Shown: one piece after another, positions 1 through 64,000 of the stretch
Layout: every line of letters begins with the position of its first letter
Numbering within the stretch: the stretch's first letter is position 1
Assembly: GCA_006503475.1 (NCBI GenBank)
Contig: RSEH01000183.1
Span: forward strand, 31,831-95,830
Source: Stentor roeselii
Taxonomy: Eukaryota; Ciliophora; Heterotrichea; Heterotrichida; Stentoridae
DNA length: 64,000 bases
Reading direction: 5' to 3'
The notes under the pieces: generated by a model
The model's database searches: none
Seen by the model: the letters and a program-made list of their open reading frames with translations, nothing else
What the model was told of the DNA's origin: nothing
Program-made: the position numbers and the translations under genes

Positions 1-996
1 TACAACGTGGAGTATTGCTTTTTTAATGGATTTTGTTTACCTCATGATTTTCAAGACTTTTTATTTACTTTAAACGGAGTTTTAACCAACCCCTGCACGG
101 ATGATGATAATAAAAAAATAGAAAGAAGACATCAAGAGTTCTGGGCTGGGCATCAGGAAGCTTTGATTGAAACTGTGAATCAAGAAATCGTTTTAAAATA
201 TTTATTTGACGGGCAGTTGGCGAATAACATTCATGGAAATCCTGAGATTGTCCCTTCAGCTCAAGTTTTTAACACTTTTATTCAAGAGAATCTCATCGAA
301 AACCCTGGAGTTTTATTTATCAGTGGAGTTGATAACCACGAAGACATGATCGAATTTTTACAGCCTTTTCTCGCTAGTTTTCAAAGAAAAAAAGAAAAAA
401 AAACTAAAAAAAGTCAATTTCTAGAAAATGAGTCCTGGAAACTATGCAGTAATAATTACTCTTTTGTTAATCTCAGCTTTGAAGCCTTGCCATTGATGAA
501 CCCTGAGTTTAAATATCTAGAAATTTTAAGAATTTTGTTTAAACTTCCAAGTTTTTCACCTGGTCAGACTTCAAACTTGATGAAATTTTTACAAGTCTCA
601 CATTTAGTCTTCTCTGATGCAGCTGCCTTTACTTTAACAGCTGTTCTTCCTCCGGCTAATTTGGATAAAGTTTCACAGTTGCTTGCAGATGAAATCAGAA
701 ATTTTTTGAAGACAAGTCCAGAAGACTTCGAAAAAGCGAAAAGTTTTTATCTTGTTGAGTCTTTAAAAAAATTCAATGATTTGCAGACCCGGGGTGAAAA
801 TTTCATGAAAGAATTTTATTATTTTAAAAGACTTACTACTGCTGAAGAAATGATTTTAGAGTTGGAATCGTTGAACTATGGAAGATTCCTGGAGATTCTT
901 CAAGGTCTAGTGCAAGGCAAGTGGAATTTAACAGTACTCAGCAGTGTTCACAAGCAGAAACTTACATTAAACAGCTTAAAATCTTTAATTCTTTAG
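1..996 (+). CDS. M16 family (insulysin/nardilysin-like) metallopeptidase, C-terminal part, 5' truncated by the window
   Basis: The reading frame is open from the first base, so the gene begins outside the window and only its last 331 codons are seen. This half has no zinc motif, as expected, because the HxxEH site of M16 enzymes lies in the N-terminal domain. The recognisable signature is the weakly conserved inactive-domain pattern of insulin-degrading enzymes: a stretch ending LANNIHGNPEIV (near residue 80), like the IHGN segment of IDE, and a C-terminal block with LLADEIRNFLKTSPEDFEKAK followed by SLKKFNDLQTRGENFMKEF, matching the family pattern of a lid helix followed by E-x-R-x-x-x-F. 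IDE-type enzymes degrade small peptides inside a closed chamber. The assignment rests on pattern resemblance only; a divergent, inactive M16 homologue is possible. Confidence 0.55.
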   Translation, partial: YNVEYCFFNGFCLPHDFQDFLFTLNGVLTNPCTDDDNKKIERRHQEFWAGHQEALIETVNQEIVLKYLFDGQLANNIHGNPEIVPSAQVFNTFIQENLIENPGVLFISGVDNHEDMIEFLQPFLASFQRKKEKKTKKSQFLENESWKLCSNNYSFVNLSFEALPLMNPEFKYLEILRILFKLPSFSPGQTSNLMKFLQVSHLVFSDAAAFTLTAVLPPANLDKVSQLLADEIRNFLKTSPEDFEKAKSFYLVESLKKFNDLQTRGENFMKEFYYFKRLTTAEEMILELESLNYGRFLEILQGLVQGKWNLTVLSSVHKQKLTLNSLKSLIL

Positions 997-1086
997 ATTG
1001 AATATTTTAGTTAATTTAGTGGTTTTCAGTTATTCACATCAGAAGTATTCATAAGATTTAGTTCATTTAAACTATCGAGTAACAAT

Positions 1087-2151
1087 ATGGGCAACTGCAA
1101 TTTTCGCTCTGACAGTCAAGAGACTCATGGAAGTAAGAAGTAAATAGCTGTCACCTCCGGGGCTTTCAAATTGAACTACCCCATTGGCAAAGGCGGATTC
1201 GGAAAAGTCTGGAAAGTCGAGCATAAGAAATCGAAAAACTTTTATGCTCTCAAAGAGATGGAAAAAATTAGAATCATTAACAAAAGAAGTGTTCAGTCTG
1301 TGATGAATGAGAGAAGACTTTTGGCACTTATAAGACACCCGTTTATTGTTAATATGCATTTTGCTTACCAAGACCGCGAAAAATTGTATCTGGTTATGGA
1401 TTATCTTTCAGGGGGAGATTTGAGATACCATATTGGCCGTCAAAAGCGTTTTACAGAAGACCAAACAAGATTTTTCATTAGTTGCATTCTATGCAGTTTA
1501 GAGTACCTACACGAAAACGCAATAATCCACCGTGACATTAAGCCAGAAAATCTGGTGCTCGATAACAAAGGCTTTGCCCATCTGACAGATTTTGGTATAG
1601 CACGCATCTGGCAGCCGGAGAATAAGCATGAAACATCAGGTACTCCAGGTTATATGGCTCCAGAAGTAATCTGCAGAATGAATCACACAACCGTATCAGA
1701 CTACTTCGCAGTGGGTGTAATTGTCTACGAGTTCATGCTAGGAAAGCGGCCTTACACAGGTAAAACGCGTCGTGACATAAGAGACGCGATGCTTGCTAAG
1801 CAAGTACAAGTAAGTCCAGCCGACCTTCCATCAGGTTGGAACTTAAGCGTATGTGACTTCATCAACCGCCTTCTACAAAGAAAGCCTCAAAAGCGTTTAG
1901 GTTTTACCGGTATTCAAGAAATCTTAAAGCATGCATGGCTGAAGCCAGTAGACTTTCACGAGATATACAATAAAAACTGTTCATCTCCTTACATTCCAGG
2001 CAACAGAGACAACTTTGACCAGAGACAAGTGAGCAGCGGTTGGAATGATGAAGGAGAACAGGTAGACCTGCAGTTGATCACAGTTCAAAACCTGTTCGTC
2101 GGGTATCACTACGACGCTGCGATGCAAGGCGACGCTGCGAAAGATAATTAA
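1087..2151 (+). CDS. STK32/YANK-like AGC-type protein kinase, N-myristoylated; one 15-base intron
   Basis: A 349-residue Ser/Thr kinase once the intron at 1133-1147 is removed. Exon 1 encodes MGNCNFRSDSQETHG and joins in frame to a kinase domain that begins at LNYPIGKGGFGKVW. Visible motifs are the Gly loop GKGGFGKVW, VAIK-equivalent ALKEM, HRDIKPENL, DFG in LTDFGIAR, and GTPGYMAPE. The layout with a short N-terminus and the phrase GFAHLTDF resemble STK32 (YANK) kinases. MGNC is a strong N-myristoylation plus palmitoylation signal, so membrane location is likely (inference). Without splicing the frame would lack its ATG and start at a TTG. The stop codon abuts the stop codon of the convergent UXT-like gene with no base between them. 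Confidence 0.88.
1133..1147 (+). other. 15-base spliceosomal intron (phase 1)
   Basis: GTAAGAAGTAAATAG with T9-A10. If retained it gives an in-frame TAA; if removed, MGNCNFRSDSQETHG is joined to the kinase domain. Confidence 0.9.
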
Positions 2152-2583
2152 TTATGTAAATGGCTCCTGGATGTCAAGCTCCTGAGGAAGTGTTCGAGTT
2201 ATCGTCGAAATATGTCCTTCAATCTCATCAATTATCTTGCAACATCGCGAAAGGTTTGACGACAACAGAGCAGAACGCTTTTGAATGTACTCAAGCCCCT
2301 CATCTGCTGTAAGGTCTATGTAAAGACCTGGAATTCCTGTCTCTACTGAGACTAAAGAAGCGTCTCCTTCTGCTTCGATGAAGAACTCGCAGGCCACTTT
2401 CACGAGACCTGAAAGGGTTGATGATGATTTTGACTTCTGAAGGATGAAGAATAGTTCGAGCTCGTAGCTGAGTGGGGGTTACTATGATCGTATTTTCTGC
2501 TCTAAAGAGGATTTCAAGCTTTTGAACTTTTCTAGGTCGGGGTATAATTTGTTGTTTAGGAATTCGAGGATTTTGCTTTCCAT
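2152..2583 (-). CDS. UXT-like prefoldin alpha-class protein; one 15-base intron
   Basis: A 138-residue protein after removing the intron at 2468-2482. The second exon contains VACEFFIEAE, LYIDLTADEGLEYIQKR and SALLSSNL, which follow the human UXT pattern of CNFFVDT, a beta hairpin, then a leucine-rich C-terminal helix with FIDRKSSLL. The first exon is an N-terminal helix (residues 1-45), so the coiled-coil/hairpin/coiled-coil order of prefoldin alpha-class subunits is complete. UXT is part of the R2TP/prefoldin-like chaperone that helps to assemble RNA polymerase II and PIKK complexes and is also linked to centrosomes. ATG at 2583 is preceded by TATA on the minus strand. It ends directly against the kinase stop codon. 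Confidence 0.75.
2468..2482 (-). other. 15-base intron (phase 2)
   Basis: Read on the minus strand: GTAACCCCCACTCAG, with A at position 10 and a CAG end. Retention gives an immediate TAG. Removal joins LEQKIRSYY to ELELFFILQ in frame. Confidence 0.85.
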
Positions 2584-2647
2584 TATAAGATACTCTGAAT
2601 AGTCACTCAGGGAAAAGATTAAGTAGAATGTTTTGGTTGTTATAATT

Positions 2648-2995
2648 ATGAATAAAAACTCTCATTTTAAAAGTCATCCTAAGAAACTTAAGGCTTTGGT
2701 TTTAGAAGATGATTTGAGCAGAAGGTATAAAAGTTTTCAGGATGAGTGCTCGATTTTGTATTCAACGAGAAGAGGTAACAGGTCAAGTTTTGTGAAAAAA
2801 ATAAAACCTTTGATTAAGGTGTATGTTTCTAAAAACATCAGCATTTCTCCTGTTCCTTTCAAGGCTTCTACTCCCAAACTGCCTAGGCTGAAGAAGTTGA
2901 AACTAAAAAGGTACAGTCCTTTAACATCTGATCAGTTTAAAAGTGTATTACAAAGACATAGATGTACTTTAAACAACCTAGAGCACACTAAATGA
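2648..2995 (+). CDS. Small basic protein of unknown function
   Basis: A 115-residue, Lys/Arg- and Ser-rich protein with no family I recognise. The start at 2648 is chosen because it is the first ATG and is preceded by TATAAT; a longer frame would need a TTG start. Features are several basic clusters (SHPKKLKAL, SFVKKIKPLIK, LPRLKKLKLKR) and little predicted hydrophobic core, which suggests a disordered nucleic-acid or cytoskeleton binder (inference). It ends in TGA, one of the direct signs that TGA is a stop here. It is divergent to the UXT-like gene, with 64 bases between the two start codons. Confidence 0.6.
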   Translation: MNKNSHFKSHPKKLKALVLEDDLSRRYKSFQDECSILYSTRRGNRSSFVKKIKPLIKVYVSKNISISPVPFKASTPKLPRLKKLKLKRYSPLTSDQFKSVLQRHRCTLNNLEHTK

Positions 2996-3197
2996 TTTAT
3001 ATCTTACCTAGTTTAATAATTTTCCAGTAAAAATTAATCAAAATAATTTTTCCAATTATCCAAAAGTGAATAAGTTTTAATTAACTTTAACTTCAACAAT
3101 ATCCTCATTCTCTCCTGTAACCGCCAATAAAAATTGAAAAGAAATCCCTCACTGAATCAATTTTCTAACTGATTTAAATTCACATCAATCATTACAA

Positions 3198-4517
3198 ATG
3201 TCAATAAAAAACTACGAAATCATAAAAGAACTCGGTTCAGGGTCCTACTCGATAGTCTTCGAAGTGATTTGCAGATCATCAAAAAAACATTTCGCAATGA
3301 AAAAAATTCTTTTAGATAAATTATCGAAAAACCAAAGAAAATACGCAGAGACAGAAATTCAGACATTAAAAGAAGTAACCCATCCCCACATAATAAAATT
3401 TGAAAGATCCTTCGAAGAAAACGGTTCCCTGTATATCATAACTGAGCTTGCTCCAGGTGGTGACTTACAAACAAGAATCAACATATTGAAATTAACTAAT
3501 GGAAAATTCGATTTGGACACGATTTGGCGATATTCTTATCAGGTCATCACAGGGCTTAAAGAACTCCACTCGCGAAATATCATTCACCGCGATATTAAAG
3601 CGACAAATATCTTCTTAATGAATGAGTTTACAGTGAAAATAGGAGACCTTGGCATTTGTAAGACAATTGACGAAGATATCACTTCTACTCAAATCGGAAC
3701 TCCAGCAGCGATGTCTCCTGAGATCTGGAATGGCGAAGGGTATAACAGCAAAGCAGACATCTGGTCTTTGGGCTGCTTGATCTACCAAATGGCGACTCTT
3801 TCTCATCCTTTCACCTCCTCCAACTACGTGACCCTTTACCAAAAGATCACAAATGTTCAATACAAAAAGTCCTTCTCTTCATACCCTTCAATTCTTTCAT
3901 CTTTCATTCAAAAACTTCTACAAAAAGACCCAAGTCTCAGACCATCTTCAGAAGACCTGCTGAAACTTAAATGTTTTAAAAAGTTCCAAAAGGACAGCAA
4001 AATTTCACAAATTTTTCAAAAAAACAGCCTAGAGACCCAAACTTCTAGTTTTAATAGACTTGACCTTGCCTTTATTAGAAAAAAAGTCAATTCTGAGGTG
4101 TCTCCTCAGAGGTTCTTTGAATCGAAAAAAAGAATCCAAAATATCAGAATAGGCGATTTTCAAATTGACAGTAAAAAACATTATTTTTGTGATGTTTCTC
4201 CAATCGCTGTGAAAGACCTGAAAAAAAAACTCCCAAGGCACAACGAATACGGAATCCAAGACTGGTCTTGCAAAAAACCCAGAAACTGCAAGTCAGTTGA
4301 CAGAGACTCTCGAAAAGCTTTTGAAAAATTAGTAAGTCTCGACCGTGTCTTATGTAAAAACTCAGAAGATGTGAAAAATGATGAAAATTTAAACGAAATT
4401 AAAAACATCTCTGGAAAATTGAAAGTCAGAACGAAAAAGATCTTAAAAAGTTTAAGTTCCACGCCGAAGCCGGTCTACAAAGCTAGAAGTTTTTCAAGAC
4501 TTAAAAGTATTCACTAG
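3198..4517 (+). CDS. NEK-like (NIMA-related) protein kinase
   Basis: A 439-residue protein with an N-terminal kinase domain (about residues 4-265) and a basic Ser-rich tail. Motifs: LGSGSYSIVFEV Gly loop, FAMKKI with catalytic Lys, HRDIKATNIF, GTPAAMSPEIW and WSLGCLIYQMA. The short N-terminus, the phrase QTRINILK after the hinge and SPEIW resemble NEK kinases, which control cilia, basal bodies and mitosis and are expanded in ciliates. The Mg-binding triad is DLG (IGDLGICK) rather than DFG, a change found in several active NEKs. No intron is needed. It lies 16 bases before the next gene on the same strand. Confidence 0.85.
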   Translation: MSIKNYEIIKELGSGSYSIVFEVICRSSKKHFAMKKILLDKLSKNQRKYAETEIQTLKEVTHPHIIKFERSFEENGSLYIITELAPGGDLQTRINILKLTNGKFDLDTIWRYSYQVITGLKELHSRNIIHRDIKATNIFLMNEFTVKIGDLGICKTIDEDITSTQIGTPAAMSPEIWNGEGYNSKADIWSLGCLIYQMATLSHPFTSSNYVTLYQKITNVQYKKSFSSYPSILSSFIQKLLQKDPSLRPSSEDLLKLKCFKKFQKDSKISQIFQKNSLETQTSSFNRLDLAFIRKKVNSEVSPQRFFESKKRIQNIRIGDFQIDSKKHYFCDVSPIAVKDLKKKLPRHNEYGIQDWSCKKPRNCKSVDRDSRKAFEKLVSLDRVLCKNSEDVKNDENLNEIKNISGKLKVRTKKILKSLSSTPKPVYKARSFSRLKSIH

Positions 4518-4533
4518 TGTTTATAAACTAATA

Positions 4534-4842
4534 ATGGCTGTATTCGAAATCACGACTAAAGAGCAGTCAGATGCGAGTCTCTGGCTGAGATCGATTAATA
4601 GAGAAATCCAATCACACACATTAACAAAAAGCACCTTCTACGACTTCAATTTTGTTCAAGGCAACCCTTCCGGCAAATCCAAAAGGTTCGAATGGGATGA
4701 AAGCGAAATGGAAGAAGAACCCACAACTCGACCGACATTTGAAAATGCGATTAGAGATGAAAGAGACTTACTAGAATTTTTCAATACTCCTGAAGAGATT
4801 GAAGATATTCCTAAGTTTGATTCAAAAGATGTGCAATTGTAA
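4534..4842 (+). CDS. Small acidic protein of unknown function
   Basis: A 102-residue frame that starts 16 bases after the NEK stop, with TTTATAA just upstream of ATG. Composition is acidic in the second half (ESEMEEEPTT, LLEFFNTPEEIEDIP). No signal peptide, membrane segment or known motif is visible. Codon use resembles the neighbours, so I consider it a real gene. The 226 bases that follow hold only T-runs and no gene. Confidence 0.55.
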   Translation: MAVFEITTKEQSDASLWLRSINREIQSHTLTKSTFYDFNFVQGNPSGKSKRFEWDESEMEEEPTTRPTFENAIRDERDLLEFFNTPEEIEDIPKFDSKDVQL

Positions 4843-5068
4843 ATAGTTATTTAATTAAAGTTTAATTCGCGGGTTTTCGGTCTGATTGAAACTTGTTTTA
4901 ATCGATGTTAGGAAAGGGATTTAATTGAAAGTAGAAAGATTTGGCAGTTGAAAGATTTCGAAATTTTTTTTTTTGATAAAAAATTGGTCGATGTTTTTTT
5001 TTGGAAAAGAAATGATTCAAATTTTCCTTCCATAGTTGGTTAAATCGAGGAACAATTATTATTTACAG

Positions 5069-6355
5069 TCATTCCACATAAGCCCTGTCACTCAGCAGGT
5101 GATTATTGATGACATTGTGATGTCTTTTAATGATTCCATTTAAAATCCGGTGCCGTCTTCCAAGATCCACTCTTCCAGCAGGTACAGGACTAAGATGAGT
5201 GGCGTCCATAAGAGCTCCAACGCGATTAACTTCATCAATAAACTCATTTTTCACTTTAAGACTTAACTCAGCAGTATCTGGGCGGTTCATTGCTTCAAAT
5301 TTCATCAAAAGTAGATCTTTTTCATTAAAAACCTGAAAAAAGTCATTTTTCTTCAAGATCCAAATAATCGTGTTGTCACTCGAGCAGATCGCAGTGGCTT
5401 TTCGAGGACATTTAGAAATGACTTCATCTTCGCCAAAGAACTCTCCAGCGCGACATTCACGAACGACCTTCGTGTAAACCCTTTGCCTTACAAAGCGTTT
5501 CTGTGACCCAGGAATGCGACTTTTAAGGTTAATGACGACAGTTCTTTCAAACCTGACACTTCCTTCTTTAACAATATAAAAATTAACTGCTTCTTCATCA
5601 CTCGAGTAAATAACTTGCCCAGTGAAGTACTTCATAGTAAACAAATTATAAGCGATTGTCTCCAGTTTCGACCCAAAAAAACCTGTGAAAAATTTGATAG
5701 TTTTAAGATAATCAACCATTTCAAACTTTTCTCGATATTTCTGCCTTCTGACGATATCATCATAGTCCTGGGCTTTCAACATCAAAGCTGAAATTTCTGA
5801 CTTAGCGACGACAGTCGCTGATCTTTTGACATTATTTTTAATTCCACTTTCCCCAACTGTATTTTTCGCAGCAATATTTTCACTGAGATTGACTCCATTT
5901 TTTAAGATCTCAGCAGTTCCAGAGCAAATGATGAACATGCAGATGGACTCGTCACCTTCTTTGATGAGAATTTCGCCTTTTTTAAAGAAAACTGTTGAAA
6001 GCTTTTTTCTGACTTCATTAGCTGAGTGGTCTGTCAAGTGCTTGAAAAATTCGCAGTCTTCAGTCCATTGTTTCAAAGCCGACCTTTCCATTGCGTCGCG
6101 TTGACTGCTGGGCTTGATGCAGATCTGCGCAGGGTTCAAACTTTGGTCTTCAACTGATAAAGACTCGAGAAAGTCCTGTCGACTCATCAGCCATTCAGGA
6201 AAATAAGTCTTTTCGGTTAGTTTTTTTATGGAAAAGGAAGGTTTTAGCTTTATTTTCTCTGATTTGGTTGATTTGAAGAGAAAAGAACGCTCTGGAGAAC
6301 ATGGTTGAAGATTTTGTAAAGGACGAGGACGAGGGGATGAGTTAATTTGCTTCAT
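5069..6355 (-). CDS. Protein with two tandem cyclic nucleotide-binding domains
   Basis: A 428-residue soluble protein with two cNMP-binding folds at about residues 100-212 and 220-352. The first has GEILIKEGDESICMF and the phosphate-cassette-like VGESGIKNNVKRSATVVA, with the Arg that binds the cyclic phosphate. The second has YIVKEGSVRFER and GEFFGEDEVISKCPRKATA, also with Arg. This order resembles regulatory subunits and CNBD2-type ciliary proteins; no kinase or channel domain follows. It probably senses cAMP or cGMP (inference from the cassettes). The C-terminal 60 residues are basic. It is divergent to the CX9C gene, with only 15 bases between start codons. Confidence 0.8.
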   Translation of the reverse strand: MKQINSSPRPRPLQNLQPCSPERSFLFKSTKSEKIKLKPSFSIKKLTEKTYFPEWLMSRQDFLESLSVEDQSLNPAQICIKPSSQRDAMERSALKQWTEDCEFFKHLTDHSANEVRKKLSTVFFKKGEILIKEGDESICMFIICSGTAEILKNGVNLSENIAAKNTVGESGIKNNVKRSATVVAKSEISALMLKAQDYDDIVRRQKYREKFEMVDYLKTIKFFTGFFGSKLETIAYNLFTMKYFTGQVIYSSDEEAVNFYIVKEGSVRFERTVVINLKSRIPGSQKRFVRQRVYTKVVRECRAGEFFGEDEVISKCPRKATAICSSDNTIIWILKKNDFFQVFNEKDLLLMKFEAMNRPDTAELSLKVKNEFIDEVNRVGALMDATHLSPVPAGRVDLGRRHRILNGIIKRHHNVINNHLLSDRAYVE

Positions 6356-6370
6356 TTTCGTTTATAATTC
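6356..6370. promoter_or_regulatory. 15-base shared spacer between divergent start codons
   Basis: The entire intergenic sequence between two ATGs. It contains TTTATAA, readable as a TATA-like element toward both genes. Confidence 0.6.
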
Positions 6371-6574
6371 ATGAATTCTTTCCTAGCTGATCAGTTTTTA
6401 ATGAGCGAGTTAGGAGTTTTCACCTTGGATCAGAAAATTTGTCAGAAAGAAGTCAAGGCTTTTAGGTGTTGCTTTGATTTGAAGGGGCAAGATGCTTGTA
6501 AACAGTTTCTGGAACTTGTTGGAATTTGTTATCAGAATAAAGGACGGAAGGTTAAGAGAAGTGATGAGTTTTAA
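6371..6574 (+). CDS. Twin CX9C (CHCH-type) small protein, probably mitochondrial intermembrane space
   Basis: A 67-residue protein with cysteines at 24, 34, 43 and 53, giving C-x9-C, an 8-residue loop, then C-x9-C, plus an extra Cys at 33. This is the twin CX9C signature of Mia40 substrates, in which two helices are held by two disulfides; members assemble cytochrome oxidase, complex I or the MICOS complex. The short N-terminus lacks a presequence, which also fits Mia40 import. The exact member cannot be named. Start: only ATG in frame, 15 bases from the divergent gene. Confidence 0.6.
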   Translation: MNSFLADQFLMSELGVFTLDQKICQKEVKAFRCCFDLKGQDACKQFLELVGICYQNKGRKVKRSDEF

Positions 6575-6686
6575 TAGTTGGTTTATTTGATTGCTTTAAT
6601 GAAATTTGGGTTTAATGTCAGGAATTTTGATAGTTGAATAGTTTTAAGAAATCCTGGTAGTCAAATAAGGAATTTCACCCTTTTTA

Positions 6687-9600
6687 ATGACAACTAATGA
6701 GATCTCAAAGCGGAAAATAATTATGTCCTTCAAAGACGAAATCACTCCTAAGCTCTTCGACTACTCCAAATCTCCTGCATCTCTCCTTTCAAATTTCTCT
6801 TCATTTTTCAAACCAGTTCAAGAAGTATCTACCGCCAATCGACTTTCAACTAAAAAACTAAGTCAGTCCTTCAGCCCAGTCCTCTGCAGCATTTTAAGAA
6901 ATTCTCTTCAAGAGTTATCAAAAAAGTCTTCAACAAAATACCAAGACTACCTAATCCAGCTTTCAAGTCAAAGTTTAGATTACCTTTCAAAGTTATCTTC
7001 TCATTCACCAGAAGAAACTAAAGAATTTTACAACTTTTCTTATTCATTCGCTTTGAAGTTGAATGAACTCTGCAAATATGAAGACTGTCTGAGGACTTGC
7101 AGGTCGATTTCGAAAAGTTTAGAACAAAGTGACTTTATAACTATCCGGGTGAATTTTTACTTGTTACTCAGTAGTTCTTTACTCAGTCAGGGAAATGCAA
7201 ACATAAAGACCTTAGAGCAAGTCTACGACTTGCTCGCAATAAAAACTCGAAACCTTTTATTCGAGCACAAAAAGTCCTTTGACGGTCATGGACTTAACAA
7301 AGTTTATCAAAATCTATTCAAATCTTTAATGAAAACTGGAAAAATGCTTGACACCCTCGCAGCTGGTGACGTGAATCTTCACATCCAAGCCTTGAAAATA
7401 AGAACTATTTCTTTAGACTTCTTCTCGAAAACCAAGCCGCTTATCATATCTGACTACATCGCTTTCGCTTATTCTTCAGTTCTCGGGTGCTTCAAATGGG
7501 CAGAAAGTTTGAAAAATAAGAGCTTGTACAGTTCTTGTGTCTCTTCAATCGATGATAGTCTTGGACCTGTTCAGCTCTCTGCAGACCTCGACAAGAACCT
7601 TCGGTCGATGATAGAGTTGAAAGCGTTAAATTTGAATAAGATTGAAAAGTTCAGCAAGGTGAAAGAAACTTTAACTTCCCTTGTCACTGGCTCTGAGGAC
7701 TTACTTGGCATGTTACTTGACTTGAAATGTTTTTTAGAGATTGTCAAAGCACAGTTTTTAGGAAAACTTGAAATAATTACAGATCTTGAAGTACTTCATT
7801 TAAAAGTTCATCATTTGTTTGAAGTTAAGTTGACTAGTCCTTCAGTTATCAAATCAGGTGAATTGGCTGAGATAAAAGAACAGGCTCCGAAAGTGATGGT
7901 TTCTTTTGAGAATCTGCAAAAGTTTATAGCAACTGTTCATTCACCGAACTCGGTGAAATCTGGACTTGTGGTCCCGGTTTCTACTTTGAAGATGATGGTG
8001 GAACTTGGAAGGTTTTACTTGAAAATGATCAGATTTTTAGAAAAACTTGAATTGACTGCTAATGTTGACTTAGGACTTTTTTATTATTCCATGGTCTTGA
8101 ACTTTTCATTGCTTTATATTAACACGAAAGACTCAGAGGTTTTAAGTCAGTTGCTTGGGTATTGTTCACAGTTTCCTGTGAAACAATCTACCAGGTTCTT
8201 GAATAATGTTTACAACCTGCTTTTAAATCTTGTGCAGACAGGTGAAAGAGAAACAGCAATGAAAATAGCACTTGTTTTAATTGAAAATACTCAGTTTTTA
8301 CATGAAAATCTCATCCATCTGCTTGAACTTCTCTCGAAATACACTGGCGATGACCTCAGTAGTTTGAAATTTACAAGAAAAACATTATCAGCACTTTTTT
8401 TTCGTTTAAACGACAACGAAAAAACAACGAATCTTATACTGAAACTCGTGGAAATCACTGTAAATGTTCAGTGTAAAGCTATTAAACTAGGAGACCCGGT
8501 CTTTGTTTTTGAACAGGTTTCTGCTGACTGGGCAGGAAAAGTGCTGGAAAAGGAAATCGATGTGTTGGTCAAACGAGTTTTATTTGATGGAGACCCGGAT
8601 TTAATACTTTTTGAAAGAATTCAAAATATTTCTAGAGTTTTACTTTTTAAGTTTTACAAACCTTTCAGCGTTGCTCAGATGGACATGCTTATCAAGTACT
8701 TTGAAGTTCTTGGCACACTTTCTCCTAATGTACAAGAGGAAAAAGTAGTAAATGAAATATTTTCAGTTGTTTCTTCCGAAAAAAATACGAGTTTTAAAGA
8801 AAAAATATTAAAAATCATCAAGTTTTTCTATAAACATCATAAACGGCCAGTCCTCGTTCTTTGGAAGTGTCTGGTTAACCTGGAACTGATAAAAGAAGCT
8901 GAACAGGCTGATACTTCCACTTGGATTACCAGAGAAAGTTTAAAAATTTACATAAAAATCGTGAAAAACCTTGAAAAAATGGTTGATTTATATTCAGAAA
9001 ATTTAAAAATCATCATAAAAAAAGACCTGACAATAAAAAAACTAGAAAATTCTCCATCTTTATTCACCGATTCTGACATAAAAACATTAAACCTATCTTC
9101 CGAGATATGCCATCTTTACTCTTTACATTCCCTTGAGTACTCTTTTCTAGTCTTTCTAGAAGAACTCGTTTCAGACACAACTCAAAAAGACTGCCTCGAA
9201 GTTCGTAAAAAATTATGTCTTTACCACCTAGGCCACGAAAAGCAAGTTTTTTTTTCCCTTCCAATAGAAGAAGCAAAACCCTCAGAAGATTTTTTCACCC
9301 ATTCCTGGAAGCTCTGCCTTTACAGTGAATTTCTTTTCTACTCCGGAAAACTTGATAAAAGTCAAAGTTTATTATCATCTCTTTTAAAATCTCTTACTCC
9401 AAATCACTTAGAGTTCAAAAGAGGACAACTTTTAAAATCTTACATTTTGTGGGTGTTGTCATTAGTGTCTCTGATTCAAGGGAATTACTGTGGAAGTCTA
9501 AGTCTCTGCAACGAGGGGCGATCTCTTCTGAAATTACAAAGCATTACTTCTTTCTGCATTCACAACCTGACAGTTTTCAACTCAATAAGCGACTGCTTTA

Positions 9601-11855
9601 CAAAGCAACAAATAATTTACCCAAACACTTCCTGGTCCTTTCAAAGCTTATCAATAGTTCTAACTCAACAACTTGCAGAAATTTACATAAGACTCTCAAT
9701 GACAGTCAACTCCTCAATTCTTTTCGCTCAGAATTTGAAACTTGCAAAACTTTTGGCATCACCAAGTCTTTTTTTATTTTCTTCAAGTAAAACTTGCATC
9801 TTGCATCGACAGACTTCAATTGGGATCACTCAGGAGAATATTAAAGAAAGTATTTTTGTTACTATTCAACCTGTTGAATTCGCTGAAGGAGTTTTTTCTA
9901 ATGTTTTTGAAGTACTTTTAATGGAATGTGAAAGGTTTAAGGAAAGAAAAATTGTAGAAGTTTTAGATACTGCTGATGTGGACTTGTTTTCGAAAGTTGT
10001 TGATAAGGAAAGTTTGTGTTATGCTCTTGTTACTCTTGGGGATATTTTGCAGACTCCTTTTTATTATAGGATGATTGATTTGATGGCGGCGGAACAGAAT
10101 TATTATAGGCTTGCAAGGTATTTGATTAATTATTCGTCGAGTACTGCTAAGTTTGCGGTTTTGAGGTCGCTTATTTATAGAAAACTTGCATTGTTGAATT
10201 ATAAACAGTATCCTAAAAAGTTTCCGGTTGAGGATCTTGAAAATTCACTTTTTCAGGTATCTTGTTGTAAGGATTTTATTAGGAGTGAATGCTGTGGGAA
10301 TAAGGTCTCGCCTTTACTTCAGGAAGAATTGTGTTTCAGCACCTTAGCCCTCTGCTCCTTCCTCTTAGACCAAAACGAGAATATCCACCTTTACCTTTCC
10401 TACATCCTCTCATCTCCATACCTCTCAAACCCATCAATCCTAAACCAAACTCACTACTTTTCAGGTCTATCAAATTCCCTGGACAATCGTAAACGAACAT
10501 TCCACCTTCTTTCCTCAATAGGAACCTCTTACAACACCCAAGCATTTCTTCCATGTTTTTCCGACAGCGACGAGATGTTTTCCTCCCTTTCAAGTCTTCC
10601 AGAAGGACAAGTCCTAATAGGTCTATCAATAGGTCGAAACCCGAGCAAACACGGAAGCCTTATCTGCCGAGTCGAGTGTCAAAAAGAGCCGATTTGTTCT
10701 TTAAGCAACAATTGCCACTGCACTGGAAGCCAAAACTTAAGCGACTTTCTAGAAGAGTTCAACAAAATCATGCAAGAAGCAGGAAAAACTTCTTCTCAAA
10801 GTGAAAAAATCATTCAAGTCAACTCAGGTCAATGGTGGGAAACTCGAGAAAGATTAGATGAAAAATTGAAAAAACTTTTAGAATCAATCCAAGATAAGTA
10901 CTTTGGAATACTTGCTTCATTGTTTGTTGGAAGGATTCAGGACCCTAGCATTGACCAGATGATTTACATGACTGCGAAGGACTTGTTTCCTGATACTACC
11001 TGTGCCTGTGGAGAGCCCTGGACTTTTCAACTGCTTTACTGTCTGTTCACTGCTTACCTCTGTGGACAGTTCACCTTAGAAGCCTTTCAGTCTCAGTTGA
11101 CTGGTTCAGTCTTCGAGAAGTACCAAGACGAAATCATGAAAAAGGCGAAAACCTTGAAAAGACTCTGCAGTTCTAAAGTTCTTGACCAGTTCCCCGTGAC
11201 TTTACTGATTTCAGGACATTTACTTCACTTTCCCTGGGAAAGTATGAAAATTTTCAACAACACCTACGTGACTCGAAGTCTTTCCCTGAGACTCCTGCTT
11301 CAGTCGCTTCCATCTCCAAGACTTCAATACAAGTCCTGCTTTTACATCCTAAACCCTTCAAATGATTTAGAATCGACTCAAAAAACTTTTTCAGGATTTT
11401 TTTCTTCTCATTCAAATTGGACAGGACTAAGCAGAGAGCCTCCTTCAGAAGACCAGTTCAAAGAAGTACTCAGTAAGAAAGACTTGGTCATTTATTGCGG
11501 ACATTCAAGTGGCGAGCAGTACTTGAGAAGTGAGAAAATAAAAGAAATTCGTGTAAAATCTGCCACTTTTTTATTTGGGTGCTCGAGTGGGTTACTTCGA
11601 AGTCAGGGATTTTTTGAGCCTCAGGGTGTTGCGGTTCAATATTCCATTGCTCGGTGCCCTGGACTTCTTGCGAATCTTTGGGATGTGACTGATAAGGATA
11701 TTGATAGGTTTGCTTTGGAGATGATGAGGAAAATTGAACTTGGAAGCAGTGTCGGAATCGCTATCAGTGCTGCTCGAAATGCTTGTAAGTTGAAGTTTTT
11801 AGTTGGAGCTGCCCCGGTTTGGTATGGAGTTCCTTTGGAATTCAATTTAAACTAA
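6687..11855 (+). CDS. ESP1: Separase (peptidase C50)
   Basis: A 1,722-residue uninterrupted frame. The C-terminal 250 residues carry the caspase-like separase domain: FPWESMK, catalytic His in DLVIYCGHSSGEQY, catalytic Cys in FLFGCSSGLL, then GLLANLWDVTDKDIDRF, the most conserved separase signature. The first 1,400 residues are helical, as in other separases. Separase cleaves cohesin at anaphase onset and also supports centriole disengagement. Two starts are possible: ATG 6687 and ATG 6723, the latter preceded by TAATT; twelve residues are at stake. Synonymous codon style changes sharply at about 10,320, from T/G-ending to C/A-ending codons. The stop is 10 bases from the convergent coiled-coil gene. 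Confidence 0.95.
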   Translation: MTTNEISKRKIIMSFKDEITPKLFDYSKSPASLLSNFSSFFKPVQEVSTANRLSTKKLSQSFSPVLCSILRNSLQELSKKSSTKYQDYLIQLSSQSLDYLSKLSSHSPEETKEFYNFSYSFALKLNELCKYEDCLRTCRSISKSLEQSDFITIRVNFYLLLSSSLLSQGNANIKTLEQVYDLLAIKTRNLLFEHKKSFDGHGLNKVYQNLFKSLMKTGKMLDTLAAGDVNLHIQALKIRTISLDFFSKTKPLIISDYIAFAYSSVLGCFKWAESLKNKSLYSSCVSSIDDSLGPVQLSADLDKNLRSMIELKALNLNKIEKFSKVKETLTSLVTGSEDLLGMLLDLKCFLEIVKAQFLGKLEIITDLEVLHLKVHHLFEVKLTSPSVIKSGELAEIKEQAPKVMVSFENLQKFIATVHSPNSVKSGLVVPVSTLKMMVELGRFYLKMIRFLEKLELTANVDLGLFYYSMVLNFSLLYINTKDSEVLSQLLGYCSQFPVKQSTRFLNNVYNLLLNLVQTGERETAMKIALVLIENTQFLHENLIHLLELLSKYTGDDLSSLKFTRKTLSALFFRLNDNEKTTNLILKLVEITVNVQCKAIKLGDPVFVFEQVSADWAGKVLEKEIDVLVKRVLFDGDPDLILFERIQNISRVLLFKFYKPFSVAQMDMLIKYFEVLGTLSPNVQEEKVVNEIFSVVSSEKNTSFKEKILKIIKFFYKHHKRPVLVLWKCLVNLELIKEAEQADTSTWITRESLKIYIKIVKNLEKMVDLYSENLKIIIKKDLTIKKLENSPSLFTDSDIKTLNLSSEICHLYSLHSLEYSFLVFLEELVSDTTQKDCLEVRKKLCLYHLGHEKQVFFSLPIEEAKPSEDFFTHSWKLCLYSEFLFYSGKLDKSQSLLSSLLKSLTPNHLEFKRGQLLKSYILWVLSLVSLIQGNYCGSLSLCNEGRSLLKLQSITSFCIHNLTVFNSISDCFTKQQIIYPNTSWSFQSLSIVLTQQLAEIYIRLSMTVNSSILFAQNLKLAKLLASPSLFLFSSSKTCILHRQTSIGITQENIKESIFVTIQPVEFAEGVFSNVFEVLLMECERFKERKIVEVLDTADVDLFSKVVDKESLCYALVTLGDILQTPFYYRMIDLMAAEQNYYRLARYLINYSSSTAKFAVLRSLIYRKLALLNYKQYPKKFPVEDLENSLFQVSCCKDFIRSECCGNKVSPLLQEELCFSTLALCSFLLDQNENIHLYLSYILSSPYLSNPSILNQTHYFSGLSNSLDNRKRTFHLLSSIGTSYNTQAFLPCFSDSDEMFSSLSSLPEGQVLIGLSIGRNPSKHGSLICRVECQKEPICSLSNNCHCTGSQNLSDFLEEFNKIMQEAGKTSSQSEKIIQVNSGQWWETRERLDEKLKKLLESIQDKYFGILASLFVGRIQDPSIDQMIYMTAKDLFPDTTCACGEPWTFQLLYCLFTAYLCGQFTLEAFQSQLTGSVFEKYQDEIMKKAKTLKRLCSSKVLDQFPVTLLISGHLLHFPWESMKIFNNTYVTRSLSLRLLLQSLPSPRLQYKSCFYILNPSNDLESTQKTFSGFFSSHSNWTGLSREPPSEDQFKEVLSKKDLVIYCGHSSGEQYLRSEKIKEIRVKSATFLFGCSSGLLRSQGFFEPQGVAVQYSIARCPGLLANLWDVTDKDIDRFALEMMRKIELGSSVGIAISAARNACKLKFLVGAAPVWYGVPLEFNLN

Positions 11856-11865
11856 TGTTAATTAT

Positions 11866-13764
11866 TTAGTAGGTTGATACGAAGGTTAGTAAGGAGGTTT
11901 TTAGGTGGTCTACTAGCTTTTTACGACCTTTTTCGTCTTTCCAGTTCATTATTTTGGTTTTTTTCTCAGCGATTGTTTGGATGTTGGTTTTTACGATTTC
12001 TGAGATTAGATTCATGCTTGTCGTGAAATCTTCGATTGATGATTGGTCTTTGGATTCTTTGTACATCTCTCCAAATTTCTTAATTTTTTCCTTCATTGTC
12101 TGAATGACATTAAAAAGATAAGCCACATGCTCTTTTAATTCATTTAATTCAGAAACCTGTTCTTTAAGTATATTAATTTCCTTATACATTGTAGTCTTGT
12201 AAATATTTAGTGTTTTTATCCTAATTAAAACTTACTCATTTTTCTTTTCAAACATTTCATCAGCCTGACTGAGCATTTTTCTTAATAGTTCACTGTATTC
12301 AGATTTCAGGAGATTAAACTGCAAAATAATATCATCTTTATGCATATTTTTCAGTTCACTTTCAGTTAAATTTGTTGCTGTTTTTCTTAAAAGAGTATGA
12401 CATTCATAGTGGCTGTACTCCATGATTTTCTGTTGAAGATTATAAAATAATTGTTTATTTCCTTTTTTCAGCCCTTGAATTTTATTTTTTAGTTTCTGTT
12501 TTTGTGATTCGCTTTCGTATTTGTTCTTTTCCAGTTCAGTTTTCAATGACTCGATTTCTTGAATTTGCTTAGACTCAAACTCACTTTTCAGTGACTGAAT
12601 CATTACTTTAAGACTTTCATTCTCACCTAACAAAGGTTCAACTTTTTCAATTAAATTGATCTGGTCACTAAAGTCTTTATTCTTAAAGCCTTCGACTGAG
12701 TTTTTGAAGAAAGAGTTTAGTTGAAAAATTTCAGGTTTTTTTTCAAGTGTTTGATTTACTTTTGACTCTTTAAGATTTTTCACCTTTTCATTCAGCTCCT
12801 GAATCTCGATTTTGTATTTTTGTATCAGGATCATCGACTCACATTTGTTTTTCGCTTCAGTATCAAGGTTAGCTTTCAGATCATTATTTTCTTTCTGAAG
12901 TCGAATAATCATCAAATTTTGGTTTTCTTTGATAACCATTAAATTTTCAAAACTTTCCTTGAGTTCCTTATATTCCTTATTCATTTTCTCAAATTCTTCA
13001 AAATTTCCATGCTTTTGATTATTCTTCACTTTAAACGATTCAACGATATTCCTCAAGTTTAGATTTTCTTTTTGAAGTTCTAAATTTCTATAGTCATTTT
13101 CCGATTCTTTACTCTTAACCTTTATCAGATTTTCTCTTAATTCTCTATTTTCATCAAAAAGTTTTCGATAAAGTATTTCAAAGTTTTCTCGATTTTTTAT
13201 TTCGTTTTTATAAAGTTCGAGTATATTTTCATAGTTTCCATATTTTTCCTTCAAATTGATTATTTCAGGAAATTCAGCTGTATTTTTTTCCACAGTACTT
13301 TCAGAATTAATATAAGAGTCTATGCCATTTGGAGTACTAAGACTATCGGACTCCTTATCGAAAGGGTTTCTTTCATTGGCAACAACTTTTGATTTAAAGA
13401 TCATTCGCAAACTTAAGTCGTCTTCTTGTCGTCTTTCTGTGACACTGAATGTTTTTGATTCGTTTTCTGCTGTTTTTTCTGAGTTTTGGCTGTTTTTTCG
13501 CTGCCTTGTTGCCAGGCTCTCAAAATTTAAAGAAACTGGCTCCTGAAGCGTTTTATTCCCTGAGAAGAAACCTGCCTTTGAAGATCTAGTTGTTGCTAAT
13601 GGAGTGTTATTGATTTTCCCTTTTTGAAAAGAATTCATATTAGAAGCTGACAGGTCGAGACTTGATGATTTGGACAATGATGAAGGTTTCTTTATTCTTT
13701 GTAGCTGGCTAAATTTTGAAGGGTTCAGGCTTAGCATGTATTTGTTGTTGAGATTTCGAGCCAT
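11866..13764 (-). CDS. Long coiled-coil protein; one 15-base intron
   Basis: What look like two adjacent minus-strand frames (12232-13764 and 11866-12189) form one 627-residue protein when the intron at 12221-12235 is removed. The N-terminal 130 residues are Ser/Lys-rich and probably disordered. From about residue 160 to the end there are almost continuous heptads (for example KNREN, LQKENLNLRN, MYKEINILKEQ), interrupted near residue 370 and 560. No specific family is recognisable; such proteins in ciliates are often basal body or cortical scaffolds (inference). The ATG is preceded by AATATA. Confidence 0.75.
12221..12235 (-). other. 15-base intron (phase 2)
   Basis: Minus strand GTAAGTTTTAATTAG with T9-A10. 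Retention gives GAG TAA; removal joins EMFEKKNE to IKTLNIYKTTMYK in frame. Confidence 0.88.
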
Positions 13765-13845
13765 TATATTTAATATTGATTTTGATTATATTTTATAGGG
13801 AATATTAAGGCTGGTAGTGAGGGTTATGGATTAAGGAATTAGAAT

Positions 13846-13918
13846 CAAATTTTTTAGGATTTGAAAATATTGAATTTTTTAGGATTGGAAAATATTGAAT
13901 TTTTTAGTTTAAAGGTTT
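13846..13918. repeat. Short direct repeat, about 30-base unit, 2.5 copies
   Basis: The unit is built from TTTTTTAGGATT followed by GAAAATATTGAA, and appears twice in full and once in part. It lies in the 189-base gap between two minus-strand genes and holds no gene. Confidence 0.6.
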
Positions 13919-13953
13919 CATGTTTTAAAGATTTTTTTATTTGAGGTTAGATT

Positions 13954-14937
13954 TTAATGGTACAGGTAATTATCAAGGGTGTTAAATAAGTTAAGCTTAT
14001 TCTTGTAGGGTATTGGGAAAACTTCTGGTGTCTTCGACACTATTCTTTCCCCTTTGCTTATCGACTTTTTTTTTCCTTTTCTTAATATGAAAAGTTTTTT
14101 TCTTTCACCTTTGAATGGTCTTATCTTGCCTGTTTGAACACTTTTACCCCTACCTAGTTTTTTTTCCTTGTAGCCAAATTCAGACCTTTTGCTAAAATGT
14201 CTTGGAACAGGGCTGACCTTTCCATTATTCCTATTCCAAACAACACTTCTATCAACAAACGAGTAATTTTCCTTGATCTCCGCCATGATCTTCGGTTTAG
14301 GTGTAGAGATAGTTCTTACTCTCTGATGTTTGAAACTGTCAAAAGTCCTACTCGAGTCAATAACCAAAGTCGCAAGTTTGCTTTGAAGTATCCTAAACCT
14401 TTCATCAATTTTCAAATAAGCCTCTTCTCCAAGTCTTTTATCCCTGACCAGTTTCAGTGCTTTTTTATAAAACTTTTCAGCTTCAAAATACTGACTCAAA
14501 TTTTCCAGTTCAAAAGCAACAGCCTGAAGAGCAGACATTAAAGTAAACTGAAAATCAAAAGACTCTTCCTCTACATTATTCAAAACTTCTAAAGCCTGTT
14601 TCGCTGCACTTAAAGCCTTTTCATGGTCGACAAGCAAAGAATAAACGTTTGACAAGTTCAAAAAACTTCCAGCTTTTTTCAGCATGTCTGACTTGTTTTC
14701 AAGAATTGCTTTGTTGAATGATTTAATCGCTTCTGCGTAGTCGCCTGTCTTTTTGAAAAGGCAGCCGAAGTTGTTACAGGTTAAAGCGATGAGCCTGTCG
14801 GAGCCTGGAATTCCTTTTCTCTGTAAAATCTTTTCGGCTTGGGCTAAAAGGTTGAATGAAACTGCCAACTGCCCGTTTTTTAAAGCGTTCATTGCTTGCT
14901 TATTGTAACTAACGACTGTATCATGAAAGTTGATCAT
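13954..14937 (-). CDS. TPR-repeat protein
   Basis: A 327-residue protein with about four tetratricopeptide repeats in residues 5-175. The clearest are NNFGCLFKKTGDYAEAIKSF, LNLSNVYSLLVDHEKALSAA and FELENLSQYFEAEKFYKKAL, each with the W/L-G-Y-A-F-A-type spacing of TPR helices. TPRs act as protein-protein docking surfaces. The C-terminal 150 residues are basic and Ser/Lys-rich without a fold I recognise. Divergent to the MORN gene, 29 bases between ATGs. Confidence 0.75.
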   Translation of the reverse strand: MINFHDTVVSYNKQAMNALKNGQLAVSFNLLAQAEKILQRKGIPGSDRLIALTCNNFGCLFKKTGDYAEAIKSFNKAILENKSDMLKKAGSFLNLSNVYSLLVDHEKALSAAKQALEVLNNVEEESFDFQFTLMSALQAVAFELENLSQYFEAEKFYKKALKLVRDKRLGEEAYLKIDERFRILQSKLATLVIDSSRTFDSFKHQRVRTISTPKPKIMAEIKENYSFVDRSVVWNRNNGKVSPVPRHFSKRSEFGYKEKKLGRGKSVQTGKIRPFKGERKKLFILRKGKKKSISKGERIVSKTPEVFPIPYKNKLNLFNTLDNYLYH

Positions 14938-14966
14938 AATAAAGTTTATCTTGGTATCTTATAATC
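14938..14966. promoter_or_regulatory. 29-base divergent promoter region
   Basis: Separates ATGs of the TPR and MORN genes. It contains CTTATAATC next to the plus-strand ATG and an AAACTTTATT run toward the minus strand. Confidence 0.5.
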
Positions 14967-15986
14967 ATGGGTCAAATCACTTGTTCTATTTGCTCTGGAA
15001 ATGAAAGGGATAAAGAAACTAAAATTGAAGTTGATTTCAGGGAAAATGCTTTGGCGAAGGGTCTTCAGAATACGTTTATGGAGATGCCGACATCCTGTCT
15101 ACAACTAGACTACCTGAAACAGCGAGAGTCAAGCATAATAAAAATCCAATCCTTATGGCGTGGATACCAAGTGCGAAAGTCACAAAAGCCACGACCACGA
15201 AAATCAGCATATTTTTCATCACGTCACACGAACCCAAGGTTCAAAAACGTGAATGGCCAACAAGAATCCCGGCCTCCCTTCACCTTCAAAAACGGAGCGA
15301 TATACACAGGTGAGTGGGTAGACGACTATCGCAACGGTACAGGCAGCCAGGTCTGGCCAGACGGAGCATCTTACAAAGGAAGTTGGAAAAAAAACAAAGC
15401 AGAAGGTTTCGGCAAGTTTTTCCACATCGACGGGGACCGATACGAAGGTAACTGGAAAGGAGATAAAGCGAACGGCAAAGGAGTTTACTTTCACGTAAAC
15501 GGTGCCAAATACGAAGGTGACTGGAAAGACGACTTGCAAGACGGCTACGGCGTCGAGGTCTGGGCAGACAGCAGCAGGTACCAAGGCTTTTATCGTGGTG
15601 GAAAAAAGCACGGATTCGGTGTTTACTTCTGGAATGACGGGTCAAAGTACGTCGGGTGCTGGAAAAATAATCAAATCAATGGAAGAGGAGTTTATACCTG
15701 GCTTGATGGAAGGTCTTATGATGGAGAATGGGCTGGAAATTCAATGCATGGATATGGAGTCTATGTTTGGAAAGATGGAAGAAAGTACCAGGGCGATTAT
15801 CGACTTGATAAAAAACATGGCCAAGGGACTTATACTTGGACTGATGGGAAAAAATACGTCGGGGCTTGGAAGAATGGAAGACAACATGGACCTGGAGAAC
15901 TACGCATGCCGGATGGAAATGTTAAAAAAGGAATTTGGAGAGATGGAAAGTTTGAAAGTGATAGAAAGTCTATTGGTCAACAGTAA
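14967..15986 (+). CDS. MORN-repeat protein with an IQ motif and a lipidation signal
   Basis: A 339-residue protein. MGQITCS at the N-terminus fits N-myristoylation at Gly2 with a palmitoylatable Cys. Residues 55-70 have an IQ motif (IIKIQSLWRGYQVRK), a calmodulin-binding site. From about residue 100 to the end there are nine or ten MORN repeats (YTGEWVDDYRNGTG, YEGNWKGDKANGKG, YVGAWKNGRQHGPG and so on). MORN proteins bind membranes or act as elongated scaffolds at the cortex, basal bodies and cilia. ATG is preceded by CTTATAATC. Confidence 0.88.
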   Translation: MGQITCSICSGNERDKETKIEVDFRENALAKGLQNTFMEMPTSCLQLDYLKQRESSIIKIQSLWRGYQVRKSQKPRPRKSAYFSSRHTNPRFKNVNGQQESRPPFTFKNGAIYTGEWVDDYRNGTGSQVWPDGASYKGSWKKNKAEGFGKFFHIDGDRYEGNWKGDKANGKGVYFHVNGAKYEGDWKDDLQDGYGVEVWADSSRYQGFYRGGKKHGFGVYFWNDGSKYVGCWKNNQINGRGVYTWLDGRSYDGEWAGNSMHGYGVYVWKDGRKYQGDYRLDKKHGQGTYTWTDGKKYVGAWKNGRQHGPGELRMPDGNVKKGIWRDGKFESDRKSIGQQ

Positions 15987-16025
15987 TGTTTAATTCGTTT
16001 ATTTTCGGATAATCATAATCTTTTA

Positions 16026-16385
16026 ATGAAATTTACCGGCACACGTTGCAAGAAAAAAAGTGTCATGTTTGTTGATCAGGTTAGAACTGAAGATATTTCT
16101 CATGAAGGGCTGGAAAAAGGTTCTAGTATTAGCTATCAAAGCTCTGAAGAAAGCATCACAACACCTTCCAAGAAGTTTTTATCTGATCAGCTGGAAGTTC
16201 TTAAAAAAAACTTAGAAACCATTGAAAGTTCAGTCGAGGTTCAACTTCACAGTCTTCAAGCTTTTAACTATGCTGAAACTGACGACTTGGAAAAAAGAAT
16301 CAAGTTAAAATTACAAGTTTTAAATGAAGAGAAAAAACTAAAACAACACCCTGGATGTTGCCTGAATCACTGCTTCCTTCAATGA
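16026..16385 (+). CDS. Small protein with a C-terminal CaaX prenylation box
   Basis: A 119-residue protein of no known family. Residues 55-105 form a predicted helix or coiled coil (LEVLKKNLETIESSVEVQL). The C-terminus reads HPGCCLNHCFLQ: CFLQ is a CaaX box whose final Gln favours farnesylation, and the preceding CC pair could be palmitoylated, as in Ras-type anchors. I infer a peripheral membrane protein. It lies between the MORN gene and the ULK-like kinase on the same strand. Confidence 0.6.
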   Translation: MKFTGTRCKKKSVMFVDQVRTEDISHEGLEKGSSISYQSSEESITTPSKKFLSDQLEVLKKNLETIESSVEVQLHSLQAFNYAETDDLEKRIKLKLQVLNEEKKLKQHPGCCLNHCFLQ

Positions 16386-16445
16386 AATATAATAAATCAT
16401 GAAAAATTGTTAATATTTTATTAAAACTATAGACAACAGATATAA

Positions 16446-17975
16446 ATGGAACAAATTGAAGAATTCACCCTCGTCTCAGAAATCGGAGGAGGAAACTTCG
16501 GAAAAGTCTTCAAAGCTGTTAACACCCAAGGTCAAGAATTCGCAGTTAAAAAGATTCTCACTCGTGGAGTCAACCAAAAGCTAAAGGAATTGATTCAGAA
16601 TGAAATCCACGCGATGGAAAATGCCCAGCATCCTAACATCTTAAAGCTTGTTAAAGTCATCACTCGTGATCAAGTAGTCTACATCGTCACCGAGCTCTGC
16701 ACAGGAGGCGATTTGGAAAGTTTCCTGAAGATCAACGGGCCAGTCCATGAAAAAATCGCGAAAAAGTGGATAAGAGACCTTGTCAGTGCAATGAGCTCTT
16801 TGAAAGAAAAGTCAATTATGCATCGGGATATAAAAGTCGCAAATATCCTGTTAAGTACTGAAGACCCTCAAAAAGCGAAGGTAAAATTATGCGACTTTGG
16901 CTTTTCTAAGTACCTTACCCGGAGTATTACTCAGACTCAGCTGGGAACTCCTCTTTACATGGCTCCTGAGATTTTTAACAGTACTTCTTATAACTATAAA
17001 GTCGATATCTGGAGTCTTGGAGTTGTTTCATTTGAAATACTTTGTGGATGCCCACCTTTTCAGTGTTTTAGACTTGAGGAACTGAAAAGACTGCAAAAAA
17101 ATCCTGTGAATTTTGAAGGGGTTTTGAGTGAATCAGCGAAGGATTTTGTGAGGACGCTTTTAACTTATGACCCTGCTTTTCGTCCTGATTATGAAGTTAT
17201 CTTGAGACATGAGTTTTTAAAGGTTGAAGTGGACATGCAGAATGTTATTGATCATATTGATGATATGCTCAATTATGATGAATATGAGATCATTGGAGGG
17301 GATAATGAAGTATTTGAAGATGCTATTGAAGACCCCGCGAAATCGAAAGAAATAAAAGAATTCGATAAAGAAGAACAAAAAAAATCAAATCAAGAAGAAA
17401 AAAAAGAGTCAAAAATTCTAAAATCTTCTGAGGAAGAAGTTAAACAACAGTCAATCCTGTTAGAACCTCAAAGAACTTCAATCATATCAAACCCTTTACG
17501 ACAATCATCACGAATCTACTCCGAGAAGAAAATCCAAGAACTTTCAATAAAGATCCAGTCACAAAAAGTTGTTCTAGACAATTACAAATCAATTCAACAA
17601 GTCTACGAAAAAGACGAGTTAATTTCCTTATTCTTCTTAAACTTCAAGTCTCACATAATCTCAGACCTAATCAGTCAAATCGACTCCGCCCGTACAACAT
17701 ACTCAAATTCAATCGAACTCGGAAACATCTTAGATGCAGTCTTCGTCGAACTTCAAATGGACCAACTAGAAATTCTCGAAAAACAAGAAAAACTTCAACT
17801 TTCTTTAAAAAACCTTCCAGAAGAAACATTAAAACTTCACATAATCAACGAGGGTTATGAACTAGTCTCAAATCCAACTTCTTCAAACCAAGCTTTTCTT
17901 CTCTTCCAAGCAGCTCACGAGTTATACCCAACAGACGAGGTGATCTTTGAATTTATCTGCAACTTTTCTAGGTAA
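16446..17975 (+). CDS. ULK/ATG1-like protein kinase
   Basis: A 509-residue protein with kinase domain at residues 6-262. Motifs: IGGGNFGKVFKA, FAVKKI, MHRDIKVANILL, CDFGFSKYL and GTPLYMAPEIF. The HRDIKxxNILL, DFGFSK and GTPLYMAPE combination is typical of the ULK/ATG1/Fused group, which acts in autophagy or ciliary signalling. Residues 300-380 are acidic and Lys-rich, then a helical C-terminal region (residues 385-509) resembles the alpha-helical tail expected of ULK-type kinases, though I cannot match it specifically. No intron. Confidence 0.85.
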   Translation: MEQIEEFTLVSEIGGGNFGKVFKAVNTQGQEFAVKKILTRGVNQKLKELIQNEIHAMENAQHPNILKLVKVITRDQVVYIVTELCTGGDLESFLKINGPVHEKIAKKWIRDLVSAMSSLKEKSIMHRDIKVANILLSTEDPQKAKVKLCDFGFSKYLTRSITQTQLGTPLYMAPEIFNSTSYNYKVDIWSLGVVSFEILCGCPPFQCFRLEELKRLQKNPVNFEGVLSESAKDFVRTLLTYDPAFRPDYEVILRHEFLKVEVDMQNVIDHIDDMLNYDEYEIIGGDNEVFEDAIEDPAKSKEIKEFDKEEQKKSNQEEKKESKILKSSEEEVKQQSILLEPQRTSIISNPLRQSSRIYSEKKIQELSIKIQSQKVVLDNYKSIQQVYEKDELISLFFLNFKSHIISDLISQIDSARTTYSNSIELGNILDAVFVELQMDQLEILEKQEKLQLSLKNLPEETLKLHIINEGYELVSNPTSSNQAFLLFQAAHELYPTDEVIFEFICNFSR

Positions 17976-18031
17976 TAACATTAAAGTCTCTTAGAGTTTT
18001 CAGTAAGTTTTACTCCCATATTTATATTCTC

Positions 18032-18625
18032 ATGGGTTGTGGTAATAGTTCGCCAACCAAGGCATCTCCTGCTCTTAAGGTTAATCCTCCATCGAAAGCT
18101 CAAAATATGGACGGAAAACTTGTCCTTCTGGGAGACTCGGGTGTTGGAAAAAGTTCTATTGCGATGAGATACGTCAATAACGTCTTTTCTGAAGCCTTTG
18201 AAGTCACCATTGGAGGAGGGTATCTTCAGCAGATTGTAAGGTTGAAAGATGGGACTAGCTTGAAACTTGATATCTGGGATACTGGTGGACAAGAAAGGTA
18301 TCGAGCCTTACTCCAACTTTACTATCGAGACGCCGATGCAGCTTTAATCACTTATGATGTGACCAACACAAGATCCTTGGAAAACTGTGAATACTGGGTG
18401 AATGAATTGAGAAGAACAGAAGAAAATTGCATTCTTTGTCTTGTTGCGAACAAAATTGATGTTCCTTTAGAAGAGAAAAAAGTTAGTGAAAAAGATGCTC
18501 AAGAATTTGTTGAACGATATGGAATGCTTTTCTTTGAAACATCAGCGAAGACTGGAGACAATATAAATAAGTTATTTGAAAGTGTGGCCCAGAAAATAGT
18601 AGACAAGAAGAACCAGAGTGTTTAA
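18032..18625 (+). CDS. ARA6-type (Rab5-like) myristoylated Rab GTPase
   Basis: A 197-residue small GTPase. N-terminus MGCGNSSPTK fits myristoylation plus palmitoylation, and the C-terminus KKNQSV has no cysteine, so prenylation is impossible. That exchange of anchors defines the plant/protist ARA6 (RabF1) group. Motifs: GDSGVGKSS, switch region VTIGGGYLQ, WDTGGQERY, NKID, ETSAKTGDN. ARA6 proteins control endosome to plasma-membrane traffic. The G3 motif has Gly for the usual Ala (TAGQ), a change expected to alter nucleotide cycling. It is convergent, at 53 bases, with a TBC-TLDc gene that could regulate it. Confidence 0.88.
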   Translation: MGCGNSSPTKASPALKVNPPSKAQNMDGKLVLLGDSGVGKSSIAMRYVNNVFSEAFEVTIGGGYLQQIVRLKDGTSLKLDIWDTGGQERYRALLQLYYRDADAALITYDVTNTRSLENCEYWVNELRRTEENCILCLVANKIDVPLEEKKVSEKDAQEFVERYGMLFFETSAKTGDNINKLFESVAQKIVDKKNQSV

Positions 18626-18678
18626 TTAGATAATTTTCAGAATAAGTGAATTATGAACCAGATGAAATAATTATCCTG

Positions 18679-20208
18679 TTAGTCAGTCACAATAGAAAGG
18701 ACTTCTAGATCTAATATCTCGAAAAAGCTGTCGACAAGTACCGGGTTCGCATAAGTTTCACATTCACTGGAACTGGCATGAAGCAGCTCCTGATCAACAC
18801 TAAGAGCGATGCCATTTTTCCCTCCTCCAAAAAGCACAACATTTTCACTGAAAAACGCATGAAAATCATTCACTCCTGAACTAGAATAGAACTTAGGAAT
18901 AGGTTTCAAGGTAAACACAAAAGATGAAAAACTTCCTACATAACTTGAACAGATTTTCACAGGAGCTTCAAAAAATCCTCCTACAATATCTTTGCTTTTA
19001 GTCTTTATAAGTAAAATAGTGCCTTTTTGACCTTTGACAACTGAGCAGGTCCTGATAAGGTTCTTTAAAGAGTACCCGTTGTCAGCAGTGCTGAAACTTT
19101 TCACTGCTTTTGAGTGTCGCAAGAAGTCCGGCAGGTAAGTCCAGATTAATTCCAACTCACAAACCGAGGCAATCGACGACTGAAATTCAAGTCTTGGCCG
19201 AAAGTACTTAAAAACTGTCAGTCCTGTCAAATCCGGCACTTCCAGGTCCTTTAAAGCATTTTTCGTGATTTTTACTTTCAAAGCCGCTGTGAAGATCGGG
19301 TCGTCATCGTCTTGACTGTAAAGAAATTGCTTTAGTTCAAAGTTGAAGTCTTTTCTGAATTCAGATAAAGAATCTGCAGCGACTTTGAAGATTCCTACTG
19401 ATATTTTAACTAAAGCTGTCAAGCCTTCAGCGAGGAAAAGTGAAAGAAATCGTTGAAGGAAAGTCAGTTTGAAGTACCCGATGAAGAAAGATTTTAACAG
19501 CTCGCTAATTGCTTTGGGGAAGTCTATTCGCCGGGCGTGGACTAGACTTCGAAGTCCTTCAATTTCTTGAAAAATTGTTGAAACAATTAAACCGACAAGT
19601 ACTTTGAACTGTTCTGCTTCAGTTGTGAAGAACTTTTCAAGTAATTCTCTTTTTTCACAGCTGGTGGTTATGAGAAAGTCCAAAACTTCGAAACTTCGGC
19701 TTTCAGATTGGTATATTAAGAGAAGAGAACAGAAAGGTACTATGAATGGTGAGTAGTTGATGTTTATGAATTTGTAGTTTAACACCCAGAGAAGAGTTTT
19801 CATTGAGTTAAGGCCTGAAGTTGTTAGGTAGAGGGTGTTGATTGTTGTTTCTACTGTCATTTTTGAGGTGAAAGTAGGAGTGAAATTCGGTAAGTCTTTT
19901 AAGTGGGAGTCACGCTCAGATAAGTAAGAACCTGTCGGTGGTACCAGGATGTTTAGCACTTTGGTGAAAAGTCGTTCAGGTATTCCTCTGATTAGCCCTT
20001 ACTTGCTCATCAAGTACCTCAGCTGCTTCTCCTGCTTGGGGACTGAGTCCCAATGACGACAGAGAACAACCTGCAAGTCAGAATACATCTCATCAGGCAC
20101 ATCCAGCTTTGAAGTATCCAGATTTCCTTCCCCTAAAAAACTCGATTTAGCTGATTGAAAGAACGAGTAAAGGTTCGGCTTTCTTTCTGAACAGCAGGTG
20201 TTTCCCAT
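18679..20208 (-). CDS. TBC-TLDc domain protein (TBC1D24-like), myristoylated; one 15-base intron
   Basis: A 504-residue protein after removing the intron at 19988-20002. The N-terminus MGNTCCSE is a strong dual-lipidation signal. Across the splice, RYLMSKGIPERLFTKVLNIL matches the start of a TBC Rab-GAP domain (R-x2-L-x2-GIP). The C-terminus (residues 340-504) has TLDc features: YSSSGVNDFHAFF, LFGGGKNGIALSVDQELLHASS and final FEILDLEVLSI. TBC1D24/Skywalker proteins regulate endosomal and synaptic vesicle traffic. Catalytic Arg and Gln fingers are not evident, as in TBC1D24. Divergent to 20234 with 25 bases. Confidence 0.75.
19988..20002 (-). other. 15-base intron (phase 2)
   Basis: Minus strand GTAAGGGCTAATCAG with T9-A10. 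Retention ends the protein after LRYLMSK; removal restores the TBC start motif. Confidence 0.88.
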
Positions 20209-20233
20209 ATTAATTCGTCGGAATCTCTCATAA
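20209..20233. promoter_or_regulatory. 25-base divergent promoter region
   Basis: Separates ATGs of the TBC-TLDc and unknown genes; CATAA lies directly before the plus ATG and AATATG is on the minus strand. Confidence 0.5.
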
Positions 20234-21406
20234 ATGAGCTACTTCAGGAAAAACTCGAAATTCGACTCGTTCTTTTGCAAGAAAATCAAAAATAAAACAC
20301 CTAACTATAGATATAGTGACCCCATCGACCCGCCTATTGAAAATCCTGATGAAAATAGTGAATTTTTTACACTTTTCGCACCGCTCAAGCCTTGGCTGCT
20401 GGATAAGCTTAGACTGCAGATGTTTGAAGTGATCTGCCAGCGTCTTTTCCCGTCTTTAACTGGACATGGCAAAGAACAGTGCATCCAGGACCTTCTGGAT
20501 CTTTCGAAGCGACCTGTAAATGATGAAGAGATTTTTCAAGTCATCTTAAAATATCGCCCCTGGATCCAACTCTTTTCATTGCATCAAGACTTAACTGAAG
20601 ACCCTGAAAAATCATCAAAAAATGAAAAAGTCGAGAAAAATAATGACGAGTATTTAAAACTCATAAACCTAAATGAAAGAAGAAATACTAAAACCGGAGA
20701 TGACCTCGTAAAAATCCTAAAAAATCTTGATATCAAGTTAGAACCTGTGCGTATCCCAAGACAGCCTTTCAAAGACTCAAAAAAAACAAAAATTTCAGAG
20801 ATTTTCGAATTCTTCGCTTTAGACTACCACAGAAAAAAACGTCTAAAAAGTACGATAGACAAAAAATCCTGCAACACGATTTCACTTGAATATTTTTTAC
20901 ATTTTTGCAAATGCTTCAATTTCTACTCTTTGCCGAATTTAAATGAAGAAGTTTTATCTGGAGTCTTCAAAAGGAACTCTTTGTATCATAAAGTCATGAA
21001 AGTAGAACATTTCATTGACAGTCTTGCAGATATTTCAAAACTTGCCTTTTACGGGTCAGTTAAAGCTGACCAGTTATTCACCTTCATGGGGCTGGAATCA
21101 GAAGACTTTAGGCGAAAACTCAGTGAAAAAAATGGAAACTTGAACTTTTCTAGGTCTGAGAAAACGTTGAACCAGACTATCAATAAACATGTCTCTCGGA
21201 AAAGTGAAACGACTAAACAACCAGAAAGACCCGCAAGACTCGGGAATGGAAAAATGCCGAAGACTTCTTGTCATAAAACTCGAACACCCATCACTTGGAA
21301 GTATTTAAATGAAGCTGACATTTCAGAACTAGGAGAAGAGTTCGATGTCCGTAAAGAGATTTTTCCTCGACTGATGATTGAGAAGAAAATTAATTCGATT
21401 TATTAG
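20234..21406 (+). CDS. Protein of unknown function, possibly with a degenerate EF-hand region
   Basis: A 390-residue soluble protein. The middle (residues 190-300) is helical with segments such as TISLEYFLHFCKCF and KVEHFIDSLADISKLAF, spaced like paired EF-hands but without acidic loops. The C-terminus has ITWKYLNEADISELGEEFDVR. No catalytic motif is seen. Regular codon use and clean ATG preceded by CATAA make it a real gene. The 295 bases after it hold no gene; the last 100 are T- and C-rich, as is usual upstream of plus-strand genes here. Confidence 0.6.
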   Translation: MSYFRKNSKFDSFFCKKIKNKTPNYRYSDPIDPPIENPDENSEFFTLFAPLKPWLLDKLRLQMFEVICQRLFPSLTGHGKEQCIQDLLDLSKRPVNDEEIFQVILKYRPWIQLFSLHQDLTEDPEKSSKNEKVEKNNDEYLKLINLNERRNTKTGDDLVKILKNLDIKLEPVRIPRQPFKDSKKTKISEIFEFFALDYHRKKRLKSTIDKKSCNTISLEYFLHFCKCFNFYSLPNLNEEVLSGVFKRNSLYHKVMKVEHFIDSLADISKLAFYGSVKADQLFTFMGLESEDFRRKLSEKNGNLNFSRSEKTLNQTINKHVSRKSETTKQPERPARLGNGKMPKTSCHKTRTPITWKYLNEADISELGEEFDVRKEIFPRLMIEKKINSIY

Positions 21407-21701
21407 GGTTGTAAAAATACTGACAATATGTGCAGTAGGTTTAGATTATAATATTTTTGTCTTAATATTATAAGGCTATGGACATGATTAGAGACAGAAA
21501 ATATTCAAATCTTGGAAAGAGTTTATTTTAAAGCCAGTAGTTATCTTCAAGGTACTCTTTCTGCAAATGAAGACAATTGAATATTCCTTCTTCTTTCTCA
21601 TCCCAATAATTTTCCTGCCCTATCTAAATCTACATCATCACTCCATCATCCATTACCTTCTTCAAACATATTTGTGAAATCACGAAAATGATCCACTAAT
21701 A

Positions 21702-22298
21702 ATGTGTAAGTTAAACCTGCTATGCCCTGGAAGGGACGGAGAGTGTTCATGTGAGTCCTTAGCTGGCTTCGGTCAACCAAACTCATGTAATTCTTTACTT
21801 TCATCAATATTATTCCACATCAAGAGCCAGGCTGACATTTTCCGGGGTCTCGTCGAAGACGCAGGAGGAACTGTAGAAGTTCCAGAAGATTCAACAATCG
21901 CTTCTAATTCACCAGAGCATGAGTCTTGGATGCCAGAGGAAGACATATGGTGTATAAACTTAGTATCAGAAACTTTTGAAACAATCCAAGTGGGAAAACC
22001 ATTTTCATTGATGTTTGAAATCAGTTCTTTTAACAGAGATCAAAGACTTGAAGAGTCAGTCATCGTTCAACTTGGACTTGAAGACATAAAAACAGGACAA
22101 ATGAAAATAATTCTAAGTACTCTTGAAAGTCAAGGCACTGTCTTCTTCCGCAGAGTCCAGATAAGTTCTCCTGTAAGCGACGTGCGACTTGTGGTGAAAT
22201 CAAATCGACTGGACATAAGACCTTATCTTCAAAATGTCAGTCTGATTAACAAGCCAAGTCGAATCAAGAAAAGTAAAAGCGCAAATGAATTGTATTGA
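21702..22298 (+). CDS. Unknown protein with a Cys-rich start and a beta-rich region
   Basis: A 198-residue protein. The first 28 residues contain six cysteines (MCKLNLLCPGRDGECSCES and one more at residue 28), possibly a small metal site. Residues 95-170 look like a beta sandwich (alternating strands such as KPFSLMFEISSF and SVIVQLGLED), similar in style to C2 or immunoglobulin-like folds, but no family can be named. The C-terminus is basic. In the same direction as the following coiled-coil gene, 55 bases away. Confidence 0.5.
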   Translation: MCKLNLLCPGRDGECSCESLAGFGQPNSCNSLLSSILFHIKSQADIFRGLVEDAGGTVEVPEDSTIASNSPEHESWMPEEDIWCINLVSETFETIQVGKPFSLMFEISSFNRDQRLEESVIVQLGLEDIKTGQMKIILSTLESQGTVFFRRVQISSPVSDVRLVVKSNRLDIRPYLQNVSLINKPSRIKKSKSANELY

Positions 22299-22353
22299 AT
22301 AATAAACCAGATTCTTCTAGTTATCCATTCATCATTCTTTATAACAATTAACT

Positions 22354-23544
22354 ATGCACAAACGACGAGTCTCAGAAGACGTGTTCAATTCCTCGTCAAA
22401 TCGGAAAAAACTATCAACTCAATACATGGACCGTCATCGTCAAACTCCTGAAGTTTTTCTGAATAAAACAGTAAAGCCTAGTCCGAACTCTAAGCAAGGG
22501 TCTCGGGTAAGTTACGCTGAAGTCTCCATTGCTTCGATCATTCAGGAAAAAGTCGCTAATTTGAAGCATAAGTTTGGAGAACTTGATGATATGAGAAGGA
22601 AACTCATCGAGTCTCGATGTGAAAGTCGAGAAGAAACTGATAGTAAACTTTCAACACTTAATCATTCAAGAGCTCGCTCTGGAGATTCGAGTTGTGAGAC
22701 TTATAGTAATGATTTATTTAAAAGTCGCAATGACTCTTGCTATTCGCAAACTTTTTCACAGGATAGGTATGAAAAAGAATTGCATAATGAAAGGAAGTCA
22801 ACTCAAAAGGCCATCCTAGAAAAAAGCTTGATCGAAAGAGAAAGTCAAGAAAAGTTCCGTCATCTAAACTTCCAACTAACCAGCCAACAAAAAGAATTAG
22901 AAAACCTATCCGAAAGGTTAAAACTAAGCGAAAAACGAAATCACGAGCTAGAAGAACAGCGAAAAAAAACCCAATCAGATCTAGAAACCCAAGCAGAAAC
23001 AATCCATTCCTTAAACGAGCAGTTATTATCATCAAATCAAGCAATAAAAAAGTTAACAAAGCAAATAGGAACCCTTGAAAAAAGTCTTCGATCAGCAAAA
23101 GAGTCAACATCTTCAGCGACAGTGAAAAACCTTTCAAACATTATCCTGTCCAAAGACTCTCCAACGAAAGTAGAAAGCACAAGTACCCAGCTGATCAACA
23201 AGTACATGGAAGCCCTGCAAGACCTGCAGTCAGCTGACCAGTTCACTATTTATGTTATCCAGAAGCTGGAAAACAACAACTTGAGAAAAGCTCAAAAGGA
23301 ACTTATTCAAAATAAACCTGATGTTTTAAAAAGAATGCAAAAAACTAATTTTAGTATTGAAGAACTTGAAAGATATGTTTTTGATTGTAGGTCACCTAGC
23401 ACTTTCAATAGGAGTAGCTTGGTTGAGTTTATTGATAGTGCCTCTGATAACTCGGAAATAGAAAAAAATGACTACTTTGCTTGGATCAAATGTCAGGCTG
23501 CTGTTGTGGAGGACTTGTTACTTATTTCTGACATGGGTAAATGA
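22354..23544 (+). CDS. Coiled-coil protein
   Basis: A 396-residue protein. Residues 1-130 are Ser/Arg-rich and probably disordered; residues 140-265 form a clear coiled coil (for example LTSQQKELENLSERL, LNEQLLSSNQAIKKL). Residues 275-390 form a helical region (DLQSADQFTIYVIQKLENN) that may be a small domain. No family recognised. A cytoskeletal scaffold is a reasonable guess. It ends in TGA. The gap after it holds the tandem repeat at 23602-23830. Confidence 0.6.
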   Translation: MHKRRVSEDVFNSSSNRKKLSTQYMDRHRQTPEVFLNKTVKPSPNSKQGSRVSYAEVSIASIIQEKVANLKHKFGELDDMRRKLIESRCESREETDSKLSTLNHSRARSGDSSCETYSNDLFKSRNDSCYSQTFSQDRYEKELHNERKSTQKAILEKSLIERESQEKFRHLNFQLTSQQKELENLSERLKLSEKRNHELEEQRKKTQSDLETQAETIHSLNEQLLSSNQAIKKLTKQIGTLEKSLRSAKESTSSATVKNLSNIILSKDSPTKVESTSTQLINKYMEALQDLQSADQFTIYVIQKLENNNLRKAQKELIQNKPDVLKRMQKTNFSIEELERYVFDCRSPSTFNRSSLVEFIDSASDNSEIEKNDYFAWIKCQAAVVEDLLLISDMGK

Positions 23545-23601
23545 ATTAATAATTTTCCGAAATGGATTAATTAAGTGAGTTTTAAGTGTAGTTTTAATGA
23601 A

Positions 23602-23830
23602 TGTAGAATGATTAATAGAAGATAAAAAGTAGAAAAAGAATTAGACTGATTAATATAAGATAAAAAAGTAAAAAAGAATGTAGACTGATTAATATAAGAT
23701 AAAAAAGTAAAAAAGAATGTAGACTGATTAATATAAGATAAAAAGTAGAAAAGGAATTAGACTGATTAATATAATATAAAAAAGTAAATAATAATTTAGA
23801 CTGATTAATATAAAATAAAAAGTAGAAAAA
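23602..23830. repeat. Tandem repeat, six copies, 38-39 base unit
   Basis: Copies are marked by GATTAATA at 23610, 23648, 23687, 23726, 23764 and 23803, so the period is 38 or 39. Units alternate between two subtypes (AAAAAGTAGAAAA and AAAAAAGTAAAAA). It lies in the 390-base space between two convergent genes, and no gene is seen there. Confidence 0.9.
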
Positions 23831-23934
23831 TGATTCATCCTAAATTAATATAAAAATTTTCAATAATTATCTCGACCTATTCAAATCAACAAAAAATAAT
23901 CCCTAAAAAAAAACTCTAAAGAATAACATAAAAC

Positions 23935-25566
23935 CTACTTCGCTTTAAATCTCGCTAAAAAGCTACTCTTGGGTTTAGTCCTAATGCCTCCAAGAGTAAC
24001 CGGCACAGGTTCCGCCTGCAACTTAATATCATCAAAATCCCTTAAAATTTTCCCCGACCTCGACAAAGCCTCAGCAACCTGAGCAGGTGCAGGAACAAGA
24101 GCCTTCGCCACATCTGGACTTCTAGGAGGTCGATCACTAACACCCTGAGAACTTTCACTTTTCAAACCAACACTAGACCTTGAAAAGTTTGCAGGGGTTC
24201 CAGGTTTCTTGTAAAGTGAATTCGGCGAAGCCGAATCCCTCAAAAGAGCCGAAGACCTGCTCGGAGTCATCGTCTCATTGATGGTGCCATGACGAGAGCC
24301 CGAGCGTGAATGCGGCCTTGACCCGGTGGGTGTTGCTCTTCCACTGATGGGTGTTGCCCTTCCCGAGTCAATTCCCAGTTTTTTATAAAGCGACGTTGTT
24401 GGAATCGAGGTGTTGTTCGGGTCAAAGCGAGGGGGAAGTGACTCTTCTTCAGGAGGAGTATGTAAAAGTCTATGATTGCTATCATAAATAACGCAATTTC
24501 TTAACACTTCTCCTTCAACCATCTGTTTGACTTTTCCCTTGAAGTTAACATTGACGATTTTCCCAGTGACTGAAATAATTGACCCATCGCCGAGTTTCAA
24601 ATGGTTGACTTTCCAGTCTCTTTGAAGTTTGCAGTCTGAGTACTCCTGCACCCACTGACTTCTTAAAACCTCAGTCACCGTCGGGCGACTTTCCGGCCGT
24701 AACTGAAGAATACTTCTAATAAGTTGGCCCGCTGACTTAGAAACGTGGTTGCCCATGACGTAATTTTCACCTGCAATTAAACGGTACTGTTCTTTCGGGT
24801 TCTTCCCTCTATAAGGAGGCGCACCATGAAGCATTTCATATAAAAGCACTCCCACAGCCCAGACGTCAAGTTTCGTCGTATGTGGCTCAGAGTTGATCAT
24901 TTCAGGACTCATGTAATCTAAAGTCCCACAAAAAGTTACACGTTTCTCAGACTGAGAAGCGCTCCATCCGAAATCACAGATTTTTATTGTGTCGTCTTTT
25001 GAGATTAAAAGATTTTCTGGTTTTATGTCTCGATGCACAATGTCGTTTTCGTGGAGATAGTTTAGACCTGTGCAGGTTTGAACTAGAATTTCACAGGCTT
25101 CTGACTCGGAAAGTTTTATTTTACGACGGATCAGGTCGAATAAAGAACCTTTTTCGACGAATTCGAGAACTAGGAAGATTTTGGTTATGTCTTCGAAGTG
25201 GTCAACTAGTCGAACTATGTTTGGGTGGATGAGAGTCTTGTGAATCATGATTTCTCGGAAAAGGATTTTTAGAGGAATCACGTTTGAAACTAAGGACTTT
25301 CTTATTATTTTTATTGCGTATAACTTGTTGTTTGTAGTGTTTTGCATTAGTTGAACCTCTCCGTAGGTACCTACGTCGAGAATTTTACGAGAGGTCTTCA
25401 CGGGAACGAAATCTTTTAAGCTGTATGTACGTGGCCGGCACCAGTTTTCGTGAGATGAGGAATCTTTTCGTTTGCAGAGATCTGAACAGTATTTGGGAAT
25501 GTAGCAGTTGTCACAGGTGAAACGATCATCTGAGGATTTACGGCAGGTGCTGAAGTTGCAGTCCAT
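23935..25566 (-). CDS. Aurora-like protein kinase with an N-terminal MYND-type zinc finger
   Basis: A 543-residue protein. Residues 3-43 form a MYND-like finger: C3, C8, C18-x2-C21, YC27, C31, H39 and C43. Residues 62-315 are a kinase domain with LDVGTYGEVQLM, YAIKII, VHRDIKPENLL, CDFGWSAS and CGTLDYMSPEM. DFGWS and CGTLDY are Aurora-family hallmarks, and Aurora kinases direct spindle and cilium disassembly. The fusion to MYND, a protein-interaction finger, is unusual. The tail has a short conserved-looking block (DGSIISVTGKIVNVNFKGKV) and Ser/Pro/Arg-rich repeats with SGRATP twice. Start: first ATG, MDCNF. Confidence 0.85.
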   Translation of the reverse strand: MDCNFSTCRKSSDDRFTCDNCYIPKYCSDLCKRKDSSSHENWCRPRTYSLKDFVPVKTSRKILDVGTYGEVQLMQNTTNNKLYAIKIIRKSLVSNVIPLKILFREIMIHKTLIHPNIVRLVDHFEDITKIFLVLEFVEKGSLFDLIRRKIKLSESEACEILVQTCTGLNYLHENDIVHRDIKPENLLISKDDTIKICDFGWSASQSEKRVTFCGTLDYMSPEMINSEPHTTKLDVWAVGVLLYEMLHGAPPYRGKNPKEQYRLIAGENYVMGNHVSKSAGQLIRSILQLRPESRPTVTEVLRSQWVQEYSDCKLQRDWKVNHLKLGDGSIISVTGKIVNVNFKGKVKQMVEGEVLRNCVIYDSNHRLLHTPPEEESLPPRFDPNNTSIPTTSLYKKLGIDSGRATPISGRATPTGSRPHSRSGSRHGTINETMTPSRSSALLRDSASPNSLYKKPGTPANFSRSSVGLKSESSQGVSDRPPRSPDVAKALVPAPAQVAEALSRSGKILRDFDDIKLQAEPVPVTLGGIRTKPKSSFLARFKAK

Positions 25567-25810
25567 TTTTTGAATTATTTTGGGTTATTTAAAAATTTTA
25601 GGTTTTCATCATATGTGGAAATGGTTTGAATGAGATTTAAATTTTTATAGATGGTTGAAGTTCTTGTGAATGGCAGATTTGAGGGATAATAGGATATGAT
25701 GGAATATTAGATAGGATAGCTCATTCATGGAGGGGATGTTGTAAGGGTGAGACTTGAACAATTTAGGATAAGCTTCACGAGTACACATTGATTATTTTTT
25801 ATAGCACCTT

Positions 25811-26080
25811 AGTAATTATGCAGTTTTATCATAATAATTTACAACATGCATCACGCCTGGACATCTGTGCAATAATATCTCTAAAGTATCCATAATTTGT
25901 TTATTTTCAACATCCTTGTAAGTGATATCAAGTTACTTATTGCTCACAACATCAACCCTATAGTTTGAATTGTTGAGATTATTCACAAAGTTGTACAAAT
26001 GTAGTTTTTTCAGCCTCATCTAGTCCAACCATCAAGACATTAATTTTATTATGACAAGAAAATATCTTTGATTTGAAGTA
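25811..26080 (-). pseudogene. Relic of an Arf-family GTPase
   Basis: On the minus strand the frame reads VLMVGLDEAEKTTFVQL, which is the Arf P-loop (LMVGLDAAGKTT) with the second Gly changed to Glu. After a frame shift it continues with RVDVVSNK, a stop, LDITYKDVENKQ, then LLHRCPGVMHVVNYYDKT, in the order of Arf switch I, the interswitch strands and the WRHYF..GLIFVVDSNDR segment. Stops in every frame and loss of the P-loop Gly show it is dead. It could not be explained by tiny introns. Confidence 0.5.
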
Positions 26081-26167
26081 AAAAGTCTTTAATTTCTAGA
26101 ATAAATTCATAATAAGAACAATTTATTTATTGTTTAGAAGTTTCTTTCTGCTTAATATATTTAAAAG

Positions 26168-26347
26168 CTAGTCAAAATCTTTACACAACCTGCTTTCAGT
26201 AGTAACAAAAGGGATGCAGCAACCACTTTCTGTTCTTAAAAACTTAAAAACTATAATATCATTAAATTTTCCTATGTAAAGCACTTTGCAAATTCCTGTT
26301 TTTTTGAGTAAATGAGCAGCATCTCTTAGTAGATCCTCATCGATCAT
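26168..26347 (-). CDS. Short frame of 59 residues, uncertain
   Basis: Begins MIDEDLLRDAAHLLKK and contains GICKVLYIGKFNDIIVF. The pattern of alternating hydrophobic residues is protein-like, but no family is recognised. It lies upstream of the Arf relic on the same strand, so it may be another exon remnant rather than a gene. Confidence 0.25.
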   Translation of the reverse strand: MIDEDLLRDAAHLLKKTGICKVLYIGKFNDIIVFKFLRTESGCCIPFVTTESRLCKDFD

Positions 26348-26791
26348 TTTTTGAATTCATAGAAGCTTCATGCTTCGCATTTTAATCGACGACAAAGATG
26401 ACTGCTTAGATCCCTCTTTTCTTATTAACTGACATTCCAGAAACTGTTATTTTTTACCCTTTATATAATAGAAATACTTTAGTATTTACCTAAAAGACAA
26501 GATATACTTTCATATAATTTTTTTTGAAATAAATAATTTTAGCAATTATGTTTGATGATGAACATAAAGAGTTAAGGGAGAATAAGTTGATTATTTTAGT
26601 GGAATTTATTGGTTAAGTGTATTGATTAACTTTAAAAATATGTTTATGATTAAAGGTAAATTTTTATAACAAAGAAGGATGATGCTAATTGATGTAACTT
26701 AAATGAATATTTTCAAATTGATAATATTGAATCATATTGAGACTTATTTGAATAATCAAAAGAATAAAAAGATTGATTGAATAATTACCTA

Positions 26792-27937
26792 TTAACTTAT
26801 TAAGTAGTTGTAAAAAGAATTTCTATCTGAAAAAAACATAGTGGAATCTGACTTGAATTTCAAGCAAACTGCTTTGGTTTCTCGGAATGCAGGGTGAGTA
26901 CAAGACAGAGCAACATTATGGGAAAGTTTCAACGGGTCTTTATACGCTATCGCAATCATCTGCATAACAGATGCAGCAGTAGAGACCATACTATTAAAAT
27001 TTCTTCGTTTAATGTCAGATTTTAAGTGATAAATTCTTGTTAATTGAGAGAAGTCATAGCTGGGATCAGTTTGCACCTTTTTAATAATATCCTTAACAAT
27101 AAATTCTGCTCTTGTCCATTCATTTATCTGGCATAACCCAATTAAATTTCCAATTTCATATTGATATTTCAATGCAGCACCTCCTACATTGATTCCACAA
27201 ATACTAACACCTATGAAAACAGGGGAGCCAGACATCCCAGATGTTCCAGAGTAATTGCCACAGATCAGATCACTTCCACTGGGACTTAAGACAACTCCAT
27301 CACACAAAACCCTATTTTTGAATCCACAAAATGCATTTTCTATTTTATTGTATTTTTCATAAACAGTTCCTGGTTCCAAACTCATAAAAGGTGCACAATA
27401 TTCAATAAATCCAGGTTGTTTAGGATAGCCTACAATCGTGACATTATCATTCTGACTAACTGTATCACATATACTTGATTCATATTGGATCTGAGACGTT
27501 ACGCCAATAATGGCAAGATTACATGGGAGAACATAATTTTCACCCATAATCAAGTCGCGTTGAGGAGCTTCTGTCCAACTGGAGAAGTCTTTGATTAAAA
27601 ATGCTTCATAAGTCAAATGATGGTCCCAAGAACTTTGAAAGCAAATTTCAATAACGGTATCTTCGCTTAGTGGTATCAAACGCAAGATGTTTCCGATTAC
27701 ATGGCTTGCTGTTAAGACCAAGGCATAAATTGGCTTGCCATTAACAATGTGAGGAGTATCTCTCGTAGCGATAACTACCCCTGATCCACTTGTACCACAA
27801 ACATTAATTTCACACACTGTCTTAGCTAAAACGTGGCTATCATCACAAATTGTTGTCTCTCTTAAAATATTATATCGTGAATGACTCAATAAAGATGTTG
27901 AGAAATCAAAACCGTTTATAAAGATGTAAAATTCCAT
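26792..27937 (-). CDS. Trypsin-like serine protease (HtrA-type fold), possibly inactive
   Basis: A 381-residue protein. GSGVVIAT begins the fold; LTASHVI supplies the catalytic His (near residue 77), and GTSGMSGSPVF supplies the Ser oxyanion-hole motif (near residue 237). The position normally occupied by the catalytic Asp (DLAxL in HtrA-like proteins) reads CNLAIIGV, so Asn may replace Asp. No signal peptide is obvious. Several Cys (about 12) are spread through the domain. The protein may be inactive, or use another Asp. Its surroundings are gene-poor and its codon use is plainer (fewer strand-biased codons) than its neighbours, which hints at separate ancestry. Confidence 0.65.
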   Translation of the reverse strand: MEFYIFINGFDFSTSLLSHSRYNILRETTICDDSHVLAKTVCEINVCGTSGSGVVIATRDTPHIVNGKPIYALVLTASHVIGNILRLIPLSEDTVIEICFQSSWDHHLTYEAFLIKDFSSWTEAPQRDLIMGENYVLPCNLAIIGVTSQIQYESSICDTVSQNDNVTIVGYPKQPGFIEYCAPFMSLEPGTVYEKYNKIENAFCGFKNRVLCDGVVLSPSGSDLICGNYSGTSGMSGSPVFIGVSICGINVGGAALKYQYEIGNLIGLCQINEWTRAEFIVKDIIKKVQTDPSYDFSQLTRIYHLKSDIKRRNFNSMVSTAASVMQMIAIAYKDPLKLSHNVALSCTHPAFRETKAVCLKFKSDSTMFFSDRNSFYNYLIS

Positions 27938-28250
27938 TTATTTATTAAGATAATCATTTATTTGTATAATATATTTATAATGTCTACATTATTATCCATA
28001 ATACATATGTAAAATATTATTTCTCAAAGGAGTATGTCAATATTGTTTGAAAAAGTCCTGCATTTTTTTTTTCAATATATTATATCTATAAGTAAGTCTA
28101 CATTTTTTACAATAGACCTACATTTTTTTCTTGAAACAGTTCATTCTTATCAAATTAAGCAGTTCAAACTAGATCCTTGTTGGGATTGTGAAGTTTCTAG
28201 TTCAGAGTATCTAAAGATCATTAAAAATACGAAATCACCATGAAAAAAAT
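27938..28250. other. AT-rich intergenic interval
   Basis: Contains T-runs and a 69-codon frame at 28034-28243 that is low-complexity and Phe/Ile-rich. I see no supportable gene. Confidence 0.4.
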
Positions 28251-29690
28251 TTGACCATCTGGGATTTACAATCACTGGAAGAGGATATTTCACGAAAATA
28301 ATCTGATGATCATTTTAGTTTAAACTGTCAGAAAAATTTACTGAGGAGATTAAGTCTCAAAGAAAAGCTTTCAATATTGACATTGGCACTAAATTTCCTA
28401 CTAATCTCGAGATTTCAGAAGAAAAATCATAAATCTTTGGAAAAGTCGAAATTTATCAGGGGAATGTGACTCATGGTTTCGATTGTTTTTCTCACAGCCC
28501 TTAAAATTCTGCCGGAAAGGTTTCAGTGGTGTTATTTTCAACTAGACCTCAATTATAAGTGAAAAAGCTTTCTTAAATCTTTAAAGCCCTCAAAAACTCA
28601 TCAAATATGAATGAATTATAAGTCACTCTCATAAAGTAGTCGGACACATTAAGGTCCCTCACATGAAAGTCGCCAGTGCTTGTATAGAATATCTCATTTA
28701 CATCGCTGAAGACTATTAAATTACTTGAGCAGCTGCCTTTCTGATGCAGGTAATTTTAGAGATTTCACTCAAATAAAAACAAAACTCAGTGATAACTCAA
28801 TTACAATCCTTGAAAAACTCCTGGGAACTTAATCACCAGAAGACCTGCTGATTAACCTTCTCTCGATTTCTTCGAATAAAATTGCAGTGAAATTCGAGTG
28901 GATCGAGATTTTTCAGTATTTTTTGGAAGTATCTGCTTTTCGCTCACAATCTGAACCTTCTAAGCAAAGTTCTCAACACTTGTCGGTGAAGGTTCAAAAT
29001 AATTATCATTTAAGTGATCAAGGGCTTGAAAAAGTTTGTAACAAAAACATGTTCGAGTCTCTTCAGATCATTAAAGAGCTTCATATGAAGACTGTGCAAA
29101 CTTTTCAAGTAGTTCAAAAAATACTGCAAAGACTACTCAAATCTGTTGAACGAGATGTGAAAAGGTTACTTAAAACAATGATCCCAAACACTTTTTACGT
29201 TATCGAAGAAGTAGAAGAAGAAGACTTTAAATGCTCTATCTTGCAACCTTCAGAGCCCCCGAAAACTTAAGGTCGGCCGAGGAGATTATTTCAAATCTTC
29301 AATACTACCTGAAGCATTTGATAATCAGAAAATCAGAGCTGAAATTCTAGAAATTAAAAGAAATCAGACTAATCATGAAGAGTCGAAAAAGCTCTTCGTA
29401 ACTTACCAGTATTAGAAAAGTACAAGAGTGGGTAAAGGTAGGAAGCTAGTTATCTTCCTGAGTCTTTTACATAATTTTGACTATATCTTTAAAAGTGTCG
29501 TAGAAAAACTCAACTCTGGCACCGCGGTCATCGGAATACTCGAAATCTGAAAAAAACTCTAACTCTCTGCCTCTCAAAAATGATCGAGTACTTGATCATC
29601 AGCTTGGTTCAGTCATTGACATTCAGTGGCCGGGTCGGTCCAGGTGGAATCAGCTTTGCAAGGAAATATGAGAAAAATCAAAGTATTAGA
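28251..29690 (+). pseudogene. Decayed protein gene, family not recognised
   Basis: Composition and codons are like real genes here (richer in GC than the flanks), but frames are broken repeatedly. One frame runs LSEKFTEEIKSQRKAFNIDIG then meets TAA after SEEKS and continues FGKVEIYQGNVTHGFDCF; a second carries VGHIKVPHMKVASACIEYLI; a third carries LSDNSITILEKLLGT, a TAA, then SPEDLLINLLSISSNK and runs into an open stretch to 29270. Most stops are one base away from Glu, Lys or Gln codons, as expected of nonsense decay, and tiny introns do not repair them. Helix-rich text suggests a HEAT-like protein, but this is a guess. Confidence 0.55.
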
Positions 29691-29828
29691 ACACTATAAT
29701 TTTAATTAATAATATAATGATATCTAAACCACTTAACTAAATCTCTCAAAATATCCTCCACTAAAACCCTCATCAAAATTTATCTCAATTTTCTAAGATT
29801 CCCAGACATTATTTTCAGATAATCAAAA

Positions 29829-30335
29829 ATGAGTCGAAACAAACAAAAGTTATTTCCTCTAAAACAAAAACCTTCGAACCAACTGTCTCCTCTTCACATT
29901 TCTCGTCATCTCGAGTCAAGCCCAATAAAAAGATGCTATTTTCAAAGCGACCCTCGAAAAGTATTTAAAAAATCCCAGCCGGAGCATTTCAACAGGCCAT
30001 CTGCAGGAAACAATCCAAGCATCACCCAACGTTCCAACTCCAAGTTAAATGCGAAAAACTCAGGCGAGAATTCAAGTCGAGTAGAAAAAACATTTAAAAG
30101 TTCTTTAAAATCACGACCAACGACGTGTTCTCCAATGAAAAAGGTGAAATTTTCACAAATCGAGAGTTTCTACGAGGCTCAAGAAGACAATCAAGACTTT
30201 AAAGCAGCGAAGTTGAAAGTTTTATTCAAAAACATGAAGACTTCATTTAAACGTACCTTCGAGTCATTTCCCGTGAATTCATGCAAGAAGGCAAAAGCAT
30301 TTATTTTAGGAGTGGACACGATAAACTGTTTATGA
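29829..30335 (+). CDS. Basic Ser-rich protein of unknown function
   Basis: A 168-residue protein rich in Lys, Ser and Pro (SPIKRCYF, RPTTCSPMKKVKFSQ). The last 60 residues may form a helix (YEAQEDNQDFKAAKLKVLFKNM). No known motif. The 140 bases upstream are C/A-rich and G-poor, the normal style for promoters here. It is 20 bases from the convergent coiled-coil gene. Confidence 0.5.
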   Translation: MSRNKQKLFPLKQKPSNQLSPLHISRHLESSPIKRCYFQSDPRKVFKKSQPEHFNRPSAGNNPSITQRSNSKLNAKNSGENSSRVEKTFKSSLKSRPTTCSPMKKVKFSQIESFYEAQEDNQDFKAAKLKVLFKNMKTSFKRTFESFPVNSCKKAKAFILGVDTINCL

Positions 30336-30355
30336 ATAACTCTAACGCATTTCAA

Positions 30356-31174
30356 TTATCCTACAATTCCACTTTTTCTGTTGCAATTGAATTTTCTGCT
30401 GATTTCTTCTTCAGCATCATCAGAAAGTTCAACTAAAGTACTGTCATCATCGACGAGGGTCCCCATTTTGCACTTTTCTTTTATTCTTCTGATCTTTTCT
30501 TTACATTTCGATTTGATTTTTCGTAAGTCTTCGTCGAACTTCCTTTTCACGTTTGTCACGATTTCAAGACAAAACTCTTTCAGCCAATCGACTTGTCTTT
30601 GGTATTCCAAAGAATTGTTTTCAAGTTCTTCGATTAGGTCTTGGTTGGTTTCTGACTTTTTATCGATTTGCGCTCGGCTTGCTTGCTCTTTGTTCGTGAT
30701 TTCTTTTAATAGGAAGTCTAGCTCGTGCTTGTTTCGACGAAGCTTCTGCTCGTGACGTTCTTGTAAGGCTTGTAGCTGGAGGATGTGCTTGTGATTTAGC
30801 TCTGAGAGTTTTTGGGTTAGTTGAGATATTATTTGGTTGGCTTGTCTCAGCTGTGCACTTAAAATAAAGATTTCTTCGTTAAGTCTTTTAACCAGCCCCG
30901 AAAACTTAGATTCTTTTTGCAATCCTTCAATTTCAACTTGAATATGATTGAGACTTTCAATAGAAGCAGTATTATAACGTGAATGCAGATTTATTGACGA
31001 GCATGCAGAAGACAACTTGCCAATTGACTTAGAGACCCTGCTACAAGGAGTAGAAGGTGGAGAACTCGCAGCTTTGCGATGTCCAGGCCTGATAGTCGAC
31101 TTCAATTCAGCAGCAGCCCGAATAGCTTTGATTGGTATCCAGGGGTTAGGCAGTTCAATATCTTCGATATCCAT
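30356..31174 (-). CDS. Coiled-coil protein
   Basis: A 272-residue protein. Residues 1-70 are Ser/Pro/Arg-rich; residues 75-240 form a long coiled coil (IFILSAQLRQANQIISQL, LQALQERHEQKLRRNKH) that ends in a very basic stretch (RKIKSKCKEKIRRIKEKCK). The last 30 residues are acidic then basic. No family recognised; the charge pattern suggests binding to microtubules or nucleic acid. Confidence 0.6.
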   Translation of the reverse strand: MDIEDIELPNPWIPIKAIRAAAELKSTIRPGHRKAASSPPSTPCSRVSKSIGKLSSACSSINLHSRYNTASIESLNHIQVEIEGLQKESKFSGLVKRLNEEIFILSAQLRQANQIISQLTQKLSELNHKHILQLQALQERHEQKLRRNKHELDFLLKEITNKEQASRAQIDKKSETNQDLIEELENNSLEYQRQVDWLKEFCLEIVTNVKRKFDEDLRKIKSKCKEKIRRIKEKCKMGTLVDDDSTLVELSDDAEEEISRKFNCNRKSGIVG

Positions 31175-31215
31175 ATATTTAACCGATTATTCTACCCTAA
31201 CCTCTTTATTCCCTT

Positions 31216-31917
31216 TCAAATCATTTCCTGTAATGCTTTCCAATGTTTTTCAACAATGCCAGAAAGTTCAAGACTATCTAAACTCCTAGCAAAAGCATGA
31301 ATCTTTACAATACGACCATCATCGATGCTACTAAAGACCTTGCAGAGTTTTTCAATCCACTTCATCACGTTATTTAAAACTGAATGAAAAAAATCAGCTC
31401 CACTTGCTAAAATTCTTAAATTTTGCTTAACCGCGTCTTCAACTTCTTCATCAAGTTCATCTTTTTCCCCTTTTGTTGTCTCTGACATGACTTGATAATA
31501 AACTGCAGCTGTTTGAATGATGTCTTCTTGGATTGAATGGATTTTAGGAACTGATAAAAGCAACTCATTACAAAAGTCTTCCCAACTAAGAAGCAGGTCT
31601 GACACTGAAGAAGTCTTTGAAGTGATTTTAGAAAAACCTGGAAGAGTCTGCGCCAAGTGAAGGTCAATTGAAATAAAGTCACCTTTGCTTTCATATGAAA
31701 AACTTATCAGAAGCAGAAGATAAACCAGGTCTGGGGTTATTGGATGTGAAGAGAACTTTGAAGCGATTCGGTCCCAAGAAGCTAAAACTCCGTTTTTTAG
31801 CTCGTTTAGAAGTTTTAAGGAATTTTCACCTTTCGAGCAAAGCTCGTCGAAGTCCGGTCGGGTCCAGTTAAGTTTTTCTGGAAGTTCTTGAGAAATGGTG
31901 CTTTTTGCACAGCCCAT
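31216..31917 (-). CDS. Predicted lipidated helical protein of unknown function
   Basis: A 233-residue all-helical protein. It starts MGCAKSTIS, a strong myristoylation plus palmitoylation signal. Helices are visible at GENSLKLLNELKNGVLASW, LVYLLLLISFSYES and ADFFHSVLNNVMKWIEKL. I recognise no family. In the same direction as the WD40-channel gene upstream, 32 bases apart. Confidence 0.55.
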   Translation of the reverse strand: MGCAKSTISQELPEKLNWTRPDFDELCSKGENSLKLLNELKNGVLASWDRIASKFSSHPITPDLVYLLLLISFSYESKGDFISIDLHLAQTLPGFSKITSKTSSVSDLLLSWEDFCNELLLSVPKIHSIQEDIIQTAAVYYQVMSETTKGEKDELDEEVEDAVKQNLRILASGADFFHSVLNNVMKWIEKLCKVFSSIDDGRIVKIHAFARSLDSLELSGIVEKHWKALQEMI

Positions 31918-31949
31918 ATTAATAATTTAAATTTATCGAAGCGGTTAGG

Positions 31950-34900
31950 TTATGATTTAGAATTTAGAAGTTTTGTTATTCCTGCTTTAATTTCTGATAT
32001 TTCTGAAGTTATTGTCAAGAGTTTTCGTTCAGTTTCAGAGTTTTGAGCTGAGATTGTATCGTTGATTGAGGTGATTGCATCTTGGAGTACTTTTACTTTA
32101 CCTTCCCAGAAGTCTTCTTCTTGGTTTAAAGAGTCTTCTTTTATGATGTGGACGAAAGATTTGGTGTTGTTGTTCCGCCTCCATATCATTAGATACTCGA
32201 TTTCTAGGATTATTTGAGTCATCTCTCTTCGGTCTGCGATTTGACGGAAGGCTTGCACTTTGTCGTAAGTGTCTCCTATGATGGAAATTAGAAGATTTAC
32301 CATCACTAAAAAGTTTACTATTGAAGATATCACGAAACAAAGCCATTCCCATGATCCACTTGTGTCGTTCATTGAAAAATCTCCAAAGTTTAGCAGGTAG
32401 GTTTCAGAGATCTGGGTGAAATTACTGTAGGATTGATTTTCTTGAAGTGATAGCATCATAAATGTAAAGCCTAAGGTAAAGTAAAATAGAAGGATTAGGA
32501 AAGGGCAAATGTCTTTGACTACCTCAATCAACAAATTAACCAAATACCTAGTACTCGTAAAAACCCTAAAATGAGAAATTCCCCTAAACCAAGAAGCCAT
32601 ATTCAAAAAAAACAGCAGCTGTTTAACTTGAGCACCTAAACTAAAATAAACAATAAAAATCAGAAACCTGGCTAAATCCACTAAATTCAAAGTATCCTTA
32701 AAATAATCAACCCGGGTAACACCAAGTTGATAAACCTCATAAAGTGCAAGTAAAACATTCTGCACAACCATGACAACAATAAATCCATTTTCATTCTTCA
32801 AAGTAAACAAAGCTAAAACCACTAAATACGAAAGATAAAGTGCAGCATACAATTCAGCAAACCATCTAATTTCTTTCCATTTTTCCATCAACAGGGCCTC
32901 AACAAACTTACTTCTAAAAATTTCATTATTTCCAGTTTTCAACAAATTTTCCAGATATTGGATGCTATCAGAACCTCCAACGTCACAACTAACTCGAACT
33001 CCAGACTGGTAAAATTTTACCGATTTTTCATAATTCGATTCAACAACCATGGTCTTTGGAAGGATCTCGAAATACTGTGACTTGAAAAACGTGTTTTGAT
33101 ATGAAGTGAACTTAGGAAGGGACTTGTCATTTGGAATAAACATCAAAGCTTTGTAAAAGTCTTCTAGTTCTGCATGAGACTCTTGGGTTAATCGACTTAA
33201 ACAATTTTCTAAATAACAAGCCGCGTATGGGTTCGTTTTCAGGTCTTCTACTACTTGACGAAGAATTATTCCGACACTATCGACGAAGTATTTTTCTAGA
33301 GAAATGCTCATGATTTCTGAGGAGTTTCTGGAAAGGAAAGGGTTGAAACCGGATTTTAAAGCTTTTTCTAGATGAATGGTTAAGTTTTTATAGGCGTAGA
33401 AGTGTAGGGTGCCTAGAAGTGAAGGGGTTATTACGAAGTTGTTCATGTCTTCGATGTAATCTTGTCTTTCCCCGGAATCGAGTTCAGTGATATATTTGAA
33501 GTATTTTACTGGGTACTTCGTTGTTGGTCCGACTACAGAAAATGTTTCAAGTTTCAAAGGATTTTCTCGAAGATAAAGAAATGAGTCTTCTCCACAAACA
33601 ATCATTTTTTCATCTGAAATCAACGACATGGACATTGACTGTCGGTCAGAAGTTATTGAAAATAAAAGCTCAAATCCGGTTAAACTATAAAAGAAGTACC
33701 GGGAACCGTCAATGTTAAATGTTTGAAGAATCAGGTTTTGGTTATCTTGTGTAAATGCCACTTCACTGCATTTAGTGTTAAGGATTTTCTTGTGCATGAG
33801 AAGAGATTGTTTTTCGATACTCCAAATAAAAAGCCCTTCTTCTAGAGTTGTCAAAGCTAAAAGACGGTCATCGATAGAAACCTTCATTTTTACACCTTCT
33901 GAAGTAAAACCTTCCATTTTGCCGATTTTCTTTCCAAGGCCGAGGTTGTAAAGTAAAATCGAGTGATCTGACCCGAGAGTAAGTAAAATATTAGAGAGAT
34001 GAGTCACAGTCACTCCGATTCCTCCCATTTTATGGTGAGTAAAACTCATAGAAATACTTCCATCACTCGTATTTCTTACAAAACATTTACTGTTGTTATC
34101 AATTGAAATAAGAAACCTGTTATCAGGCGAGCAGATCATAGAATTCGCGATATAATCACCACTGGCAAAAGATTCACAATTAAAATCATCAAGGTTCCAT
34201 TTCTTGATACTTTTATTAACCAAAGAAACATACAAATGCCTTTGATCTCCTGACAAGCACAAACAAAAAATTCCGATTTCATTCTCCAGTTCTTTAATAC
34301 AAAAAAGACTTTCAGTTTTTTCAGTATTCCAAAGTTTTACAATTTTATCTCCTGAGGTAAAAGTGGCCAAGACCTTCTTTTTTGTGGAGTAAGCCATTCC
34401 AGTGATCTGTCTTGAATGTGCCTTGACTTTGAATTCATTTGGAAGTTTTGGTGTTTTTATGAAAGTGATGAGATTAGGACAGGCATAAAACAGGAAGTCT
34501 TCGAAGATAGAGACACTTGTTACTTGTCCGACTGTCTCAATCACGACCGGGTTGGTGCTTCGAGTCAAGTTCCAGATTCTAACCGTCTGGTCATTCGAGG
34601 CAGAGACAAGAAAGCCAGGTCCAAAGACGAGCCCACTTACATCCTTAGCATGACCTTTATAAATCGTTTCTTCCCAACTGACCATGTCCCAAACATGAAC
34701 ATTTCCCTCAGTGTCTCCAACAGCAACACGATCATTATCCTCATTAAGAGCAAGACTAGAAATCTTAAAGTCATCTAAAGCAACTACTTTCAAAACATTC
34801 TCCTTCATAACTGAATAAATTTTAAAGAATTTTTCACTTCCAGATAAAAGTAGTTCTCCATCTTTACTCAGACTTAAAAACATTGCAGCGACTTCTTCAT

Positions 34901-35390
34901 GATTATAAAGAACTTTTATATTCAAATTACTGATATCAACTGAAACAACTTCAGAACTCGCAAGACTCGCATATAAAAGTGTCTCATCAAAATTAATAAT
35001 CAACTTGTGCACATTTGCCTTAAACAACTGCACCTTTTCCTCTAATTTCATAGTCTGCGAGTTGACAATAAAAAAATTTCCTCTTCTATCACCAAGGTAA
35101 AAAAGCGAGGCATGCTCTGAATAAGCAAGAGCAGAAGCTGGAACATCAGAAAACTTTGAAAGTTTCGTCACTTCTTTCAAGTTCCTGTCAGCGATTCCAA
35201 TTCCGTTTCCAGTCGAAAAAATCACTGAGCGCTTATCAGAAGCGAAGATAAGTGAAAAGACGAAAGACGGGATCGCGATTTCATTTGGTCCGATTTCTTT
35301 GATTTGATTAAGAGCTGAGGCCATATCTTGCCCAGACTGACTTCCGACTCCATCTGGCGCGACTACTGAGACTTCATTTCTGATGGACAT
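31950..35390 (-). CDS. WD40-repeat protein fused to a TRP-like cation channel
   Basis: About 1,146 residues, starting at ATG 35390 (MSIRNEV); a longer frame to 35411 would overlap CHMP2 and is not preferred. Residues 40-620 hold about twelve WD40-type units, clearest as VHVWDMVSW, GPGFLVSASNDQTVRIWNL and KVLATFTSGDKIVKLWN, likely two propellers. Residues 825-1060 hold six membrane helices, with a pore-like re-entrant region before the last (YLLNFGDFSMNDTSGSWEW) and the TRP/PKD-like segment FLVMVNLLISIIGDTYDKV. A short coiled coil ends the protein. It is an ion channel gated or scaffolded by a soluble propeller (inference). Such fusions are known from ciliates but not animals. Confidence 0.85.
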   Translation of the reverse strand: MSIRNEVSVVAPDGVGSQSGQDMASALNQIKEIGPNEIAIPSFVFSLIFASDKRSVIFSTGNGIGIADRNLKEVTKLSKFSDVPASALAYSEHASLFYLGDRRGNFFIVNSQTMKLEEKVQLFKANVHKLIINFDETLLYASLASSEVVSVDISNLNIKVLYNHEEVAAMFLSLSKDGELLLSGSEKFFKIYSVMKENVLKVVALDDFKISSLALNEDNDRVAVGDTEGNVHVWDMVSWEETIYKGHAKDVSGLVFGPGFLVSASNDQTVRIWNLTRSTNPVVIETVGQVTSVSIFEDFLFYACPNLITFIKTPKLPNEFKVKAHSRQITGMAYSTKKKVLATFTSGDKIVKLWNTEKTESLFCIKELENEIGIFCLCLSGDQRHLYVSLVNKSIKKWNLDDFNCESFASGDYIANSMICSPDNRFLISIDNNSKCFVRNTSDGSISMSFTHHKMGGIGVTVTHLSNILLTLGSDHSILLYNLGLGKKIGKMEGFTSEGVKMKVSIDDRLLALTTLEEGLFIWSIEKQSLLMHKKILNTKCSEVAFTQDNQNLILQTFNIDGSRYFFYSLTGFELLFSITSDRQSMSMSLISDEKMIVCGEDSFLYLRENPLKLETFSVVGPTTKYPVKYFKYITELDSGERQDYIEDMNNFVITPSLLGTLHFYAYKNLTIHLEKALKSGFNPFLSRNSSEIMSISLEKYFVDSVGIILRQVVEDLKTNPYAACYLENCLSRLTQESHAELEDFYKALMFIPNDKSLPKFTSYQNTFFKSQYFEILPKTMVVESNYEKSVKFYQSGVRVSCDVGGSDSIQYLENLLKTGNNEIFRSKFVEALLMEKWKEIRWFAELYAALYLSYLVVLALFTLKNENGFIVVMVVQNVLLALYEVYQLGVTRVDYFKDTLNLVDLARFLIFIVYFSLGAQVKQLLFFLNMASWFRGISHFRVFTSTRYLVNLLIEVVKDICPFLILLFYFTLGFTFMMLSLQENQSYSNFTQISETYLLNFGDFSMNDTSGSWEWLCFVISSIVNFLVMVNLLISIIGDTYDKVQAFRQIADRREMTQIILEIEYLMIWRRNNNTKSFVHIIKEDSLNQEEDFWEGKVKVLQDAITSINDTISAQNSETERKLLTITSEISEIKAGITKLLNSKS

Positions 35391-35395
35391 TATAA
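35391..35395. promoter_or_regulatory. 5-base TATAA spacer between divergent start codons
   Basis: The minus-strand ATG ends at 35390 and the plus-strand ATG begins at 35396. The only intergenic sequence is TATAA. Confidence 0.7.
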
Positions 35396-36013
35396 ATGGG
35401 AAACAAGGCACCTACTCCTGAGGAAAGAATGCGAGAAGCCAAAAGACTCATCAATCGAGGCGTCCGAGAACTCGACCGTGAACGAGTGAGGCTTCAGAAT
35501 GAGGAGAAGAAAATCGTTGCTGAGATTAAAGCGCTCGCGAAAAAAGGTCAAATCGCTCCTTGCAAGACCTTGGCGAAAGATTTAGTCAGGTCTCGTCGAT
35601 ATGTGACGAAGTTCTATGAAATGAAGTCTAAGTTGCAGGGTGTTGGACTTCAGCTTCAAACTGTGAAATCGACTCATTCTATGTCTCAGGCTTTGAAGGG
35701 AGTCACGGCGAGTATGAAGGCGTTTAACAAGACGATGAATAATCAGGAGCTGAATAATATTATGAAGGAGTTCATGAGGGAAAATGAAAGAATGGGAATT
35801 ACTGAAGAAATGATGGGAGATGCTATCGACATGGCTCTTGATTCTGAAGGGGACTTGGAAGCTAGTGACCAGGTTGTTAATCAAGTACTTTCTGAGATTG
35901 GTATTGAGGTCACTGATCAGATAGGCGATGGAGTTCCTATTGGAGGTCTTAGGGAAGAGCAGAAGGAGAACAAGGTTGATGATTTAGAAGCGAGATTTAA
36001 TAACCTTAGGTAA
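35396..36013 (+). CDS. CHMP2: ESCRT-III subunit CHMP2 (VPS2)
   Basis: A 205-residue Snf7-family protein. The basic N-terminus (RMREAKRLINRGVRELDRER), the central NNIMKEFMRENERMGITEEM segment and the C-terminal MIM1-type DDLEARFNNLR are diagnostic for CHMP2/VPS2, which together with CHMP3 caps and remodels Snf7 filaments and recruits VPS4. MGNKAP at the start suggests N-myristoylation. It works in multivesicular-body sorting, cytokinesis and membrane repair, the last especially relevant in a large wound-healing cell. Confidence 0.95.
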   Translation: MGNKAPTPEERMREAKRLINRGVRELDRERVRLQNEEKKIVAEIKALAKKGQIAPCKTLAKDLVRSRRYVTKFYEMKSKLQGVGLQLQTVKSTHSMSQALKGVTASMKAFNKTMNNQELNNIMKEFMRENERMGITEEMMGDAIDMALDSEGDLEASDQVVNQVLSEIGIEVTDQIGDGVPIGGLREEQKENKVDDLEARFNNLR

Positions 36014-36047
36014 TAATATAGATTAACTGTTTAATTCGAGATTATAT

Positions 36048-38216
36048 ATGAAAAATTCAAGTAAAAGGATTACTAGGGAAAATCGTGATTTGTTTAATCA
36101 GGCTCGAAATTCTGCTATTTATTGGCTGTTAGAAAATGACTCTGAGGATAAATTAAGTCTTCCTATAAACACCAACACTCTTCAGTTCCAAGATGAACAA
36201 ACCAATAAAAAGTTTTATAAAACTCTTTACTTTGATGACTCAAGTTCATCATTTTCCAAGGAATTCAAACAAAACCTGATAATTTTTTTTGTTTATCTTT
36301 CAGTGACTTTGCTTCTAACAGTAATATCAGTTTGTACTGAATTCAACTCAGGTAAAACATCATCGACTAGTCTAATTTTCAACCTTTTATCCAGTTTAAT
36401 GATTTTATTTGCCTCTTACATGATACTCGTGCTACTAATAAAAAGGCGATCACTACTTTATTACTCTCAAGAAATCTTCACAATCCAAGGGTTATTCTTC
36501 GTAACTTACACGATTTTAAGCCACGAATCAATAATCTCAAAAATAACATCTTCAGAAGAATCATCATCAATTCCATCTTCCCTGATCCTCAGCAGTTTTT
36601 TTTACTTTTACCGTCTTCTTCAATTCGACAGCTTTCGATCAGTATTGATTCTCTCAATATACACAATATTTTTATTCATAATTCTTCAAGTATCTCTTTC
36701 ATCTTCAAACATTCAAGACAAGTTAATCGAATACAGTTTTCTTTTATTATTTTTTACTTTAAACACAATAGAAAGTTACCGAATAAATTCTCGAACAGCT
36801 CTGATATTCTACCGTTTATATTACGAAGAAATAAAAAATGAGCAGTTTGAGACGAACAACCCTCTTGCAAATGCAGAATTCGTCAGTGGTTCAGAGCTGA
36901 TAATTGAAAAATGCGACCAGATAATCACCGAAATTCGCCATACTAAAAAAATCATCATGTTTAAAGACGTCAGAGACCGACTGAAACTTTCCATTAAAAT
37001 CTTGAACTCAATCAGAAAGTACCTCGGCAGGTCAGGTATCAACAACGAGTTCATCAACATCAGCGAAACTGCAAAAATCGATGACCAGGACAAGCAGTTT
37101 ATCGTTCAGAACTACTTATCAATCACGAAGTTCTACCCAGAAAAAAGCTATGAGCGCAACTTGACCTTGAAAGACCTGCTGAAGAAAAAGCCCAGGTTTA
37201 GTCTCAGCATGAGGGTGCTGGAAGATGGGTCTGAAGTCTTAGATACTGTTGGAATTAATTGGAACCTCGACCTTTTTAATGTCTCGGAACAGTTTGGAGG
37301 GCCAGTGGGTATCATTGGGAAGCATTTTTATTACAAATGGTCTCTCTGCGACTTGTTATTAGCCGACCGAGAAGTTTTTTTCAGATTTTTCGAGAACATA
37401 GAAATAGTAAGTTATATCTAGAACTACAACGAGAATCCTTATCATAACTCAAAACATGCGGCATGCGTTTTTAATAGTTTTTTGTGTCTGGTTTCGAATT
37501 CTAAACTGGAAAATCTGATGCCTCCTCTTGAAAGTGTCGTTTCGATGATTGCATGTCTGGCTCATGATATTGGACATCCGGGGGTGACCAACCGTTACTT
37601 GGTTTCCAGTCGAAATGAACTTGCTCTGCGTTATAATGACATGAGTGTCTTGGAAAACATGCACTGCGCAATGATTTATAAACTGCTTAGTGACTCTAAT
37701 TATGATATTTTTGCTGGGTTGAAAAATTCTGAATGGAGCAATTGTAGAAAGCTCATGATTGAAATGATTTTAAATACTGATATGTCGAAACACTTTGAAA
37801 CTATCAGCAGGTTTCGAATGAGAACTAGCAGTCTTAGGGATTTGAATGAGGAAATCATGGAGGATAGGACTACTATACTTTGTATTTGTTTGAAATGTGC
37901 AGATCTTGGACATAGCGCCAAAACTTTTGAGTTACATGAAAAGTGGACTGAAAAGGTTTGTGAAGAGTTCTTTTTACAAGGGGACCTTGAGAAAGAACAT
38001 AATCTGGCTGTGAGCATGTATTGTGACCGGGACAACACCGAAATTCCAAAAAGCCAGGCAGGGTTCATCAGAAACATCTGCATTCCTTTATTCCTAGTCT
38101 TTTACAGCTACTCCCAAGCCGAGTTCGTAGAGCGTGAATGCATAAAGCAGCTGTATAATAATTTAAATCATTGGGAAGAAAGATCAAAAGAAAAGAGCTA
38201 CTTAAAAGACCACTAA
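36048..38216 (+). CDS. Membrane-anchored class I cyclic nucleotide phosphodiesterase; one 15-base intron
   Basis: A 717-residue protein after removing the intron at 37407-37421. Residues 75-255 hold about six hydrophobic helices (for example LIIFFVYLSVTLLLTVISV, YTIFLFIILQVSL). The catalytic PDEase_I domain follows: across the splice, YNENPYHNSKHAACV supplies the HNxxHA site, then ACLAHDIGHPGVTN (HD metal site), MHCAMIYKLL, and CLKCADLGHSAK (second metal Asp). Hydrolysis of cAMP and/or cGMP is expected. Without splicing the enzyme would lose its active site. The design resembles ciliate membrane PDEs linked to photoresponse and ciliary reversal. Confidence 0.93.
37407..37421 (+). other. 15-base intron (phase 0)
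   Basis: GTAAGTTATATCTAG with T9-A10; its own last codon is an in-frame TAG. Removal rebuilds the HNxxHA catalytic motif of the phosphodiesterase. Confidence 0.95.
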
Positions 38217-38275
38217 TCATTAAACTAACTTTAATAAACAATCTTCAGAACTGCCTCAAAAAGAAATTCAAATAA

Positions 38276-40162
38276 ATGGCAGTCAGTGAAGAGTCAATCA
38301 GGACTATTTTGAAATCTCTGGAATCCATGAAATTTTTCAGTAGTTTATATGAACTCGAGCGTGAATCAGGCGTCAAACTTCGAAGCTACGGCAAAGAAAT
38401 CGATTTTTTCTATGAAATCGTAATGGAAGGTCGCTTCGAGGACATTGAAACTTTCATATCGCCTCTACTTTCAAGAAACCAGTCAATATACAACAAAGTG
38501 GCTTTCGCAGTGCGAAAGCAAGAATTTTTAGAAAAGCTGGAAAATTCTTCAGACCCTCAACTTGAAGAACTAGTGAAACTTTTGAAAGACATAGAAAAAG
38601 TTGCTTCTCCGAATGAGTTCAGTAGTTTATGCACAGTTTTATCACTGAATAAATTGACTGATCACCAAGATTTCACCTCATGGACGTCAATATCAGGAAG
38701 AAGGTCTTGCTTTCAAGATTCAGTCAAGTCTTTAAGTGAAGTTTACCCTATTGCTAAGGTTGAAACTAATGAAGTGTTATGTGAAACTGGAAATATGAGA
38801 AGTCCTAAGACTGGAACATTAGAAATCGGGAGATACTTTCAAGATACTCATGAAGACTTTTCTGAAATAAAAGATGAAGGTGTTCAAAAAAAGGTCAAGT
38901 TCTGGAAACCTGCTGATAAGAGCAGTGATGATGACAGTCGAAATATTTTTATAGAAGCTTTGAACTCTGATGAAGAAGAAGTACAGGAAATGGAAGAGGA
39001 AAGTGAAGAGGTTGGAGAAATCAAGCAGTCTAAACTTAACTTGATGGAAATATTTGAACCTGAAAAACTTAGAGAAATGGCGAAGGTTGAAGATACTAAA
39101 CCTATCAGATGTAGCGCTTTTAATGTTAGTGGAGATTATTTTGTGCTTGGAACTAACTCGAATTCGATTAAAGTCTGCTCTTTGCATAATATTGTTGATG
39201 AACTTTTGTATAATGAACATCAAGGACGTGAGCAGTATATTGATGTTGTGTTTGAGTTCAGGAAAGCACATCTTGGGTCTGTTTATTGTATTGACTGGGC
39301 ACGGTCTGAGAAACAAATCGCCTCTGGGTCAAATGATAGGACGATTAAGATTTTTTATTGTCCGAATTTTTTACAGATTCAAGAGTCACAGTCGGAAACT
39401 TTGATTTATGAGGATGGGAAGTACCTTAATGGGGAAGGCTCTCTTCCACCTATTCAAGAAAAGACGCTATGGGGACATGAAAATATTGTCAGGACTTTAT
39501 GCTATAACCCAGTCGATGACCTTACCTTACTCAGCGGCGGTATCGGCGAAGGTACACTTTTCCAATGGAACACCGAAACAGGTCAGATAGTAAACAAGTT
39601 CCAAGGCCACAGCGGGTCAATTTTCCATCTCGCCGCTGAAGGAACTGGCAGTTATTTCGTTTCAGTCGCGACAGACAAGAAACTAAAAGTATGGGACTTA
39701 AGAGCTTCAAAGGCAATGATGACCTTAAACGGTGAAAGTTTCGCCGAAATGAACTCAGTTTGTCTTTCAAATTCTTTCACACAGACCAGAGCTGATGCAA
39801 AAAATAAGTTAGCAGATATGTTTTTAAAGAAAGAAGAAAGAAAGCCAATGACAAGAAATCATCTTGCAGCAGTAGGACATTTAGATGGCGTAGTCTCGCT
39901 TTGGGACATCACAGCTGGTAAGTTGATGAGTAAGTATAACTATCACACTGCAGACTGTAGAAGTCTTGAGTTCTCTTGTGACACTAACTGGCTTGTCAGC
40001 TGTTCTTTTGATGGAAGTCTCGGGTTTGTCAATATGAAAAGTGGAAAGAACTACAAGATTGAGTTTCATGATGACCGTGTTGTTTCAATCAAATGGCATC
40101 CTTATCTGCCGATTCTCTTATCGACATCTGCTGATAGAACAGCCAGAATACTCTCATTATAA
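38276..40162 (+). CDS. WDR47 (nemitin)-like protein
   Basis: A 628-residue protein. Residues 5-150 follow the LisH/CTLH N-terminus of WDR47: LYELERESGVKL, EGRFEDIETFISPL, then SLCTVLSLNKLTDHQDFTSWT, which matches the CLLLTLPRLTNHAEFKDWN segment of the human protein. Residues 275-628 form a WD40 propeller (GTNSNSIKVCSLHN, CIDWARSEKQIASGSNDRTIK, LEFSCDTNWLVSCSFDGS, LLSTSADRTARIL). WDR47 stabilises microtubules with CAMSAPs and helps to form the ciliary central pair, a fitting role in a ciliate. The middle (residues 165-265) is acidic. Confidence 0.85.
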   Translation: MAVSEESIRTILKSLESMKFFSSLYELERESGVKLRSYGKEIDFFYEIVMEGRFEDIETFISPLLSRNQSIYNKVAFAVRKQEFLEKLENSSDPQLEELVKLLKDIEKVASPNEFSSLCTVLSLNKLTDHQDFTSWTSISGRRSCFQDSVKSLSEVYPIAKVETNEVLCETGNMRSPKTGTLEIGRYFQDTHEDFSEIKDEGVQKKVKFWKPADKSSDDDSRNIFIEALNSDEEEVQEMEEESEEVGEIKQSKLNLMEIFEPEKLREMAKVEDTKPIRCSAFNVSGDYFVLGTNSNSIKVCSLHNIVDELLYNEHQGREQYIDVVFEFRKAHLGSVYCIDWARSEKQIASGSNDRTIKIFYCPNFLQIQESQSETLIYEDGKYLNGEGSLPPIQEKTLWGHENIVRTLCYNPVDDLTLLSGGIGEGTLFQWNTETGQIVNKFQGHSGSIFHLAAEGTGSYFVSVATDKKLKVWDLRASKAMMTLNGESFAEMNSVCLSNSFTQTRADAKNKLADMFLKKEERKPMTRNHLAAVGHLDGVVSLWDITAGKLMSKYNYHTADCRSLEFSCDTNWLVSCSFDGSLGFVNMKSGKNYKIEFHDDRVVSIKWHPYLPILLSTSADRTARILSL

Positions 40163-40200
40163 TGTATTTAAGCTAAGAGTGGTTTTAATTACTTCTAAAA

Positions 40201-40857
40201 ATGTCAGTCGATCTCTATATTGACCATTTCTCTCAACCATCTCGAGCAGTCCATGCCTTTTGTATAGAGGCTGGAATTCCTTTCACTTTAAAAGAAGTAC
40301 GTCTCGCGAAAAATGAACAGAACTCTGAAGACTTCCTGAAAATTTTCCCATGGGGAACAGTTCCAGCGATAGTTCATAACGGCAACGCGATATCAGAAAG
40401 CCACGCGATTATGATATACCTGGCAGAAGCCTTCAAAAAAACAAACCCTTGGTACCCAGAAGACTTGATAGAAAGAACTAAAGTCAACACTTATCTTCAT
40501 TGGCATCATTTTGGAGTAAGAAATCCTATTGGTGTTTATATTTTTAACAAATTCATGGGACCTCGGTTCTATGGAACTAAATTCAACGAGGAATTAAATG
40601 AAAGACTTTTTAATGACCAGGTCGTTAGTCTTAGTTATTTGGATTCGATCTTGGAAAAGTCTTTTGCTGCTCGGACTGAACATATCACTATTGCTGACTT
40701 TAGCCTTTACTGCGAACTCAGTCAAGCAGTTATCTTGAAAATGGACTTCTCGGCTTATACCAACTTGAGTAAATGGATGAGACATATGGAAGGACTTAGA
40801 GGAATTCAAGAATCTCACAAGGTTTATAATAAGTTGTTACCCAGGATTAAACTTTAG
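40201..40857 (+). CDS. Glutathione S-transferase, theta-like
   Basis: A 218-residue protein with GST N-terminal (LYIDHFSQPSRAVHAF) and C-terminal domains. Ser at about residue 14 in QPSRA is the likely catalytic residue, as in theta-class enzymes. The cis-Pro glutathione-site motif is GTVPAIVHNG, and SESHAIMIYLAE is the second-site motif. It conjugates glutathione to electrophiles in the cytosol. Stop is six bases from the stop of the convergent gene. Confidence 0.92.
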   Translation: MSVDLYIDHFSQPSRAVHAFCIEAGIPFTLKEVRLAKNEQNSEDFLKIFPWGTVPAIVHNGNAISESHAIMIYLAEAFKKTNPWYPEDLIERTKVNTYLHWHHFGVRNPIGVYIFNKFMGPRFYGTKFNEELNERLFNDQVVSLSYLDSILEKSFAARTEHITIADFSLYCELSQAVILKMDFSAYTNLSKWMRHMEGLRGIQESHKVYNKLLPRIKL

Positions 40858-40863
40858 ATTAGG

Positions 40864-41178
40864 CTAAAAGTTGCATAGCTGGTTTGCTAGTCTCGTGTAT
40901 TTTTCTTCTAGCAGTGAAAATGGAATCTCGATGTGACCTGGCTGGTAAGCGTATGGGTTTTTTAAGCTGCGACGAAGGTTCTTTATTAGGTCTGGCTTTC
41001 TGCTTTTTAGGGCTGAGTGGATTGAGATTTGCTTTATAAAGGACCCTCCTGTCCTAGTAACTTTCCATTTGTTCTCAACACACGAAAAGGTATTACTCAC
41101 AGGTTTAACAGAGTTATATTTGTTCTGTAAGCTTTGAAGAGCAGGTAATTTAAATTGAGTACTTTTTGACTTTTTCAT
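40864..41178 (-). CDS. Small basic protein of unknown function
   Basis: A 104-residue, Lys/Ser-rich protein (LKSRKPDLIKNLRRSLKNP near residue 60). No family recognised. Start ATG at 41178 is 12 bases from the divergent ATG of the tryparedoxin-like gene; stop is 6 bases from the GST stop, so nearly all flanking sequence is another gene. Confidence 0.5.
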   Translation of the reverse strand: MKKSKSTQFKLPALQSLQNKYNSVKPVSNTFSCVENKWKVTRTGGSFIKQISIHSALKSRKPDLIKNLRRSLKNPYAYQPGHIEIPFSLLEEKYTRLANQLCNF

Positions 41179-41190
41179 TTATAAGTAAAT
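41179..41190. promoter_or_regulatory. 12-base shared spacer between divergent start codons
   Basis: TTATAAGTAAAT. TTATAA can be read toward both genes. Confidence 0.6.
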
Positions 41191-41622
41191 ATGCAGTCAA
41201 TCATTGGAGACAGCTTTATCAGCAAAGACATGGAAGTGACCTACGCCGACGTCGAAAAGGCCCAAGTAGTCGGTCTTTACTTCACCGCAGGTTGGTGTCC
41301 TCCATGCAAGACATTTAACCCAGTCCTTCTGGAGTTTTACAACGACGTCAACTACCCGGATAAGCGCTTCGAAGTCATCCAGGTTTCATGCGACCAAGAC
41401 GAAATCGCTTTCAACGAATACTTCGGAGGCATGCCCTGGGTCGCTATTCAATTCAACGACCCTCGAGTCAAAGCTCTTAAAAGTAAATTCAGGGTAACCG
41501 GCATTCCCATTTTGCTTCTGCTGAACAGAGATGGCACCTTGGCACATGGAACCGCCAGAGCTGATGTGCAGACTGAAGGACCGAATTGCTTTGAGAGGTG
41601 GGTCAGTCAATTTTATGGGTAA
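41191..41622 (+). CDS. Tryparedoxin/nucleoredoxin-like thioredoxin-fold protein
   Basis: A 143-residue protein. The active site is GWCPPCKTF with WCPPC, the signature of tryparedoxin and nucleoredoxin. It is followed by VIQVSCDQDEIAFNEYFGGM and PWVAIQF, and the cis-Pro segment TGIPILLLLNRDGT. It reduces disulfides or peroxiredoxins in the cytosol. No transit peptide. Confidence 0.88.
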   Translation: MQSIIGDSFISKDMEVTYADVEKAQVVGLYFTAGWCPPCKTFNPVLLEFYNDVNYPDKRFEVIQVSCDQDEIAFNEYFGGMPWVAIQFNDPRVKALKSKFRVTGIPILLLLNRDGTLAHGTARADVQTEGPNCFERWVSQFYG

Positions 41623-41718
41623 TGATAATAGATTAGAAAAAAGAATTTTTGGGTTTATTATTTTTAGGATTGAAGGTTTGAATTTTTTTGGGGTTTTTTT
41701 TCATCTTGGGATATACAA

Positions 41719-43239
41719 ATGGCTGAGACTTCTAAGAACTCTAAGGGATTCTGTATCAGTAATTATTATGTCACTTCTACTATTGGCCAGGGGACTTTTG
41801 GAAAGGTTAAACTTGGGGTTCATAATCTTACTGGGGAAAAAGTGGCAGTTAAAATACTGGAAAAGGAAAAAATATATGAAAAAGATGACCTTGAACGAGT
41901 AGCTCGAGAAATAAGTATCCTAAAGATCCTCCGTCATCCAAACATAATCCAACTCTACGAAATAATCGAGACTCCAAAGAACCTCTACCTAATCCTCGAG
42001 TACGCAAGTGGCGGTGAGTTATTCGACTTCATTGTATCCCATCAAAGAATCCGAGAAGCAGAAGCCTGTCGTTTTTTCCAACAAATAATCTGCGGTCTCG
42101 AATATATTTCCAAACTAAACATCGTGCATCGTGACTTAAAACCCGAAAACCTTTTAATCGACAAGAACAATTCTTTAAAAATCGCTGACTTCGGCCTAAG
42201 CAACACTTACAAAACAGGAGAAACATTAAAAACCGCTTGCGGGTCACCTTCTTACGCAGCTCCTGAAATGATTCAAGGCGAGTCCTACACAGGAACAGCA
42301 GTTGACGTGTGGAGTTCAGGAATTGTGCTTTACGCAATGCTCTGCGGCTTTTTACCTTTTGACGACCCGAACACTTCCAACTTATACAAAAAAATCGTGA
42401 AAGGCGAATTTTTACTTCCGAAGTTTCTTTCAGAAAGTGCTTCTAGTTTGATTTCTGGAATTTTAAATGTTGACCCATTGGAAAGATTTTCGATAGAAGC
42501 GATTAAAGCTCACAAATGGTTTAATCTTGTTAATTTTGAACCAAAAACTGGAATTTTTATTGGAGAGATGAGAGAAGTGGTTGATGAACAGGTTATTGAA
42601 ATGACTGCCAAGTTTGGGGTTGATTTGGAAGTGATTAGGAAAAGTGTGGAGAGAAATAAACATAATCATGCGAGTACTGTTTATTATTTGTTGAAGAAAA
42701 AGTGGGATAGTCGAGAAACTCGCAAATCTCCTAGTCTTTCAAAAGCATTTGAAATTAAAAAAAAAGATTTGTTTAAAAAAATTGAACCTGTTAGGAAGAA
42801 AAGTGAACAAAAAGAACTCAAGGTGAAGAAGGAAGTTAAAATTAATCAGAAATTGACTATTACAAGACCTGTGACTTCACGTTCTCCTACGAAGATTACT
42901 TCTGTTTGGTCTAAACCGTCTACGCCTTCGAAGTCTACTAGAAATAGCGTCTCTCCTGGGAAAAAATCTCCGATTCTTTCTGTTTATAGCGGGCCTTACG
43001 ATGTTGACTGCATCACTAGCAAGTCTTTGTCTCTTGTGATGAAGGCAGTTAATTCTGTACTCAGTTATTTAGAGATCAAATCTTCAGTCATTAACTATAA
43101 ATACAAATGCATTGATTTATCGAACTTGACTATTGAAGTCTGTAGGCTCCAAGGGACTGAAATGCATTTGGTTAAATTTGAGAATGTGCAGAACTACACA
43201 CATGTTGTTGAAGACATCATTAATCTTTTGGATTTGTGA
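41719..43239 (+). CDS. AMPK/SNF1-like protein kinase catalytic subunit
   Basis: A 506-residue protein. Kinase domain residues 15-268: IGQGTFGKVKLG, VAVKIL, VHRDLKPENLL, ADFGLSNTY and ACGSPSYAAPEMI, the SNF1/AMPK-group activation loop with the LKB1-type Thr just before CGSPSY. A UBA-like autoinhibitory segment follows (DLEVIRKSVERNKHNHASTVYYLL), a basic linker, then a KA1/alpha-CTD-like block at the end (VINYKYKCIDLSNLTIEVCRL). AMPK senses energy status in a complex with beta and gamma subunits. Codon style switches at about 41,890 from T/G- to C/A-ending. Confidence 0.92.
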   Translation: MAETSKNSKGFCISNYYVTSTIGQGTFGKVKLGVHNLTGEKVAVKILEKEKIYEKDDLERVAREISILKILRHPNIIQLYEIIETPKNLYLILEYASGGELFDFIVSHQRIREAEACRFFQQIICGLEYISKLNIVHRDLKPENLLIDKNNSLKIADFGLSNTYKTGETLKTACGSPSYAAPEMIQGESYTGTAVDVWSSGIVLYAMLCGFLPFDDPNTSNLYKKIVKGEFLLPKFLSESASSLISGILNVDPLERFSIEAIKAHKWFNLVNFEPKTGIFIGEMREVVDEQVIEMTAKFGVDLEVIRKSVERNKHNHASTVYYLLKKKWDSRETRKSPSLSKAFEIKKKDLFKKIEPVRKKSEQKELKVKKEVKINQKLTITRPVTSRSPTKITSVWSKPSTPSKSTRNSVSPGKKSPILSVYSGPYDVDCITSKSLSLVMKAVNSVLSYLEIKSSVINYKYKCIDLSNLTIEVCRLQGTEMHLVKFENVQNYTHVVEDIINLLDL

Positions 43240-43536
43240 ATTATTTAATTAGTTTTCGAGGAAACTAGGAGATTTGGTTTAGCAGGAGATTAGATGGATT
43301 TGTTTAAGGAATTATTTTTTAGGGTAAAATGAGGATTTTTTTTAGTAGAATGAAAAAAATTTTCAAATATTCATGTTTAGTTATTAGACTATATCATGTA
43401 AGAAGTGCAGGTAAATATTCTCATACAATCAAAAATTTAATGCATTCTAAAAAAAAATATAGAATTCACAATCACTCGTCTTCTAATTACGAGAATCGAG
43501 AATTATACAAAATACTAGGTTAATTTATTTAGACAC
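43240..43536. other. Intergenic interval, convergent side
   Basis: 297 bases: G/T-rich near the kinase end, AT-rich later. A 64-codon frame at 43329 has poor codon use and is not supported. Nothing else seen. Confidence 0.4.
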
Positions 43537-43905
43537 TCAGTAATCTTCCTTAATACTCAAATATTTACATAATTCGAAGATAAACCCTTCCCATGCCTGA
43601 TCATTCATAGGATACCACAGATGAAATGCATGAGAAAGTTGAATTTCACTGAGATTTGTCAGAAATACTTCGATTTCATCGATATCTTCATCAAAAACCA
43701 GCAATTTCATAGTTTCGTCAGCATTGATTGTGTGTTTTTCATTCTGAATGAAGTTATTAAATTCCTCTGTAAGATTTAATTCATTTAAGTTATCATGAAG
43801 TAGTTTGCATAAGAACCTGCAGTGATCTTTAATTTTAACGCTATTTGCTTTGTTAAAGTTTTTTATCACAAATCCAGAAAAACCATCAGCGTCTGAACTT
43901 TGCAT
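43537..43905 (-). CDS. Unknown small protein, possible tandem paralogue of the next gene
   Basis: A 122-residue helical protein with no family I know. CRFLCKLLHDNLNELNLTEEF and the C-terminal WEGFIFELCKYLSIKE resemble the order of segments in the protein at 44040-44570 (LHKYLFLTLNTLQFSPDLND and WIKFISLFCDYLSNEP). ATG is followed by a normal frame; upstream is ATATTAAT. AT-rich codon use without the strand bias of neighbours. Confidence 0.5.
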   Translation of the reverse strand: MQSSDADGFSGFVIKNFNKANSVKIKDHCRFLCKLLHDNLNELNLTEEFNNFIQNEKHTINADETMKLLVFDEDIDEIEVFLTNLSEIQLSHAFHLWYPMNDQAWEGFIFELCKYLSIKEDY

Positions 43906-44039
43906 ATATTAATATTCATCCTAATTAACTAAAGTCTTGTACGTTAATTACTTAGAAAAGAACTGGAATGATTCGTTTAAAAATAATTATAATCAAGAGT
44001 TTTACCTAGGGATCTTAAATATGTAGATAAAACAATATT

Positions 44040-44570
44040 TCATTGAATCTCGGTAGGCTCATTGCTTAAATAATCACAAAATAAACTAATAAACTTTATC
44101 CAGGAGGTATTACCTTTAAGTGGCTTTTCAAGTTTTAAAATAATTTCAAGTCTGTAAATATTGTTATTCATCCAATCCTCCAATTCATTAAGGCATTGAT
44201 TTGTTAGTGGATGAGATTGAAAATATTCATCTATGTTCCGTTCATGTGCATTCCTGATTATATCATTAAGATCTGGTGAAAATTGAAGAGTGTTTAGAGT
44301 TAAAAATAAGTACTTGTGCAATTTTTTCGAAAGTTGTTTTGGACTCTTTGTCTTTGCAACTGAAAAGTGTTTATTGATCTTTGAGATTAATTGATTGTAT
44401 TTACTCATTATAACAAATTTCCATATATAGTAGTTAGTTTTGCATAAGCATCCAATGGCTAAATCAATATAATCATTCTCAAATGATAAAATTGATGGAA
44501 AAATTTCATATAGAGTTACTCTGAAAGAAAATATCATGTCCTTAATATAGAAGAGCATCTGATTTAACAA
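44040..44570 (-). CDS. Unknown protein, possible tandem paralogue of the previous gene
   Basis: A frame of up to 176 residues; the listed start is at 44570, although an ATG at internal MSKYNQ is also possible. Helical, with a hydrophobic start (MLFYIKDMIFSFRVTLY). Its C-terminal half resembles the neighbour at 43537-43905 in segment order and in the final W-x2-FI-x3-C-x-YLS pattern. No known family. Confidence 0.45.
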   Translation of the reverse strand: MLNQMLFYIKDMIFSFRVTLYEIFPSILSFENDYIDLAIGCLCKTNYYIWKFVIMSKYNQLISKINKHFSVAKTKSPKQLSKKLHKYLFLTLNTLQFSPDLNDIIRNAHERNIDEYFQSHPLTNQCLNELEDWMNNNIYRLEIILKLEKPLKGNTSWIKFISLFCDYLSNEPTEIQ

Positions 44571-44829
44571 AAACTGAATACTAGAAATCTTAAAAAAAGT
44601 GAATTTTAAATAGGAATTTTCTTTAGAATGACAGAAGATTTCGATTGAAAACTATTAAGGTCTATCCAACTTATTATTGAAGTTTATCTGATGTTATCAG
44701 TCTAGTGCGGATATGTACATTTTCATAATTATAATTCGATAGTAATTTATTCATCTATTAAACAATTTTATATAAAAACTTAAAATATCAGTCCTATATT
44801 TACCTACTTAAGATTTGTTCTTATAATAT

Positions 44830-45696
44830 TTAATAATGATAAATGTATTTCAAATCTTCACTCTTCCTCAAATTATTCCCCAACAAGTCAGACCTCAACT
44901 TAGAGTACTTGAAATTTTCAATAGTCATTTTCTTCTTCTCAGGTACTGGTGTTAAACTCGAGTTTTTCGGTCCTAAAAAGCTATTCTTAACATTCAAAAA
45001 AACCGAGTAGCTTTCCTTTCTCTCAAAAGCAGGTGTCCCAGCTTTGAACCTCGCATTTCTGATTTCAAGTGAACACAGCTTTTCGTTAATATTTTCAATA
45101 ATTTTATCTTTTTGACATAGCATTTCCCGAAGTTTCTCTATTTCTTCATGATTTTTCATGACGACTTTAACAAGTTCATTCATTCTCAACTCATTAGAAG
45201 GAATTTTTTGTATTTTTTGATTTTCATCTGTTTCCAGGTTAATTTTTTCTTTTTCTAATCCGATTTGTTGTGATTTTTTATTGTCTTCATCAGAATCATA
45301 TTTGAAATCGTTGGGAATCTTCATTCTGATCACAATATTTTTGAAGTAAGGCCTTGGAAGACTGATGACGCTCATGGACAAAAGAATATCATCAGTGTCG
45401 ACAACTAACACCCAAGGTTTTTCTTTCACTCCGAAGTCTTTCCAATATTTCAAAGAACCTCCATCATAGATATCGAGTAACTTCATATCGAGTAACTTTG
45501 TATGAGACTCGCACCAAGACTTGAGAGTAGGCAGTTGATTACCGATGTAAACTCCTATCGCTCGACGATTCACATCTTTTGAGAATTCCTTTAAAATTTT
45601 TAAGCTTTTTAGGGAAAATATCAAAATGGTCAGGTATGGCTCGAGTGAAACTTTCGCTCTTTTGTGTCTGTGAATGTCTTTTATAGGAAGTTTCAT
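44830..45696 (-). CDS. Unknown protein with an N-terminal alpha/beta domain and a coiled coil
   Basis: A 288-residue protein from ATG 45696 (MKLPIKDIHRHK), chosen because the longer frame has no ATG and this ATG follows TTTAT. Residues 15-120 look like an alpha/beta fold (LTILIFSLKSL, RAIGVYIGNQLPTLKSWC, KPWVLVVDTDDILL), possibly a degenerate thioredoxin-like fold without the CxxC site. A coiled coil spans about residues 165-215 (HEEIEKLREMLCQKDKI). The tail is basic. Family not recognised. Confidence 0.55.
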   Translation of the reverse strand: MKLPIKDIHRHKRAKVSLEPYLTILIFSLKSLKILKEFSKDVNRRAIGVYIGNQLPTLKSWCESHTKLLDMKLLDIYDGGSLKYWKDFGVKEKPWVLVVDTDDILLSMSVISLPRPYFKNIVIRMKIPNDFKYDSDEDNKKSQQIGLEKEKINLETDENQKIQKIPSNELRMNELVKVVMKNHEEIEKLREMLCQKDKIIENINEKLCSLEIRNARFKAGTPAFERKESYSVFLNVKNSFLGPKNSSLTPVPEKKKMTIENFKYSKLRSDLLGNNLRKSEDLKYIYHY

Positions 45697-48214
45697 ATAA
45701 AGTTTATTAGAGAGATGCAAATGAGTTTGATCATATTTAAGAGTTATTGAAGTTAAATAAATGATTGTTTTTAATGATTTTAGTGATATTTGGGAAATGA
45801 TGTATATTGTTAAAAAGGAGAAAGAAATTTGAGATGTTTTTTATTAAATCTGAAGTTCGGAAATATTTTAAAAGTTTAATTTTCAATACTGGTTTTTGTT
45901 TTTATCTTGTTGGGCTACTGTTTCAGATGTAATTATTATTAAAAAAATAATAGATCTAATATACAGAGTGCGTGAACTTGGGTTTATCAAAGAAATTTAG
46001 ATTGCTTCTAAAGATTTGTTATTTATGTTTCAATAATAGCGACTTTAAGAAGTTTCTTAAATCAATTAAAGTATTAAAAAGTATAAACATAGATTGAATT
46101 TTTGTTGTATAAATCCTATAAAGTAAGATATCTTGAGTTGTTTGATATTTTGAAATTTGCAAATTATTCTAATCTTGTTCAATAATTTAAATTCATTATT
46201 AAATTTATATATTTTTGATTGGAATAATTGAAAACAATCACCTTAAAAAATAGTCAGCATTTACTGAAGGTGATTTGTAATATGAACAATTTAGTGATTT
46301 ATAAGATTAAGATAAAATATCATCATAATTGAGTTTTAGAGTAAAATATTGCATTATAAAAAATCTGGATTAATTGCAAATACAGGTAATTCAACATTAG
46401 GATCAGGAAAGATAATCGATAAATATTGATTATCTATAATATTCACTTATTTTTAACCTATATTAATATTTCTAGAAAAAAAAGATTAATTTTCAGGTTT
46501 ATAGATTGAAAAAATAGTATGAGGCATATTGAAAATTTTTGGAGCAATTAACATATTCATTTTATTACACATATTGCTTAGACTAGTTAAATTAAACTTT
46601 TTTAACGAGAATTTATTTACTAAAGAAAAATTGTAATTAGTATCTATATGATTTCAAAGTGAAGTTTACTAATATTCTTGAGATGAGGGTAAGATGTACT
46701 TGTTCAATTAAAAATCATTTATAGTAAACTTGGTTTGGTTGGTAGATTTAATTGAATTTATAATTTAGAGAAAAAATCATTAGTTATTTAATCATAATTA
46801 TAGCTGATAGCCTTACCCCTGACAGATTCATAAGAATTCCACCTAATAAAAATGCCGTTATAAAATTCAAAAATAAAAATTCGATTACAACTTAGAAGAA
46901 ATCGATACCTTATGATTAGATTATTTATTTTTGGCTCTGATACGATTATAATCTGCTTGTCATCAGTTTTCACTGAAAATTTCATTTGATTTCAAAGATA
47001 TGAAAAAAATTTTGATCATGATTTAGGATTATCAAATAATTAAATATAAAGAAACTGATTTTATCAACTGGTAACTTCAAAAAAATCAAATTTGAAATAT
47101 CTGAGAATTAAAAATTCAAATTATAAAACTTTATGAATAATTTTAAATTACTTTTTTTTGTATCATTTTGTTAAGTTTCAAACCTATTTTGAAAGTTCTC
47201 TATCTTAAAAAGGTTCAATAATTTCGAGAATTTTCTCAAAAGATAGACCAAAAACTAACAAAATTAATATTTTACATATGTTAATTAGTATATTTTCAAA
47301 AATCTGTTTTTTAAGTCAAATAATTCAATACTGAAGCAGAATATTATAGGATTAATCATAAAATCGAAAATATCTTTATAAATGTCCGATTGTATCTATA
47401 TATATTGCTTCAAGTATTTTAGGAATTAAGTTAAGATTTAAAATAAAAGAACTTCACAATAATCTTCAATAATTTTATAAAATTGTATTCGTAATATTAA
47501 ATTTCCTCAAGATGAAGTATGAAATTTTAATCTATAGATATCAATAACGTAAAAAATTAATTGAATTTAATTGTTTCGAAAAATTAACAACCTTATTTAA
47601 TACAAGAGACCATTTATTAAATTCACGTGCTTTAATAAAGATATTAATTCTAAAAGCTTTTAAAAATCAGAAATTAGATAATTATGAATATATTCTTACA
47701 GATAATGAATCTGAATAAATCTCTCTGATCTTTTACTTAACTAAATTTAAAATTAAAACATGGGACTTCTTATAAACCTCCAGGTCAGAGTTGTACTGAT
47801 AGATAAACAGGATACACTGATGATTTTGATAGGTCAGAAGTATAAAAAATTTTCACCGAATAATATCTTAGATAAGATTTAATATTATAAAGTCTTTGGG
47901 TTAATTTATCGATTAAAATCTTACAATCTCAATCCTAGAAAGCTTTGGTTAATACATGAACATAAGCTATATTCCCTACAACAAAACATTTTTTTAACAT
48001 ATAAAAGACCCAACTAATTTACCTCTTCTTCCAATCACATAAAATTCCTAAAACCATTCAATAATAATCTCAATAACCATACTAATCCCAAAAAAAATCC
48101 CAATAAACTCTCTAAACCTTTTTAAAAATCCAAAACTTCTTTTAAAACTCCTCACCACTTCCCAATAATCTTCTCTCCAGTTACTTTCCTAGTCCTAATC
48201 ATCATCGAAAATAA
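45697..48214. other. 2.5 kb AT-rich gene desert
   Basis: The longest gap in the window. Frames above 60 codons are limited to one doubtful example (46788-46985). I see no gene, tRNA-like or rRNA-like sequence, and no regular repeat or micro-intron array. The last 200 bases (about 48,005-48,214) are C/A-rich and G-poor, and form the promoter side of the ribosomal gene. Confidence 0.5.
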
Positions 48215-48694
48215 ATGGCTGACGTGCAGACTGAAAAAGCTTTCCAGAAGCAAGAAATAGTCTCCCTTCGGACCAAGAAATTCTTGACGAAAAAGACGAC
48301 AAAAGGAGTGAGGTACTGGAAGAACGTAGGACTGGGATTCAAGACCCCAAAGGAGGCGATAGAAGGAGTTTATATCGATAAAAAATGCCCATTCACTGGA
48401 AATGTGAGCATCAGAGGAAGGATCTTGAAGGGAATGGTTGTCTCGAGGAAAATGAAGAACACTGTCGTTGTCAGAAGGAACTACCTTCACTATATCCCCA
48501 AATACAACAGGTTTGAAAAAAGACATACAAACATCTCGGCTCATTGCTCCCCTGCCTTTGATACCATCAAAGAAGGAGATATTGTCACTGTTGGACAGTG
48601 CAGACCTTTGTCTAAAACTGTCAGGTTCAATGTCTTGAAGGTTCAGCCCAATCAAATCTTTGGATCAGCGAGGAAACAGTTCGTTCTTTTCTAA
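48215..48694 (+). CDS. RPS11: 40S ribosomal protein S11 (uS17)
   Basis: A 159-residue protein matching eukaryotic S11 in length. Key text: [51 protein letters not shown] and [24 protein letters not shown], all canonical uS17 sequence, which binds helix 11 of 18S rRNA. Codon use is strongly biased, as expected of a highly expressed gene. It has no intron. It stands alone in the middle of gene-poor sequence. Confidence 0.98.
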
Positions 48695-49960
48695 GCTTAA
48701 CTAGATAGGGTTATTAGGATGGGTTTGGTTGGATTTTGATGGATTCGATTTTTCATGATTCTATTCAATTTTGGATCTTTTTGCATCGTGATTGAGATAG
48801 TTTAGGGCTTTTTTATTAAGGTTTTTTGATTTGGTTTAGAGTTTTATATAAATTCGATTGTGTTTTTTAGGGAAGGGAATTAGGATGACTATCAACAATT
48901 CTTATTCGTCTCTTAAATCAAGTAGAAATGCTATAGATGCCCAAACAAGAAGAAAATGCCATTTTCATTTGATCAAGTCCAGTTGCATCCTAAAAAACTA
49001 TGCTAAAAATGGTTATAATAATTATTATGATGAACAGAGTAGTGTTTGAATACATGATTATTTCTAGAATTACACTGAACTTTATACTTTGAGTTTAATT
49101 TATGTTTAACAGAGAACTAAGAAAAATCAAAGGGTTCATGTGTACATAATGATTTTTTATGCAAAGTTTAATAATTCAAGGTTACACAGGAAGTTATTGA
49201 ATATAATATAATGAAAGATATAGGTCTATATTTTTCAAATCAATACAAATAGAATATCTATAATTTTTTATAATATACCAATAGAAACTCGAAAAGTCTG
49301 AATAAGAGGTTTGGAGATTGATAAAGACGATATGATATTGATAATTTAAGCTATTAAAGTGTCTTTTTATTGTAAATCTGAAATTTTATAACAATAGTTA
49401 GAAATATATTCTTTAAATTTTAATCAAGGTGTCTGGACCTTAGTAAGAACCTATTCAGCTACGAGAAATCTCTAGAATATCTATCAATTCTTGGTATTCC
49501 TCGAAAGATATTAACATTTTCTTTTTCATTTCAAGTCTACTTTTCTCAAAAAATGTAGTACAATTACTTAAAAGATATAAAAAACATTCGCATAAAAAAT
49601 AATCCTAAAATTGGATGCTTAAATTTTCAATATATCTTGACACTGATCTTTCAAAGGTTCAATAATTTGTAGCCAAAGAAATTTTTACTGAGTCTAATTA
49701 TGATCAACTATCTAAATACTTATTTAATCAAAAATATCCTAAAGTTATAAAACCCTCAAAACAATCTCTAAAAATTATCCAGCTTTCTCTAAACAATATA
49801 AAATCATAAGCTATGCCATATATAAACTAATCCTTAAAAAACCCCATCAATTAAACTTCAAAAACAACTAATAACTTAAAAATCCCAAACAAAACAATAA
49901 AAAATACCCAAAATCCAACAATTTTCATGTTTAATCCAAAACAAAAGATTCTTCATAAAA
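48695..49960. other. AT-rich interval with no supported gene
   Basis: The first 170 bases after the S11 stop are G/T-rich. A 54-codon frame from ATG 48885 is not convincing. Two stretches share AAAGGTTCAATAATTT with the desert at 47,213. The last 200 bases before 49961 are C/A-rich and G-poor, the promoter-side composition. Confidence 0.45.
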
Positions 49961-50413
49961 ATGGACCGAGGAAGTAACTATTTCCTACTAAACTCAGACG
50001 AAAGTCTAGAAATGTCGAACCTTTCACAATCCCGTAGTTCAGGAGGCCTAAGAATAGAGCAACCAAGCCAGTCATCCTATCCAAGACTCTCAGCAACCAA
50101 CGCGAATTTGAATTTGATTCGGAGCCAAGGCAATCAGCCATCAAGTCTTTCAAGCTATGTCCCGCCAAACGCCCCGACAGTCCAAACAGAGCCATTAAAG
50201 AAAATTAAATGTGCGAATTGCCCAACAGAACTTTCATATCCTGAAGAAGCGTACTGTGTATGCTGCTTCAATTGTAAAACTATGACAGCAGTGAAAGCTC
50301 TATCTTCACATCTCTGCCTAATATGCTTGACTACTATTTACTATTTGGCAGGACAGAAAATAGTCAAATGTCGCTGTGGTAAAGTTTACGACATGTCTAA
50401 AACCCGTAGTTAA
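49961..50413 (+). CDS. Zinc-ribbon protein, LSD1-finger-like
   Basis: A 150-residue protein. Residues 1-82 are Ser/Pro/Asn-rich and disordered. Residues 84-112 fit a plant-type LSD1 finger: CANCPTELSYPEEAYCVCC followed by FNC, that is C-x2-C, Y-P-x2-A, V-x-C-x2-C. A second pair is CLIC near residue 126 and CRCG near 139. It may act as a protein- or nucleic-acid-binding scaffold. It ends 3 bases before the PEX1 start. Confidence 0.6.
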   Translation: MDRGSNYFLLNSDESLEMSNLSQSRSSGGLRIEQPSQSSYPRLSATNANLNLIRSQGNQPSSLSSYVPPNAPTVQTEPLKKIKCANCPTELSYPEEAYCVCCFNCKTMTAVKALSSHLCLICLTTIYYLAGQKIVKCRCGKVYDMSKTRS

Positions 50414-50416
50414 ATA

Positions 50417-52888
50417 ATGATAAAATTAAAGCATGGAAACTTCAAAGACTGCAGCCTGAGAGTCCCTTACAACCCAACCACATCAGTAATAAAGCTAACA
50501 GACCTCAGCAAATCCTATTACTTCTCAGTAATTCCATCCTCTTCCTATGAAATCTCTGCAATTTTCGCGAAATCTCTAGGCCTAAGTGAAACCCGAGAAG
50601 TATCCTTAGAATCCACAGCACTTCGTCCATGTTCTAAAGTTGAAATAGAGCCAGCAGACGAGGATTCCTGGGAAATCTTATCTCAAAACGCAGGGTTCGT
50701 TGAAGGCAACTTTTTGAGTCAAATCCGAGTAGTTCAAAAGTCAATGGTGCTGCCTTTATGGGTTCATTCTTGCTGCATCTGGATTCGAGTAGTCGCATTG
50801 GACGGCGACTGGGGAGTCCTTCAGCCAAATTCAGAAATTCTTGTCAAACCGCGCGACAGACCCCAGAGGTTTAAAGGAAAAGTTCTTCGTGCAGGACTTG
50901 GAGACTTGGAGATTGGAACTAATGAATTCCCTGATGGAAGCCTTGTCGCTTGTGGACTTAATAGTTCTGTTGTTGTTGGGGTCTGTAAGAATGGAAAGTA
51001 TCAGGATGGACATGCTTATTCTTATTTGTTGGAACCTTTTGAGAAGTATAAAGTCATTCAAGTTCTTACTTTTCAAAATGGAATTGTTTGTTTTTTGAAT
51101 AAATTTAATGGAGACGTCAAAACTGCAAATGGAGAAGTTTTTGTTAGTTGCACTTTGAATGATTTTAATCTGGTTCTTGGTGATCATGGAAAAATCGCAC
51201 TTTTTGATGGGATGAAAGTTAAACTGAGATCTGGAAAGTTTGCAAGGGTGAGGGTTGAAAGTTTAATCAATACTCAAGAATGGACTGGATTTGTGGTACT
51301 TTGTGATGCTAGAGGTGTCAGATTTGAAGGCACGCCTGAAAATGAAGAGAGGAAAAAGGAAATTGTTGAAATTCCTTCTTTTGTAGAATCTGCTGGAAAA
51401 GTGGAAAAAATCATGAAAAGGGTTTTTAGTCTTTGTGTTGAAGGGTCACCTGGAGTTGGAAAATCTACTTTTATTGATATTTTAGCGAAAAAGTATGAAA
51501 ATGAACTTATTGCACCTGTTATTCTCAGTTGCAGGGCTTTCAGTAAAAAAGAATTCGATAAGAAATTTTTAGAAACTATTGAAAAAGCTAAAAGATGCAG
51601 TCCTTCTATTTTATTTTTAGATGACCTAGAAACAGTCTGTGGAAAAATCGAAGATAATCAAGGAGAAGAGGCCAAAATTCTCTCTAATCTAAACAGCCTT
51701 CTCCTTCTCTCATTTCTCGATACTTCCAAATATTCTCACCAAATAAAAACAATCATCACATGTAAATCCAAGTCCTGCCTTTCCCCCCTTCTAACAACAA
51801 GCAGTTTCTTCTCAACATCAAAAAAAATTCCCTCTCTATCACATGCAGACATCACAAAGCTATTATCCCATCACTTCCCATCCCTTTCCACATCCCCCTT
51901 GGCAGTACAAATGAAATCCTTTACAATTCTCGACATAATCCACTTTTCTCATTCATCCCGCCTCCTATTCGGTGACTCAGTATCTCTCGCTGATCTTTTA
52001 TCGCACATATCAAAGTTCATTCCATCAGCCCTCGATTCAAAATCAACTCCATCAGAAAAAATAACACCCTGGTCAGAAATCGGTGGAATGTTCGAAGCCA
52101 AGTCGCTTATCTGGAACTCTTTCACATTTCCAGTGAAATACCGAGCCCTCTACAGCAACTACCCTGCAAGGCTCCGCTCTGGAATGCTTTTATTCGGTCC
52201 TCCCGGATGTGGCAAGACCCTCATCGCCTCGGCCATTTCAGGCATCTGTGGAATGTCCTCCATCTCAGTCAAAGGCCCTGAGCTTCTCAACAAATACATC
52301 GGCGCCTCTGAGCAGTCAGTTCGAGAGTTGTTTGAAAGAGCGAAACGAGTAAAGCCCAGTCTGATTATTTTTGATGAATTCGAAGCTATTGTGCCGAAAA
52401 GAGGCTCTGGTATCAGTGCATCAACTGATAGAATCGTTAATCAGTTCTTGTGTGAACTTGATGGAGTCGAGGCAAGAGAAAATGTTTTCATTGTTGCTGT
52501 TTCTTCCAGACCTGAACTTATTGATCAGGCTTTGCTTCGACCGGGAAGACTTGATTTTCATGTTTTTTGTGACTTTCCGAATCGAGAAGAAAGGAAGGAT
52601 ATTTTAAAAGTCATTGCTGGGAAAATAGGGGTTTTTGGTGAGTTTACAAAATGTGCGGAAAAAATGGAGGGTTTTACTCCTGCTGATATTCAGGGAGTTT
52701 TTAATGATCTGCAGATTAAAATTGCCCATCAGGAAATAGATTTTATTGATGAAGGGGTTGTTGAGGAACAGGTTGAAGTTACTAGACCGAGTTTTAATCA
52801 GAATCAGATTTTTGAAATGAATCAGAGATTTAGAAATTTTATTCATAGGAAGAATCCTGAAGTAGGGAAGAAAATGAGTTATTATTGA
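50417..52888 (+). CDS. PEX1: Peroxisomal AAA-ATPase PEX1
   Basis: An 823-residue type II AAA protein. The N-terminal domain matches PEX1 in EPADEDSWEILSQNA and PLWVHSCC. D1 (from about residue 335) has GSPGVGKST and a Walker B-like ILFLDDLETVC. D2 (from about residue 545) has GPPGCGKTLIASA, FDEFEAIVPKRG and SRPELIDQALLRPGRLD; EF in FDEFEA is the PEX1 form. PEX1 and PEX6 form the motor that pulls ubiquitinated PEX5 from the peroxisome membrane. Codon style changes several times (C/A-rich about 51,650-52,300). Stop is 5 bases from the convergent gene. Confidence 0.93.
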   Translation: MIKLKHGNFKDCSLRVPYNPTTSVIKLTDLSKSYYFSVIPSSSYEISAIFAKSLGLSETREVSLESTALRPCSKVEIEPADEDSWEILSQNAGFVEGNFLSQIRVVQKSMVLPLWVHSCCIWIRVVALDGDWGVLQPNSEILVKPRDRPQRFKGKVLRAGLGDLEIGTNEFPDGSLVACGLNSSVVVGVCKNGKYQDGHAYSYLLEPFEKYKVIQVLTFQNGIVCFLNKFNGDVKTANGEVFVSCTLNDFNLVLGDHGKIALFDGMKVKLRSGKFARVRVESLINTQEWTGFVVLCDARGVRFEGTPENEERKKEIVEIPSFVESAGKVEKIMKRVFSLCVEGSPGVGKSTFIDILAKKYENELIAPVILSCRAFSKKEFDKKFLETIEKAKRCSPSILFLDDLETVCGKIEDNQGEEAKILSNLNSLLLLSFLDTSKYSHQIKTIITCKSKSCLSPLLTTSSFFSTSKKIPSLSHADITKLLSHHFPSLSTSPLAVQMKSFTILDIIHFSHSSRLLFGDSVSLADLLSHISKFIPSALDSKSTPSEKITPWSEIGGMFEAKSLIWNSFTFPVKYRALYSNYPARLRSGMLLFGPPGCGKTLIASAISGICGMSSISVKGPELLNKYIGASEQSVRELFERAKRVKPSLIIFDEFEAIVPKRGSGISASTDRIVNQFLCELDGVEARENVFIVAVSSRPELIDQALLRPGRLDFHVFCDFPNREERKDILKVIAGKIGVFGEFTKCAEKMEGFTPADIQGVFNDLQIKIAHQEIDFIDEGVVEEQVEVTRPSFNQNQIFEMNQRFRNFIHRKNPEVGKKMSYY

Positions 52889-52893
52889 ACTAT

Positions 52894-53330
52894 TTAGGTA
52901 TTAACAACTGAGTTTCTTTCGGTACTTGCTAAGGTTTCGTCTTCACTCTCTTCTTCGCTTTCTTCTTCACTTGAAGGGTGGTCCTCATAATGATAGTTGC
53001 TTGATTCACTATCATCACTATCATCAATATCATCACTCTCCTCACTTTCTACTTTATCATCGCCCTGAAGTTCTTCCTCTTTAGCCTCCTCAAGTTTTTC
53101 AAGTTCAATGTCTTTTTTTTCTATATCTTCATCACGTTTAGCGATGCCCCGCGGTAGAAGTTCTTTCAATTGAAGTACAGTTTTATTACCAGGTTCTTTT
53201 TCCAATACTACCTAAGTCTTACTTTTATCTGAAAGTCCAAGAGCCTCTTCGAATTCTTGATTTTGAAGATGAATGATGAACTATTTACCCTTACTTGCAT
53301 AAGCATATCATTGATATCATCAGAGTTCAT
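52894..53330 (-). CDS. TPR-like acidic protein, ERICH2-like; one 15-base and one 14-base intron
   Basis: A 135-residue protein from ATG 53330 after removing introns 53281-53294 and 53208-53222. It starts MNSDDINDMLMQF; the joined exons give QNQEFEEALGLSDKILEKEP then GNKTVLQLKELLP, a single TPR-like helix pair resembling the C-terminal part of glutamate-rich protein ERICH2. The rest is an acidic, Glu/Ser/Asp-rich tail. The gene is invisible without splicing, when only the tail after an internal ATG would be seen. ATG follows TTATAA. Divergent to the B-box gene with 28 bases. Confidence 0.6.
53208..53222 (-). other. 15-base intron (phase 1)
   Basis: Minus strand GTAAGACTTAGGTAG with T9-A10. 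Retention gives an in-frame TAG. Removal joins GLSDKI to LEKEPGNK. Confidence 0.8.
53281..53294 (-). other. 14-base intron (phase 0)
   Basis: Minus strand GTAAGGGTAAATAG. The A is at position 9, but the TA still lies 5 bases before the end, as in the 15-base introns; the 5' arm is one base shorter. Only a 14-base removal keeps the frame. Confidence 0.6.
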
Positions 53331-53358
53331 TTATAAGATCTAATCCTTAATATAAACA
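53331..53358. promoter_or_regulatory. 28-base divergent promoter region
   Basis: TTATAAGATCTAATCC then TTAATATAAACA. TATA-like elements adjoin both ATGs, for the ERICH2-like and B-box micro-intron genes. Confidence 0.5.
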
Positions 53359-54775
53359 ATGTCTTGCATATACGACCAATGCCCTCACCCGATATCAAAT
53401 CTCTGCATTTGCAGCAAATCTTCATTTCTATGCTCTTTTCATTCATTAATCCACCAGAATACTTGCAAACAACCTCAAATCCCTCTCAATTCTTTACGTT
53501 CCGAAGAAGAAAGTGAAAGACTCAAAACACTTTTAAATCAAATCAGAAATTCAGTACTTGAAGCAAAGTCTTTACTTTTGATATCAATTGAAGAAATTGT
53601 TGAAAAATTTTTAAATGACTTGAACAAAATTGACCTTTTTGTTAATTATGCGGATTCTGTCATTATTCCCAGACAAGACTTTCAAATTTTAGATGAAGTT
53701 TTGATTTGGGTCAAGGATTTTCTTGGAATCAAAAACTTTTCAATTGAAGAGATTTTGAATATTGACCAGAAAGAATTAAGTGGTAATGAATTTTCATTGT
53801 CGACTGCTGGAAGCTTTGCTTTTGCTGACATTCATAAAAATCCTGTAGGAATGCCTTTAGAGAAAGAAGAAGGAATTAATTGGCTACAAGAAAATGGATT
53901 TGAATTCAAATCAGAAGAGATATGTGAAATCACAACGAATAAAGAAGCAAATTATGCTTATTTATGTTAGGGATATGCAGATTGTTTGGATAAAAAGTTG
54001 GTTTTGCTAATTCGGATGGTTTGATTTATTAAGAAAGTGAGAATTATAAGGTAAGGGCTACAAGATTGTTAATATAAAAAGGTAAACCATATCAAAGACT
54101 GTAGATTTAAGCAGATGGTTTACGTACCCAGCAAGTATCTTCAACCAGACTGTAATCCAAAAGAAGTTTGTATCAAAAATCAGTCTGTCATCTTAAACCA
54201 GACTGTAAGTGCAATAAAGCAAGTGACATCTAAAAGGTAACTCTAATAAGATTGTATCCTCAAATAGTCTGTAAATAAAAATAGGTAATTTTCATCCAGT
54301 CTGTCAGTTTCACCCAGGTTGTACCAAAGATCCAGGGCGTATTATCCACTGAGGAAGTTGTAAAATCTTTAAAGTCGGTATTTATAAAAAGACTGTAAAA
54401 TCAATTTAGGCCGTATCATTCACAGAGCCAACATTTGCTACGAGGAAGGTAATGATAAAAAGCAAGTAATAAAAAACAAGTAAGTAACACCCACAAGAAA
54501 GTAATAATCAAAAGAATCATCTAAAGAAAAAAGTCCTACTCATTCAGAGACTTGTAACTTTTATCAAGTTTGTTCATTCTAAATAGTTAGTAAGCAAGAA
54601 ACAGCTTGTTTATTCAAATAGCAAGTATCAACTCCTTAGCCTGTGTCAAAAATTCAGACTGTAGTCTTAAATAGTGATGATCATCAATGTTCCATCTGGA
54701 AAACTTGAAGGAGTCTTTCATAATACTCGAAAAGAAGTGAAACCATGGTTGGTCCTCTTGCAAGATACAAGTTAA
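53359..54775 (+). CDS. B-box-like zinc-finger protein carrying an array of about 39 tiny introns
   Basis: Exon 1 (53359-53965) encodes a B-box-like finger: CIYDQCPHP, CICSKS and FLCSFHSLIHQNTC. A helical region (about residues 48-120) follows. The frame then appears to stop at TAG 53968-53970, but that TAG lies within the first of about 39 tandem GT...AG units. Removing all of them leaves 849 coding bases (282 residues), open throughout, that end in an obvious terminal exon (54675-54775) with IINVPSGKLEGVFHN and KEVKPWLVLLQ. The micro-exon part reads YFDENYYANFFYSN and similar text. The encoded function is unknown; B-box fingers mediate protein contacts. An alternative is that the array is non-coding and the true gene ends at 53970, but then the in-frame terminal exon would be unexplained. 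Confidence 0.7.
53966..54674 (+). repeat. Micro-intron array with one-codon exons
   Basis: Units (start-end, last three or fewer digits from 53966): 53966-80, 53984-97, 54001-15, 019-33, 037-50, 051-64, 068-81, 082-97, 101-14, 118-31, 135-48, 152-66, 170-83, 187-201, 205-19, 223-36, 237-50, 254-67, 271-84, 285-99, 303-17, 321-35, 339-53, 360-74, 378-91, 395-409, 413-27, 449-62, 466-80, 484-97, 501-14, 533-47, 554-68, 572-86, 590-604, 608-21, 625-39, 643-57, 661-74. Twenty are 15 bases, eighteen are 14 and one is 16. All but 54001-15 (ends GG) begin GT and end AG. About 31 have A 6 bases from the end; most of the rest have it one base later. Exons are 3 bases in most gaps, and 0, 6, 18 or 21 in the others. 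All units are phase 1. Confidence 0.75.
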
Positions 54776-54794
54776 TTAGTTAATAAATCAAAAA

Positions 54795-55919
54795 ATGTTT
54801 GGCCATAGGTTTATTTTCAGAGTTCTCTCTACTTTTAAACCGGCTAACACATTGTTTTCATCGGAATATGCAATAGGCTACTTGAAAAACCCTAACAACT
54901 ACGTTGATTCTAACTTAGATCTTATACAAACAAGTCTGGAAGTTTTAAATAGAGATGTTCAACAAGATATGTTAGATTTTGATGAATACAGTGACCCATT
55001 ATCGGTCTTTTCAAAGGAATTTAGAGTGCTGATTAATAAAACTAATCCGATCCAGGCTTCAACTATATTAACCTGCATAAAATCGCTTGGCATCTCAAAT
55101 TCAAAACTTTGGAATAACTTTCAAGATCATATTAGACTCAACTTCACTTCAATGAATCATCATGAGCTAGGAGAGATAGTTCAAGCCTGCTCAATAAACC
55201 AAATGAATGATCGACTACTTTGGTCAATGTTAGAAGAGACTGCAGTAAAGCTTCTTGAATCAGATACTGAGTTCTCAGATTCATCAATATTCAAGATCCT
55301 TAACGCATTTTCAAAGAGCAAAAATGAATCTCTTCAAAGAAATATCAATCAAAAAATTATCAAATCAGTAGAATTATTCGATCCAAAATATTTCACATCA
55401 ATAACGAAAGCCTTAACTAGTAAACGTCTTCAAAACCCTGAAATCTTTAATGCATTCATCATGAACTTCGACGAAATTAAATCTTCACTAACAGGCAATA
55501 CTGTAGCAACTGTTTTATGTTGTTTCATGAAAAATAAAGCTTCTAACCCGCTTATAGATGAACTTGAAGATATCTTCATGAAAAATGTGAATTTAATGAG
55601 TTTACCTTCTATGGCTCATGTTGCTGAAGCTTATTGTTTAGCTCTTGGAACAACTATAAACGTTTATAAAAGGAAAGTGCATATGATGAAGAGTATTTTG
55701 AAGAATTTAGAGGATGAAAAAGACAGGTTATATAGTCAATTAAGTGAAGATTTTTCAATTATGTATGCAATGAGAATTCTTGATGCAATTGATGACATGG
55801 GTATTCCAATTAGTTTAAAGCTTGATTCTATAATATCACATGAAGTTACAATAATGGATTTGAAGGATTCTGGGCAATATGAAATTGGAATGGAAAACAT
55901 AAATCTGGATGATAGTTAG
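54795..55919 (+). CDS. Mitochondrial helical-repeat protein (FASTK/HPR-like)
   Basis: A 374-residue protein. N-terminus MFGHRFIFRVLSTFKPANTL is a typical mitochondrial presequence (basic, Ser-rich, no acidic residues in the first 24). The body is a series of about 35-residue helical pairs, for example LTCIKSLGISNSKLWNNF, NHHELGEIVQACSINQMND and SIFKILNAFSKSKNESLQ, like the heptatricopeptide/FASTK-type repeats that bind organellar RNA in alveolates. The final 90 residues are not recognised and I see no RAP domain. It begins 19 bases after the micro-intron gene. Confidence 0.65.
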   Translation: MFGHRFIFRVLSTFKPANTLFSSEYAIGYLKNPNNYVDSNLDLIQTSLEVLNRDVQQDMLDFDEYSDPLSVFSKEFRVLINKTNPIQASTILTCIKSLGISNSKLWNNFQDHIRLNFTSMNHHELGEIVQACSINQMNDRLLWSMLEETAVKLLESDTEFSDSSIFKILNAFSKSKNESLQRNINQKIIKSVELFDPKYFTSITKALTSKRLQNPEIFNAFIMNFDEIKSSLTGNTVATVLCCFMKNKASNPLIDELEDIFMKNVNLMSLPSMAHVAEAYCLALGTTINVYKRKVHMMKSILKNLEDEKDRLYSQLSEDFSIMYAMRILDAIDDMGIPISLKLDSIISHEVTIMDLKDSGQYEIGMENINLDDS

Positions 55920-56267
55920 AGTTAATATATCTTAGGAATCTTAAATTTTTTAAATTGCTGGTCTCAAACTGATGGTGTACATTTCAATATAAATTAACCA
56001 AGATTTTATCAAATTGTTCGATAATAGTTAGAAAAGCAACAATTCAATTTATTGTGATACTTGCAAGATTGTTATCAATTATATTTGATTTATTCCTACG
56101 ACATGAATATCTTTCTTTAAATAAAGATTATAATCATAAATCTTAAAATTAACCCCTAAAAATCCACCAAAAGTAAAATTCTCATAAAATCAATAATCGA
56201 TATAATTATCTGTGATCTAAAATTAATTCAATTTCATAAAATTCCAACAGCAGCCATTTCAATATAA
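55920..56267. other. 348-base intergenic interval
   Basis: G/T-mixed near the upstream stop, C/A-rich in the last 120 bases before 56268, as is usual for promoters here. No gene seen. Confidence 0.4.
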
Positions 56268-57245
56268 ATGAAAACGCGACAAGAGTTGAAACAAAATTTC
56301 TTAAATCATCGAAAGTCTTTTTCAAGTCAATTCTCCTCATTCCAAGTAACTTGTGTCTCATGTTACGATGATTCTAAGCCAAGTCTAGATTATTTTCGCT
56401 GTTTTTCCTGCAGTTCAACCTTTTGCTCGTCATGTTCAGTATTTTTAGAATTCACTTCACAGAAAGTCTCGTTTTGCGCGAGTTGTTTCGGACAGATCGA
56501 GCAAAGATTCTCAGTTTTAAGTCAAATCAAAGACCTTGCAATGAAAAGAGAAAAAAAAGCCGATCTTCATCATTCCTTATTGACAACAAAAGAAAAAAGC
56601 AAGGAGTGCCTGATAGTTATCCGAGAACTCAACTTATCTCACTCAAATCAAACTGAAATCTCGACGTCAATCGAGAGAAAAATCGAGCGAAAGCTCGTCG
56701 AAAAGCATGAAAAAATGCGAAATCTTCAAGAAAATCTGAATTCTGAACGAAGATTAAAAGAAACTCTTTCAAACGACATTCAAAACTTATCAGAACAAAT
56801 AGAAAAGTTAAAAAATGAGTTAAATGATTTAAAACTTCTAGTTTCGCATGATACTGAAAAAATCATTGACTTGGAAGAAAAACTTAAGGAACAGGTCTCG
56901 GACAGCGAAAGGATCAAAGAAACTTTGAATCATATCGTTGAACAGAAAATTCAAGAAATCGAAGTTTTTAACTCGAGTGAAAGTCTTAACATGAAACTTG
57001 CTGGAGTACGAGCTGAAGTCCATGAAGCTAAAAAAACTAATGAAATTCTTAGGAAAACATTGCAGGAAATCAAGGTACTCAAGGCCAATGAAGAACATCC
57101 TCATCGAGTTTCTTTTGAAAATCGCAGTGAAAATTTAAGGAAAATGATTGAACAGTATATCTGTCAAGATCTTGAACTTAAAGAACTGCAGATCAAGTTG
57201 GATACTGAAATTAGTTCGAAAACTTGCAAATGTCATATTATGTAG
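56268..57245 (+). CDS. FYVE-like zinc finger, coiled-coil protein with CaaX box
   Basis: A 325-residue protein. Residues 29-75 contain CVSC, CFSCSSTFCSSC and FCASC, four CxxC pairs in FYVE/RING-like order; the R/K-rich lipid-binding motif of true FYVE fingers is absent. Residues 85-310 are one long coiled coil (IERKIERKLVEKHEKMRNLQ and further heptads). The last residues are CKCHIM: CHIM is a CaaX box with final Met, predicted farnesylation, with a second Cys close by. I infer an endomembrane or ciliary tether. Stop is 22 bases from the convergent gene. Confidence 0.65.
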   Translation: MKTRQELKQNFLNHRKSFSSQFSSFQVTCVSCYDDSKPSLDYFRCFSCSSTFCSSCSVFLEFTSQKVSFCASCFGQIEQRFSVLSQIKDLAMKREKKADLHHSLLTTKEKSKECLIVIRELNLSHSNQTEISTSIERKIERKLVEKHEKMRNLQENLNSERRLKETLSNDIQNLSEQIEKLKNELNDLKLLVSHDTEKIIDLEEKLKEQVSDSERIKETLNHIVEQKIQEIEVFNSSESLNMKLAGVRAEVHEAKKTNEILRKTLQEIKVLKANEEHPHRVSFENRSENLRKMIEQYICQDLELKELQIKLDTEISSKTCKCHIM

Positions 57246-57267
57246 TAAGTTCTTAATAATTAACTAT

Positions 57268-60003
57268 CTAAAAAAGTTGGTCATCTTTGGAGTATCTTGC
57301 TAGCACTAGACAGAACTCGTTGTAGTTTATTTCGTTTCTTTTATAAGAAAAACGCTTACTCATCACCTCGAATTCTTGATCTGAGATTGTGATTCCTGCA
57401 AAACTTAAGACACTTCGGAATCTTGTGCTTACTACCCAACCTGCATTAACTCGATCTTTATCCTGAAAGAAAGGTTTGATATGCAATCTTTTAGTAAACA
57501 CAAAAAATCCAAGTCTTTTCATACAATTTTCTAAAACAACTTCTTCCTGATCATTAAGAACATCCCTGGGATCAAGATAATTAACCTCATTGCTCGGGTT
57601 AGAAAGTGGGTTTTTTTCCAAATGTTTAACTAAAAAGACCTGTTCACATATTTCAACAAAAGCAGAGTAGTTAACAAGATCCTTAGCAGTTTCAAAGTAC
57701 TGTTCCAGTAAATCAATATCCCTTGCACTAAGTTCAATTTTCATATTATCCAAGGCACTTCTAAACTTCGCCTTAGGAATAGTTCCCTTCCTGAGTGGAT
57801 CATGTTCAGTCATGAACTCCTGCGCTCTGATTCTTTTAATCTTCACATTCTGCTGCACCCTCTTCATTAAAGTTTCCAAGTCCTCAGTCATAGGATGGTT
57901 CATGCAGTAATGTGTGTGAATATTAAACCCTCCCGCTTTCCTTGCCAAATTTATATCTTCTCTTGACTCTTCACTTGGCGGACGTGGCTTCGAGTCATTT
58001 AAGAAGTCGATGTACTTCACGAAACCTGCATCGTTGTACTTCTTGCAAACCGCTTGAAACTCTTCATCATTGAATGTGAACTTGAACTGTGCTAACACCT
58101 GACGAAATTGCTTTCCTGAGATTTTTAATGAGTTGTGACGGTCCCAGTCTTGAAAGTGAGATTTCAAGTCGAGTAGGTTATTGACTGAAAAACGTTGAAA
58201 CCTTTGCAAGGCTTGAGCGACGAGGTTTTCTTCGTTTGGAGTCAAGTCGTTTGAACCGTATTTAAAGTTGGTGGATCCGAGAATGACTTCGATGTTGGAC
58301 TTTTCGAGTCTTTTCTGGGTGAAAACATTGTCGATGTCCTCGATTAGCTTCACGTAGTTTATTCGTTGGTCTTCTAGTGAGTAGTGGTTGCAGATCAGCT
58401 TGTATTCAGCGTCGGATAGAGGAAGTTTCGCCATCGAAAAAGCACTTCGGATCTGGTTCATTGTCACGAAACCGCTGCGGAGTCTGTCGAAGTCACGGAT
58501 GAATTCATGAATACGAATACGTTGTTGCTTCACGAGATTTCTTATACGACTTAGAAGGTCTTCTAAGTCTTCAGGGTGATGAGTTGTTATTTTACCCTCC
58601 ATTACTGGCTTTGTTGTATATTGAAGACCTTTGAAATCCTTCTTTCGCTTCTCGAGGTATTCGTCAGGATTGGGCTGTGAATTTCCCACCGGCTGGTAAA
58701 TCAAATCGGGTATGTCAACATCAAGACAGAAGTCCATATAATTCACTTCTTCCATGTTACCCTTGTCGATATATCTCTTCAAAATCAGCCTTAGGTTCTC
58801 CTCTGATGGGTAAATCGACAGCTGGTTTAACACCCTGCAGAACTGAGTTCGAGACACATGAGACGAACGCGTAATATCGAAGTTCTGGAACATCGGGCGG
58901 AGGTGAACCCTTCTGTTTCGGATGACTGTGCGGAAGTCGTCTAAAGCCTTTTCTAAGTTTGCTGCTTCTTCATCTGTGAAGCCAATATATTTCCTGCGGG
59001 CAGGCAAGGTGCTCACAAGTCCTTCTGATCGATTTTCCGGTAGTTTTTCAAGTATCAAAGGCGCCGACTCAATAAACTTACAAAACTCCAAATACCGTAT
59101 ATCCCCATTAGCCTGTCGATATTTATTTAAAATCGACTGAAGTTCAGCTTCAGTCATGCGAAGTCCAACCATATTAAGAGCCGTGCAAAACTGTCCAACT
59201 TTGACAGCTCCTTTACGCAATCCATCAAAGTCTCTAAAAAACTCCGAAGCCCTGATGCCCTTCATAGCGACTTCAGCTCTTAGCTTGACCTCGACTTCCA
59301 AAGGTTCAATACTTTTAACAACCCTTGTATCAAAAAATCTCGTCGCAGTCAAGTCCTGTCCGAGACTCGGTTTATTTTGCGGATCAGACTCGCCTTCCAA
59401 GTTTCCTGAAAAGAGTGAAGGCCCATCAGAGTTTTCAATATCAATGCAGAACTTGTAGTAGTTAACGCCTAAGTGACTATCAGTGTATAACCGAGCCATC
59501 ATGGTTTTTAACTCGATGTTATTTGGAGCCACTCCTAAAGTTGTCAAGACTCGAATGAACTGAGAGGCAGATACGTGGCCTGTATTCGCTCTGTCGAAGT
59601 TCTGAAAGGCAGGCTTGACGAGGATTCTTTGGATTTTCATGATGTTTTGAAAGACTTTTAGGGCTTCTGATACTTGTTGTTGTTGAAGTGAAGATAATTC
59701 GTGAGGTGAAAAGGTTTCTAAGGCGGCCTTTACAGGGGAGTACTCGGATTCGTGATTAAAGACGGATTCGACTTCTTGCAAGAAAAGACGGTAGTTGACC
59801 AGGTTATTGGCTTGCTTGTAAGAAGCCACAAGAGTTTCCAGGTCTTGCTTGGTGACAGTGAGGTTCATCATTTGAATAGCTCTCTTAAACTGTTCCTCAC
59901 TCACTTCCCCTTTGCGTAGAGTATCAAAGTCCATAAAGAACTCCTTAGCTCTAACTCGCTTCTGAGCTGTTTCAAGTTTGATCTTGTTGATCACTTCTGC
60001 CAT
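57268..60003 (-). CDS. Large EF-hand repeat protein (EFCAB6-like)
   Basis: A 911-residue protein built from about ten repeats of 65-90 residues, each with paired EF-hand helices. The typical unit is RAKEFFMDFDTLRKGEVSEE followed by F(K/R)xAI, and its partner is FQNFDRANTGHVSASQFIR. Only some loops keep calcium ligands at positions 1, 3 and 5, so many are probably structural. The layout resembles EFCAB6 and related ciliary or basal-body proteins, which interact with axonemal structures. It has no intron. ATG at 60003, 47 bases from the stop of the ACP gene upstream. Confidence 0.85.
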   Translation of the reverse strand: MAEVINKIKLETAQKRVRAKEFFMDFDTLRKGEVSEEQFKRAIQMMNLTVTKQDLETLVASYKQANNLVNYRLFLQEVESVFNHESEYSPVKAALETFSPHELSSLQQQQVSEALKVFQNIMKIQRILVKPAFQNFDRANTGHVSASQFIRVLTTLGVAPNNIELKTMMARLYTDSHLGVNYYKFCIDIENSDGPSLFSGNLEGESDPQNKPSLGQDLTATRFFDTRVVKSIEPLEVEVKLRAEVAMKGIRASEFFRDFDGLRKGAVKVGQFCTALNMVGLRMTEAELQSILNKYRQANGDIRYLEFCKFIESAPLILEKLPENRSEGLVSTLPARRKYIGFTDEEAANLEKALDDFRTVIRNRRVHLRPMFQNFDITRSSHVSRTQFCRVLNQLSIYPSEENLRLILKRYIDKGNMEEVNYMDFCLDVDIPDLIYQPVGNSQPNPDEYLEKRKKDFKGLQYTTKPVMEGKITTHHPEDLEDLLSRIRNLVKQQRIRIHEFIRDFDRLRSGFVTMNQIRSAFSMAKLPLSDAEYKLICNHYSLEDQRINYVKLIEDIDNVFTQKRLEKSNIEVILGSTNFKYGSNDLTPNEENLVAQALQRFQRFSVNNLLDLKSHFQDWDRHNSLKISGKQFRQVLAQFKFTFNDEEFQAVCKKYNDAGFVKYIDFLNDSKPRPPSEESREDINLARKAGGFNIHTHYCMNHPMTEDLETLMKRVQQNVKIKRIRAQEFMTEHDPLRKGTIPKAKFRSALDNMKIELSARDIDLLEQYFETAKDLVNYSAFVEICEQVFLVKHLEKNPLSNPSNEVNYLDPRDVLNDQEEVVLENCMKRLGFFVFTKRLHIKPFFQDKDRVNAGWVVSTRFRSVLSFAGITISDQEFEVMSKRFSYKRNEINYNEFCLVLARYSKDDQLF

Positions 60004-60050
60004 AACTGCTAATATATGGCACTATTTAAAAAGTTAGAATATTGAAAGGG

Positions 60051-60317
60051 TTAAGTGACTTTATTGAAAATCGATATCGCGTCCATGACTGACTCGATTT
60101 TTAACACATCAGTTTCGCTAAGCTTCACTTGGAACTTGTCTTCCAGGTCAAGCACCAGGTCCATAGTACCGAGACTGTCGATGTTCAGGTCTTTCAAAAG
60201 AGAAGATTTCGATACTTTACCAGCCTCGACGTTGGGAAATGATTTTACCACTTCTAAGACTGTTGCCTCCACTCTTTCGAGTTTTGTGTGAAGTGCACGG
60301 AAAAGGGGTCTGAACAT
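60051..60317 (-). CDS. Mitochondrial acyl carrier protein (NDUFAB1-like)
   Basis: An 88-residue protein. N-terminus MFRPLFRALHTK is a short presequence. The phosphopantetheine site is DLNIDSLGTMDLVLDLEDKF, with Ser in DSLG. In mitochondria ACP carries fatty acid intermediates for lipoate synthesis and is a structural subunit of complex I and of Fe-S assembly LYR proteins. Length equals the mature family size plus a brief leader. Confidence 0.95.
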   Translation of the reverse strand: MFRPLFRALHTKLERVEATVLEVVKSFPNVEAGKVSKSSLLKDLNIDSLGTMDLVLDLEDKFQVKLSETDVLKIESVMDAISIFNKVT

Positions 60318-60393
60318 CGATTATTGAATATGGAATTTATTTGGATTGTGCCTCGGGCGCAGGTTAACTAATTAGAAGTCAGGGAATACAAGG

Positions 60394-60756
60394 TTAGGTC
60401 AAACATTTACAGCAAAGCTTTCTGAAGGACTTCCAAAAGCTTTCAGTTTCGAGTTGTTTTAACTCGATTGGCTCGTTTTTACGGTTGGCTTCTGTCAGCA
60501 TTTCTGCATTGGAAAGTTCATTTTCGATTTTTAGGATGTCGTCGAGGAAGTTTTCTCTTTTCTGCTGTTCTTTCAGTCGTACTTGGATTTCTAGTTTGAT
60601 TTTTTCTACTTGAAGGTCGTAGCAGACAAAGGATGAACTGATTGAATTAGATAACTTGTGAGCGTTTACTGTTGAACTTGTCACGATACTTGAAGTTGTT
60701 CTTCTTTTTAATGAGTCTTTCTTGATAGGCTGATGGGAATTTTTATTATCATTCAT
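60394..60756 (-). CDS. Unknown protein with a C-terminal cysteine cluster
   Basis: A 120-residue protein. Residues 50-105 form a predicted helix or coiled coil (EKIKLEIQVRLKEQQKRE). The end is FRKLCCKCLT: three Cys suited to palmitoylation, but not a CaaX box because the Cys is not at position -4. No family known. In the 267 bases between it and GCP4 no gene is seen. Confidence 0.5.
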   Translation of the reverse strand: MNDNKNSHQPIKKDSLKRRTTSSIVTSSTVNAHKLSNSISSSFVCYDLQVEKIKLEIQVRLKEQQKRENFLDDILKIENELSNAEMLTEANRKNEPIELKQLETESFWKSFRKLCCKCLT

Positions 60757-61023
60757 CTTCCTTTATAATATTCATAATTTAATAAGAATTATCGAAGGAG
60801 GTTTAAACATCTTTAAATCCTTACTTCATTTATTTTCGCTTAGATATCGAAAAGCTGCATTTTTTTAACTAATATTTATTGAGTCCTTTTTCAATTTAAC
60901 TTCTTTCTCATAAAATCTCCTGATTGCTAAAAATACTCATAATCATTTCATAACAAACCCAAAACCTTTCCATTCCCAAACTATTCCAAATTTTATTAAT
61001 CAAATTCTCTTCCTTAAACATTA

Positions 61024-63312
61024 TTAATTCATTCCCATCTGATTCTTAAACCCCGAGTAAAATTCATTAAAATCAAGCCTCAACAGCAACTGTCCCAAAG
61101 CCGGATGTTGACTTTTATGACTGCTTAAAATTTCGAAAACTTCTTTACTATGTGCCAAGAATTCATTCTCCAGTCTAAGCAAGTCTCCTCCACTTTCTAA
61201 AATACTAGCAAGTCGATGACAATTATCAGCGATACCCTGAACTTCTTTAACTACTTTCGGAGCCTGTAAAAAGCATTGATTAGCAATACCCGCGACATAC
61301 TGTTCATGAAACTTTCTGATTTCTTCAAAGTCTTCACTGTTATCAAGTTGTTTCCTCAACTGGCTGAAGTGAGCTTCAATCACATCGACCTGTAAATAAG
61401 AAATAAAGTTTTCCAGGAAAAAATTCATTTGAGAAAGCAAATGAAGGCCTTTTCTCGAGTGACTATTATTAAACTCTCGATTAGCAATAGGAGATTTCAT
61501 CTTTTTCAGCCAGGCTCGGTTCAACACGAACTGCGCCCTTCTAAGCGAGAATAAAAAAGAGAAGAGAGTCATGTACTTATCAAGTATTTGATTTGAAAGC
61601 ATCAAGTTGATAGGTTGTTCAGCTGAATATTCAAGAGTCAAGCCGCTCCACTGGTCCTGGGCTCCAGTATTGATTCCGACTCCCACATGTTTAAAAAACC
61701 ATTTCTGAAGTTCTATTGATGAACTGCTTCCTAGTCCCACAAAAGCTGAACTGCCCAAGTCTAACTTGATGAGATGAATCGGAATACATTTATCGACTAG
61801 ACTTGATTTATTAACTTCTATGCTCAGCAGGTCGTTATTGACGTTGATGAGGAAGTCAAATAAAGTCTTTTCCATTTTTTCCTCGATTTCAAGGAAGACT
61901 TTTTTGTTGACTGTTGCAGTGACTTTCAACACCCCCGCGTTTAGATGGAAGTGAACTGCCAGGCCGTTTTCGATGTTGTCGAGATGAGTCGCTCCAGACA
62001 CGTACTGACCTGAAATGTCTTTTTCACTTTGAATGATGAAGGAAAGGTTGAGAGGAGGAGAGCCTTTTACTGTAAAACCTGATGAAAAGCCAGGAAGGAC
62101 TGGATGTTTACGATTATGCCAAATAGTTCCGATTTTTCTTCCTGGACCTAGTTTTACTACATTGTTAAAACGTCTTGAACTGCCAAGCATGGAAAAATCT
62201 GCAACTTTAGTGAAATCTTTGCATTCGAAACCTGATTGCTTTAGTTTTATTCGAAATTTCGATAGATATGGGTCTTCTTCTAATGAACTCTGAGCCTGGG
62301 CAAAGGGTCCTATGTTTAAATCGTTTTCAATTGATGTGGATGATGGACCTAGGGCTAGAAGGTCTGCAGATTCTTGAAGGAAAGTTAGAATAAACTCGCC
62401 TCTTGCTAGTAAAAAGTAGTTTTTTAAAGCTAGGATGTGAGAATGAAGACTGCTCTTGTTCGCTACAAGGTTCCATAGCTTTTTGTTAACTAACTTTCGG
62501 ATTCTTTCGAGAACTTGTGAAAGGAGAAGCTTGGAAAAGTTGTTTTGGACTTCGCGAAGCGCGGTGGCGAACTCGAGGATTTCTTCGGTTTTTATTGAGT
62601 TGCCGAGGACTCTTACGGCTTTTCCGATAAATAAAACTTTTTCTGCTTGAGATGCTCCGATGCAGGACTCTGGAAGCATGTCAAGGTCCAGGACAAACTT
62701 GCTGGTCCATTCGTCTCCTTCTTGTTCGGTGATGAAGAACTCGTGATAAGTGTCGAGTAAATTTCCATGAACACTCCAGGCAATGAGTTGATGAAAAAAA
62801 ACCTGCAAAACCTTTGAATGGACTCTCTGCATAATACTCTTCATATAAGGACATCTTTCTTCTCCTGTAAGCAGGTCAAGCAGCTGCCCTCCTCTAAGCT
62901 TTCTATTTTCAACTTGTTTGACAACTCGAACAACTCCTTCTAATTCTTCAGAATTAATTCTTTCCAAAAGACATGGAAAAGAAATGGCTCGTTCTTCAAG
63001 GTACTCCTGCTCGATAGCGGCAACTCGAAAACGATATTCTTCAAGAAGGTCTTTGATGCCTTTGCATAAACTTTTGAGGTACAAGCCGTTGATTTCGTCC
63101 TCTTCTTGTATTCCGAGATTGAGAGATCCATACTTCTGGGAAAAGTTTTCAAGATACTTGTAAAAACCTGCTACTCTCAGGATTCGGTTTATCAGTTCTT
63201 TTTCTGACCTTGTCAATAAGTCACAGTCTTCTCTTACAAGGAATATACCATTTGATTCGTAAATTATTCCCCCGCTCTCTCCGAGAAGAGCGATTAAAAT
63301 TTCGTGTAACAT
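61024..63312 (-). CDS. TUBGCP4: Gamma-tubulin complex component GCP4
   Basis: A 762-residue protein with GRIP1 and GRIP2 architecture. The N-terminus MLHEILIALLGESGG and the run NGLYLKSLCKGIKDLLEEYR, EQEYLEERAIS match GCP4 (MIHELLLALSG; GIYLRAFCTGL). IAWSVHGNLLDTYHEFFI is the conserved GCP block. The C-terminal gamma-tubulin-binding half ends in VIEAHFSQLRKQL and VAGIANQCFLQ. GCP4 joins GCP2/3/5/6 in the gamma-tubulin ring that nucleates microtubules at basal bodies. Confidence 0.94.
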   Translation of the reverse strand: MLHEILIALLGESGGIIYESNGIFLVREDCDLLTRSEKELINRILRVAGFYKYLENFSQKYGSLNLGIQEEDEINGLYLKSLCKGIKDLLEEYRFRVAAIEQEYLEERAISFPCLLERINSEELEGVVRVVKQVENRKLRGGQLLDLLTGEERCPYMKSIMQRVHSKVLQVFFHQLIAWSVHGNLLDTYHEFFITEQEGDEWTSKFVLDLDMLPESCIGASQAEKVLFIGKAVRVLGNSIKTEEILEFATALREVQNNFSKLLLSQVLERIRKLVNKKLWNLVANKSSLHSHILALKNYFLLARGEFILTFLQESADLLALGPSSTSIENDLNIGPFAQAQSSLEEDPYLSKFRIKLKQSGFECKDFTKVADFSMLGSSRRFNNVVKLGPGRKIGTIWHNRKHPVLPGFSSGFTVKGSPPLNLSFIIQSEKDISGQYVSGATHLDNIENGLAVHFHLNAGVLKVTATVNKKVFLEIEEKMEKTLFDFLINVNNDLLSIEVNKSSLVDKCIPIHLIKLDLGSSAFVGLGSSSSIELQKWFFKHVGVGINTGAQDQWSGLTLEYSAEQPINLMLSNQILDKYMTLFSFLFSLRRAQFVLNRAWLKKMKSPIANREFNNSHSRKGLHLLSQMNFFLENFISYLQVDVIEAHFSQLRKQLDNSEDFEEIRKFHEQYVAGIANQCFLQAPKVVKEVQGIADNCHRLASILESGGDLLRLENEFLAHSKEVFEILSSHKSQHPALGQLLLRLDFNEFYSGFKNQMGMN

Positions 63313-63628
63313 TTTTTTTCATGGATTTTATTCTGGGGAGAAAGGATTAAATTTGATGATTGGCTTTTAAAGAGAAGAGATTTTTAGTTTAGATCACTTT
63401 GAATGATGATTTTAGAATTAGAAGTATATTTGTGAATTTAAAGGGATTGCTTGGGATTATTTTTTTTTGTTGAACTATTTCAAATGCACAAAAGGCTTTT
63501 TTAAAATAATCTATAAAGTGTATAACTTTTACCTTGTTTATGGATGTAGCTTTAATATTTATTAAAACAAAATGTTCAAATAATTTTAGATTTTTAAAAC
63601 TTATCTAGTCTTATAATTTCTACATTCC
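63313..63628. other. 316-base intergenic interval
   Basis: Lies between two minus-strand genes. It is G/T-rich close to GCP4, the promoter-side composition for a minus-strand gene, and otherwise AT-rich. No gene seen. Confidence 0.4.
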
Positions 63629-64000
63629 TCAATCCTTTTTGACTATTGGTGGCAGTTTTAATTCCTCACTTGTAAAAATAGGGTCATCTATTTGATTGAT
63701 TATCAGCAAATCTATATCCTCAAAAAAGAATTTGGTCTGCCTCAATATTAAATCTAAGCTCACATCATCATCTTCATTAAGAATCTTTTCTATGGCTTTA
63801 TGCACTTTCTTATGTGCGGATAATGCACTACTTTGTTTGAACTTCATATTGCATCCTCTATGAAAGCAAATGTAAGGAGAAACTCCATTGTGAACATTTC
63901 GATGTTCGTTCAAACTTTTCTTACTGGCAAGTACTTTATCACAGAGTTCACATACAAAGCTTTTAGCTTTTGCTCTATTATCTTTCTCCTCCAGATGCTG
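63629..64000 (-). CDS. C2H2 zinc-finger protein, 5' part outside the window
   Basis: The frame is open to the window edge, so 123 residues of the C-terminus are seen. Two fingers: VCELCDKVLASKKSLNEHR with following VH, and ICFHRGCNMKF through SALSAHKKVH; C-x2-C-x12-H-x3-H and C-x4-C-x12-H-x3-H. The rest is an acidic tail (LNEDDDVSLDLIL). A sequence-specific DNA or RNA binder is likely. The apparent start at 63913 is a TTG and is not used. The stop is TGA. Confidence 0.75.
   Translation of the reverse strand, partial: QHLEEKDNRAKAKSFVCELCDKVLASKKSLNEHRNVHNGVSPYICFHRGCNMKFKQSSALSAHKKVHKAIEKILNEDDDVSLDLILRQTKFFFEDIDLLIINQIDDPIFTSEELKLPPIVKKD

Follow-up and report, generated by a model that had tools for sequence, protein, structure and literature searches.

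Micro-exons, 15-nt introns, recursive splicing and subtelomeric gene families are each known separately. The var and VSG genes are subtelomeric hypervariable gene families, and TRIM proteins have variable loops. The Schistosoma micro-exon genes (MEGs), which encode variable proteins, string together very short exons whose lengths are mostly divisible by three; these exons are mostly 15 bp long, with introns of 0.1-5 kb (PMC10526429). Stentor and Blepharisma possess short GT..AG spliceosomal introns of 15-16 nt, mostly with an A at position 10 from the 5' end (A10) (PMC9505925; PMC9942806). In S. coeruleus, A10 is present in 90.9% of introns, and the annotation holds only 15- and 16-nt introns, with the 16-nt class making up 7% and usually carrying its A at position 11; genes with introns mostly contain one or a few of them, and some contain more than eight, which the authors regard as of doubtful status (PMC9505925). 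In recursive splicing, zero-nucleotide-exon splicing and the splicing of microexons of 1-3 nt, removal proceeds step by step past exons of a size that exon definition cannot handle, and the cases described are isolated sites or single microexons (PMC4674806).

The array family that we describe resembles the Schistosoma MEGs in its runs of symmetric short exons; however, long introns between them are absent, the exons are mostly 3 or 0 nt, the introns are mostly 14-17 nt, and the variation is seen in the codons. Its units share the GT..AG ends, the shortness and the A10 of Stentor and Blepharisma introns, but 7-38 of them are packed together with one codon or none in between. Unlike the isolated sites of recursive splicing or single microexons, they come by the dozen in series with coding content. 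Like the families of the var, VSG and TRIM kind, it is large, lies near chromosome ends and has a variable recognition-like segment; unlike theirs, the codons of its variable loop would be separated by introns. Among the best-ranked open-licence full texts, none describes a coding array in which each exon holds one codon. If our reading is true, dozens of successive exons can each amount to a single codon or be empty, a situation that exon-definition models forbid.

The DNA analysed was a 64,000-nt stretch of Stentor roeselii (the window). Positions 53966-54674 parsed into 38 GT..AG units of 14 nt (n = 18), 15 nt (n = 19) or 16 nt (n = 1), every one in phase 1. The 37 internal exons comprise 28 of 3 nt, four of zero length, two of 6 nt, one of 18 nt and two of 21 nt. 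When the 38 predicted introns, 553 nt in total, are taken out, ATG 53359 is joined to TAA 54773-54775 in a single frame of 287 codons, and the predicted spliced product reads YFGFANSDENYYANFF. The features are as follows.

53359..53965, plus strand: exon 1, 607 nt, with a Cys/His-rich N-terminus followed by a coiled coil presumed by eye; it closes with ...NKEANYAYL + T in phase 1, the point at which the relatives P0002 and P0003 also end
53966..54674, plus strand: 38 tiny introns in a row (14-16 nt, GT..A10..AG), separated by mostly one-codon exons
53966, 53984, 54019, 54037, 54051, 54068, 54082, 54101, 54118, 54135, plus strand: starts of array introns 1-10
54152, 54170, 54187, 54205, 54223, 54237, 54254, 54271, 54285, 54303, plus strand: starts of array introns 11-20
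54321, 54339, 54360, 54378, 54395, 54413, 54449, 54466, 54484, 54501, plus strand: starts of array introns 21-30
54533, 54554, 54572, 54590, 54608, 54625, 54643, 54661, plus strand: starts of array introns 31-38
53998..54018, plus strand: internal exon, 21 nt
54037..54064, plus strand: back-to-back intron pair, zero-length exon at 54050/54051
54068..54097, plus strand: back-to-back intron pair, zero-length exon at 54081/54082
54223..54250, plus strand: back-to-back intron pair, zero-length exon at 54236/54237
54271..54299, plus strand: back-to-back intron pair, zero-length exon at 54284/54285
54428..54448, plus strand: internal exon, 21 nt
54515..54532, plus strand: internal exon, 18 nt
54675..54775, plus strand: terminal exon (...MIINVPSGKLEGVFHNTRKEVKPWLVLLQDTS, stop TAA 54773-54775)

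An earlier sequence-only reading had counted about 39 such units, mostly one codon apart, and had predicted that their removal opens a frame of 282 codons (849 bases). The run of tiny phase-1 units is real and the one-codon spacing holds, with 38 units in our parse; the frame is indeed open through the array into the terminal exon, but at 287 codons. The figure of 849 bases would correspond to one further 15-nt removal, for which no site was identified, and the frame would be unchanged either way.

As a chance test, we took the longest chain of 14-16-nt GT..AG units with gaps of 0, 3 or 6 nt. This chain had 24 units in the window array, compared with at most four in 300 first-order Markov resamplings of the region, at most three in 30 Markov resamplings of the window, and at most three in 20 other 10-kb stretches of the same genome. 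No chain of at least four units was found on the minus strand. When the window array was parsed blind to A, 31 of 33 units had A at position 10 (binomial P 4e-12, assuming a background of 36%), in agreement with the conserved A noted earlier. Tandem Repeats Finder and a direct-repeat search gave weak local repeats only in the array, and the similarity from unit to unit is limited. Three-unit GT..AG chains were also seen outside the family, at L033 (G000:C31:60001-70000; three such chains), L034 and L042, and may be chance or short arrays elsewhere.

The locus is not alone in the assembly (44.4 Mb, 522 contigs). The predicted window protein led to 21 further N-terminal paralogue loci, and 14 of them have arrays, mostly placed after '...SNDGKYxFF' and leading to a terminal exon like '..VWNLE..RYPEC.Y.EWGY'. 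The others (L003, L004, L009, L017, L020, L021 and L023) had no array within the 3.1-3.4 kb examined and were omitted from the counts; the contigs of L017 and L020 have family exon matches outside that stretch, where an array may lie farther off. The terminal exon of L015 gave 97 genome matches with an E of at most 10, of which 75 had E<0.001, in a list that contains weak matches and misses L008, L010, L016 and the window gene. The 20 best of these loci beyond those already in the set all have arrays, of 8-31 units, with L055 the most degraded. Six further members were picked via array-exit DNA and, because they were selected in this way, are not independent evidence for the generality of arrays. 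The final set had 41 members including the window gene, with 7-38 introns each, and the family would number roughly 75-100 genes. Across the 41 members, 340 exons are of one codon, 121 of zero length and 41 of two codons. Of the 41 arrays, 38 open with a zero-length pair and 26 end in the order intron|intron-NNN-intron.

The window gene is best read as a divergent member of this family. The N-terminal pattern and the architecture are common to both, but by sequence the link is weak: no paralogue with an array matches the window gene better than E 5e-4, and L003, the best-matching paralogue (E 3e-8), had no array in the stretch examined; the terminal exon of the window gene matched itself alone in the genome. 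The architecture first reported as that of a single odd gene is retained, and the singularity is not. The window's contig also has, about 79 kb off, a second terminal-exon match (G000:C98:6065-6226) with one TAG inside and with array-exit DNA.

Members tend to sit near contig ends: on contigs of at least 50 kb, 22 of 25 are no more than 15 kb from an end, where 6.7 would be expected (P 3e-11), with C244 and C521 each supplying two members. For the window gene, the distance from its start to an end is 10.6 kb. A telomere-like repeat was present at one of the three contig ends looked at: the contig of L012 (G000:C124:1-) opens with (CACCCTAA)n, and the family member begins about 490 bases from it. 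The repeat reported for Blepharisma is CCCTAACA, of which CACCCTAA is a permutation (PMC9942806). Because a member contig begins with this telomere-like repeat, the assembly is suggested to be macronuclear, after DNA elimination.

To compare rates of change, we used 34 of the 41 members (the seven poorly parsed ones were left out) and formed 15 non-overlapping pairs, which were chosen greedily for the most similar introns, so that intron distance is biased downward. Intron interiors differed at 232/1689 sites and flanking exons at 22-29%, whereas loop codons differed at 88/216 (41%) of positions 1 and 2 and at 40/109 (37%) of position 3. With labels taken from one member only, the values were 15.3% for interiors, 312/913 (34.2%) for the loop and 27% for flanking exons. 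Within the limits of this pairing, loop codons are two to three times as diverged as the surrounding introns. Inside arrays, 575 pairs of 16-nt units differed by 30% on average over the twelve interior positions and by 62-73% at the codon letters. Unit pairs with identical introns (n = 25 without L069) had 19, 13 and 4 differences at codon positions 1, 2 and 3, and 18 more such pairs in L069 showed the same tendency. These numbers are small and the pairs are not independent, so the indication that codon differences are under selection is modest and only suggestive.

Duplication of units is visible in some arrays. In L045, CTA occurs three times after introns that differ at one site, and in L053 (G000:C493) four ATGATT exons stand in a row and would encode alternating Asp-Tyr, with identical introns before three of them; the L053 array looks like a very recent unit expansion. 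These repeats bear on an alternative that concerns origin only and leaves splicing as it is, namely that introner-like intron copies spread into pre-existing coding sequence, one per codon, instead of intron-codon units being duplicated. Introns of different genes can indeed outmatch coding exons in likeness; among the pairs listed, L012/L064 differ at 1/89 intron sites but at 17/41 sites of the pre-array exon and 36/103 of the terminal exon. However, the units that repeat contain the codon, as in L045 and L053, and the loop varies in length (5-52 residues) and sequence even between related members. We regard the introner-like origin as unlikely, and duplication of intron-codon units is the origin we prefer.

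The gaps between units behave as codons. Among gaps of at most 8 nt, 490/522 were multiples of three, or 482/523 in a parse blind to A and phase, compared with 308/890 in shuffled arrays. In the 26 clean members, which have exons of 0, 3, 6 or 9 nt only under a parse that favours multiples of three and is blind to stops, stop codons numbered 0/277 in the predicted phase and 5/251 and 39/277 in the other phases. Exon-order shuffles of these members had a mean of 11.4 stops (minimum 5 in 1000), and letter shuffles a mean of 21.2 (minimum 9). Adding seven members gave 0 stops against a mean of 23.3, a selected figure, as the seven were chosen as in-frame and stop-free. All 41 members together have 10 in-phase stops (L011, 1; L054, 3; L055, 2; L060, 1; L061, 2; L069, 1), and in six (L044, L054, L057, L060, L061 and L069) the length of one exon is not divisible by three; such members may be broken copies or contain missed introns. 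The 20-intron, largely homogenised array of L069 (G000:C469) has its frame broken by a single 2-nt exon, which may reflect a broken copy or an error of assembly. In L007 and L013 the arrays are otherwise clean, but the pre-array exon immediately before them shows an in-frame TGA and an apparent frame break, respectively, and these too are possible broken copies.

The predicted loop has 5-52 residues, with a median of 10, in the 33 in-frame members. Without the first residue, which is mostly Tyr, it is rich in Tyr, Asp, Gly and Trp, with Y at 12.0%, D at 9.7%, F and G at 8.4% each, S at 7.7%, N at 6.9% and W at 3.6%, and it is poor in L, I and V (3.3/2.8/2.8%, compared with 12.2/8.4/8.0% in letter shuffles). 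Against exon-order shuffles the L/I/V bias is slight (8.3%, compared with a mean of 11.5% and a minimum of 8.5%), indicating that the triplets themselves hold most of it.

These data bear on the possibility that the whole array is one long intron from the first GT to the last AG, its inner units being either relics or steps of recursive splicing, with the loop codons kept out of the mRNA. Members whose exons are all multiples of three would reach the terminal exon in the same frame either way, and recursive splicing is known from the systems cited above. Yet stops are missing from the predicted phase only (the 39/277 above are in phase 2), the loop composition is far from that of letter shuffles, and the gaps stay multiples of three though unit length varies. 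None of these patterns is expected in discarded sequence, and they therefore count against this reading, to which we give a very small probability.

Protein database searches returned unspliced open frames only. P0002 and P0003, 48% identical to the window protein, end ...YAFLCED at the window protein's first array intron (...YAYL, then T|GT), as would be expected of a gene caller meeting a phase-1 intron. P0004 is identical to L022 at 187/192 residues and P0005 to L005 at 143/148, and both end before the array. Gene callers would thus miss the arrays: of the four related database proteins found, P0002 and P0003 are cut at the first array intron, and P0004 and P0005 are cut upstream of that intron. 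A code with UGA as W, as in Blepharisma, was considered and rejected: TGA ends 12/109 frames of at least 250 codons, and most of these stop again soon after.

The ends of P0002 and P0003 at the first GT would also suit a non-coding degenerate minisatellite lying downstream of genes that stop there (in the window, at TAG 53968-53970), as would the tandem homogenisation of units in one subfamily. However, after the arrays of the 26 clean members the conserved terminal exon stands in the right frame. Moreover, GT/AG sites in the 15 pairs differ at 67/1385 (4.8%) and unit interiors at 585/3833 (15.3%), with labels from one member only, and the window units are little alike and yet keep their A10. 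A minisatellite is therefore highly improbable in our judgement.

Reading the units as introns is consistent with their internal structure. We parsed the 41 members with units of 13-18 nt and with no preference for A, gap phase or length, and obtained 6 units of 13 nt, 56 of 14, 237 of 15, 201 of 16, 40 of 17 and 40 of 18. A10 was present in 86% of 14-nt, 90% of 15-nt, 87% of 16-nt and 78% of 17-nt units, and was weaker in 18-nt (60% of 40) and 13-nt units (33% of 6). Among 16-nt units without the homogenised GTAACY/GTAATC type it was present in 82% of 74. Ordinary 15-nt introns of the same genome have A10 in 13/16 cases; the sampled sequence gave 37 candidate introns of 10-25 nt, with a clear peak at 15 nt, the exact length of 16 of them. 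Against the intron reading, the 14- and 17-nt lengths are absent from the S. coeruleus annotation, where the A of 16-nt introns is mostly at position 11 and not 10 (PMC9505925), and ordinary introns of this genome are almost all 15 nt long. Since A10 holds across 14-17-nt units, GT and the branch A seem to be a constant distance apart, with the slack 3' of the A. Zero-length-exon pairs keep A10 in both halves (115/121 first, 95/121 second), in a parse mildly favouring A near the 3' end.

The reading of the units as introns with one-codon exons is thus supported by the family, the multiples-of-three gaps, the stop-free predicted phase and an A10 like that of ordinary introns. The earlier suggestion of non-spliceosomal excision, which would include DNA-level excision in macronuclear development and recalls the short DNA segments that ciliates eliminate (PMC9942806), is disfavoured to the point of being barely credible, because the units conform to GT..A10..AG, as the genome's ordinary introns do, and the telomere-like repeat suggests a macronuclear assembly from which such segments are already gone.

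We consider it highly probable that the array is a run of 15-nt ciliate-type spliceosomal introns with mostly one-codon exons, removed stepwise, in a divergent member of a large family found mostly near contig ends. The array, the gap rule, the A10 rule, the depletion of stops, the loop composition, the relative divergence and the contig-end position are computed; from such sequence features we infer the splicing itself, its order, translation, exchange between genes and function. Sequential removal is proposed because simultaneous assembly on introns three bases apart is not plausible. Introns would be removed one after another, and a ruler, consisting of the branch A at nucleotide 10 and an AG 4-7 nt later, would select the next 3' site with no need for exon definition. 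Every excision would set the next GT against the growing upstream exon, making zero-length exons passable; with sequential removal and the ruler, these would be no harder than others. The same ruler would keep a distant GT and AG from pairing. Since the exons are multiples of three in phase 1, the product would be an open loop between conserved flanks (...SNDGKYxFF-Y...loop...-xVWNLE...RYPEC...). Intron-plus-codon units would duplicate in tandem and would probably also pass from one gene to another; the codons would meanwhile diversify, perhaps under selection. If this is true, the intron-length ruler of 15-nt spliceosomes is directly testable.

The function of the loop is the weakest step; it is probably a recognition or binding surface, a guess made from its composition, variability and position. 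Its residue mix resembles, we presume, that of antibody CDR3 loops. A Cys/His pattern at the N-terminus is invariant in seven aligned proteins; however, no B-box was present among the Pfam matches of the window protein or L015, and nothing in Pfam was above cut-off for the window protein or five others. The loop flanks may recall one WD40 blade; the profile support in the five proteins scanned consisted of two subthreshold Pfam matches to WD40 (E 0.11 and 0.15), spanning the loop. A PDB sequence search gave no convincing match (best E 0.44).

It is about an even chance that the arrays serve codon-at-a-time diversification. Tandem intron-codon cassettes would let the roughly 75-100 near-end genes make a CDR3-like recognition loop longer or shorter and change its residues without leaving the frame, with introns kept alike by exchange between genes and codons driven apart; such rewriting would be possible because fixed-ruler splicing tolerates any number of one-codon or empty exons. 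If true, the combination of a cleanly duplicating noncoding spacer and a free-to-change codon would be a new route to hypervariable protein loops. Elsewhere in the window, outside the array gene, positions 23599-23830 hold a 39-bp tandem repeat of six copies with 89% matches.
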